Shown one piece after another: positions 1 to 43,363 of a stretch of DNA of 43,363 nucleotides. The position numbers and the translations under genes are program-made. This DNA is from Acidobacteriota bacterium (GTDB lineage Bacteria; Acidobacteriota; Terriglobia; Terriglobales; Acidobacteriaceae). Each line of letters starts with the position of its first letter. Positions within the stretch are counted from its first letter, which is position 1. Below the pieces are notes generated by a model, which was not told the origin of the DNA, made no database searches, and worked only from the letters and a program-made list of their open reading frames with translations. The stretch spans positions 1 to 43,363 of the forward strand of contig JAJYFB010000010.1 of assembly GCA_021785495.1 (NCBI GenBank). Direction: 5' to 3'.

Positions 1-1
1 T

Positions 2-1090
2 GCCCCCGCGCACCATGCCCTGCCCGCGCCTGAGCCCGCGCCCGCACCTGCGCTCAAGGTCCATCCGGCCCGGCAAACCCTCCTTCAGCCCGATCTGCCC
101 AAGCCCCAGGTTCTGCCCATGCCGGTTCCCGTTCCGCGCCTGGTGCTTTGGTCGCCGGGCAAAACGGTCGTCCAGAAGATTGTTCCGCCCAAGCCCGCGC
201 CGCCGGCCGCCAATCCGCATCCGGTCTTCGACCGGCCGAACCGGGAACTTCAGCTCGCCGATGTCAACCTGACCGCCAGCAATCTGCCGACGCTCAAGCT
301 GCAACTTGCACCTGGCGCGACCTCGCCCATCGCCGCGCAGGTTCCCAATCAGATGGCGCATCCTTTGGTCTCAGCCCCGGCCGCGCAGATCGCAACCGAA
401 CCCACTCCGGCAACCGTCCTTTCGCTTTCCACAATCCAACTGCAAAGCGGAACCGCCGTGCTGCCGCCAGTCACCGAATCGATTCCATCGAAAACACGCG
501 ACGGGCTCGGCGCCCATGCGAAGCCGACGGCCTCCACGCAGACCGGAAAAGGCAATTCCTCCGGCGCGGGTTCCGGTGGTGCGGCCAACACCGGCAAGGG
601 CCAGGGGCCGGACCCGCTCACCACGACGCCCGTTGCCCTGCCCAAAACCGGTCAGTTCGGCTCGGTGATCGTCGGCGACGACCTCTCGGATGCCTTCCCG
701 GAGCTGAACAACGCCTGGGGCGGACGCATCGCCTATACCGCCTATCTGCACGTCGGCCTGGCCAGAAGCTGGATTTTGCAGTATTCGCTGCCCATCGACG
801 CCCTGGCCGCCAGCGGCGGAGCCGTCTCGCACCTGGAAGCGCCCTGGCCCTACAGCATCGTGCGCCCCAATCTCCCGCCCGACTCCGTCAACGCCGACGC
901 CCTGATGGTGCATGGCTTTGTCGATGCGTCGGGCCGCTTCTCCGACCTGCGCGTCGTCTTCCCGCAGCCCTTCGCCAACGCCCCGTTCATCCTCGCCGCC
1001 CTCAAGCAATGGCAGTTCCGCCCCGCCACGCAGAACGGCCGCCCCGCCAAGGTTGAGGTGCTGCTTATCGTGCCGGAGTCGGTGGATTAG
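2..1090 (+). CDS. TonB-like (energy transducer C-terminal domain) protein, 5' truncated by window edge
   Basis: Frame is open from base 2 (APAHHALPAPEPAPAPALK...), Pro/Ala-rich linker, C-terminal TonB-like pattern 'VDASGRFSDLRVVFPQPFANAPFILAALKQWQFRPATQNGRPAKVEVLLIVP'. Confidence 0.6.
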   Translation, partial: APAHHALPAPEPAPAPALKVHPARQTLLQPDLPKPQVLPMPVPVPRLVLWSPGKTVVQKIVPPKPAPPAANPHPVFDRPNRELQLADVNLTASNLPTLKLQLAPGATSPIAAQVPNQMAHPLVSAPAAQIATEPTPATVLSLSTIQLQSGTAVLPPVTESIPSKTRDGLGAHAKPTASTQTGKGNSSGAGSGGAANTGKGQGPDPLTTTPVALPKTGQFGSVIVGDDLSDAFPELNNAWGGRIAYTAYLHVGLARSWILQYSLPIDALAASGGAVSHLEAPWPYSIVRPNLPPDSVNADALMVHGFVDASGRFSDLRVVFPQPFANAPFILAALKQWQFRPATQNGRPAKVEVLLIVPESVD

Positions 1091-1094
1091 GCTG

Positions 1095-1115
1095 AACCGC
1101 CTGGAGGCGGTTTTT
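1095..1115 (+). terminator. Rho-independent terminator after the TonB-like gene
   Basis: AACCGCC-TGGA-GGCGGTT followed by TTT; sits between convergent genes. Confidence 0.7.
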
Positions 1116-1664
1116 CTATTGCAGAATCGTCTTTTTCGACGTAGCGTTCATTGTTACGGAGGTCAAGTTCATCAGCGGGATGAAATCGAAGGTGTAACTC
1201 ACCTGGACCTGGACCAGACAGGACGGAGTGTTGGAATAGGTGGTGCAGTTCGTCGTGGAACCGTTCGCGGTTGTTCCCGGCCAGGTCGCGTTGACGCTGA
1301 GATTGCTTACGTTGATGCCCGGCGTCGCAAGACTATCGATATAGTTGGTAATATCGCCGCTCAGCGCCGTGCAGTTGTAAGGCATCGTAAAACCAGGATA
1401 GGAGGAGCCGCAGTCAACGGTCACATTCGCGCTCCAGGTTTGGCCGCGCACGATCGCAAAACGCGCGCCCTCTTGCGCCGCATAGCTCGTAAAGTGATAG
1501 GCATACATCGCATATGCGAACTCGAAGACGCCGAACAGCAGCGTCATCAACAACAGGCCGACGAGGGCAAATTCCACCAACTCCTGTCCGCTCTCCTCAC
1601 GCGCCAGACGAAGCAGTTTTCGCCGATTGATTCTTTCGCGCATCGATCGCCTTCCTTGCAACAT
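1116..1664 (-). CDS. TadE-like pilus assembly protein
   Basis: 'EESGQELVEFALVGLLLMTLLFGVFEFAYAMYAYHFTSYAAQEGARFA', typical TadE N-terminal segment. Confidence 0.85.
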   Translation of the reverse strand: MLQGRRSMRERINRRKLLRLAREESGQELVEFALVGLLLMTLLFGVFEFAYAMYAYHFTSYAAQEGARFAIVRGQTWSANVTVDCGSSYPGFTMPYNCTALSGDITNYIDSLATPGINVSNLSVNATWPGTTANGSTTNCTTYSNTPSCLVQVQVSYTFDFIPLMNLTSVTMNATSKKTILQ

Positions 1665-1778
1665 CGTCGCCTGCCCGCAGCCTTGTCAGCCTGCTTCTGC
1701 TGTTTGCACAACGTTCTTCAGATCGCATCGTCAGTCACCATGCGACAGCATACGCATGGTGCTCGATTCCGCGTCATG

Positions 1779-2237
1779 CTAACTGCCTAAGCTGCGCATC
1801 GCTGCCTGCTGGCTGAGCGTAATCGACTTCGGAATGCCGGGCCAGGGAAACAGCGGCGTGTACGTCGCGTTCACAGAAACCGTCACAAGGGCTACACACG
1901 TGGTTCCCTCGGCCTTACACACGTCCAAGCTGGCGTTTGGGGAATGCGTGCCGTCCGAGCATTCCGAAATCGATGTCGCCGTGGCCGTCAGCCCCGAAAC
2001 ATTCGGCGCATCAGCCACGGCCGCCGTTTGTATGCCGGTGATGTCGCCCGGATTCTGTATTCCGTAAACTGCCCCCGCCTGCGCAGCGCCGGCGACCTCC
2101 ATCGAGAGATAATACGCCCGCCCGAAATCGACCGCGCCAAAGAGCAGCAGCATGAAGAGCGGCAACACCAGCGCAAACTCCAACAGGCTTGCGCCGCGCT
2201 CCCCGCGCAACAGATCGAATCGGCTTCGTTTCTCCAT
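1779..2237 (-). CDS. TadE/TadG family pilus assembly protein
   Basis: 'RGASLLEFALVLPLFMLLLFGAVDFGRAYYLSMEVAGAAQAGA'. Confidence 0.85.
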   Translation of the reverse strand: MEKRSRFDLLRGERGASLLEFALVLPLFMLLLFGAVDFGRAYYLSMEVAGAAQAGAVYGIQNPGDITGIQTAAVADAPNVSGLTATATSISECSDGTHSPNASLDVCKAEGTTCVALVTVSVNATYTPLFPWPGIPKSITLSQQAAMRSLGS

Positions 2238-2240
2238 AAG

Positions 2241-3755
2241 CTACTCCGCAAGCGCAAACGAACCCAGCGTCTCCGTTGTGCCGCCTCCGCCGCCTAGCAG
2301 AGACTGGGAACCGTTGAGATTGAAGTGGATTCCAGAATCAACCATGATACTCTGCACATCGACAGCCGTATCGCTCGCACTGCCATTAATCTCCGCCCCC
2401 GAACCGCTATTGAGCGTCAGTTGGCCGGCGGGAAGATAGATGACCCCGTTGTAGTAGGACTGTGAGCCGGAATCCAGAATCAGTCCCGATCCGTTGCCGG
2501 AGGCCGTCCAGATCAGCATATTCTGGACCCCGGCGTTGTTCGCCAGGATGGTTCCCGTTGTGTCGCCGGAAACCGACGGCGCCGAAAGCTCAACCGTGGA
2601 GCCGCTGTTTGGCTGCAAACTGCCGTTGGTAAAGTACAGTGTCACGCCAACTCCGCCCGTGCAGGCCGTGCATTCCAGATTTGCCCCGCTGTCGACGTTG
2701 ATACTGCCGTTCATGTAATAGAGTCCGGGAGCCAGATTGACGGTCGTGCCGCTATTCAGATTGAAACCATACGGATAATAGCCCGGTTGCATCGTCGAGC
2801 CATTGGTGGGCGTGCCGACGTTGTACGTCGAGGAATTCGCTGGCTGGCTGGGCGGCGTCAGGTTTGCCAGGGGATCGTTCTGCTGTTTCGTGGTAGACGT
2901 GGGCTGAGTTTCCGACTGGCCCAAGTTCCATTGACAGGAGCTGTTACAGTTGTTGGGGCTCCATGTTCCGTAATATAAAAAGTCTGTGGCGGTTGCGCTG
3001 TCGCCGCTGTTGGTCGTAAGACCGCCGTTGTCGTAAACGCCGCAGTCGGTCAGAACAAAGTCGGCGTCTCCGCTGTTGAAGGTAATGCCGCCGGTCCAGA
3101 TACAGTTCCCTCCGCCATTTTTCTTGGCTTGGATGTAGGCTTCGCCGGCTTCGGCGTGCGCCACCAGATTCATGGTTTGAATGCCAAAGATGCGGCCAAA
3201 AAAGGTATTTTGCGGCTGGGTCAGCACCACTTCGGCCATGTTTGCATTGCCACTGTTCGGGTCGCTCGAACCCAGCGCGCAGGGCGCCACGTTGATGTAC
3301 ATGGCGAGGCCTGTCAGATTCGAGGTGGACGGCGAGCAATTCGAGGTCGGTACAACCGTCGCCGTGGTGATGCCGTCCTCGATCAGGGCATGTTCGGCCG
3401 CAACGATCATGTTGGTGCAGACCGTATTGACGCAGTTGCCGAGTTCCAGCCCCGCCGCGATCGCCGCCGAGTCTGCGGCCGTCTGCAGCTTGCGCTGTTG
3501 GTAGTGGATATTGCCGATATCGATGGCCAGCGACATGCCGCCCATCAGCATGGTCAGCGACATGGCCGTCAGAACCAGCGCCTGCCCATGCTCGTTACGA
3601 AAGAGTCGCGCCGCCCTGGCGCGCCAGAGCGATCCGGTTCCACCACGGCGCATCCGCGCCGCAGCCCGCGCCGATGATACCGGACCGCCGAGCTTGCAAG
3701 GCTCTTGCCGCGCGGCCCCGAGCGCCCCATGCCTTTTGCTTTCGCGACTTTCCAT
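2241..3755 (-). CDS. TadG-like protein with Ser/Gly/Asn-rich repeat C-terminus
   Basis: 'NEHGQALVLTAMSLTMLMGGMSLAIDIGNIHYQQRKLQTAADSAAIAAGLELG' TadG-like N-terminus; repeated NSG/DSG strands after it; start chosen at ATG behind a GGGAGGTGG ribosome-binding site. Confidence 0.8.
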   Translation of the reverse strand: MESRESKRHGALGAARQEPCKLGGPVSSARAAARMRRGGTGSLWRARAARLFRNEHGQALVLTAMSLTMLMGGMSLAIDIGNIHYQQRKLQTAADSAAIAAGLELGNCVNTVCTNMIVAAEHALIEDGITTATVVPTSNCSPSTSNLTGLAMYINVAPCALGSSDPNSGNANMAEVVLTQPQNTFFGRIFGIQTMNLVAHAEAGEAYIQAKKNGGGNCIWTGGITFNSGDADFVLTDCGVYDNGGLTTNSGDSATATDFLYYGTWSPNNCNSSCQWNLGQSETQPTSTTKQQNDPLANLTPPSQPANSSTYNVGTPTNGSTMQPGYYPYGFNLNSGTTVNLAPGLYYMNGSINVDSGANLECTACTGGVGVTLYFTNGSLQPNSGSTVELSAPSVSGDTTGTILANNAGVQNMLIWTASGNGSGLILDSGSQSYYNGVIYLPAGQLTLNSGSGAEINGSASDTAVDVQSIMVDSGIHFNLNGSQSLLGGGGGTTETLGSFALAE

Positions 3756-3823
3756 CGTTCCACCTCCCGGCGCGGCCCCGAACCGCTTTTCAAACGCCCA
3801 GAGCCTCATGCTGGCCTAGTATT

Positions 3824-4819
3824 CTACTCCGCCGAAGCGGGCGGATCAATTTTCAACTGTTCCAGAAACCGTTCCAGCTCTATCCGCCCGGCGGCATCCA
3901 TCAGCGGAGTCTGGCCGCGCGGCCGGTCCTGCTCGCCGGGCAGGATAAACTGCAAACCCACGCCGTCCGGCCCCCAGCGCACGGCCCGCGACTCGACGGC
4001 GATGGACTGCTCGGCGACCTGCTCACCGCGATCGCTTCGTTCGAGGGTCATCAAAACCAGCGTGCCGGGATACCACCGCTCCTCGGTGACCACATAGAGC
4101 CCGGTGGCGCTGATGTCGCGGATCGCACGCGCGTGCGCATTCGACCCATTCCAGTAGTATGCGGCCAGGCCGGCCGCCGCCTTGCGCGGCGCCTTGCGCG
4201 GATCGGGCGACCACCAGCGGTCCAGCCAGGCGCGCGGCGGTTGATCGGCCGCCGCGCCCGGCCGCGCCAATTCCATCTCATACGCCGGCTCCGCCGGCGG
4301 GCTGCCGCGCCCAGCGTGGCTCGACAGCTCCAGCACGCCCGGCCCACCGCTCCAAATCGGCGTTTCACGCACCAGCGCTGCGCCTGCCAGTTGCGTCGCC
4401 GGCGCGGCGGCAACGGCGCCGGAATCGCTCAATCGCGCCAGGCGGCTGCCCATTTCCTCGGCGACGCACAGCACCAGTTGATCGCCAGCCTGCGTCTGCG
4501 ACGAGTAGATGGAATGCGCCGGCAGCGCCAGCACGCTCCATGGCTGCGGAAGGGTTGCGCGCGGCTGCAGGGTGGGAAACGATTCCACGGTCTCGATCAC
4601 CCGGCAATCCTCATCCAGGCAGATCAGATCCAGCGGGGTCAGAACCGCGCCGGCAGGAACCCCACGGAACGGCATCAGCCAGAGGCCCTCGCCCGAGCGC
4701 AGGGGCCGCGCGGCGATCCACTCGCCGGCTTGCGCCGGGGTCAGGTCGGCGGCTTTCACTTCAAGACCCAGAAAACATTCCCGCGTCTGGTTATAGGCGC
4801 AATGAACCTGTGAAAGCAT
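3824..4819 (-). CDS. DUF192-like domain fused to PilZ domain protein (start uncertain, ORF open to 4987)
   Basis: DUF192-like 'ECFLGLEVKAADLTP...GLWLMPFRG...TPLDLICLDEDCRVIETVESFP...ALPAHSIYSSQTQAGDQLVL'; PilZ-like 'RKAPRKAAAGLAAYYWNGSNAHARAIRDISATGLYVVTEERWYPGTLVLMTLER'. Confidence 0.65.
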   Translation of the reverse strand: MLSQVHCAYNQTRECFLGLEVKAADLTPAQAGEWIAARPLRSGEGLWLMPFRGVPAGAVLTPLDLICLDEDCRVIETVESFPTLQPRATLPQPWSVLALPAHSIYSSQTQAGDQLVLCVAEEMGSRLARLSDSGAVAAAPATQLAGAALVRETPIWSGGPGVLELSSHAGRGSPPAEPAYEMELARPGAAADQPPRAWLDRWWSPDPRKAPRKAAAGLAAYYWNGSNAHARAIRDISATGLYVVTEERWYPGTLVLMTLERSDRGEQVAEQSIAVESRAVRWGPDGVGLQFILPGEQDRPRGQTPLMDAAGRIELERFLEQLKIDPPASAE

Positions 4820-5004
4820 GGTGCTGCGGCCACGGGCCGGCACAGCAAACCCTCCACCCTCTCCGTACGCTTTAGCCTCTGCCTCGAATTCTTTCAGAAG
4901 CTCCATGACGAGGCCGTCCTCGCTTCTACGCATCTGTCCGGGGTCGATCGCAACGCAAAACAGCCTGCGCGGTCCAGGAGCTTCCACCGCGAGCGCTTGT
5001 GAGG

Positions 5005-5070
5005 CGCCCGGGCAGAGGCTCCCGGCGCTGCGAAAGGTGCAAAACCGCGCGAGGCCGCCTCTGCCGGGCG
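5005..5070. other. Strong intra-operonic inverted repeat
   Basis: GGCAGAGGC (5011-5019) pairs with GCCTCTGCC (5057-5065), extended by 5 bp (5005-5009 with 5066-5070) across a one-base bulge. Confidence 0.6.
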
Positions 5071-5095
5071 GCGCTCACGGCCGGTGATTCGCCAC

Positions 5096-5191
5096 TTACT
5101 TGACGCGCGTACGGCGGCGCTGGACGATAATCACCAGAACAATAACCGCCAAAACCCCGGTAATCACTCTGATAATTGTTGTATTGTCCAT
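5096..5191 (-). CDS. 31-aa single-pass membrane microprotein MDNTTIIRVITGVLAVIVLVIIVQRRRTRVK
   Basis: ATG preceded by GGGAGAACGAG, one hydrophobic helix, basic tail, TAA stop; lies between tadC and the DUF192-PilZ gene; below the length cutoff of the ORF track. Confidence 0.6.
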   Translation of the reverse strand: MDNTTIIRVITGVLAVIVLVIIVQRRRTRVK

Positions 5192-5233
5192 CTCGTTCTC
5201 CCTTCCTTTTTTGTTGTAACTGCCTGTTCGTTG

Positions 5234-6142
5234 TTATTTGTTCAGCGCGCCAAAGGACTCCATCATCACAAGCGCGGCTGGTCCCAGTGTAACCACAAAG
5301 AGCGCGGGGAAGATGAAGAAAACCAGAGGAAAAACCAGTTTGACTGTGGTCTTGGCGGCCATCTCTTCGACCTGCTGCACGCGCTGCGTGCGCAAGGTCT
5401 CCGATTGCACACGCAACATCTTGGCAATGCTGGTGCCGAACTGCTCGGTCTGCACCATCATCGAAACCAGGCTCTTGATGCTCTCCACATCCGTGCGGTT
5501 GGCCATGCCCTTCCATGCCTCGGCGCGGGGCCGGCCGGCGCGCTGCTCGAGGACGACCATGTTCAGCTCGTCGCAGAGGTCCGGGTGCGACAACGTGAGT
5601 TCCTCGGTGGTGCGTGCCGTCGCCTGGTCGAGACTCAGGCCGGCTTCCATGCAGATCACCAGCAGATCCAGCACGTCGGGAAGCCCGCGCGTGATCTTTT
5701 TTTGCCGCTTGGCGATTTTTCTTCCCAACCAGAAGTCGGGCGCCAGGTACCCGATAATCAGCGCAACAATGAGAAAATACCAGTTGGAGCTTGCCAGACC
5801 GGAAGCCACCCCGACAAGCACGAGCAGAGCCATCGTAATCACCATGCTGCCGTAAAAAATCTTGACGGCCGAGTCGTCGCGGTAGCCGGCGCGGATCAGT
5901 CGCTGCCGTTTGACCGACACCTCCTGTTCACTCTTCGGAATCAGGTTCTCGACCGCCTCCATCAGACCGCCGACCCGGGATTTCGCCTTCTCGACCGCCG
6001 CCGTCAGGCGCTTTTCTTCCTTGGGATGCGGGTTGATGGCCTCGCTGATGCGCTGCAGCATGACCTCACGGTAAAACAGCAGGACGCCGCCGCTGGCAAT
6101 CAGCAGAAACACCGCCAAAAATGCGAAGACTGCGAAGACCAT
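5234..6142 (-). CDS. tadC: Type II secretion system F family protein, TadC
   Basis: 'GLPDVLDLLVICMEAGLSLDQATARTTEELTLSHPDLCDELNMVVLEQRAGRPRAEAWKGMANRT'. Confidence 0.88.
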   Translation of the reverse strand: MVFAVFAFLAVFLLIASGGVLLFYREVMLQRISEAINPHPKEEKRLTAAVEKAKSRVGGLMEAVENLIPKSEQEVSVKRQRLIRAGYRDDSAVKIFYGSMVITMALLVLVGVASGLASSNWYFLIVALIIGYLAPDFWLGRKIAKRQKKITRGLPDVLDLLVICMEAGLSLDQATARTTEELTLSHPDLCDELNMVVLEQRAGRPRAEAWKGMANRTDVESIKSLVSMMVQTEQFGTSIAKMLRVQSETLRTQRVQQVEEMAAKTTVKLVFPLVFFIFPALFVVTLGPAALVMMESFGALNK

Positions 6143-6156
6143 CTCGCTCTCCTAAC

Positions 6157-7125
6157 CTAAATATCGATGCTGACGATCTTGTTAATCACGAATCCGCCGA
6201 TCACAATGAGCCCGGAGGCGCCCCAAAGCATCTCAATGCCGATCTTGCGGTGCCAAAGAATGCTGACCATTGCGGGATTGACCACATAAATTGCGCAGCC
6301 CAGCACGACCGGAAGCAGGGTCAGGGTCCAACCCGTAATCCGGCCCTGCGCCGTATGCGTCTTGATCTGCTGGCGCAGCCGGAAGCGGTCCCGGATGACC
6401 TGCGCGGTCTTGTCCAGCACCTCGGCCAGATTGCCGCCGCTCTCCTTCTGAATCAGGATGGCGGCTGCGGCCACCTTGAGATCCTGCAGCGGGACGCGGC
6501 CGAGCAGATTGTCGAGGGCCGTCTTCAGTTCCAGACCGTAATTCTGCTCCTCGAAGCAGATTTTGAACTCGCTTCGGACCGGTTCCTGGCATTCCTTGGA
6601 GACCAGGGCGATGGCCGCCAGCAGGCTGTGGCCGGCGCGCAGTCCGCTCACCATCAGATCCAGAGCCTCAGGCAACCCCTTCTCGAATGCGGCAAAGCGG
6701 CGGCTGCGCTTGAAGGCGACCAATCCGACCGGGAGTCCGCCGCCGACAACGCCCGCCGCCAGCGCCAGCGGCAACGAGTGAAACGACAGGTACAAAACAT
6801 AGGGAGGAAGGACAAGGCCCACGGCCGTCATCGTCAGCAACCGCCCCGGACTCCAGTTGAGCGCAGCCTGACTGAGCAGTTTGTGCAGCCAAGCCACCAG
6901 ATCGAGCTGCTGCAGCCGCTTGTTCAGCCAGGGAATGCTGCTGACCTGCTCGTCCTTGCGCAGGTTGAGCGTCTGCTGCCGGCTCAGATGGTCGGGCTCG
7001 GTCTTCAAAACCGCGTCCAGCGCCGCCAGCGCCTGCTTGGAGTTGTTGGCGGGAGCGGTCGCCACCAGCGACAACGCGATCACGGCGAAGATGCCAAGGA
7101 AGACTACAACGGCAATGATTCCCAT
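6157..7125 (-). CDS. tadB: Type II secretion system F family protein, TadB
   Basis: 'FEKGLPEALDLMVSGLRAGHSLLAAIALVSKECQEPVRSEFKICFEEQNYGLELKTALDNLLGRVP'; start at ATG behind GGAGTACGGG. Confidence 0.88.
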   Translation of the reverse strand: MGIIAVVVFLGIFAVIALSLVATAPANNSKQALAALDAVLKTEPDHLSRQQTLNLRKDEQVSSIPWLNKRLQQLDLVAWLHKLLSQAALNWSPGRLLTMTAVGLVLPPYVLYLSFHSLPLALAAGVVGGGLPVGLVAFKRSRRFAAFEKGLPEALDLMVSGLRAGHSLLAAIALVSKECQEPVRSEFKICFEEQNYGLELKTALDNLLGRVPLQDLKVAAAAILIQKESGGNLAEVLDKTAQVIRDRFRLRQQIKTHTAQGRITGWTLTLLPVVLGCAIYVVNPAMVSILWHRKIGIEMLWGASGLIVIGGFVINKIVSIDI

Positions 7126-7199
7126 CCCGTACTCCTGTTCTTTCCGCGCCGTTGGCCGGCAATCGCCGCCGGGCAACCACTTCCGGCCCCGCCGCTGCT

Positions 7200-8480
7200 T
7201 TAGCCGACCAGCGTCTCCTTGTCGAAGAGGCTCGGCGGCAGCACGATGCCGGCCACCCGCAGCCGCTCCAAAAAGCGGGGACGGATGCGGCTGGGCACGA
7301 ACGCTCCAATGACGCGGCCGTCCGGCCCGATTCCCTTCTTCTGGAAGGAAAAAATCTCCTGCATGCTGATCACGTTCTCTTCCATGCCCGTGATCTCCGA
7401 AATATTCGTCACCTTGCGTGTGCCGTCGCTCATGCGCGTGGCCTGCACAACAATACTAATGGCCGAGGCGATCTGCTGGCGCACAGATTTTTCAGGAAGA
7501 TTCATGTTCGTCATGGCCACCATCGATTCCAGGCGGGAGATGGCGTCGCGCGGCGTGTTGGCGTGGATGGTGGTCATCGAGCCCTCGTGGCCAGTGTTCA
7601 TGGCCTGGAGCATGTCGAAGGCCTCTTCGCCGCGGATCTCGCCGATGATGATGCGGTCCGGGCGCATACGCAGGGCGTTGATGAGCAGTTGGCGCTGACG
7701 GATGGCGCCCTGGCCCTCGATGTTCGGCGGCCGCGTCTCCAACCGCACGATGTTCTCCTGCGCCAGACGCAACTCGGCCGCGTCTTCGATCGTTACCATC
7801 CGCTCGTTGTTGGGAATGTACTGCGAGAGGATGTTCATGAAGGTCGTCTTGCCGGCGCCGGTGCCGCCTGAGATCAGGATGCTGATGCGCGCCCGCACGG
7901 CCGACGACAGCACCTCCATCATCTCCGGCGAGATGCTCTTCAACTGCACCAGTTGATTGGCCGCCAGCGGGCCGGTGCCGAAGCGGCGGATCGAGACCGA
8001 CGGTCCGTCGAGGGCCAGCGGCGGAATGATCGCGTTCACGCGCGAGCCATCGGGCAGGCGCGCGTCCACCATCGGCGAGGACTCGTCCACGCGCCGGCCG
8101 ACGCGCGAAACGATGCGGTCGATGATCTGCATCAGGTGCCGGTCGTCGCGAAACGAGGTGTTGACCTTCTGCAAAAGGCCGCCCTTTTCCACGAAGACGT
8201 GGTCCTTGTCGTTGACCAGAATGTCGGAGATCTTCGGGTCGCGCAGCAGGGGTTCGAGCGGTCCCAGGCCAAAGACCTCGTCCAGCAGGTCGGCGTGAAT
8301 CTTCTCCTGTTCGTCGAAGTTCAGCGGCACGCGCTGCTCGGACATGATCTCTTTGATCAGTCCCGAGACGGCCTGCCGGGCCTGGCTCGAGTTGACGCGC
8401 GAGAGCTTCTCCAGATCCAGCTTCGAGATCAGCGTCCGGTGAATCTCCGCTTTATAGGCGTCCAAATTCAGCAGTTCCAC
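7200..8480 (-). CDS. cpaF: CpaF/TadA family secretion ATPase
   Basis: '[39 protein letters not shown]...[48 protein letters not shown]'. Confidence 0.95.
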
Positions 8481-8522
8481 GTCGTCCCATCCTCACGATC
8501 CCGAGTGGCCCGGCTCGCACGG

Positions 8523-9833
8523 TTACGAAAACAGCCGGAACCCCTTCTTTTTCTTCTCCGCAGCCTCTGGCTCCTGGCCCGTCACGGCCTGCGCCATCTT
8601 CCGAATCTGCCGCGCAATGGCGGAGTCCTCCAGCACCAGCGGCGTGGCGTGAATCTGCATCTTCTGCACCGCCGGGTAATCGTTGGGAACCTTCCATTGC
8701 GCCGGGCGGGTCAGCGCCTTGTCAATCTCCTGTTCGGGCACGCCCAGCGCGCGCGGCTCGTAGCGGTTGATTACAATCTCCGTCTTCGGCAGCGGTCCGG
8801 CGAAGAACTGTCCGATCAGGCGGTTGGCATTGCGCAACTCTGGAATGCTGGCCTGCGTCACCAGATAGACCGTAGTGGCCTCGCGATAGATCGCCGTCCC
8901 GGTCCACTCCAGATGCGCGCCCAGATCGAGCACCACGTTGTCGAACTCCTGCCGCGCCACCCGTATCAGCTTTTCGATGGCGGCGTTGTCCATCGTGTAC
9001 TGGGCATACCGTCCCGGAGCCGTCAGCACCGTCAGGCCGGTCGCGTGCCGGACCAGCAGTTGCCCCAAAAAACGCGCATCCATCCGGCCGGCCGCCTCCA
9101 GGGCGTCGATCGTCGAAAACTCCCCCATCAGGCCCAGGTTCAGGGCAGCGCCGCCCAGCGGCAGATCGAGATCGATCAGCAGCGTCTTCTGATTGCGCTG
9201 CAGCGCCAGCGCCACGGCCAGATTGCTGGCGACCAGGGTGGCGCCCACGCCACCCTTTGCGCCCATCACCGCCAGCAGCCTTCCGGCCGGCTTGGCGCTT
9301 GGCGGCGTCACCGGACGGCGCGCCGAGGCGCCGGTAAGCGCCTCGGCGACCACCTCCGGCGCAAAGGGATAGGTTAAAAACTCCCGCGCGCCGGCCTGCA
9401 TGCAACGCACCAGAAGATCCGGATCGGTGCTGTTCGAGTACACCATGACCGTCGCCCGGGCCTCGGCGCCCACGCTTTCCACCAGTTCGAGCGCGGCGGC
9501 CGGATCGCTGTCCAGATCCACGATCAGCGCATCGTATCCCTCGTCGAGCAGCTTCGCGATCTCTTCCAGCCCCGTCGGATAGCCGTATATCTCGCGAATG
9601 GCGTTCCGTCCGCCGTGGGTCAGCACCATCGCCGCCGCTGAACGCCGCTGCTCGTTGGGGCCGATCAATGCGATCGAAAGCGGTTCACCGACGGAGGGTT
9701 CGGCGGCCGAAGCCTCCGGCCGAGGAGAAAAATCGGTCGCCAAGGCGCTCGGACTCCTGGAGGCATCGCCGCGCTCCGGCCCGGCGGCGGACCGCGTCAA
9801 AGCATCGTTCCGAGTTTGCTCAAAGCTGAACAT
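8523..9833 (-). CDS. cpaE: CpaE/TadZ pilus assembly ATPase, receiver-like N-terminus plus MinD-like domain
   Basis: Receiver-like 'YDALIVDLDSDPAAALELV'; deviant P-loop 'GAKGGVGATLVASNLAVALALQ'; 'LLIDLDLPLGGAALNLGL'. Confidence 0.88.
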   Translation of the reverse strand: MFSFEQTRNDALTRSAAGPERGDASRSPSALATDFSPRPEASAAEPSVGEPLSIALIGPNEQRRSAAAMVLTHGGRNAIREIYGYPTGLEEIAKLLDEGYDALIVDLDSDPAAALELVESVGAEARATVMVYSNSTDPDLLVRCMQAGAREFLTYPFAPEVVAEALTGASARRPVTPPSAKPAGRLLAVMGAKGGVGATLVASNLAVALALQRNQKTLLIDLDLPLGGAALNLGLMGEFSTIDALEAAGRMDARFLGQLLVRHATGLTVLTAPGRYAQYTMDNAAIEKLIRVARQEFDNVVLDLGAHLEWTGTAIYREATTVYLVTQASIPELRNANRLIGQFFAGPLPKTEIVINRYEPRALGVPEQEIDKALTRPAQWKVPNDYPAVQKMQIHATPLVLEDSAIARQIRKMAQAVTGQEPEAAEKKKKGFRLFS

Positions 9834-9851
9834 CGGCTTTTCACGTTCCTT

Positions 9852-10358
9852 TTAACGCCCCATGAATGAAAGCAACGTGCCGATCGCGATGGCGGGCGCA
9901 TAGGGCATCTTGCGCCGCAGGGGATTCGTGAGCACGGCCTCCCCGCGCTCTTTTTTTGAGCCGAAGATCAGGTCGCCAGCGTGCTGAAAGAGTTCGCCCA
10001 GGAACCCGGTCCACGCCGCCCAGGCCAGCGCCATCACGCCTCCGGCCAACCCCGTCATCATCAGGGCAATCAGCATCTGAGAGGGGCCGATCCAGGCTCC
10101 GATCGCGGCGCAGAGCTTGACATCGCCCGCGCCCATTCCCCCCATCATAAAAAAAATCCCCATCAGCAACAGGCCCAGCCCCGCCCCGCCCAGACTCTGG
10201 CCCAGGCCATGCCAGCCATGAAGCAGGGAAGTGACCAGAACGCCGGCGGCGAGAAAAGGCAGAACCAGCCAGTTCGGGATGCGCCGGCTCCGCAAATCGG
10301 TAACCGTCGCCACGCCCAGAACCGCGACCGTGGGCCACCATGCAATCGTATGCATCAT
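9852..10358 (-). CDS. cpaA: A24 family prepilin peptidase, CpaA/TadV
   Basis: 'ATVTDLRSRRIPNWLVLPFLAAG' and 'GGMGAGDVKLCAAIGAWIGP' aspartyl protease motifs. Confidence 0.9.
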   Translation of the reverse strand: MMHTIAWWPTVAVLGVATVTDLRSRRIPNWLVLPFLAAGVLVTSLLHGWHGLGQSLGGAGLGLLLMGIFFMMGGMGAGDVKLCAAIGAWIGPSQMLIALMMTGLAGGVMALAWAAWTGFLGELFQHAGDLIFGSKKERGEAVLTNPLRRKMPYAPAIAIGTLLSFMGR

Positions 10359-10485
10359 TCTGGCAATTTCCCTCTCAGCCTACCAGCACTCTTGACCGAA
10401 TTGCAATTCTTCCACCAAACCCGCGCCGCGCCCGCGTCCGTATCGCCGGGCCGCTCGCCGGCTCGCGCTCGCCACGTCTGCTCAA

Positions 10486-10563
10486 ACGTATCCACGCCCC
10501 GCTGCAACACGCAGCAGGACGTATCCACGTTCACGCCCGGAAGCGGTTCACGCCCGGAAGCGG
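10486..10563. repeat. Repeat cluster in the cpaA / sigma-54 activator intergenic region
   Basis: ACGTATCCACG at 10486-10496 and 10519-10529; TTCACGCCCGGAAGCGG in tandem at 10530-10546 and 10547-10563. Confidence 0.85.
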
Positions 10564-10992
10564 CATTCCGCGCAGGATGCAAATTCCACCCTAACCGATC
10601 TGTTCCAACGAAGGGCGCAACCGCCTCCCGGAAAGCGGGGGGAGTGCATACTTTGGTAACCCCTGAGCAATGCGCACCGTCTCTTGCCGGGGCTTGTCCC
10701 ATGCGCCACAGATGCACGGGACTGCCTCCGTTTTGTTCCGGAAATTCTCCTGGTATTTCCGGTTTTCCTCCGTATTTTTCGTCTGCCTCCTCGCGGAAAT
10801 TCTCCAGAACCGGAGCACGATTTTCCGTTCCGTTCCTCACGGTTCGCTCACTCCCGAACCAAGGTCGCAGCACATTAGCACCAAAGGGGAATAGGCCGCC
10901 CATGTTTGCTTGTCGATGATGATCCTGCATTTTTATTGCGTTGCCCGCGCACAAAGCACCATGAATCGGGTAAGCTGGATGGCACAAGCATC

Positions 10993-12423
10993 ATGACCAG
11001 AGTTGGCATCTACTCGGAGGACCGCGCTCTCGAACCGCTCCTCGCCTCAGCCTTGGGCAAGGACTTCGCGGTGCGTCTGGAGTCCGATCAGAAAGGGATG
11101 GAGGCCCTGATCGCGGCCGAGAGCTGCGACGTGCTGCTGCTCGATCTCTATTGCCATCAGGATTCCCTGCATACGCGCATCGAGTGCGCGCGCATGTTGA
11201 TCGCCTCGGATCTTCCGGCCGTGTTGATGGCCGACGACAATCAGCGCCCGGCCGCGCTCGAGCTGGTCCGCTTCGGCGCCTTCGGCTCCACGCGCCGGCC
11301 GCCTTCGATTCGCGACCTCAAGACGCTGCTTCTCCGCGCCAGCGAAACGGCGATTCTGCGGCAGCGTCTGGCGGCGACGCCGCCCCGCGTCGAAGAGCCG
11401 GACCGCTGCGACTGCATCATCGGATCGAGTCCCGCCATGCGGCGGGTCTACCAACTGATCCGCAAGGTCACAAGTCTGAACGCATCGATTCTGGTCACGG
11501 GCGAAAGCGGAACCGGTAAGGAACTGATCGCGCGCGCCATTCACAACCTGGGCTCCCGCGCCGGCAAGCCCTTTGTCGCCGTCTCCTGCGGCGCCATTCC
11601 CGAAACACTCATCGAAGCGGAACTCTTCGGCCACGAAAAGGGCGCTTACACGGGAACGGCCGGTGCGCGCGAGGGTTACTTCGAGCAGGCCGAGGACGGC
11701 ACGCTTTTCCTCGACGAGATTGGCGACCTGAGCCTGCCGACGCAGGTCAAACTGTTGCGCGTCCTGCAACAAATGGAGTTCTGCCGCCTCGGCTCGACCC
11801 GGCTCGTTCCCCTGCGCGCCCGGCTGATCTTCGCCACCCATCGCGATCTGACGAAACTTGTGGCCGAAGGCAAGTTCCGCCAGGATCTGTATTACCGCAT
11901 CAACGTCCTGTGTATCGAAGCGCCGGCGCTGCAGGAGCGTCCCGAGGATATTCCCATCCTCGCCAACCACTTCCTGCGCCACTACGCCTCCGCCTTCGAC
12001 AAGCCGATGGACGACATGGAGCCCGAAGCTCTCGACGCGCTGCAAAGCTATGCCTGGCCCGGCAATGTGCGCGAACTGGAAAACGTGATGCAGCGGGCCA
12101 TCATCCTGGCGCCCGGCCGCGTCATCCGCGCCGAAGACCTGAGCCTGAGCATCGAAGAGCGCGACGAAGACACCACGGGCCTCGTCGATGTGGTCAACAT
12201 TGCCGATTATCTGCCGGAGGGCTCCTTCGAGCGCCAGATTCGCGACTACAAGATTCGTCTGGCCGTGGCTGCCGTGCGTGAGGCCAATGGCAACAAGACC
12301 GTGGCGGCACGCAATCTTTCGATCTCGCGCGCCTATCTGCACCGGCTGCTGCGTCTGGCCGAAACCGCCTCCGATGCGGCCGTCGTCGAGCAGCCCCTGC
12401 GCCACTCCGGCACCGGCTACTGA
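10993..12423 (+). CDS. Sigma-54-interacting transcriptional regulator (degenerate receiver, AAA+, Fis-type HTH)
   Basis: 'GESGTGKELIARAIHNLGSRAGKPFVAVSCGAIPETLIEAELFGHEKGAYTGTAGAREGYFEQAEDGTLFLDEIGDLSL', 'NVRELENVMQRA', HTH 'NGNKTVAARNLSISRAYLHRLLRL'. Confidence 0.93.
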   Translation: MTRVGIYSEDRALEPLLASALGKDFAVRLESDQKGMEALIAAESCDVLLLDLYCHQDSLHTRIECARMLIASDLPAVLMADDNQRPAALELVRFGAFGSTRRPPSIRDLKTLLLRASETAILRQRLAATPPRVEEPDRCDCIIGSSPAMRRVYQLIRKVTSLNASILVTGESGTGKELIARAIHNLGSRAGKPFVAVSCGAIPETLIEAELFGHEKGAYTGTAGAREGYFEQAEDGTLFLDEIGDLSLPTQVKLLRVLQQMEFCRLGSTRLVPLRARLIFATHRDLTKLVAEGKFRQDLYYRINVLCIEAPALQERPEDIPILANHFLRHYASAFDKPMDDMEPEALDALQSYAWPGNVRELENVMQRAIILAPGRVIRAEDLSLSIEERDEDTTGLVDVVNIADYLPEGSFERQIRDYKIRLAVAAVREANGNKTVAARNLSISRAYLHRLLRLAETASDAAVVEQPLRHSGTGY

Positions 12424-12573
12424 GGCGCGCCGCTCTGGCGCGCGCTTGCCTCTCGCAGGTGTTTTTGCCAGGCGGATCCCGGCTGAAGACAAGGCGGGAG
12501 ACGCCGCTGCCCTCTGGCTCTCTGAACGCTGCGCATTGAACGCTGTGCTCTATGCCCTGAGCCCTGTCTCGTG

Positions 12574-12807
12574 CTAGGCGAAGTAGTCGATCTGCGGCAC
12601 GGGATCCTTGTCGGCATCCTCGTCGAGCAGCAGGTCGTCCGGGTCGTTCTCTTCGGCGCCAGCGCCCTTTCTGTCCTGGCGCTGTTGCTGGCCCTCGTCC
12701 GGGCGCGCCGCCGCGTCGATGCCGAAGATCTCGGGCGGACGCAGACCCACCTGCGGAGCCTTGGCTGCGGGCAGCAGGCGGATTCCCGGAATGGGAGCGA
12801 TTTCCAT
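12574..12807 (-). CDS. Small acidic hypothetical protein (77 aa)
   Basis: MEIAPIPGIRLLPAAKAPQVGLRPPEIFGIDAAARPDEGQQQRQDRKGAGAEENDPDDLLLDEDADKDPVPQIDYFA; ATG preceded by AGGAG; contained in the longer tracked ORF 12574..13686. Confidence 0.55.
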   Translation of the reverse strand: MEIAPIPGIRLLPAAKAPQVGLRPPEIFGIDAAARPDEGQQQRQDRKGAGAEENDPDDLLLDEDADKDPVPQIDYFA

Positions 12808-13005
12808 GCGGCGTTTCGACTCCTGTGCGCTTAATCGGCAGGCGGGAGGAAAACTTGAGATTTTTCTTGCAATCCTCCTCCGGCCCCTGCCCTGCGGCGC
12901 GGGCGCGGCGATGCGGCATCTTTCCCGCGCCGTCGAGTTCGCCGAGCGCGCCGCCGGTTGCGTTAGTCTGGACTTGGTTCCTTGCGCGCACCGGGCGGTC
13001 AGCCG

Positions 13006-14409
13006 ATGGGTTTCTTCCTCAGCGTTCTCTATTTTGTTGCCGACTACCTCACGCCGCCCGTGCTCTTCGGGCAGCTTGCGCAGTACCGCGTCGAGTTGAT
13101 TCTGGCCGCGCTGCTTCTTCTGGTCTCTCTTCCCCGGCTGATCCGGTCGCCCTTGCTCAAGACGCCCCAGGCTCTGGCGCTGGCCGGATTGGCCATCGCC
13201 GGATTTCTCTCGATTTTCTTCGCGGAACACTGGCTGAGCGGCGCCATCGAGGCGTTTCTCGGCTTTATTCCCAGCATTTTCGCCTTCTTTCTCGTCGGGC
13301 TGCACTGCGACTCGCGCAACAAGCTGCAAGCTCTTGCGCTCATGCTGCTGGGCGTTTGCCTGTTTGTGATGGGCAACGGGCTGCGTGAACTGCGCAACGT
13401 CGATGCTTCGCTGGCGCCCACGGGCGTGGAGTCGGCCGACGATGTCGATTGGGCCGTGTGGAATATCGAGCACCCCTATCTTTACCCGATGCGGAACGGC
13501 GAGGGGAAGTTCTTTTACCGGTTGCGCGGGATGGGGCTGATGAACGATCCGAACGACTTCGGGCAGATTCTGGTCTGCGAGATTCCGCTCCTGTTCCTGC
13601 TCTGGCGGCCGAAGAAGCTGTTGCGCAATCTTGCCCTGGTGCTTGTTCCGGCGGGCGTGCTCGTTTACGGCGTTTACCTCACCCACTCACGAGGCGCGTT
13701 GCTGGCGCTGCTGGCGGTCATCCTGATTGCCGCACGCCGCCGCATCGGGACTCTCCCGGCTGGTGTCATCGCGGTCGCTCTCTTTGCTGGCGCCATGGCC
13801 CTGCGTTTCACGGGCGGACGCGCCATCTCCGCCAGCGCGGGTGAGGACCGGACCGCGCTCTGGGGCGGCAGCATGGAGCTGTTGAAGTCCCATCTGGCCT
13901 TCGGCATCGGGATCGGGAGGCTGCCGGAGTTCCTCGGCCACACCGCGCACAATTCGATTCTGGTCTGTGCCGCCGAACTTGGTTTCTTTGGGCTGTTTTT
14001 CTGGTCTCTCTTTCTGTTTCCGACGCTGCGCGATGCGCTGCTCATCGCTTCGCCCCGCCGGGTCAGCGCGGGCGGGGACGCAGACGAGGAGGATGGAAGA
14101 CTGCCGGTTCTTTTTCGCCCCTGGAAGGGAGCCGCGCTCGACAAGACGGAGATCAATCGCATTGGCTCTTGCCTGTTCTTATCGCTGATGGGCTTTCTTG
14201 CCGCGGGACTTTTTTTGTCGCGCGCCTTCGTCATGACGTTTTTTCTTCTCGGCGGCATGATCGAAGTCGTCTATGAGACGGCGCGACGGCGTGAGATGAC
14301 GGCGCCGCGCCTGTCGCTGGCGCGGGTTTCCGCAGGCGCTTTTGCGATTGCCATCGCTTTGATCGCGGCGGTATACATGACGCTGCGGCTTGTCAATCTG
14401 ATTCACTGA
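13006..14409 (+). CDS. O-antigen ligase/polymerase-like membrane protein
   Basis: Many TM segments; 'GMGLMNDPNDFGQILVCEIPLLFLLW', 'VYLTHSRGALLALLAVILIAARRR', 'HTAHNSILVCAAELGFFGLFFW'. Confidence 0.82.
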   Translation: MGFFLSVLYFVADYLTPPVLFGQLAQYRVELILAALLLLVSLPRLIRSPLLKTPQALALAGLAIAGFLSIFFAEHWLSGAIEAFLGFIPSIFAFFLVGLHCDSRNKLQALALMLLGVCLFVMGNGLRELRNVDASLAPTGVESADDVDWAVWNIEHPYLYPMRNGEGKFFYRLRGMGLMNDPNDFGQILVCEIPLLFLLWRPKKLLRNLALVLVPAGVLVYGVYLTHSRGALLALLAVILIAARRRIGTLPAGVIAVALFAGAMALRFTGGRAISASAGEDRTALWGGSMELLKSHLAFGIGIGRLPEFLGHTAHNSILVCAAELGFFGLFFWSLFLFPTLRDALLIASPRRVSAGGDADEEDGRLPVLFRPWKGAALDKTEINRIGSCLFLSLMGFLAAGLFLSRAFVMTFFLLGGMIEVVYETARRREMTAPRLSLARVSAGAFAIAIALIAAVYMTLRLVNLIH

Positions 14410-14463
14410 CCGGTCGCGATCGGCGCCCGGTCAGCGCACAAGCCGCCTGCACGGAAGAGAACG

Positions 14464-15540
14464 ATGAAGATCGCGCACGTAGTCGACAGCATGGAAGTGG
14501 GCGGCGCCGAGACGCTGGTCGAGCAGATGTGTCATCGCCAGCGCGAACAGGGGCACGTCCCGGCCGTCTTTGCCCTGGCGGCTCTGGGCGCGATTGGCGA
14601 ACGCATGCGCGGCCAGGGTTTCTCCGTCCGGGCCGAGTTGGGCCGTCATCTGCCGGGGGCTGTACGCGGCTTTGCCCGCATCTTCAGGGAACTCCGCCCC
14701 GACGTTGTGCATCTGCACAACCCCACTCCGGCCATCTACGCCGCGCTTCCGGCGCGATGGGCCGGAGCCGGCTGCGTCGTCTCCACGCGGCACAGCCTGG
14801 TGGCTCCGCCGCGGCGTATCGCGCAGGAGATCAAGTACGCGGCGGCGGCGCTGGCCTGCGACTGGATCGCCGGCGTTTGCCAGGCGACGGCGTCCAATCT
14901 GCGCGCCATGCACACCATCCGGCCGCACAAAATCGTTTGCATTTACAACGGCGTCGCGCCCTTGCGCCGTGTGCCCGCCGAGCGCCGTCCGCCCAGCGAC
15001 GGCTTGACGCTGGTCTACGTGGGCCGCCTGGAGCCGGTGAAAAATCACGTGCTGCTTCTGGAGGCCTTTCGCATCGCCCTGACCCGCGCGCCCGAACTGC
15101 GGCTCTGGATGGTCGGAGACGGCAGCCAGCGCAGCAGGCTCGAAGATCGGGCGGCTGGGATGGGCATCGCCAACCGCGTCACCTTCTGGGGACAGCAGGC
15201 CGATGTCGCGCCATTTTTTTCCGGGGCCGGCATCTTCATCATGTCGTCCCGCTCCGAGGGATTGCCAACCTCGCTTTTGCAGGGGTTCTCGCTGGGCCTG
15301 CCGGCGATTGTTACGGACGTAGGCGGCATGGCCGAGGCCGTCCGCACGGCCGAAGCGGGACTCATCGTCCCACCGGCGGAAGCGGAGCCGATGGCGGCGG
15401 CCATCACGCAACTGGCGAAAGACGGCGTGCTGCGCCGAAGATTTTCGGAGAACGCGGCGAGCGCATTCGCCAGACACTTCAGCCTGGAACGAATGCTCGA
15501 CGCCTACATGAATCTCTATCAGCGGCCGCGCCGTTTTTGA
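14464..15540 (+). CDS. Glycosyltransferase family 4, EPS locus
   Basis: 'MKIAHVVDSMEVGGAETLVEQMCHRQREQGH', 'VYVGRLEPVKNHVLLLEAF', 'FIMSSRSEGLPTSLLQGFSLGLPAIVTDVGGMAEAV'. Confidence 0.93.
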   Translation: MKIAHVVDSMEVGGAETLVEQMCHRQREQGHVPAVFALAALGAIGERMRGQGFSVRAELGRHLPGAVRGFARIFRELRPDVVHLHNPTPAIYAALPARWAGAGCVVSTRHSLVAPPRRIAQEIKYAAAALACDWIAGVCQATASNLRAMHTIRPHKIVCIYNGVAPLRRVPAERRPPSDGLTLVYVGRLEPVKNHVLLLEAFRIALTRAPELRLWMVGDGSQRSRLEDRAAGMGIANRVTFWGQQADVAPFFSGAGIFIMSSRSEGLPTSLLQGFSLGLPAIVTDVGGMAEAVRTAEAGLIVPPAEAEPMAAAITQLAKDGVLRRRFSENAASAFARHFSLERMLDAYMNLYQRPRRF

Positions 15541-15644
15541 TCCGGAACGTATGGGCGGCGATGCCGTCTCCCACCCTTTCCCGGCTGGATCGCGAAAAGG
15601 ATGGAACGCCTTGCCGCGGAACCGCTCCCACAGAAACCGCCCGG

Positions 15645-16667
15645 CTACTTGTTCCGCACGCAATCATTGGTCTGCGAGATGAGGAACGGTATTTTGACGA
15701 CCTCGAAATCCGTCACCTTGATGGGAAACAACGAGTGGGAGTCGAAGCCGACATCCGAGTACTTGGTGTTCGTATCGGCGTCGTTTTGCGCGGTGAGCGC
15801 GATGTTGCCGCCGTCGGAAAGATACATGCCGTATTTCTGCAGGGCGCGGGCGACGACCTGGGCGGCCGGCGTCAGCTTCGACATGTCGAAGTCGGGCTTG
15901 AGGCGGAGAAGCACGCCCATCGGCGGCGCCAGTTCAGGCCCGCGCGGGCTGCCGGCGTGCGTGGCCGGATGCACAAAGACGCGCGCACGAATCTTGTTGT
16001 TGGGCAGGGCGAAGCGGATCGCGTGATCGATGTGGCCGGCGGCAATCTCGTCGGCGTTGAAGAGCAAGGGCGCGATCGGCAGACCGGCGGCGTCGGCGCT
16101 GGTGCACTGATTGCCGCGGCCGGAGGGCGGATAGATGCGGCTGAGATCCCAAACCGTAAGCTCCGTGGCGCTGAGCGCCCCGTTGGCGTAGTTGGCCTGC
16201 CAGGCCTCGTAGAGCTTCTGGGCGGAGCGATCGGCCACGATCAGGTGGCAATCGCCGCCGCCGCAGTGGTAGTCATTTTCGCCCTCCAGTCCGCCGTTGC
16301 GGGGCAGCGGGATGGAGGAGACAGCATCGGAGTCGGCGGCGAACCAGGTCGAACCCTTGTGAAACGGGACGCGCGGCGTGGAAGCATCGGCCGAAAGAAC
16401 GCGCATGCTGAAGTCCACCTGGAAGCGCATGCCGTAGCCCCAGGCGCCGTGATCGGCGAGCCACTGAATGATGGCCGAAGACTGGGGATCGACGGGCGCC
16501 TGCTGCATGGGCTGTGTCCAGAGGGCTCCGGCGGGAAAGTAGGGAGCGGTCGCGTTGGCCTGCTGCACCCTGGCTGCGCGGACCACATAGCGCTGCACGG
16601 TGAGAACGGCAAACGCCGCCAGGACGCCAAGAATCGCGAGGAGAAGTATTCGCTTCGGGTTTTTCAT
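15645..16667 (-). CDS. Secreted or membrane-anchored protein of unknown function
   Basis: N-terminal signal/anchor 'MKNPKRILLLAILGVLAAFAVLTVQRY'; 'DYHCGGGDCHLIVADRSAQKLYEAW', 'IDHAIRFALPNNKI', 'LQKYGMYLSDGG'. Confidence 0.7.
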   Translation of the reverse strand: MKNPKRILLLAILGVLAAFAVLTVQRYVVRAARVQQANATAPYFPAGALWTQPMQQAPVDPQSSAIIQWLADHGAWGYGMRFQVDFSMRVLSADASTPRVPFHKGSTWFAADSDAVSSIPLPRNGGLEGENDYHCGGGDCHLIVADRSAQKLYEAWQANYANGALSATELTVWDLSRIYPPSGRGNQCTSADAAGLPIAPLLFNADEIAAGHIDHAIRFALPNNKIRARVFVHPATHAGSPRGPELAPPMGVLLRLKPDFDMSKLTPAAQVVARALQKYGMYLSDGGNIALTAQNDADTNTKYSDVGFDSHSLFPIKVTDFEVVKIPFLISQTNDCVRNK

Positions 16668-16735
16668 GCCAATGAATTCCCTTCCTGTTCCGGTGAAGTC
16701 AACTTACGCCGGGAGGCCGCGGCGACCGGCTTCGG

Positions 16736-17938
16736 CTACTCGGCCGAGGCATCGCCGGGAGGTTCCGGCGGCGCCGCATCCGCTGTGCGGTTTGCCTGCG
16801 GGGCGCGATGCGCCTCCCAGATTTGCCAAAGCGGACCGCGCGTGATGAGAAAGCGATAGAACCCGACAACGGCGGCCGTGTTGAGCAGGAGCAGCGCACC
16901 GATGGGCGCGCCAATCCGGTCAATCAGCGGAAGGCGCGTGGTCAGGCTGGCCAGCGCGATCAAAAGCACGAGCAATTGAAGGCCGGCCAGCGCGGCGTAG
17001 AAGTGCGAGCCGCCGGCCAGAAACATGGAGGCGAGCAGCGCCGAAAGAATCAGGTACGGAACAAAAAGACGCAGGATTTTGTGGGAAAAAAGCTGAAAGA
17101 AGACGCGATTGCGCGGACTCAGCACCCAGGGCGCCATCTGCATGAGCTGAAAGTTGCCGGCCAGGGTGCGCACCTTGCGATGAAACTCGTCGCCGGTTTT
17201 CTTCGGCCACTCGTCGTAGACGTAGGCGCGGGGTTCGAGCACGGAGCGGTAGCCCTGGCGAATGATCGAGAGCGGCTGGAACATGTCGTCCAGAATGATG
17301 CCCTCCGGCTGCGGGACGGCGAGCGAGCGGCGCACGGCGTAGAAGCCTCCATAGACGCCGACCGGCGAGTCGTAGCTGGCCTCGCACTTGCGAATCCATT
17401 GCTCGTAGCGCCAGTAGAGGCCGCCGACCGCGCCGGCCACGGGCTGGTGCCTGTCGTCGACCAGAACCAGCTCGCCAGCTACGCAGCCGACCTTGGGATC
17501 GGCGAAGCGGTTCATCAGGCTCTGGATGGCCCCCGGCGCGATGCGCGGGCGAATATCGACGAAGAGCAGCATCTCGGCCGTCGCCGCCCTCATGCCGGCG
17601 TTGAGGGCGACCGCCTTGCCGCAGTGCTCGTCGAGCACGATCGTCTGGAGGCGCGGATCGGAGAGGCTGGTGAGAAATTCAGCGCTGCCGTCGGTCGATC
17701 CGTCGGAAACCACGATGATTTCTTCGACGTTGGGATAGTCCAGTTGGAAGAGGTGGTGCATCTTCCAGGGAAGATGCGCCATGCCGTTGCGCACCGCGAG
17801 CACAATGCTGACGCCGGGGCGGATGGGCGCAACCGAAGAATGCCGTTTGAGCCACCGGGCGCAAGCCCACATGACCAGTGGATACCCGATGTAGGCATAG
17901 AACACGATGCCCAGGGAGATCCACAGTGCGGCTTTCAT
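16736..17938 (-). CDS. Glycosyltransferase family 2, membrane-bound
   Basis: 'GVSIVLAVRNGMAHLPWKMHHLFQLDYPNVEEIIVVSDGSTDGSAEFLTSL' plus C-terminal TM helices; start overlaps upstream stop (ATGA). Confidence 0.92.
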   Translation of the reverse strand: MKAALWISLGIVFYAYIGYPLVMWACARWLKRHSSVAPIRPGVSIVLAVRNGMAHLPWKMHHLFQLDYPNVEEIIVVSDGSTDGSAEFLTSLSDPRLQTIVLDEHCGKAVALNAGMRAATAEMLLFVDIRPRIAPGAIQSLMNRFADPKVGCVAGELVLVDDRHQPVAGAVGGLYWRYEQWIRKCEASYDSPVGVYGGFYAVRRSLAVPQPEGIILDDMFQPLSIIRQGYRSVLEPRAYVYDEWPKKTGDEFHRKVRTLAGNFQLMQMAPWVLSPRNRVFFQLFSHKILRLFVPYLILSALLASMFLAGGSHFYAALAGLQLLVLLIALASLTTRLPLIDRIGAPIGALLLLNTAAVVGFYRFLITRGPLWQIWEAHRAPQANRTADAAPPEPPGDASAE

Positions 17939-19311
17939 CGCGCGCCCCTTCCCAGCAGGATGGTCTTGACCGTCTCGAAAACGATGAGCAGATCGAGGCC
18001 TAATGACAGATGCTTGACATAGTAAAGATCGTACTCCAGTTTCCGTTTGGCCTCTTCCAGGCTGGCGCCGTAATGATACCGCACCTGGGCCCAGCCCGTA
18101 ATGCCGGGCCGGACCATGTGACGCAGATCGTAGAAGGGAATCTCTCTGGCCAGCCAGCCGACGAACTCGGGCCGCTCCGGCCGGGGACCGACGAAACTCA
18201 TGTCGCCGCGGATCACGTTCCACAACTGGGGAATCTCATCGAGCCGCCACTGGCGCATGAATTTGCCGATCGCGGTCACGCGCGCGTCGTTGGCCGTGGC
18301 CCATTGGGCGCCGCCGGCTTCGGCGTCATTGCGCATGGTGCGGAACTTGACGAGGGTGAACGGGCGGCCGTGACGGCCGACGCGCACCTGACGGAAAAAG
18401 ATGGGGCCAGGCGACGAAAGCCGCACCGCCAGCAGGATGAGCGGGAGCAGCGGCAGGCAGACCAGCAGGCCGGCCAGCGCAATGCCGAAGGAGATCAGCC
18501 GCCGGAGAACGTGCTTGACGAGACCCATCTGGAAGCCTTCGGTAAAGATCAGGCTGCTGGGCTTCAATCCCTCCAGCGGCAGCTTGCCTTCGAGCCGCTC
18601 GACGAGCGCATGGGCCTCGTCGATGATCCAACCCTTGTAGCGCAGATCCAGCAGTTCGCGCAGCGGCATGGCTCCGCGCCGGTCCTCGATGGCCACAATT
18701 ACGCGATCGACATGTGCGCCAAGCGCGGTCAGGGCGTTCAGTTCGGCGGCATAATCGGCAGGATCGCCCGCAGAGCCCACGCCCAGGCTTTCCTGCGGAA
18801 TCACTTCCATGCCGGCGTCGCGCCGTGTGCGCAGCAGCTCGATGGTGAACGCGGCGCGCTCGCCGTGGCCCAGAACGTACACCTTCTCCCGCAGCGCGGG
18901 AAGATGGCACACCCACTCGTAGATCGACCGCCAGGCCGGCAGTGTCACGGCGAGCATCGCCACGCCGGCGGCAAAGACGTTGCGCTGAAACTCGAACTGC
19001 GGATCCCAATAGAGAATCGCGGCCAGGACGAAGGAAAGCGCGCCCAGAACCAGAAACAGGCGAAAATAAATCTCCGAGCCGCCGGAGATATGCTGCGGCT
19101 CGTAGAGGTCGAAGTAGTAGGTCAGCAGCAGCACGAAGACCGTCAGGGCGGCGATCTTCAGCAGGCCACCCTCGTACAGGAGCGGAATCCAGGGATCGGG
19201 CCCCAACAAAAGAAAGGCGGCAAGCAGAAACGACCCGGCCACCAGGGGAACCTCGCCGAGCAGACGGACGACCGTGCGTGTCGAATAATAAACGTTGAAG
19301 ATCCGGATCAT
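17935..19311 (-). CDS. Sugar transferase, TIGR03013-like (XrtA/PEP-CTERM system)
   Basis: 'SSPGPIFFRQVRVGRHGRPFTLVKFRTMRNDAEAGGAQWA...RQWRLDEIPQLWNVIRGDMSFVGPRPERPEFV'. Confidence 0.92.
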   Translation of the reverse strand: MIRIFNVYYSTRTVVRLLGEVPLVAGSFLLAAFLLLGPDPWIPLLYEGGLLKIAALTVFVLLLTYYFDLYEPQHISGGSEIYFRLFLVLGALSFVLAAILYWDPQFEFQRNVFAAGVAMLAVTLPAWRSIYEWVCHLPALREKVYVLGHGERAAFTIELLRTRRDAGMEVIPQESLGVGSAGDPADYAAELNALTALGAHVDRVIVAIEDRRGAMPLRELLDLRYKGWIIDEAHALVERLEGKLPLEGLKPSSLIFTEGFQMGLVKHVLRRLISFGIALAGLLVCLPLLPLILLAVRLSSPGPIFFRQVRVGRHGRPFTLVKFRTMRNDAEAGGAQWATANDARVTAIGKFMRQWRLDEIPQLWNVIRGDMSFVGPRPERPEFVGWLAREIPFYDLRHMVRPGITGWAQVRYHYGASLEEAKRKLEYDLYYVKHLSLGLDLLIVFETVKTILLGRGAR

Positions 19312-20288
19312 TCCGCTTCCTGCTGCGCGTTTTCCGCTTCCGCTGCCGTTTTTTTGTCCTTCTTTCCGTAGTAATAGTAGTCGTAGTACGACTCGCGGCG
19401 CGGAGGATTCTTGATGTCGTTAAGCACGATGCCCAGAATGTGCGCATTGGCAAAGCTCGCTTGGGCGCGCTGCGCGACTTCGAAGGTGGTTTGCGCTCCG
19501 CGCGCCACCAGAATCACGCCATCCGCCACACGGGCCAGATCCACTGCATCGGCGAAAACCAGAGCCGGTGGCGTGTCGATGAGGATCCAGTCGAACGACG
19601 AGGCCGCGCTGGTGAGCAGCGCCTCCACGCGACGGCTGTTGATCAGTTCCGAAGCGTTCTCGTGCTGCGTTCCCGTCGGGATGAAAGTGAGATTGGCCAG
19701 CGACGGCGCTTCGCCGCTGCCGGAGTCCGCCGCCGGCTCGCATCGCTGCATGACCGCATGCAGCGGCTCGCGTCCGGAAAGATAGTCCGCAAGGCCGATC
19801 TCGTTGGGCGCCCCGAGCAAGAAATTGAGCGAGGGACGCCGCAGGTCGCCGTCGATGAGCAAAATGCGATTGTTGTTGTTGCGGGCCAGACTCATGGCCA
19901 GATTGGCCGTTACAAAGCTCTTGCCCTCGGACGGCATGCCGCTGGAAACCAGAAGGGTTTTGAGCGGCATCTCCTTGCGCGCCTGATAGAGATGCGAGCG
20001 CAGGCCGCGAAACTGCTCCAGCCCGCGTCCGCGCTTTTCGAGCGCTGGAAACGAGGCGCGCACGATGTTCCAGGAGAACAAGGGGACAGCGGCGATGCCG
20101 GCAAACTCCTCTTCCGGCGGGAGTTCCAGAGGCAACTCGCCGGCCGTCGGCAGGGGCAATTCATGGGGCGCCGTCACCGGGGCTTCGCCGAGAACGGGCA
20201 TGGCCTCCTGGTCTGCGGGCGCAAACGGCTGTTGCTTCCGCTCGCGCTCGCGCTCGGCGCGCAAAAGAGCTTCGTAGATATAACTCAT
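19308..20288 (-). CDS. Bacterial tyrosine autokinase (XrtA-associated type)
   Basis: 'MSYIYEALLRAERER', Walker A 'VSSGMPSEGKSFVTANLAMSLA', Walker A' 'ILLIDGDLRRPS', Walker B 'ILIDTPP', C-terminal Tyr cluster 'YYDYYYYGKKDKK'. Confidence 0.92.
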   Translation of the reverse strand: MSYIYEALLRAERERERKQQPFAPADQEAMPVLGEAPVTAPHELPLPTAGELPLELPPEEEFAGIAAVPLFSWNIVRASFPALEKRGRGLEQFRGLRSHLYQARKEMPLKTLLVSSGMPSEGKSFVTANLAMSLARNNNNRILLIDGDLRRPSLNFLLGAPNEIGLADYLSGREPLHAVMQRCEPAADSGSGEAPSLANLTFIPTGTQHENASELINSRRVEALLTSAASSFDWILIDTPPALVFADAVDLARVADGVILVARGAQTTFEVAQRAQASFANAHILGIVLNDIKNPPRRESYYDYYYYGKKDKKTAAEAENAQQEAE

Positions 20289-21217
20289 CGCGCACTGTCC
20301 TCCGGTTCGTCAAGCGGTCCGTGAAAGGGGGTCATGAACTGCGAAATCGCTTGGTCCGGCCCGTGGTCTCCCCGTTGGCCGGCGTGTCCGGTAGAAAGCA
20401 CGAACGATTGCTGGTCGAGATTGAGTTCTTCGCTCACGGTGTCGATGATCTTCGGAGAGATGGGCAGCGACTCGCCGGCATAGGCGCAGAGCATGGCGTG
20501 CTCGCAGATCAGGTTGATCAGGCGCGGAATGCCTTTGGCGATGGCGTGGACGCGCTGCATCGCAGCGGGCGTGAACAGGGGCTGCATCGCGCCGGCGATG
20601 CGCAGCCGCTCGGAGATGTAGATGGGCGTCTGCGCGGCGGTCAGCGGATGCGTCTTGCACCAGACCGCGATGCGCTGCCGCAACTGGCGGACGCGCGCAT
20701 CCTGCAGCTTCTGTTCCAGCTCGGGCTGGCCGGAGAGCACAATCTGCAGCAGCTTGTCCGAGGAGGTCTCCAGATTCGTCAGCAGGCGAATCTCTTCGAG
20801 CAGTTCCCAGGAGAGGTTCTGCGCCTCGTCGACGGCGATCACGCACAGGCCGCCCTCGCGATAGCGCTCGATCATCCAGCGGTTCAGCTCGATCAACATG
20901 CCGGCCTTGGTGCGCCGCTCGATGGGAATGCCGAACTCGGTAAGCACAAATTCGAGAAAATCGTTGACATCGAGGCGCGGGTTGAAGACGAAGGCCGAGG
21001 AGACGCGCACCTTGACGAAGGTGCCGAGGACCGCCTTGAGCAGCGTCGTCTTGCCTGTGCCCACTTCGCCGGTCAGGACGACAAAGCCGCGACGCGAGGC
21101 GATTCCGTATTGCAGCGAGGCCAGTGTCTCGCGAATCTGCGGCAACAGGCACAGAAAGCGCGGATCCGGGCTGGTTCCGAAGGGCGAGGCGCGAAGACCG
21201 AAGTTCTTTTCGTACAT
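20285..21217 (-). CDS. ExeA-like AAA ATPase (XrtA/PEP-CTERM-associated)
   Basis: 'MYEKNFGLRASPFGTSPDPRFL', 'GFVVLTGEVGTGKTTLLKAVL', 'VIAVDEAQNLSWELLEEIRLLTNLET'. Confidence 0.92.
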   Translation of the reverse strand: MYEKNFGLRASPFGTSPDPRFLCLLPQIRETLASLQYGIASRRGFVVLTGEVGTGKTTLLKAVLGTFVKVRVSSAFVFNPRLDVNDFLEFVLTEFGIPIERRTKAGMLIELNRWMIERYREGGLCVIAVDEAQNLSWELLEEIRLLTNLETSSDKLLQIVLSGQPELEQKLQDARVRQLRQRIAVWCKTHPLTAAQTPIYISERLRIAGAMQPLFTPAAMQRVHAIAKGIPRLINLICEHAMLCAYAGESLPISPKIIDTVSEELNLDQQSFVLSTGHAGQRGDHGPDQAISQFMTPFHGPLDEPEDSAR

Positions 21218-21219
21218 GA

Positions 21220-22740
21220 TTACCCGCGCGCGCTTTCCGCCGGAGCCGCCGCTCCGGCAAAGTCCGCCTTGCCCTCCGCATCCCTGGCCAGGGTGGGTAC
21301 ATCGTTGACATGCGAAAGCACGGCGAGCGTTGGCAGTTTGGTGAACGCCCAGACGTCCAGTTCCGTGCGCAACGTCGTATCGCGATACTCGAGCAGGGCG
21401 GCGATCAGCAGCCCCAGAGCCAGACCTGCGGCCAGTCCGGCGGCGGCAAATTTGGGGCGGCTGGGAAAAGACGGCGAATCGGGCAGGTTCGGCGGATCCA
21501 TCACGCGGAACTGCTCCCCCTCCTGGCGCTGTTCGAGAGCCATCGCCATCGAGGATTCGTTCATCTTCTTCAGCAGGCTGTTATAAAACTCCAGGGCGAT
21601 GTCGTGATCGCGTGTGACTTTTTTGTATTCCTCTTCGACAATGGGACTCGATTCGATGCGCGACTCGTAGCTCTGAATCTGCTGCTTGATCTTGTCCTGC
21701 TCCTGCTTGCCGACGACGATGGCCCGCTGCACGGCCTTCAGTTGAGCCAGCGATTGCGCAAGCTGCGGGGATTCGGAGGAAGAATTGGCGGCAGCCGGCT
21801 TGGCGGCTGCGGCTGCGGCGGTGGGCGCATGCGCCATCGCGGCCCGCAGTTCGCTGATCCTCCGGTTCACCTCGCGCACATCCGGATAATCCGGCGTGTA
21901 CTGCGCTTCCAGGCTCTTCTTCTGGGCTTCCAGCGCCTGAAGTTCCTTCAACTGCTCGCTGGGCGAAACTGGATTTCCGCCCGTGTCGCTGCCGGCGTCA
22001 TGCACATCGCGCTTGATGGCCGCAATGTTGGCCTCGATGAAGGTTTCATTCTCTCCCAGCCGTTCGAGCGATTGTGTGGAGGCGTCCAGTTGCCGCGTCA
22101 GCGCCTCGAGCGTGCCTTCGTTGGAGGATTGCTGATCCGGGAGCCGGCCGAGATACTTGCTCTCGAACTCCGCCAGTTTGGCATCCTGTGCGTCCAGATT
22201 GGCCTTGGCGTCGGCCAGTTGCTGCTTGAGAAACTCCGTGGTGCCCTCGGCGGTCTGCTCGCGGGCGTCCAGGTTCTCGCTGACAAACATCGAGGTGATC
22301 TCGCCGCAGACCTGCTGGGCGGTGTGCGGGTCGGAGAACTCGAAGGTGATGTAAAACCCGGCGCGGGCGCCGGCCGTCACCGGCTTGACCTGAATCGCGG
22401 TGCGCGTGGCGGCGACGCGCGAGTCCATGTCCGCGCCTTTGCCCGCGAAGAGGTTGAAGCGCTGGATGATCGGCTCCAGCCGGGTGCGGCTCAGAATCTG
22501 CTCGCGCAGCGAGGCCAGCCGTTCGCCCAGATCTTCGGTGAGAATCGGCGTCACGTAATCGGTGGGCACCCGCTGCTGCTCGATCAGCACCAGCGTCTGC
22601 GAGGTGTAGCGCGGAGCAATCCAGTAGGTCAGGGCGATGGCCGTGCCCAGGCACACCACAACGCAGACGAGCATCAGCCAGAACCTGCGCTTGAAGATGT
22701 CCACATAGTCGCGCGTTGTCAATTCGCGATGCCCGAGCAT
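21220..22740 (-). CDS. Polysaccharide chain-length determinant (Wzz/GumC-like)
   Basis: 'LTTRDYVDIFKRRFWLMLVCVVVCLGTAIALTYWIAPRYTSQTLVLIEQQRVP', coiled coil, C-terminal TM; ATG behind GGAGG. Confidence 0.9.
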   Translation of the reverse strand: MLGHRELTTRDYVDIFKRRFWLMLVCVVVCLGTAIALTYWIAPRYTSQTLVLIEQQRVPTDYVTPILTEDLGERLASLREQILSRTRLEPIIQRFNLFAGKGADMDSRVAATRTAIQVKPVTAGARAGFYITFEFSDPHTAQQVCGEITSMFVSENLDAREQTAEGTTEFLKQQLADAKANLDAQDAKLAEFESKYLGRLPDQQSSNEGTLEALTRQLDASTQSLERLGENETFIEANIAAIKRDVHDAGSDTGGNPVSPSEQLKELQALEAQKKSLEAQYTPDYPDVREVNRRISELRAAMAHAPTAAAAAAKPAAANSSSESPQLAQSLAQLKAVQRAIVVGKQEQDKIKQQIQSYESRIESSPIVEEEYKKVTRDHDIALEFYNSLLKKMNESSMAMALEQRQEGEQFRVMDPPNLPDSPSFPSRPKFAAAGLAAGLALGLLIAALLEYRDTTLRTELDVWAFTKLPTLAVLSHVNDVPTLARDAEGKADFAGAAAPAESARG

Positions 22741-22757
22741 ACGCCTCCTTGCTGCGT

Positions 22758-24041
22758 TCAGTGCCTGAGATGAATCGGCTGGGGAGTGAACCCGACGCCA
22801 AAGCTGACCACCTGCCACAGGCTGGTTAAGAGATTCGAGGAGGCCGGAACGTTGGAAGATGCGGTCTGATCCGTCGCCGTGTAATTGGCGTAGACGGAAA
22901 GATACCTTCCCAGGTGGCGGGTTTCCTGCGTCGAACCGTACCAGGAGTTGAAGCTGCCCTGCTGCACGCTGCCGACGCCCGGAATGTTGACCGAGGACAG
23001 GGATTTGAGCGCGCTGGTGCGCATGTAGCCGCCGGCAAATTCCATCGTGAATTGACTTCCCACCCGGTGTCCGAACTGCCGGGCGAAACTGCCGGTAAAA
23101 TCGTCCATCTCCGCGCCGTAAAAGTAGCCGCCGCCGCCTTCGATGCCGCGGCTGTAATTCAGGTTGACATTGCCGGCCTTGTAGGCGCCGGCCAGTAGGG
23201 CGTTGATGGCAAGATTGGTGGATACGGGCTCCGGCGTGTTGGCTTCAATCACCGTCCACTGCGGGCCGGCCGAGACGCTGGTCGTGATGTGGCGGGACCA
23301 GGTCCGCTGCCAGCCGCCGGAGGTCGAGTGCGTATCGACGGTAAAACCGGTTCCCGAGTAAGTGAACTGGAAAAATGCGTACTGGCCGAAGAGCGAGTCC
23401 CGCGGGTCAACCACGTGGTTTAAGCTGCCGTGGACCGTGGCTGTTTTCGTGTCCAGACCGCCGCCGTTGGGAAAGAGAAACAGGTAGTAGCCGCCGCCGC
23501 CGCTCAACGCCGTGCGCGCGGTCAGCTTGTAGCTGGCGTTGGCCGTGCTGGAGTTGCTCACCATGTTCGTATTGACCGCGAAGACCGTCTCCGTGACCGA
23601 ACCCGACGGCTGGCTGATCGACTGGCCCGTGCCCGGCTGCCCGGTAAAGCCCGTCACCGGCGTACCGCGAAAATAGCCGACGGCGTCGGCAAGCTGAAGC
23701 GACAGACGCTTGCCGGCAAATCCCTGGCTCAGCGACAGGTTTTCGTACAGTCCGGAATCGACGCCCGTGCCGGAGACCCCCCAGCCGTCGCCGGCGCCGA
23801 AAAGAATCGAGGTAGGATGACTCTGGCTGGTGGTGGAATAGCCGAAATTTCCGGAAAGATAGGCCATCTGCCCGCTCGTGCCGTTGTAAAGGTCGGCCAT
23901 CTGCGAGTAAAAAGCCGAATAGGTCAGCGTTCCGCTGATGCCCAGGTCGAGCTTGCGCGGACTGATGGCCTCGGGCGCAACCTGGGCCCGGACAGGGGCG
24001 ACGGCTCCGAAAACGATCGCTGCTAGGAGGAAGACTTTCAT
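22758..24041 (-). CDS. Outer membrane beta-barrel protein of the EPS/exosortase locus
   Basis: Signal peptide 'MKVFLLAAIVFGAVAPVRAQ' and alternating aromatic/hydrophobic strands; conserved position next to Wza- and Wzz-like genes. Confidence 0.65.
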   Translation of the reverse strand: MKVFLLAAIVFGAVAPVRAQVAPEAISPRKLDLGISGTLTYSAFYSQMADLYNGTSGQMAYLSGNFGYSTTSQSHPTSILFGAGDGWGVSGTGVDSGLYENLSLSQGFAGKRLSLQLADAVGYFRGTPVTGFTGQPGTGQSISQPSGSVTETVFAVNTNMVSNSSTANASYKLTARTALSGGGGYYLFLFPNGGGLDTKTATVHGSLNHVVDPRDSLFGQYAFFQFTYSGTGFTVDTHSTSGGWQRTWSRHITTSVSAGPQWTVIEANTPEPVSTNLAINALLAGAYKAGNVNLNYSRGIEGGGGYFYGAEMDDFTGSFARQFGHRVGSQFTMEFAGGYMRTSALKSLSSVNIPGVGSVQQGSFNSWYGSTQETRHLGRYLSVYANYTATDQTASSNVPASSNLLTSLWQVVSFGVGFTPQPIHLRH

Positions 24042-24050
24042 CCCGTGACC

Positions 24051-24647
24051 TTATGGAACCACGACGGTGTCGCCAGCTTTGAGGGGAAGGTCGCAGGCCA
24101 GATTGCCCTGGAGCGCCTTCTTGTACTGTACTGGAATCCGCCGGCGCTTCCCGCCCTCGTCGCGCAGAATATAGATTTTCTTTTTGTTGGCGAATTCCGT
24201 CAGTCCGCCGGCGCTGCTGATGGCCTCAAGCAGGGTCATGTCGGGCGCCATCTCCACCGGGCCGGTCTTGCCCACCTCGCCGATCATGTAGATCACCTTG
24301 CTGTGAATCTGCGCCACGACCACGGAGACCACCGGATCCTGCACATAGGTTTTCAGCCCGGTGGTGATCTGTGCCGCCAGGCGAAGCGGCGTCAAGCCGG
24401 TTGCCTGCACGTCGCCCAGCAGCGGAAGGGTGATTTTGCCGTCGGGGCGGACCAGAAACGTGCCTGAGAGCGCTGGCTGCTGCCAGACGGCGATGGTCAA
24501 CTCGTCGTTGCCGCCGATGACGTACGTGTCGGCCGGGGCGGCCGGCGCTGTGGAGGCCGTCGGCTGCGCCGCGGACGGCTGGTTTTGCGCCGGGCACAGG
24601 AGCCCGGCCGCCAACAGTGCCATCGTCAGAAAAGTTCCAGTTTTCAT
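24051..24647 (-). CDS. Polysaccharide export protein (Wza-like, SLBB)
   Basis: 'DTYVIGGNDELTIAVWQQPALSGTFLVRPDGKITLPLLGDVQATGLTPLRLAAQITTGL...VYMIGEVGKTGPVEMAPDMTLLEAISSAGG' (approximate motif quote). Confidence 0.92.
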   Translation of the reverse strand: MKTGTFLTMALLAAGLLCPAQNQPSAAQPTASTAPAAPADTYVIGGNDELTIAVWQQPALSGTFLVRPDGKITLPLLGDVQATGLTPLRLAAQITTGLKTYVQDPVVSVVVAQIHSKVIYMIGEVGKTGPVEMAPDMTLLEAISSAGGLTEFANKKKIYILRDEGGKRRRIPVQYKKALQGNLACDLPLKAGDTVVVP

Positions 24648-24800
24648 CGTTCCACTCCGCTCCGCTCCAGCCCGTTCCGGGCGAACCCGCGCCTTCCGTC
24701 CGCTTGATACTCCGCGAGGCAGACCGAACCGGACCCCCAGGGACCGGCGCCGGCACAACCAGGCTCTTTTACGGCTTAAGGCCGGGGATAGACCAACTTG

Positions 24801-24821
24801 CGCGCAGGCACACCCTGCGCG
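24801..24821. other. Hairpin upstream of the minus-strand EPS operon
   Basis: CGCGCAGG-CACAC-CCTGCGCG perfect 8-bp stem about 150 bp upstream of the Wza-like start. Confidence 0.5.
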
Positions 24822-24925
24822 TTCCTCCCTCCCGTAGCAACCTGAGCGCCAAACTCACAACCGTGGAGGGAAGAGGATTGCTGCGCTCGCTCCATGGATT
24901 CCACAAACTTTAAGTAAACAACGTT

Positions 24926-25135
24926 GAGCCACTTGCAAAATGCACGGAACGATCACGGGATTTGCAAGGGCATGACCTGAGCCGTGCCGTACTCCCCCTG
25001 GAAGGAATGGGGCGGAAGAGGCGCTGTACAACCATGAAAAAGGAAGAAAAAACAACAAAATCCGTGGAAGCAGGGGCGAAAGCCCCATTGATTTCACTCG
25101 TCTTACGGCCCGGCGAAAGCCATGCCCGTGTGGCA
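24926..25135. repeat. Dispersed palindromic repeat, copy 1 (inverted-pair composite)
   Basis: GAGCCACTTGCAAAAT start; reverse-oriented module (AGGGCATGACCTGAGCCGTGCCGTA...CTGGAAGGAATGGGGC) then forward module (GGGGCGAAAGCCCCATTGATTTCACTCGTCTTACGGC). Confidence 0.7.
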
Positions 25136-25197
25136 AAACCCTGCTCGGTCGAGCTTTTCAGCAGCCACTCAATGCCGGCTCATTTCGATTTCCGAGC

Positions 25198-25229
25198 GCC
25201 GCGGTCGACTTGTGCCGCGGTCAACTTGT
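25198..25229. repeat. 16-bp tandem duplication upstream of the exosortase operon
   Basis: GCCGCGGTCGACTTGT then GCCGCGGTCAACTTGT (1 mismatch). Confidence 0.85.
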
Positions 25230-25413
25230 GTTGCGCCCGAAAGGAAAAAATTTTCCCTCCGGCGAGGACGCGCCTTTCTCAAGGATCATCGTATCATAGG
25301 GAAAATTGCTTTTGGTTTTTACCATCCGGCCTGTTTTTTGCTCCTCCCGCCGCACGAACCCGGCTGCCTGATCCTGGTTTGCCTGCGGCAATCGAATTGC
25401 TCAATTATCCTCA

Positions 25414-26334
25414 ATGGAGCGTGCCAGCAATCCGATGACGACAGCCACGACGCAGAACCGGACGGAGCGCCCGAAGCGGGCCAGAGTCTGGCCGGCGGCA
25501 GACGGGAAGCTTCTTGGGGGCTCCCTGCTGATCGCCGTTCTGGCCGCAGGCGTCTACTTTCGCGTCCTGGCCAAGCTGGTCTTTGACTGGTGGCAGATTC
25601 CCGACTTCTCCCACGGTTTTCTGGTCCCGCCCTTTGCGGCCTATGTGCTATGGAAAAAGCGGGATCGCCTTGCGTCCACGCGCATGGCTCCCTCGTGGAG
25701 CGGCGTCGTGGTGGTGCTCGCCGGGCTCGTCCTTCTGCTTCTGGGCGTCTACGGCGCCGAGCTGTTTCTCTCCCGCGTCTCGCTGATTGTCGTGCTGGCG
25801 GGGCTGGCGCTGGGCTTTGGCGGATCGAAGCTGCTGGCCGAGATGCGTTTCGCCCTTCTGGTTCTGCTGCTGGCCATCCCCATTCCGGCCATCGTCTACA
25901 CGCAGATCACCTTTCCGTTGCAGATTCTGGCCTCCAGGCTGGCCAGCGCCATGCTGCCGCTGTTCGGTGTTCCGGTTCTGCGCGATGGCAACATCATCCG
26001 GCTTCCCGCCATGAGCCTGGAGGTGGCCGAGGCGTGCAGCGGCATTCGCTCGTTGATGAGCCTGCTGACGCTGGCCATTTTCTACGGTGATTTTCTGGAC
26101 CGGAGCCGGTGGCGGCGCACGACACTGGCCCTGGCCAGCGCCCCGATCGCCATCGCCGCCAACGCGGTGCGCATTGTCGGCACCGGGCTGGCCGTTCAAT
26201 ACTGGGATCCGGACCAGGCGATGGGATTTTTTCACGAGTTCTCCGGCTGGGTGATCTTCCTGGTCTCGCTGGCCTGCCTGATGGCCTTTGATCGGGCGCT
26301 CGGTTGGTGCGCAGGCGAAGGGCGGGCGGCATGA
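25414..26334 (+). CDS. Exosortase
   Basis: Polytopic; catalytic triad context 'VAEACSGIRSLMSLLTLA' (Cys), 'NAVRIVGTG' (Arg), 'GFFHEFSGWVIF' (His). Confidence 0.95.
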   Translation: MERASNPMTTATTQNRTERPKRARVWPAADGKLLGGSLLIAVLAAGVYFRVLAKLVFDWWQIPDFSHGFLVPPFAAYVLWKKRDRLASTRMAPSWSGVVVVLAGLVLLLLGVYGAELFLSRVSLIVVLAGLALGFGGSKLLAEMRFALLVLLLAIPIPAIVYTQITFPLQILASRLASAMLPLFGVPVLRDGNIIRLPAMSLEVAEACSGIRSLMSLLTLAIFYGDFLDRSRWRRTTLALASAPIAIAANAVRIVGTGLAVQYWDPDQAMGFFHEFSGWVIFLVSLACLMAFDRALGWCAGEGRAA

Positions 26335-26972
26335 ACCGGCTGCGCTTCTGGATGATCGCTCTGCTGTTGGCCGCAGCGGCCGTTTTGGTCAACGCCCGGC
26401 CCAGCCATGACCGCATGGTCGCGCGCGCCCCCCTGGCCCAACTGCCCGCCACTATCGGGGCCTGGACCGGCGTCGATCTGCCCATCGACCAGGAGACGCG
26501 GAAGGTGCTCGGCCACGGGGATTTTCTCTCGCGCGATTACACCCGGGGCGGACAGCCGGCGGCGATCAACCTGTTCATCGGCTACTTTCCCTCGCAGCGG
26601 ACCGGCAGCACAATCCACTCGCCGAAGAACTGTCTGCCCGGCGCGGGATGGACCTTCAACTCCTCGCAATCCCTCGACCTGGTGGACGCCGCCGGTCAAG
26701 CGCATCGCGTCGGCGAGTATACAATCGGCAACGGACCGGCCCGCGACTTCGTCATTTATTGGTACGAGGCGCATGGCCGCAGCGTGGCCAGCGAGTACTG
26801 GGCGAAGTTTTATCTGGTGGCCGACGCCATGCGCACGGATCGCACCGACGGAGCCCTGGTCCGCATCATCACGCCGATCCGTTCCCAGGAGGAGGAAGCG
26901 CAGGCAAGAACGCGGGCCGAGGAGTTCGCCGGGCAGCTTGCGCCCCTGCTGACGCGCTATATTCCCAGGTAG
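26331..26972 (+). CDS. epsI: EpsI (DUF3485) exosortase-associated protein
   Basis: 'IGAWTGVDLPIDQETRKVLG', 'NLFIGYFPSQRTGSTIHSPKNCLPGAGW'; ATGA overlap with exosortase stop. Confidence 0.92.
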   Translation: MNRLRFWMIALLLAAAAVLVNARPSHDRMVARAPLAQLPATIGAWTGVDLPIDQETRKVLGHGDFLSRDYTRGGQPAAINLFIGYFPSQRTGSTIHSPKNCLPGAGWTFNSSQSLDLVDAAGQAHRVGEYTIGNGPARDFVIYWYEAHGRSVASEYWAKFYLVADAMRTDRTDGALVRIITPIRSQEEEAQARTRAEEFAGQLAPLLTRYIPR

Positions 26973-27066
26973 TCTCCGGGCCGATTGCGGAAACAGCGGC
27001 CGGAGGGATGAACACAAGCCATGCCGCCAATCGACCGGCGGCCCTCAGGAAGGATGGAAGAAGAAG

Positions 27067-29400
27067 ATGACGAACTCACTCAAGGCGCCCGAAGCAGGAT
27101 GCGGCCGGTTCACGCCAGGCGCGCATCGGCGCGGCATGGTCGCCCTCGCGGCCTTCTTGTTCGCCCTGGCTGTCCTTCCCGGCTGCCATCGGGATCCGAA
27201 CGTCGCCAAGCAGAAATACCTGGAGAGCGGCAAGCGGTATAGCGAGCAGGGAAAATGGCGCGAGGCCCTGATTCAGTACGCCAACGCGCTGAAGATCGAC
27301 AAGAATTATCCGCAGGCGCACTTCGCGCTGGCGCAGACCTATCTGCACATGGGCCAGTACGGCGCGGCCTACGCCGAATTCGAGCGCACGGTGGAGTTGC
27401 AACCCACCAACTACCCGGCGCGCATCGCCGAAGCCAACCTGCTGCTGGCCGGCGGCAGAATCGACGACGCCCAGGCGCAGGCCAACGCCGTCAAGGCGGC
27501 CGAGCCCAACGATCCCGATTTGCACGCCCTGCTGTCGGGCATTGCCTTCCGGCGCGGCGACAAGGCGACGGCGCTCGCCGAGCTGCGTCAGGCGATTCAA
27601 CTCGCCCCCAACCGCGCGGACTTCCACGACAGCCTCGCGCTGCTGCTGGCCTCCGATCCCCCGGACAACGCCACGGCCGAGGCGGAGTTCCAGAAGGCCA
27701 TCGCGCTCGATCCCAAATCGTCCAGCCCGCGCATTCTGCTGATGGCTTTCTATGTCAAGAACAACCGCCTGGCCGATGCCGAGAAAGCCGGCTGGAACGC
27801 GGTGGCGGCCGATCCGAAGAACGTGACCGTCCGGCTCGATCTGGCCAAGATCGTTTTGAGGATGGGCGATCCGGCCCGGGCCGAACAGATTCTGCGCCAG
27901 TCCTCGCGCGATCTGGCCGGCGATCCCCAGGGCGTCCGCCTGCTGGCCGACTATTACACCGCCAGCGGCCAGTTCGACAAGGCCAAGGCCGAGTTCGCAC
28001 GTCTGGCCGGCCTCTACCCGAAGAACGAAGACCTGCAAAAGGCGTATGTTCGCGCCCTGATTCAGGCCAACGACCTGGCCACCGCCCGCACCGTGATTGC
28101 CGAACTGGAGAAAAAGCACGGCAAGGATCCCGAAGTGGCCGCTCTGAACGGCATCGTGCTGATTGATGCCGGCAAGACCGCCGATGCCGTCAACTCCCTG
28201 CAGTTGGCCGTCAAGGATTCCCCGCAGGATGCCTTTCTGCAGTACTGGCTGGGCCGGGCGGCTCTGGCCAACGGTGACCCGGAGATGGCCAAGGGCAGCT
28301 TTCTGGAGGCGCAGAAGCTGAATCCCTCCATGCTCGGCGCCGAAGCCGCATTGGCCGGTCTTGCCCTGCAACGCGGCGACATGAGCCTGCTTTCCGCCGT
28401 GGCCGACAAAACCATCGCCGCGGTGCCGCGTTTCGCCGCCGGCTACATCTGGCGCTCCATCGTCGAAACGCGGAAAGGCGACGCCGCGCAGGCCGAGGCC
28501 GATCTGAACACGGCGCTTTCCGTCTCGCCGCACGACGCCGCCGTCTATCTCCAGCTCGCCAAGCTGCGTTTTGCGCAGAAGAAATTTCCCGAAGCCGTCT
28601 CCCTGCTGGAGCAGGCCCTGCAATACAACCCCAACTCTGTCGAGGCGCTGCGTCTGCTGGTCGATTACGACCTCTTCAACAAGCAGCCGGAAAAGGCCCT
28701 GGCCCGCGTCAATCAGCAGATCGCCGCCGAGCCGCGAAACAACGGCTTCTACGACATTCTGGCCGTCCTGCAGATCCAGGGCAAGAACCTCGACCAGGCC
28801 GTCGCCTCGGCGCAAAAGGCCATGCAGCTCAACCCGGCGGACAACGAAGCGGTCATGCTCTACTCGCAGGTCGAGATGATGCGCGGACAGGCGGCCAACG
28901 CCATCGCCGTCTGGCAGAAGTGGTCGGACGCGCATCCCAACGACGCCAGCTCGCTGGCCCTGCTCGGCAGTCTCGAAGAGACCACCGGAAACAAAACGCA
29001 GGCCGAAAGCTACTACAGAAAAGCGCTGGAATACCAGCCGCACCAGCCACTGGCCGCCAACAACCTGGCCTACCTGATGCTTGAAAACGGCGAAAACACC
29101 GACGTAGCGCTTTCTTTGGCGGAGATCGCACGGCAGGCCCTGCCCGATGCGCCCAGCACGGCCGACACCCTGGCCTGGGCCTACTATTACAAAGGAACCT
29201 ACGTCTTTGCCCGCGATCTGCTGGAGGATGCCGTCAAATCCCAGCCGGACGATGCTACCATGCAATACCACCTGGGCATGGTCTATAGCAAGCTCAAGGA
29301 CAAGGCCAACGCGGAAGGGCACCTGAAGAAGGCGATCGCGCTCGCGCCCAACTCGCCCACCGCCAAGCAGGCGCAGGCCGCGCTGGGCTCGCTCGGTTAA
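27067..29400 (+). CDS. TPR-repeat lipoprotein, PrsT-like (exosortase/EPS locus)
   Basis: Lipobox 'LAVLPGC'; many TPR units such as 'YPQAHFALAQTYLHMGQYGAAYAEFERTVELQP'. Confidence 0.88.
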   Translation: MTNSLKAPEAGCGRFTPGAHRRGMVALAAFLFALAVLPGCHRDPNVAKQKYLESGKRYSEQGKWREALIQYANALKIDKNYPQAHFALAQTYLHMGQYGAAYAEFERTVELQPTNYPARIAEANLLLAGGRIDDAQAQANAVKAAEPNDPDLHALLSGIAFRRGDKATALAELRQAIQLAPNRADFHDSLALLLASDPPDNATAEAEFQKAIALDPKSSSPRILLMAFYVKNNRLADAEKAGWNAVAADPKNVTVRLDLAKIVLRMGDPARAEQILRQSSRDLAGDPQGVRLLADYYTASGQFDKAKAEFARLAGLYPKNEDLQKAYVRALIQANDLATARTVIAELEKKHGKDPEVAALNGIVLIDAGKTADAVNSLQLAVKDSPQDAFLQYWLGRAALANGDPEMAKGSFLEAQKLNPSMLGAEAALAGLALQRGDMSLLSAVADKTIAAVPRFAAGYIWRSIVETRKGDAAQAEADLNTALSVSPHDAAVYLQLAKLRFAQKKFPEAVSLLEQALQYNPNSVEALRLLVDYDLFNKQPEKALARVNQQIAAEPRNNGFYDILAVLQIQGKNLDQAVASAQKAMQLNPADNEAVMLYSQVEMMRGQAANAIAVWQKWSDAHPNDASSLALLGSLEETTGNKTQAESYYRKALEYQPHQPLAANNLAYLMLENGENTDVALSLAEIARQALPDAPSTADTLAWAYYYKGTYVFARDLLEDAVKSQPDDATMQYHLGMVYSKLKDKANAEGHLKKAIALAPNSPTAKQAQAALGSLG

Positions 29401-29411
29401 CCACGTGCCTG

Positions 29412-29442
29412 GCCCGGCCGGCGGCATCGCGCCCGGCCGGGC
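29412..29442. other. Inverted repeat after the TPR gene
   Basis: GCCCGGCCG (29412-29420) and CGGCCGGGC (29434-29442), 13-nt loop, no T-tract. Confidence 0.5.
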
Positions 29443-29498
29443 AACGCACCGCGCACGCATTGCCCGCCCCCGGACAAAATATCCGCCCCACCGGACGC

Positions 29499-31058
29499 AT
29501 GTCGAACACAAAAACCATCGCGAAAAACACGGGCTGGTACGGTCTGGAGACCGCCATCAGCTCGCTGGTCGCCATCGCCTCCTCGATCGCCATTGCCCGC
29601 ACCCTCGGACCGACAAAAACCGGCTACGTCGTTTTTATCTCGTACGTCGCCAGCATCGCCGGCTCCTTCGGCGGCTTCGGCATTCCGGCGGCGACCAGCA
29701 AATACATGGCCGAGTTCGTCGGCCGCGGCGACAAGGCCACGGCGCGGTACATCTTCGCGCGCACTCTCTGGATGCAGGCGGCCCTGGCCACGCTGGCCAC
29801 GGCGAGTATTCTCCTCTGGGCGCTGCGAAACACCGAAGCGCCCTACCGGCTCGCCTCCGCGCTCATCGTTCTGAGCATCTGGCCTTCGATGGTCAACACC
29901 ATCCCGGCCGGAGCCAACGCCGCCTGCGAGGATCTGGCCGCCAACGCGCCCGGCTCCATCGTCTCCGCCTTCGCCTATCTCTTCACCATCCTGGCCACGA
30001 TCGTCTTCCACTGGGGCGTCACCGGAATCGGCGCGGCGCTTCTGGCCATGCGGCTGGTGGATTTTCTGGTCCGCTTCTTCCCGACGGTCCGGCGGATTCA
30101 CGGCTGGGAGCGCGGCCATGCGCTCCCAGCCGACGTGCGCCGCCGCATGACGATCTTCGCCGCCAAAAGCCTCGTCACCATGCTTCTGGCCATGATCGTC
30201 TGGGAGCGGTTCGAGGTGCTGCTGCTCAAAAAATTCTGTGCCGACATCCGCCAGGTGGCCTACTACTCCATCGCCTTCAGCATGGGCAACAACCTGCTGC
30301 TGAGCGCCACCATCTTCGGCGGCGCCGCCGGCTCGACCCTGTTCGCCCAGTTCGGACGCGACCGCGCAAAGCTTCCGCAACTGGCCGCGGCCACCTATCG
30401 CTACCTCGCGCTGACCTCCATCCCGCTGCACGCGATCGCAACGGCGCTGGCCTTTCCCGCGCTGATTTTTTTCTACGGCGACAAATACGCCGGCGCGGCC
30501 GCGGTCGTGACCATCGCGCCGCTGCTCTCGATGCCCAAGGCCTTTGTCGGCCCGGTGCAAGGGCTGCTGCAAAGCACCGAGCGGCAGAGCACCATCATCG
30601 CCGCCATGGTGACGGCCGGCCTGGTGGACGTGGCCGTCACCTGGTCGCTTGTCGGCGTGCACGGCGCCGTGGGCGCCTGCATCGGCAGCGGAGCCGCGCA
30701 GTTGACCGCCATTGGCATCCTGTGGATCGCCGCCATCCGCCTCGATCGCGTCAAGCTGCCCTGGGCCTTCACGGCCAAGGTCGCCTTCAGTTCGGCGGCC
30801 GCGGCCTACGGCGCGCATCGCGTGGCCATCTCCATGCCCCCACTTCCGGGCATACTCCTCGGCGGTCTGACGGCGCTCGCGGTGCTGCTCGCGCTGTTCT
30901 ACACGCTGCGCGTTCTGGAGCCGGAAGACCGCAGCCGCCTCTCTGTGCTGGCCGGCGTTCTGCCCAAACCCCTGCGCCGGCCCTACGCCTGGCTCCTCTC
31001 GTTCCTGATCCGCCCGGCCAGCCAGGACAGCCCCTCCGCGACACCGGGCGGTGGTTGA
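29499..31058 (+). CDS. Polysaccharide flippase (Wzx/MATE-like, oligosaccharide transporter)
   Basis: Many TM helices; 'MSNTKTIAKNTGWYGLETAISSLVAIASSIAIARTLGPTKTGYVVFISYVASIAGSFGGFGIPAATSKYMAEF'. Confidence 0.88.
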   Translation: MSNTKTIAKNTGWYGLETAISSLVAIASSIAIARTLGPTKTGYVVFISYVASIAGSFGGFGIPAATSKYMAEFVGRGDKATARYIFARTLWMQAALATLATASILLWALRNTEAPYRLASALIVLSIWPSMVNTIPAGANAACEDLAANAPGSIVSAFAYLFTILATIVFHWGVTGIGAALLAMRLVDFLVRFFPTVRRIHGWERGHALPADVRRRMTIFAAKSLVTMLLAMIVWERFEVLLLKKFCADIRQVAYYSIAFSMGNNLLLSATIFGGAAGSTLFAQFGRDRAKLPQLAAATYRYLALTSIPLHAIATALAFPALIFFYGDKYAGAAAVVTIAPLLSMPKAFVGPVQGLLQSTERQSTIIAAMVTAGLVDVAVTWSLVGVHGAVGACIGSGAAQLTAIGILWIAAIRLDRVKLPWAFTAKVAFSSAAAAYGAHRVAISMPPLPGILLGGLTALAVLLALFYTLRVLEPEDRSRLSVLAGVLPKPLRRPYAWLLSFLIRPASQDSPSATPGGG

Positions 31059-31290
31059 CGGCCAGCCCGCTGATGTCCCGGACGGAGCCAACGCGCTGGA
31101 ATTGCGCATGGGCGGCAGCAGTCGCCGGAATCGGGCTCGGCTTCACCCGTGCCTCCCATTTCTGCCCTGCCCTGGCTCATTTCTGCCCTGCCCTGGTTGG
31201 GGACCGTGCGCGCTGGCGCTTGTCGTTTTGCTAAAATCGATCCACAAGGAGTACGGCTGGACCGCACGCCCCTGCCGCGCCGATTCCCTC

Positions 31291-31803
31291 ATGATTCTCT
31301 ACCTCATGCGCCATGCGCAGGCCGGCACGGTCCGCGAAAATCCCGTTCTCGACGCCAAGCGCAGCCTCATCGCGGAAGGGAAAGAGCAGTGCATGTTGAT
31401 GGCGCGCCTGCTCAACGCGCTCAAAGCGCCGATCGACACCATCGTTTCCAGTCCGCTCAAGCGAGCCCTGCAAACGGCGCAACTGGTGGGCACGGAACTG
31501 GGCTTCGAGGGCCGGGTCGAGATGGCTCCGGCGCTTGGCCCGGATGGCAGCTATGCCGAATTCCAGAGCCTTCTGGCGGAGTACGCCGATCGCGAGGCCG
31601 TGCTGGCCGTCGGTCACAACCCCACAGTCTTTCAGTTTCTCGGCCGGATGATTACCGGCAATGGCGGCGCGGCGATCCGCATGAGAAAAGCCTCCATTGC
31701 GCGCGTGGACATGAGCCGCCATCCGCCGCGGCTGCAACTGCTGATCGATCCGCGCACGGCGCGGCTGCTTGCCGCCAGCACAGCCAAACGCGCGCGGAAG
31801 TAA
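31291..31803 (+). CDS. SixA-like phosphohistidine phosphatase
   Basis: 'MILYLMRHAQAG', 'IDTIVSSPLKRALQTAQLVG', 'AVLAVGHNPTVFQFLGRMI'. Confidence 0.9.
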   Translation: MILYLMRHAQAGTVRENPVLDAKRSLIAEGKEQCMLMARLLNALKAPIDTIVSSPLKRALQTAQLVGTELGFEGRVEMAPALGPDGSYAEFQSLLAEYADREAVLAVGHNPTVFQFLGRMITGNGGAAIRMRKASIARVDMSRHPPRLQLLIDPRTARLLAASTAKRARK

Positions 31804-32028
31804 GCGGAATCGCCCCGCCTTTGCGCGGCAGGAAGGCTCACCGCGTTCCCTTGCGCTCCGCCCGCGCGCACTGGGGAATCGCAGGGGGAATTCCAGTGGC
31901 TGAAGGGAATCGCCCGTTGTCAAGATTGCAAGCGCGATGGCCGTGTCGAGCACGCATCTGCTTGAGTCCGTCGCTTTGGTGTCGAGGATGGCGTGGTGGC
32001 GGGCGCCGCGGAGAGGAGCCATGAATCC

Positions 32029-32982
32029 ATGCAGAGAATCCATGCCGAGTTGCACGTAGTGTTTGGCGCCGGGCAGGTCGGGCAGCAACTGGCGCAGCGT
32101 CTGTTGGATGCTGGCAAGCGCGTACGCATCATTCGCCGCTCGGCGCACGGGATTCTCTCCGGAGCCGAGTCCATGAACGGCGATGCAGGCGATGCCGATT
32201 TCTGCCTGCGCGCGGCCGCTGGCGCGCAGGTTGTGTACCACTGCATGAATGCGGCCTACGATGCGAAGCTTTGGACGGCGGAGCTGCCGCGGCTGATGCG
32301 TAATCTCATTGCCGCCGCAGGCCGCGTCCAGGCCCGGCTCGTGGTGCTCGACAATCTTTACATGCTGGGCCGTCCGCAGGGCCGTATGCTCGATGAGGAT
32401 TGCCCTGTGGCGCCGTGCAGCCGCAAGGGCGCGGTGCGTGCGCAGGTCGCGGAACTGCTCCTCAGCGCGCATCAGCGCGGCGAGGTGCAGGCCACGATCG
32501 GGCGTGCCTCCGACTTTTACGGTCCGGGCGGCGTCCAAACCTTTCTTGGCGATCACTTTTGGCCCGCGGCGCTTGCCGGGCGCATGGTTTGGCTGCCCTT
32601 CGATCCCGACGCCGTGCATACCTATCACTACATTCCCGACGTGGCCGCAGGGCTGGCTGCGCTGGGATGCGCCGGGGCGGATGTTTGCGGCAAGCCGTGG
32701 ATGCTGCCCTGCTCGACGGCGGGCAGCCTGCGGCAGATGGTTGCGCGCATTGCATCGCATCTGGGCCATCGCATCCGCCTGGGGTGTATTTCCCGGTGGT
32801 TGCTGGGAGCCGCGGGCCCCTTCGTGCCGCTGGTGCGCGAACTCAACGAAATGCGCTACCAGTGGGATGGCCCTTTTGTCGTGGATGATCGCTGCATGCG
32901 CGCGCGCCTGGGACTTGTGCCCACCGATGAAACGGAAGCCGTCGCCGCAACCGTGGCCTGGGCGCGGCGGCACTACGCCTGA
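32029..32982 (+). CDS. NAD-dependent epimerase/dehydratase family protein
   Basis: 'HVVFGAGQVGQQLAQRLLDAGKRVRIIRRS', 'LDNLYMLGRPQGRMLDE', 'IGRASDFYGPG'. Confidence 0.85.
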   Translation: MQRIHAELHVVFGAGQVGQQLAQRLLDAGKRVRIIRRSAHGILSGAESMNGDAGDADFCLRAAAGAQVVYHCMNAAYDAKLWTAELPRLMRNLIAAAGRVQARLVVLDNLYMLGRPQGRMLDEDCPVAPCSRKGAVRAQVAELLLSAHQRGEVQATIGRASDFYGPGGVQTFLGDHFWPAALAGRMVWLPFDPDAVHTYHYIPDVAAGLAALGCAGADVCGKPWMLPCSTAGSLRQMVARIASHLGHRIRLGCISRWLLGAAGPFVPLVRELNEMRYQWDGPFVVDDRCMRARLGLVPTDETEAVAATVAWARRHYA

Positions 32983-33051
32983 AAAGCACACGGGCCTGAA
33001 AGGCGCACAGCCGGAAGAACAGCGCCCCGCTGCGCCGCCTGCCGTGCACGT

Positions 33052-33087
33052 CACAGCGCAACCATGGCGCGCAGAAGTTGCGCTGTG
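33052..33087. terminator. Hairpin terminator between convergent genes
   Basis: CACAGCGCAAC / GTTGCGCTGTG perfect 11-bp stem, 14-nt loop, followed by T/A-rich sequence that overlaps the end of the VWFA ORF. Confidence 0.5.
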
Positions 33088-33092
33088 GCGCC

Positions 33093-34394
33093 TTATTTAT
33101 ATTCCTGCGCCGAAGGATAGTAGCCCGGCTTGGCCGTCACGACCATGTTCGGCCGGTCAACGCGCACGTCGATCGAGCGGTACTTGCCGTCGTAAATCGA
33201 CTCGTGACTGGCGTAGACGAGCGTGTACTGGTTGCGGGCCTCGTCGGCGATCTTGGCGTAGCTGCCCTCGATGCCGTTCACGCCGCGCTCGGAGAACATG
33301 TCGCCGCCGGTGGCCGCAACGTATTTATAGAGGATGTTGTCGTAGGCCTCGAAGGGCAGATGGAAGCGGTCGAGCCATCCCTCGCCCCAGCGGGCCGACG
33401 AGCCCACCACGGTGCCGTAGACGCTGATGTTGTTGGTTTGCAGATACTTCTTGACCTCGTTGAAGCTGGCCTTGCTGCCGTACTCCTTGCCGTCGGAGAT
33501 CACGTAAATGACGCGCAGCCGCTCCCTGGGCCGCGTCGAGAGATCGCGGGCCGCGGCCAGAATGGCGTCGTTGAGGGTGTGAATCTCCTTGGGAAGGCTG
33601 ATGAAGCCGTTTTGCCCGGTCGAGTGGCCGGGTTGCAGGGTGGGATCGACGCAGTTGCCATTCTGGTAGATGTTGCAGCCGGCCAGCGGGCCGCTGTTGA
33701 CCGGAACCATGGGGTCCGAACCGGTGGCCTGCGCCAGCGAGAGTACGGCCGGAAGACGCGCCCCCTGCGCGCCGGTAAAGCTGGTCCACTCCTTGGCGCC
33801 GTTGGTGTACGTGAAGACGGCGGCCTCGTCGTAGGGCGTCAGCGCGCCCTGGATGGCGCCGAGCGACTCGTTGACCTCGCGCATGAAGTTCGAGGGCAGC
33901 GATTGATCGATGACAAAGGCGATCGACATGGGCCGGGGATCGACGCTGAAGACGCGCAAGGGCACGTAGCTGTTGTTTTCGTAGACCTTGAAGTCGCGCC
34001 AGCTGAGGCCGGCCACGGGACTTCCCTTGGTGTCCTTGACCATCACGGGCACCACGACCTCGGTGACCTCGGCATGAATGACGGCAGCGACGGCGGCGCC
34101 GCCCTGTTCGGGTGCGGGCTGCTGTTCGCTGGCTGGCGGAGCCGCCGGCTGGGCCGGTTGCGAAGCCGGCGCGGCCTGCGGGGCGCCTGCGCTGGACGAT
34201 GTGCCTTCGGGACCGTCCGCCGGACCCGAACCGATTCCGGGTGTGATCGCTCCCTGAACGCCCGGCAACGCCTTGGGAGCCTGCGGGGTGGGCGCATCGG
34301 GCACCGGGTTCTGCTGGGCGTGTGCGCCCGATCCGAAAACCAGTCCGGCGCCGAGTAGCGTGGCCAGCGCAAAGGCCTTTCCTGAAGCGTTCAC
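33093..34394 (-). CDS. VWFA-related protein (acidobacterial type), GTG start
   Basis: 'VVVPVMVKDTKGSPVAGLSWRDFKVYENN', 'MSIAFVIDQSLPSNFMREVNESLGAIQGAL', 'LRVIYVISDGKEYGSKASFNEV'; GTG behind GGGGAGGATC. Confidence 0.85.
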   Translation of the reverse strand: MNASGKAFALATLLGAGLVFGSGAHAQQNPVPDAPTPQAPKALPGVQGAITPGIGSGPADGPEGTSSSAGAPQAAPASQPAQPAAPPASEQQPAPEQGGAAVAAVIHAEVTEVVVPVMVKDTKGSPVAGLSWRDFKVYENNSYVPLRVFSVDPRPMSIAFVIDQSLPSNFMREVNESLGAIQGALTPYDEAAVFTYTNGAKEWTSFTGAQGARLPAVLSLAQATGSDPMVPVNSGPLAGCNIYQNGNCVDPTLQPGHSTGQNGFISLPKEIHTLNDAILAAARDLSTRPRERLRVIYVISDGKEYGSKASFNEVKKYLQTNNISVYGTVVGSSARWGEGWLDRFHLPFEAYDNILYKYVAATGGDMFSERGVNGIEGSYAKIADEARNQYTLVYASHESIYDGKYRSIDVRVDRPNMVVTAKPGYYPSAQEYK

Positions 34395-34551
34395 AGCGAT
34401 CCGATCCTCCCCAAAGTCCTGCCGGAAGATGCCTCCGGCCGCGCCGGTGCCATGCACCACGCTGCAACCCTCAGACTATCAGACGCAACCCGAGGCCGAG
34501 GGTTGCCCGCGCGGGTCCGAATCCATGGAGGCGCTCCAGAGCGGGACGGCC

Positions 34552-35466
34552 CTACGGCTCCCGCCGCATCTTGGCCGCGCGGACGGTGTTGGCCATCAGC
34601 ATGGCGATGGTCAGCAGGCCCACACCGCCGGGAACGGGCGTATAAGCTCCGGCGATCTCAAACGCCTTGGGGTGAATGTCGCCGACGATCACCGAGCCGC
34701 GTTTGGCGAAGGCCGCCTCGCGTTGGGCGTTGCCCTGGAAGAAACGGTCGAACGCCTCGCGCGTGGTCAGGCGGTTGATGCCCACGTCAAGCAGCGTCGC
34801 GCCGGGCTTGACCATCTCCGGCGTGATCAAGCCGGGCCGACCGATGGCGGCGACGAGAATGTCGGCCTGGCGCGTGATCGACGGCAGATCGCGCGTCTTC
34901 GAGTGACAAATCGTCACGGTGGCATCGGCGTGCAGCAGCAGGGCCGCCACGGGCTTGCCGACAATGTCGCTGCGGCCGACGACGACCGCGTGCTGGCCGG
35001 CGATGGGCAAGTGGCTGCGCTTCAGGATTTCGAGCACGCCGGCCGGCGTGCAGGGCGCCAGCGCCGGCCGGCCCGCCAGCAGACGGCCCGAATTGACGGG
35101 ATGAAAGCCGTCCACATCTTTTGCCGGATCGATGGCGTCGAGCAGCCGTTTGGAGTCGATGTGCGCCGGCAAGGGCAACTGAATCAGAATGCCGTCGATG
35201 TCGTCCCGCCGGTTGAGCTGATCGACGAGCGCCAACATCTCTTCGGTCGTGATCCTGTCGGGCGGCGTGAGGAGATCGCTGGATATGCCAAGCTCGGCGC
35301 AGGCCTGCACCTTGTTCCGCACGTAAATCTGCGACGCAGGCACATGGCCCACGAGCACGGCCGCCAGTCCAGGCCGAATGCCGCGGGCTGCAAGCTGCTT
35401 CACCTCTTCCGCCACATCGTGCTGAATCGCCGCGGCCAGGGCCGCACCGTCGAGAATCTGCGCCAT
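34552..35466 (-). CDS. folD: Bifunctional methylenetetrahydrofolate dehydrogenase/cyclohydrolase
   Basis: 'SQIYVRNKVQACAELGI', 'DGILIQLPLPAHID', 'DVDGFHPVNSGRL', 'VVVGRSDIVGKPVAALLL', 'YTPVPGGVG'. Confidence 0.96.
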   Translation of the reverse strand: MAQILDGAALAAAIQHDVAEEVKQLAARGIRPGLAAVLVGHVPASQIYVRNKVQACAELGISSDLLTPPDRITTEEMLALVDQLNRRDDIDGILIQLPLPAHIDSKRLLDAIDPAKDVDGFHPVNSGRLLAGRPALAPCTPAGVLEILKRSHLPIAGQHAVVVGRSDIVGKPVAALLLHADATVTICHSKTRDLPSITRQADILVAAIGRPGLITPEMVKPGATLLDVGINRLTTREAFDRFFQGNAQREAAFAKRGSVIVGDIHPKAFEIAGAYTPVPGGVGLLTIAMLMANTVRAAKMRREP

Positions 35467-35843
35467 TCTGCCTCCAGAATTCATCGTATCGCCTGGGAGC
35501 AGGGGGACGCAGCCGGGGAATGCGCCAGTTGGGTTGCGGCGGCGAGAGAAGACCGCCGCAGCGATGCGGCGGATTCTGTGCATTTTTGAATGACCGGAGT
35601 TCGGCGCAGTTGGGGACTGGCGAAGGGGATCGTTTCTCAAAATTGGCGTTGGCCGCCCGATTCGGTTTTCGCGCCGCATCTTCTCCCTCTTGAAACCCGC
35701 CGCCTTGCCGAAGAAGCAAGTGCCAGCGGTGCGTGTCGCCCACGGTGCGTGTTCTCTCCGCGCCTGGGGGGCGGTGTGTGGCGAGTTCGGTCGGTGCGCA
35801 AGGTCGAGGGCGAGTCGAGGGCGAGTCGAAGGGAGGTGCGGCG

Positions 35844-36698
35844 ATGGCGATCGAAGACAGGCGCGGGCAGGCAACCGCATTGCCCTGGGCGCATCTGCGG
35901 CTGCCGCCGTTTCCGCAGGTTGCGGTCAAAGTCTTGCAGATGGCCCGGGACGAGAACGTACAGATGCACCAACTGTGCGACCTGATCTCGTCGGACCCGG
36001 CCTTTGCCAGCGAGGTGCTGCTGGTCGCCAATTCGCTGCTTTACGCGCCGCGCTATCCGGCGACGAGCATCCTGCAGGCGGTTGCGGTGCTCGGAGCCAA
36101 CACGCTGCAAGGCATGTGCGTGACGGTGGGCGTGCGGGCCTATCTTGGCAAGACGCTCACCCATCCGGCGATGCGCGCGCTGTGGCGGCACAATCTTGCG
36201 ACGGCGCTGGTGGCGCAGCGTATCGCGCAGGCAGGATTCCTCGACAAAGACACCGCCTTTACCGCCGGAATTCTGCACGACGTGGGCCGTATGGGCCTGG
36301 CCGTGGTGCAGCCGGCGGCCTATGCCGCGCTGCTCGACAAGCATCGCGGCCCTGCCGGGAGCATGCTGGAGGCCGAGCGGGAACTTTTCGGCTGGGACCA
36401 CTGCCAGACGGGGCGGCAACTGATCGGCGACTGGAAGTTGCCCCAAGAGTTTGACGCCATCGTCTCGCAGCATCACGAGCCGCGGCGTGCCGGCGGCTGG
36501 GACGACACGGAACTGGTGAAGGTCAGTTGCGCCCTGGCCTCGACCATCGGTTTTGCCGCATTTCCCGGCTGCGAAACCGCGCCTTTCGCCGATCTGCTGG
36601 AGATGCTGCCGGAACGCGAACGCAAGGCCTTTCCGGCCGAGGCCGAGGCGCTGAAGAAGGACGTGACCGAGAACATTCACACCATCGAGGCGCTGTAA
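35844..36698 (+). CDS. HDOD domain-containing protein
   Basis: 'LPPFPQVAVKVLQMARDENVQMHQLCDLISSDPAFASEVLLVANS', 'AGILHDVGRMGLAV'; ATG behind GGGAGG. Confidence 0.92.
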   Translation: MAIEDRRGQATALPWAHLRLPPFPQVAVKVLQMARDENVQMHQLCDLISSDPAFASEVLLVANSLLYAPRYPATSILQAVAVLGANTLQGMCVTVGVRAYLGKTLTHPAMRALWRHNLATALVAQRIAQAGFLDKDTAFTAGILHDVGRMGLAVVQPAAYAALLDKHRGPAGSMLEAERELFGWDHCQTGRQLIGDWKLPQEFDAIVSQHHEPRRAGGWDDTELVKVSCALASTIGFAAFPGCETAPFADLLEMLPERERKAFPAEAEALKKDVTENIHTIEAL

Positions 36699-36780
36699 AC
36701 GCCAGCCTGCGTTCGCTCTCCGGCGCGAAATACGGGAGGGTCTCTTTCGGCGGAGAATCCTTGCTTCCAGCCTTTGTTGC

Positions 36781-36816
36781 GCCGGAAAATCCTGGAAAGC
36801 CGGAAAATCCTGGAAA
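36781..36816. repeat. 18-bp perfect tandem duplication
   Basis: GCCGGAAAATCCTGGAAA x2. Confidence 0.9.
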
Positions 36817-36922
36817 AATGGGGAGAATGCGCCGTTTCTTACCTCTGTCGGCGGGGAGTGACTTTAGTCGCTGCCGCTCCGCGCGGGATCGCCTACGCTC
36901 AGGGTCATGGAGGTTCTTCACC

Positions 36923-37645
36923 ATGGATTCCGCAACCAAATTGCGCACGATCGCCCTCGAACACCCGGCCACCATCCCTGTCTTTGAGCACTATGAACTG
37001 GACTATTGCTGCGGCGGCAACCGCCCGCTGGCCGCGGCCTGCGCCGAGAAAAACCTTGCCGCCGAGGCCGTTTTGGCCGCATTGCACGAGGCGATTCGCC
37101 GCACGCCGGCTGCCGAGGATCTGACCGGAGCCTCGCTCGGCGTCCTGATTCGCCACATCGTCGCAACGCATCACGCCTACATCCGGCGGGAGCTGCCGCG
37201 TCTCGGGGAGATGGCCGATCGCGTGACGGCCAAGCACAGCCCGCTGCATCCGGAAGCCTCGTTTCTGCAGCGCAATCTGGCGCAACTGGCTGGGGAACTG
37301 CTGTTTCACCTGGACAAGGAAGAGCGCGTGCTGTTTCCATACATCGAAGCGCTGGAGCAGAGCGGCAAGGAGGGCGCGGCGCTGCCGCATGCCTGCTTCG
37401 GCTCGGTCGAAAGCCCCATCCGGCAGATGATCGCCGAGCACGAGGGCGCGGCCAGCCTGCTTGAAGAGATGCGCGCGGCCACGCGCGGCTTTACGCCCTG
37501 GCCGGGCGCCTGCCCCACCACCGGCGGGCTCTACTACGGCCTGAAGGAGTTCGAGGCCGATCTGCACCGGCACGTGCATCTGGAAAACAATCTGCTCTTT
37601 CCGCGCGCCGTGGCGCTCGAACAGGAGCTGCTGCCGGTGCAGTAA
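36923..37645 (+). CDS. ric: Iron-sulfur cluster repair di-iron protein (Ric/YtfE/ScdA)
   Basis: DUF542 'HPATIPVFEHYELDYCCGGNRPLAAAC' then hemerythrin-like 'HIVATHHAYIRRELPRL', 'HLDKEERVLFPYI', 'EHEGAASLLEEMR'. Confidence 0.93.
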   Translation: MDSATKLRTIALEHPATIPVFEHYELDYCCGGNRPLAAACAEKNLAAEAVLAALHEAIRRTPAAEDLTGASLGVLIRHIVATHHAYIRRELPRLGEMADRVTAKHSPLHPEASFLQRNLAQLAGELLFHLDKEERVLFPYIEALEQSGKEGAALPHACFGSVESPIRQMIAEHEGAASLLEEMRAATRGFTPWPGACPTTGGLYYGLKEFEADLHRHVHLENNLLFPRAVALEQELLPVQ

Positions 37646-37753
37646 GGCGCGACAGGCGCATCGCGTGCGCGTTGGCCCGTCGGCATGCACGCCGCGCTCA
37701 TGGCCCGACGCACATTGTGCGGAGAGGGAGGGCGCGGCGGGTTTTGCGGGGTT

Positions 37754-38350
37754 TCAATCTTTGGGGCGCGGGGCGCTGGGCAGCACGGCCAGCACCCGGC
37801 AGCGATGTTTGTCAGCCGCGCTCCAGGCCATCGGCATCTCGCTCTCCATGCAGGCGCAGTCGCCGGTTTCGAGAATCTCGTGCATCGCGCCGGCGTCGAG
37901 CCGCAGCCGGCCTTCGAGCACGTACACCATCGCGCCGGTCTGCTCGAAGGCGTTCATGGCCACGGTCGATCCGCCGGGCGCGAACTCGACAATCTGCGCC
38001 ACCAGGCGGAACCCCTCGCCTTCGGCATTCAAGGGCGTCACCTTCACCGGCTCCATGCCGCGGCCGTTGCCCTGCAGATGCGCCTTGCGCGTGATGGAGA
38101 GCTTGTGGTGCGCGGGCTCGTTGAAAAAGTATTCCATGCCCACGCCGTAGACGCGCGCGATGGTGGCCAGCGTGGGCAGCGTGGGAATCATCCGGTCGGT
38201 TTCGAGCTTGGAGAGCAGCGCCGTGGAGAGCCCGGTTTCGGCCGCCAGCCGCGAGAGCGTAAGCCGCTTGTTGTTGCGCAGCGAGCGCAGCTTGAGGCCG
38301 ATGCAGTACGGCTCCAGAGACCAATGGGCGTAAGAAACTGCCTTGGACAT
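37754..38350 (-). CDS. XRE family HTH regulator with C-terminal cupin domain
   Basis: 'LRSLRNNKRLTLSRLAAETGLSTALLSKLETDRMIPTLPTLATIARVYGV', cupin 'EFAPGGSTVAMNAFEQTGAMVYVLEGRLRLDAG'. Confidence 0.93.
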   Translation of the reverse strand: MSKAVSYAHWSLEPYCIGLKLRSLRNNKRLTLSRLAAETGLSTALLSKLETDRMIPTLPTLATIARVYGVGMEYFFNEPAHHKLSITRKAHLQGNGRGMEPVKVTPLNAEGEGFRLVAQIVEFAPGGSTVAMNAFEQTGAMVYVLEGRLRLDAGAMHEILETGDCACMESEMPMAWSAADKHRCRVLAVLPSAPRPKD

Positions 38351-38526
38351 TGCGAACTCCGCCGAAAAAGCGATCGAGAATCTGTGAACCAGTCTACGAC
38401 AGTGGCGCCGGGCGAGGGGGAATCGGCACGGAAGGCGGAACGCGCCCTTTGCGCCGGGCGCTGGCTAAACTTTCTTCCGCCTGTTCCGATAAAGTGATTG
38501 CTGGCTGCCGCCGGCGGAGGGTGCAC

Positions 38527-38934
38527 ATGGCTCTGTTGGATTGGAACGACAGCTATTCGGTGGGCGTGGCCACCATTGACCGGCAGCACGCTGGTTTGTT
38601 TGGGATGGTGAACGATCTGCATGCCGCGATGATGAAGGGGCAGGCCAAGGCCGTGCTCGGCTCGCTTTTGGACAAATTGGTGAAGTACACGCACGAGCAC
38701 TTTGCCTACGAAGAAAAAATGATGGAGGCGGCCAAGTATCCCAACCTGAGCGCCCATCGCGTGCGCCACCGGGATCTGACCAAGCAGGTGGAAGAGTTCG
38801 CGGCGCGCTACAAGAAAGGCGACGCCAGCCTGAATATCGAGTTGATCCGCTTCCTCAGCGACTGGCTCACCAAGCACATTTTGCACGAGGACAAACAGTA
38901 CAGCGCGTGCGTGAAACAAAGCGGCGCACGGTAG
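38527..38934 (+). CDS. Bacteriohemerythrin
   Basis: 'MALLDWNDSYSVGVATIDRQHAGLFGMVNDLH', 'HEHFAYEEKMM', 'HRVRHRDL', 'WLTKHILHEDKQY'. Confidence 0.95.
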   Translation: MALLDWNDSYSVGVATIDRQHAGLFGMVNDLHAAMMKGQAKAVLGSLLDKLVKYTHEHFAYEEKMMEAAKYPNLSAHRVRHRDLTKQVEEFAARYKKGDASLNIELIRFLSDWLTKHILHEDKQYSACVKQSGAR

Positions 38935-39021
38935 CGCACGCTGGAAGAGGCGCGCCGCGCGGAGCCGGCATCCTCCCGCCGGACGCACGGCGTGCCTCTT
39001 CGCCGGTTGGTGGCGAAGACC

Positions 39022-39474
39022 ATGGCGGATTTGCAGTGGAAGAAAAAGTACGCGGTCGGTGTTGCGTCAATCGATGACGAGCACCAGGAGATGTTTGCCG
39101 CGGTGCGGGCGCTGGAAGCGGCGATGAACCGCAAGGCGGACGCCGCGGAGATGGGCGAGTTGCTCAAGACGCTTGCCGCAGCGACCGTCCGGCACTTTGC
39201 CGACGAAGAGGCGGTGATGCGCGAGGCGAAGTATCCCGGCATCGGCCTGCATGCAGCCAACCACCAGCGCCTGCTGGAAAAGATCGACGCCTTTGTCGCG
39301 CGGCACGTCCAGAACACTGCGGCCCTGAATGTTCATGCGCTGAACTTTCTGCGCGACTGGCTGGTCATTCACGTCGAGAACGACGACGCGCGGCTTGGTG
39401 AATGGCTGAAGGACCGGGCGCGGGAACAGGCGCCCGATCCGAAAAAGGCGCCGGCTCTGGATCGAAGCGCATAG
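39022..39474 (+). CDS. Bacteriohemerythrin (second copy)
   Basis: 'MADLQWKKKYAVGVASIDDEHQEMFAAVRALE', 'VRHFADEEAVM', 'GLHAANHQRLL', 'WLVIHVENDDARL'; iron-ligand positions retained. Confidence 0.95.
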   Translation: MADLQWKKKYAVGVASIDDEHQEMFAAVRALEAAMNRKADAAEMGELLKTLAAATVRHFADEEAVMREAKYPGIGLHAANHQRLLEKIDAFVARHVQNTAALNVHALNFLRDWLVIHVENDDARLGEWLKDRAREQAPDPKKAPALDRSA

Positions 39475-39505
39475 AGACCGCGCGTCGAGATTGAAACAGG
39501 TCTTC

Positions 39506-39657
39506 GAGCCACTTGCAAAATTCAGTTATGGAGCGTAAGCAGGAGAAAAAACCTCCCTCAGTGGCTAAAGCCCCATTCATTTCAGGCGTCTCACGGCACG
39601 ACTCAAATCGTGCCCTTTCAAGTTTTGCGACCGTCGATTGAATTTTGCAAGTGGCTC
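39506..39657. repeat. Dispersed palindromic repeat, copy 2, with perfect 19-bp terminal inverted repeats
   Basis: GAGCCACTTGCAAAATTCA (39506-39524) and TGAATTTTGCAAGTGGCTC (39639-39657); internal TGGCTAAAGCCCC and GGCACGA-CTCAAA-TCGTGCC. Confidence 0.92.
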
Positions 39658-39779
39658 CTCCGTCTCGATCAAAATCAGAGTGGGTCGATTCCTGCGGCAA
39701 CGTTCTGCCGTTGCTGTGACCCTCAGGAAGCGGCGGCCTTGCGCAACTTCGGTGAGGACGCAGTCTCGCTGGTTTTGTG

Positions 39780-40478
39780 TTAGACGGGCGGAGGCGCGTC
39801 GACCACCGGAACTCCGGGCGGCGGCGTAAAGCGAAAGAGCGTGGCCGGGATGGGCGCGTCAGGCTGCTCGCCGGTGAAGCGAAAGCGCGTCGTTGCCCCG
39901 CTGATCTCGACCACTTCAATCGTGGCGATCGCGCCCTCTGCGGTGACGGCCAGCGAGAGCCGCGCCACACGGTTCTCCTGCCCTTTGGGTACTCCGGCGA
40001 GCGTGTACAGGCCGTTCGAGAAGCCCGCGATCTTCAACCCGTTCAGTTCCTTTTCGAGCTTGGTGCGGCCCAGCAGAAACTGCAGTGGCGAGCGCAGATC
40101 GTCCAACTCCTTGGCCGGAACGCGCTGCACCTGCGCATCGCCCTTGGCGTAAAGCCAGGCATACTTGCCATCGAGCAGAAAAATCTTTCCCTCGGGCGCG
40201 GAGTATTGCCAAAGCATCTGTCCGGGCTTGCGCAGAAAGAGCGTTCCCGCCTCGGCGCGCGTCATGCCGAGGCCCGCGTACTCTTCGCGAAAGCCCGCCT
40301 TGAGCGAATGCAGCCGGTCGTAGTGGCGATCGACGCGCGCGGCCAGCGCCGCAGCCGTCAGCGCGGACGCCGGCTCGCTGACAGCGGGGATCGCTGCCAT
40401 CACGGCCAGCGCCGCAGCGGCGCAGGCGGCCAGAAATCTCCGCCGGCTGAAAAAAACTGAAGGGACCGTTGGGTTCAT
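39780..40478 (-). CDS. LolA-like outer membrane lipoprotein carrier family protein
   Basis: Signal sequence; 'ALAARVDRHYDRLHSLKAGFREEYAG', 'AGTLFLRKPGQMLWQYSAPEGKIFLLDGKYAWLY', 'SPLQFLLGR'. Confidence 0.88.
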   Translation of the reverse strand: MNPTVPSVFFSRRRFLAACAAAALAVMAAIPAVSEPASALTAAALAARVDRHYDRLHSLKAGFREEYAGLGMTRAEAGTLFLRKPGQMLWQYSAPEGKIFLLDGKYAWLYAKGDAQVQRVPAKELDDLRSPLQFLLGRTKLEKELNGLKIAGFSNGLYTLAGVPKGQENRVARLSLAVTAEGAIATIEVVEISGATTRFRFTGEQPDAPIPATLFRFTPPPGVPVVDAPPPV

Positions 40479-41014
40479 TGCAGATCTTGCGTGCAATTGG
40501 TGCCGCCGGTGGGATCGTACTTGGGGCTGCCGCCAAACTGGTCGGTGCAGAAGCCGCGGTTGCCCGTCTTGCCCGGCGCCACGGGAACGGCCGTCAACTG
40601 GTAGCCGGTGATGCGGTCCGTTCCATTCACGGTCACCTTCTGGCAGTTCGTGATCTTGAAGAGATAACCGGACTTGAAGCCCGAAGAGGCCAAGTCGTTA
40701 TCGAGAAGCTGCGCCGCCGTCGGCGTCGGCAAGCTTGTTCCGGGCAGCCCGCCCAGGGACTTCAGGTCGCAGGCATAGCCATTGGCCGGGTAGGTCGAGT
40801 CGTACTCGATCTCAGCTTGCGTAATCACGCGCAGCGAGTTGATGGCCGAGACCTCGTCGGCGCGAATCTTCATCGAGCCGATGGTCTTCATCGCCATCAA
40901 CATCAGAATCAGGATGACGGCGATGACGATCAGCAGTTCCATCAGCGTAAAGCCGTCGGGCGCAACGATGCGCCGGGCGCGATGGCCAGCGGCGAAGCAT
41001 GTCTTGCGATTCAT
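40475..41014 (-). CDS. Type IV pilin-like protein (prepilin N-terminus)
   Basis: 'APDGFTLMELLIVIAVILILMLMAMKTIGSMKIRADEVSAINSLRVITQAEIEY'. Confidence 0.9.
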   Translation of the reverse strand: MNRKTCFAAGHRARRIVAPDGFTLMELLIVIAVILILMLMAMKTIGSMKIRADEVSAINSLRVITQAEIEYDSTYPANGYACDLKSLGGLPGTSLPTPTAAQLLDNDLASSGFKSGYLFKITNCQKVTVNGTDRITGYQLTAVPVAPGKTGNRGFCTDQFGGSPKYDPTGGTNCTQDLQ

Positions 41015-41224
41015 AGGAACTCCAGTCCCTTGTGGGCCGGCATCAAGAAGCCCATCCGTGAAAATGCTACAACGTAGGGACGCGAAAGGGAAATCGACCG
41101 CTCGCAACAGTGCGTAGCGCCGGGGCGGAGGAGGTTTCACGCCTTCATGCGTCGCCGGAATGCGCCTTTTCGGCTAGTGGACGAGGCGCGAGGAAAGGGG
41201 GCAAGACCGGGAAAATCCTTCAAA

Positions 41225-41277
41225 AAATGTGATATTTAACATAATTATGGTCGTAAATGTGATTATTATGGCATGAT
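41225..41277 (+). promoter_or_regulatory. AT-rich promoter/operator candidate upstream of the SIS-domain gene
   Basis: AT-rich block in GC-rich DNA; AAATGTGAT repeated at 41225 and 41255, palindrome CATAATTATG, ATTATGG twice. Confidence 0.45.
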
Positions 41278-42495
41278 ATGAACATGGAATCGTCGATCCC
41301 GATCGCGACTCGCCCGGAAGACAGCGCGCAATCCGGGCAGGGTTTTGCTCATGCCATGCTGCGTGAAATCTACGAGCAACCGGAAGCGCTGCGGCGCACG
41401 GAAGCGCTCTATCTGACCGAGTCCGGTCTGCGGCCGGAGATCGCCGAGCGGCTGCGCGCCTGGTCGATTCCGCAAGGAGAAGTCCTGATCGCCGCCTCCG
41501 GTTCCAGCCGTCACAGCGGGCTGGCGGCGGAGATTCTGCTGGAGGATCTGTGCGGCCTGGCCGTGGATGTGGAGTACGCCAGCGAGTACAGTTGCCGCGG
41601 CGGCCGCGCTCTGCGCCGGGCGAGCTGCCTGGTGCTTTCGCAGTCGGGCGAGACCACGGACACGCTGGCCGCCCTGCGCGCGGCGGCGCGGCGCGGCGAG
41701 CCGACGCTGGCCATCACCAACGCCGCCGGCTCGACCATGGCGCGCGAGGCCGATCTTTCGATGCCGCTCGCAGCCGGGCCGGAACTGGCGATTCCCGCCA
41801 CGAAGAGCTTTACCTGCCAGCTTGCATTGCTCTACATTCTTGCGCTCTACGAGGGGGCGCGCCTGGGGCGGATCGATGACAGCGCGCTGGCCGGTCCCAT
41901 TGGCGAACTGCGCGCGCAAAACGATCACATCGCCGGGCAGTTGGACGGCTGGCGTGCGCAGATGGAGGCGCTGGCCCGCCGTTATCGCGATGCGTCCACG
42001 TTTCTCTATCTCGGCCGCGGGATTCACTACGCGGTGGCGCGCGAGGGCGCTCTGAAGCTGAAGGAGTCCGCGTATGTTCATGCCGAAGGCTATCCCGCCG
42101 GCGAACTCAAGCATGGACCGAATGCGCTGGTCAGCGACCGCGTGCCGCTGATGGTGCTGGCCACGCACGACCCGGCGAACGAGGGCTCGGTGCTGCGCTA
42201 CGAGAAGACGCTTCAGCTCCTCGGCGAGATGAAGGCGCAGGGAGCGCGTACGATCGCGCTGGCGAACGCCGGCGACCGGGCGGTGGCGGCGCGAGTCTCC
42301 GATTGCGTGGAGATTCCGCCCGCGCCCGAGTACCTGCTTCCGCTCACCGAAGTGGTTCCCCTGCAGTTGTTCGCCTACTTCATGGCCCTGGAGCGCGGGG
42401 TGAACGTCGATCGTCCGCGCAATCTGTCGAAGGCGGTCGTTGAATCGAAGGCTGCGGAGCCGCGCCAGCGCTCGGAGCCGCCGCAGCCGCAGTGA
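41278..42495 (+). CDS. SIS domain sugar-phosphate isomerase/deaminase (GlmS isomerase-half-like)
   Basis: 'MLREIYEQPEALRRTEALYL', 'AASGSSRHSGLAAEILLED', 'LVLSQSGETTDTLAALRAA', 'IPATKSFTCQLALLYILAL', 'DRPRNLSKAV'; no glutaminase domain. Confidence 0.9.
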   Translation: MNMESSIPIATRPEDSAQSGQGFAHAMLREIYEQPEALRRTEALYLTESGLRPEIAERLRAWSIPQGEVLIAASGSSRHSGLAAEILLEDLCGLAVDVEYASEYSCRGGRALRRASCLVLSQSGETTDTLAALRAAARRGEPTLAITNAAGSTMAREADLSMPLAAGPELAIPATKSFTCQLALLYILALYEGARLGRIDDSALAGPIGELRAQNDHIAGQLDGWRAQMEALARRYRDASTFLYLGRGIHYAVAREGALKLKESAYVHAEGYPAGELKHGPNALVSDRVPLMVLATHDPANEGSVLRYEKTLQLLGEMKAQGARTIALANAGDRAVAARVSDCVEIPPAPEYLLPLTEVVPLQLFAYFMALERGVNVDRPRNLSKAVVESKAAEPRQRSEPPQPQ

Positions 42496-42507
42496 TAGAC
42501 TCAGCCC

Positions 42508-43167
42508 ATGCCGCGCGGAATCTTCATCACGCTGGAGGGCCTGGACGGGTCGGGCAAGACGACGCAGATTGAGCGTCTGGCCGCGTGGCTGCGGCGGCGC
42601 GGCCATGAACCGGCGCTCTTGCGCCAGCCGGGAGGCACAGCTACCGGCGATCGCATCCGGCAGATTCTGCTCGACGCGCGCACGGCCGCGCTGGCCCCGA
42701 TGGCCGAGATGGCGCTGATGTTCGCCGACCGCGCGCAGGCGATTGCTGAAGTGGTGCGGCCGGCCCTCGATGCGGGCCGCATCGTGCTCTGCGACCGCTT
42801 CACCGATTCGACCGAGGCCTACCAGGGCGGCGGCCGCGAACTGGGCTCGGAGCTGGTTTTGGCCATGCACCGGCTGGTTTGCGGCGGCCTTCAGCCCGAT
42901 CTGACCCTTCTGCTCTTGCCCAGCCTGGAGACCTCGCTGGCCCGCGCGCGACGCCGCAACCAGCGCGTCGAGGCGGAGACGGGCGCAAGCGAAGGCCGCT
43001 TCGAGGCCGAAAAGGACGCCTTCTTCCGTCGCGTCTGGCAAAAATATCGCGAGATTGCGGCCCGTGAGCCGGATCGCGTCGCCGTCGTCGAGGGCGACCT
43101 GACGATCGGCGAGGTGCACGAACAGATCGTCGAGGCCGTCGCCGAACGGCTGCTTGCGACCGGTTGA
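42508..43167 (+). CDS. tmk: Thymidylate kinase
   Basis: 'GIFITLEGLDGSGKTTQIERLAAWLRRRGH', 'RQPGGTATGDRIRQILLD', 'RIVLCDRFTDSTEAYQGGGR'. Confidence 0.96.
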   Translation: MPRGIFITLEGLDGSGKTTQIERLAAWLRRRGHEPALLRQPGGTATGDRIRQILLDARTAALAPMAEMALMFADRAQAIAEVVRPALDAGRIVLCDRFTDSTEAYQGGGRELGSELVLAMHRLVCGGLQPDLTLLLLPSLETSLARARRRNQRVEAETGASEGRFEAEKDAFFRRVWQKYREIAAREPDRVAVVEGDLTIGEVHEQIVEAVAERLLATG

Positions 43168-43254
43168 CGCGCGTTCAACCGTCGTTCAACCCGCTTCGGC
43201 AACGATGCGGCCGCTTCTTGTTTCGCGTTCTCGCGCAAAAGGGCGGAAGACGGC

Positions 43255-43363
43255 GAGCCACTTGCAAAATTCAGTTCCGGTGTATTCTGCGAGAAGAAAA
43301 ATCTCCCGCAGGGGCTAAAGCCCCATTCATTCCAGGTATTTTACGGCACGACTGAAGTCGTGC
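43255..43363. repeat. Dispersed palindromic repeat, copy 3 (runs off the window)
   Basis: GAGCCACTTGCAAAATTCAGTT... GGGGCTAAAGCCCCATTCATTCCAGG...TTACGGCACGACTGAAGTCGTGC, matching copy 2. Confidence 0.9.

Follow-up and report, generated by a model that had tools for sequence, protein, structure and literature searches.

The element and its genomic setting

The window (the whole stretch of DNA that was analysed, 43 363 nt in length) carries a 152 bp element between two convergent genes: a hemerythrin gene (38992–39474, + strand), past which the element begins after 31 bp, and a lolA-like gene (39780–40496, − strand), from whose end it is separated by 122 bp. The features of this locus, and those of the related sequences in the window, are as follows.

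39502–39505, no strand: left target-site flank CTTC, an imperfect duplication with the right flank CTCC
39506–39657, + strand: full-length MITE copy of 152 bp, as judged from its end repeats, whole-genome matches, target flanks and neighbouring genes
39506–39524, + strand: left terminal inverted repeat GAGCCACTTGCAAAATTCA; the same ends are found on the 1453 bp insertion sequence of locus L099
39556–39621, + strand: REP-type core with two palindromes and the tags CCTCAG...CTTTCAA (64.6 bits to the core profile)
39563–39572, no strand: first palindrome, R1, GGCTAAAGCC
39595–39614, no strand: second palindrome, R2, GGCACGACTCAAATCGTGCC, of the form GGCACGA-N6-TCGTGCC
39639–39657, − strand: right terminal inverted repeat, the exact reverse complement of the left
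39658–39661, no strand: right target-site flank CTCC
24926–24944, + strand: relic MITE end with one mismatch
24962–25013, − strand: degraded inverted core after the relic end at 24926
25071–25127, + strand: extra core copy beside the relic, of RAYT-flank-like form
43255–43363, + strand: second full MITE copy of ~151 bp, which runs past the window to contig base 43405

The initial annotation had described a non-coding element of 152 bp with perfect 19 bp terminal inverted repeats and two internal palindromes, and this description holds: both palindromes are present, and the element is without coding capacity and sits between verified neighbouring genes. In the family consensus R1 reads GGGGCTAAAGCCC(C), from which this copy has decayed slightly. 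As a single strand, the element is predicted to fold strongly, with a fold better than those of 200 of 200 shuffled sequences (z = −7.6 with RNA parameters and −4.3 with DNA parameters).

Related copies in the window and the genome

The end sequence occurs four times in the window when up to three mismatches are allowed, against an expectation of 0.01. Related copies had been reported at 24926 and 43255, and both exist. The copy at 43255 is full-length, with the target duplication CGGC and a gap of 10 Ns inside, and the one at 24926 is a relic that consists of one end and a degraded core. In the whole genome, which its relatives place as a metagenome-assembled genome of Acidobacteriota, the proposed search with the 19 bp end returned 143 sites (≤2 mismatches) and none for the reversed control, and the 152 bp query gave at least 45 matches, with several further copies cut by contig ends. 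The family is clearly not limited to three copies, nor are its ends unconserved, either of which had been named beforehand as an outcome that would speak against a mobile element.

The MITE copies fall into seven clusters, and most belong to clusters of 90–99% mean identity. The spread of the MITE appears to be recent, because several members of one cluster are identical and the clusters have such high mean identities. In three loci (L024, L009 and L010) the copies are chimeric, with a left half from one subfamily and a right half from another, which suggests recombination or conversion between MITE copies.

Target duplications and insertion sites

The search for target-site duplications that had been proposed with the annotation yielded an exact 4 bp duplication in 35 of 51 end pairings, compared with 1.05 expected from shuffled flanks; the pairings are ends within 400 bp of each other and include a few that are nested or overlapping. 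The copy at 39506 is unlike most others in that its duplication is inexact (CTTC/CTCC). At locus L011, a 141 bp copy with the duplication GACG is nested inside another copy, and removal of the nested copy together with one duplication leaves an intact 151 bp element that is ~94% identical to other copies. This removal amounts to a direct empty-site comparison. The 4 bp duplications of the family to which the 39506 element belongs (class A) are non-specific in sequence and do not follow the YTAR target of IS5 type. As read from their sequences, the copies are shown by these comparisons to have moved by transposition with 4 bp duplications.

None of 42 classified insertion sites lies inside a predicted gene, whereas ~25 would be expected if positions were drawn at random from these loci; genes were predicted with a model that had been trained on genes verified by Pfam. 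With regard to gene orientation, 13 copies are in convergent, 15 in tandem and 6 in divergent settings, which is close to the split for random intergenic positions. A preference of the copies for convergent gene ends was considered and rejected on this split.

These data bear on the explanation that the element is a selected regulatory or structural sequence, for example a bidirectional transcript end or a gyrase- or IHF-type site, that was placed by selection and not by transposition. The strong fold, the strictly intergenic sites and the position of the 39506 copy between convergent genes are what such an element might display. However, neither the target duplications nor the nested copy can be explained without transposition, and there is no enrichment between convergent genes. 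Moreover, we found no terminator-like site inside the element, and Rfam models gave no matches at gathering score within the window. We consider this explanation very improbable, and favour a transposed element.

A candidate partner insertion sequence

The initial annotation had also called for a transposase with matching ends. We scanned GTDB genomes for the exact 18 bp end, and the matches listed include Acidobacteriota, Chlamydiae, Alphaproteobacteria and others. One pair of such ends, at locus L099 (Acidobacteria SKS5.bin94), delimits a 1453 bp insertion sequence with GGAT on both sides, whose 383-amino-acid protein carries DDE_Tnp_1 and DUF772 domains. The best model for this protein is NF033551 (IS1182), with 110.6 bits against a cut-off of 270, and the IS5 model gives 76.5 bits against a cut-off of 140. 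As the scores fall below both curated cut-offs, the transposase is classed as IS1182/IS5-like only. Relatives of the transposase are encoded beside this end in several phyla.

The genome that carries the 39506 element yielded no intact partner transposase, only a decayed piece that is collinear with the insertion sequence from its end inward. This IS1182/IS5-like piece, at L133 (G000:C205, ~7892–8456), has a variant end and is the sole partner-like sequence found in this genome. From the matching ends we infer that an IS1182/IS5-like transposase would act in trans on the MITE. In DBS1-1.bin77 (L074:2378–3508, G025), a related insertion sequence with the ends GAGCCTCTTGCAAAATT seems to be inserted in a class A MITE, of which the left part alone is visible.

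MITEs of other phyla share the same ends and 4 bp duplications and have different interiors. Those of Waddliaceae are 162–163 bp long and ~82% self-complementary over their length; those of 163 bp, for example the MITE at L130:5406–5568, look as if they were produced by fold-back copying. No separate copy of the Waddliaceae interior was evident outside MITEs within the loci examined.

A REP-type core conserved across the genus

Positions ~40–116 are the only part of the element that is widely shared with further species of the genus. With a covariance model of this core, each of the 36 genus genomes sampled was positive, the genome of the 39506 element among them, as were three genomes from other families of the class; none of 14 genomes scanned from the order's other family was positive. 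Up to ~86 core matches were scored per genome in this census. Among 79 distinct core sequences, the R1 and R2 helices are paired in 97.4% of cells, and in R2 an A-U pair is exchanged for G-C in 20 of the 79, a test that relatedness can inflate and in which several pairs are invariant.

R1 and R2 are different palindromes, whereas a REPIN is an inverted pair of one REP. Likewise, the GTAG tag is absent from the consensus of an 84-sequence core alignment. The core occurs with two kinds of tags, CCTCAG...CTTTCAA in the MITE-type form versus TGGCAG...TTGTTA or TGACAC in the form that flanks RAYT genes.

The core flanks genes for RAYT tyrosine transposases

On contig C115 of the genome that carries the 39506 element, an open-frame RAYT tyrosine transposase gene has the core in inverted orientation on both sides. 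This gene and its repeats (L061) are situated at the 3′ end of an ORF that by eye resembles glycine dehydrogenase subunit 1. Among relatives, the core is present on both sides in 9 of 20 RAYT-class loci (L189, L190, L192, L194–L198 and L203), and in none of 29 other, stronger-scoring Y1-transposase loci taken from them. All ten core-flanked proteins have the HUH motif, and these ten RAYTs form one group in the tree (support 78/87, 80% of bootstrap trees), in which long branches are present.

Since the core is inverted around RAYT genes, we regard the MITE interior as a RAYT-associated REP-type repeat, but not as a strict REPIN. The initial suggestion of a MITE or REPIN-like element can thus be kept for the MITE, on the strength of ends, duplications, copies and the matching insertion sequence, and for the REP-type nature of the interior; a strict REPIN is not what the two differing hairpins make.

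It might be argued that RAYT moves the entire element as a REPIN, with the ends as no more than an outer stem, given that the core flanks RAYT genes and that one such gene is open-frame in this very genome. However, 4 bp duplications and exact end-to-end units indicate staggered double-strand cutting, and transposition of the IS200/IS605 Y1 type is not known to produce target duplications of this kind. The ends are also those of a DDE insertion sequence, and in other phyla they surround interiors unrelated to this one; the core hairpins differ from each other and lack the GTAG tag. We therefore give this proposal almost no credence, and favour movement by a DDE transposase.

One core within seven classes of ends

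Seven classes of ends were distinguished around core copies of the genus sample. Of its 78 copies, 42 carry ends of one of these classes on each side; the other 36 carry none. An earlier set gave 29 of 58 core copies with end classes versus 0 of 58 for reversed flanks. Because the classes were derived from the very data in which they were counted, target sites are the better test. Besides class A, the core is found inside MITEs with six kinds of ends, five of which show YTAR-type target flanks; for these five (classes B, C, E, F and G), YTAR is present at 35 of 66 flanks compared with 1.0 expected. Classes B, C, F and G have a common layout, with few exceptions, in which the left arm is ~36–41 bp and the right arm ~21–24 bp. 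The genome of the 39506 element has the core within ends of class A and, at three inspected loci, within those of class C. A search for an insertion sequence that could be the partner of class C yielded none among the sites listed in six genomes. Automatic flank alignment for end repeats, a weak test, placed 19% above the 95% null, and classes were instead assigned by class-by-class counting with target-site checks.

Because seven end classes enclose one core, the ends appear to have been replaced around a fixed core or to have diverged with their insertion sequences, so that in this genus the core would be the constant part and the ends the part that varies.

A parallel in Bryobacterales

A metagenome-assembled genome of Bryobacterales (L089/G060) contains a palindrome that is unrelated to the core and occurs 244 times, with no occurrence for the control. 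It is often arranged in inverted pairs and is found on both sides of a tyrosine transposase gene. In several elements of 127–132 bp, the REP pair is enclosed by the ends GAGCCA(A/C)TTGCAAAATTC, which are identical to those of the 39506 element or differ at one or a few bases. At L255 (G060:C163), a tyrosine transposase with a weak Pfam hit has NHVH and YVVEEQ residues and is flanked by inverted REP pairs on both sides; by our own comparison, these are residues that PMC6006769 lists for its class 3.

The Bryobacterales MITEs at L256–L262 and L273 lie at palindromic GAGTACTC(C) flanks, which suggests either longer ends or a specific target site. The two systems are alike in that a RAYT-linked REP pair is carried inside nearly the same ends. 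They differ in that the REP sequences are unrelated, and also in target behaviour, because the Bryobacterales flanks carry the palindromic AGTACT(C) site whereas the duplications described here are scattered 4 bp sequences. We consider the Bryobacterales case to be an independent parallel of a REP enclosed in MITE ends.

These observations allow an assessment of the possibility that the element is an ordinary MITE derived from an insertion sequence, with an incidental interior: the core would have been present by chance in one ancestral MITE, the ends would have drifted with the partner insertion sequences, and the likeness to RAYT flanks would go back to a single old insertion and have no further role. 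Four end classes with the same arm lengths are expected of one scaffold, and about half of the sampled core copies have recognisable ends. On the other hand, the remaining 36 copies have no end class, no other part of the element is as well conserved as the core, in which R2 shows compensatory change, and an unrelated REP pair occurs within near-identical ends in Bryobacterales. An incidental interior is conceivable, but we judge it rather unlikely.

Proposed origin and movement

Taken together, the element is quite probably a non-autonomous DNA transposon (MITE) that is moved in trans by a DDE transposase, with a constant REP-type core and differing ends. In the mechanism we propose, the DDE transposase of an IS1182/IS5-like insertion sequence would recognise the 18–19 bp ends in trans, move the 150 bp unit and insert it at staggered cuts to yield 4 bp target duplications, and the copies that survive would be those in intergenic DNA. 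The double hairpin of the core is homologous to the repeats found beside the RAYT tyrosine transposase genes of one clade. The probable reason for the persistence of the core is that its hairpins render an intergenic insertion tolerable, by ending transcripts or by insulation, roles that have been proposed for REPs. Occasional RAYT-driven movement of the core is possible, although MITE-type and RAYT-flank tags differ.

Enclosure of the core could have come about by several routes: RAYT may have put the core into existing MITEs, ends may have been captured around the core, or one old scaffold may have diverged. For classes B, C, F and G, the common arm lengths speak for a single scaffold; overall, the Bryobacterales example points to capture on more than one occasion. 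As a tentative generalization, in which our confidence is less than even, the RAYT-type double hairpin may be an interchangeable module that moves by two routes, namely spread as a REP by RAYT and repeated enclosure by, or acquisition of new ends from, DDE insertion sequences. The MITE families described here would then have a constant core and replaceable ends, and the same union would have arisen separately in Bryobacterales.

Comparison with known systems

Bacterial MITEs of DDE insertion sequences include RUP, Correia/NEMIS, Nezha and MITEAba12. The present element resembles them in being short and non-coding, with perfect terminal inverted repeats, target duplications, many copies and ends that match an insertion sequence. 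It is unlike them in that one conserved interior recurs within several end classes, whereas it is ordinarily the ends that define a family of MITEs, and in that its partner is IS1182/IS5-like with a non-specific 4 bp target.

In common with the REP, REPIN and RAYT systems known as REPtrons (PMC2817692, PMC3116915), the core is an abundant extragenic palindrome that lies inverted on both sides of a RAYT gene. In contrast to REPtrons, each unit has two different palindromes and no inverted pair of one REP, there is no GTAG tag, and many core copies reside inside DDE-transposon ends. The TIRtrons (TIRYT) are acidobacterial tyrosine transposases flanked by inverted repeats, some of them double palindromic, of repeated families, according to the parts of PMC3733652 consulted (see also PMC6006769). 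The inverted repeats around tyrosine transposases are shared with the core, which is likened to those repeats by their description and not by sequence; in the same parts of PMC3733652, no mention was found of their enclosure in MITE ends.

A search that covered part of the literature found no description of REP-type cores inside several MITE end classes. The MITE itself is of a known kind, and what is new is a constant REP-type core with varying ends. Among bacterial repeats, REPs are kept apart from MITEs, and the transposases of the two classes are regarded as unrelated. MITEs in which a constant REP-type hairpin is combined with DDE-transposon ends of several kinds provide a concrete meeting point of the two, and make it possible to test how MITEs originate and change partners, and whether internal hairpins aid their movement or their tolerance.
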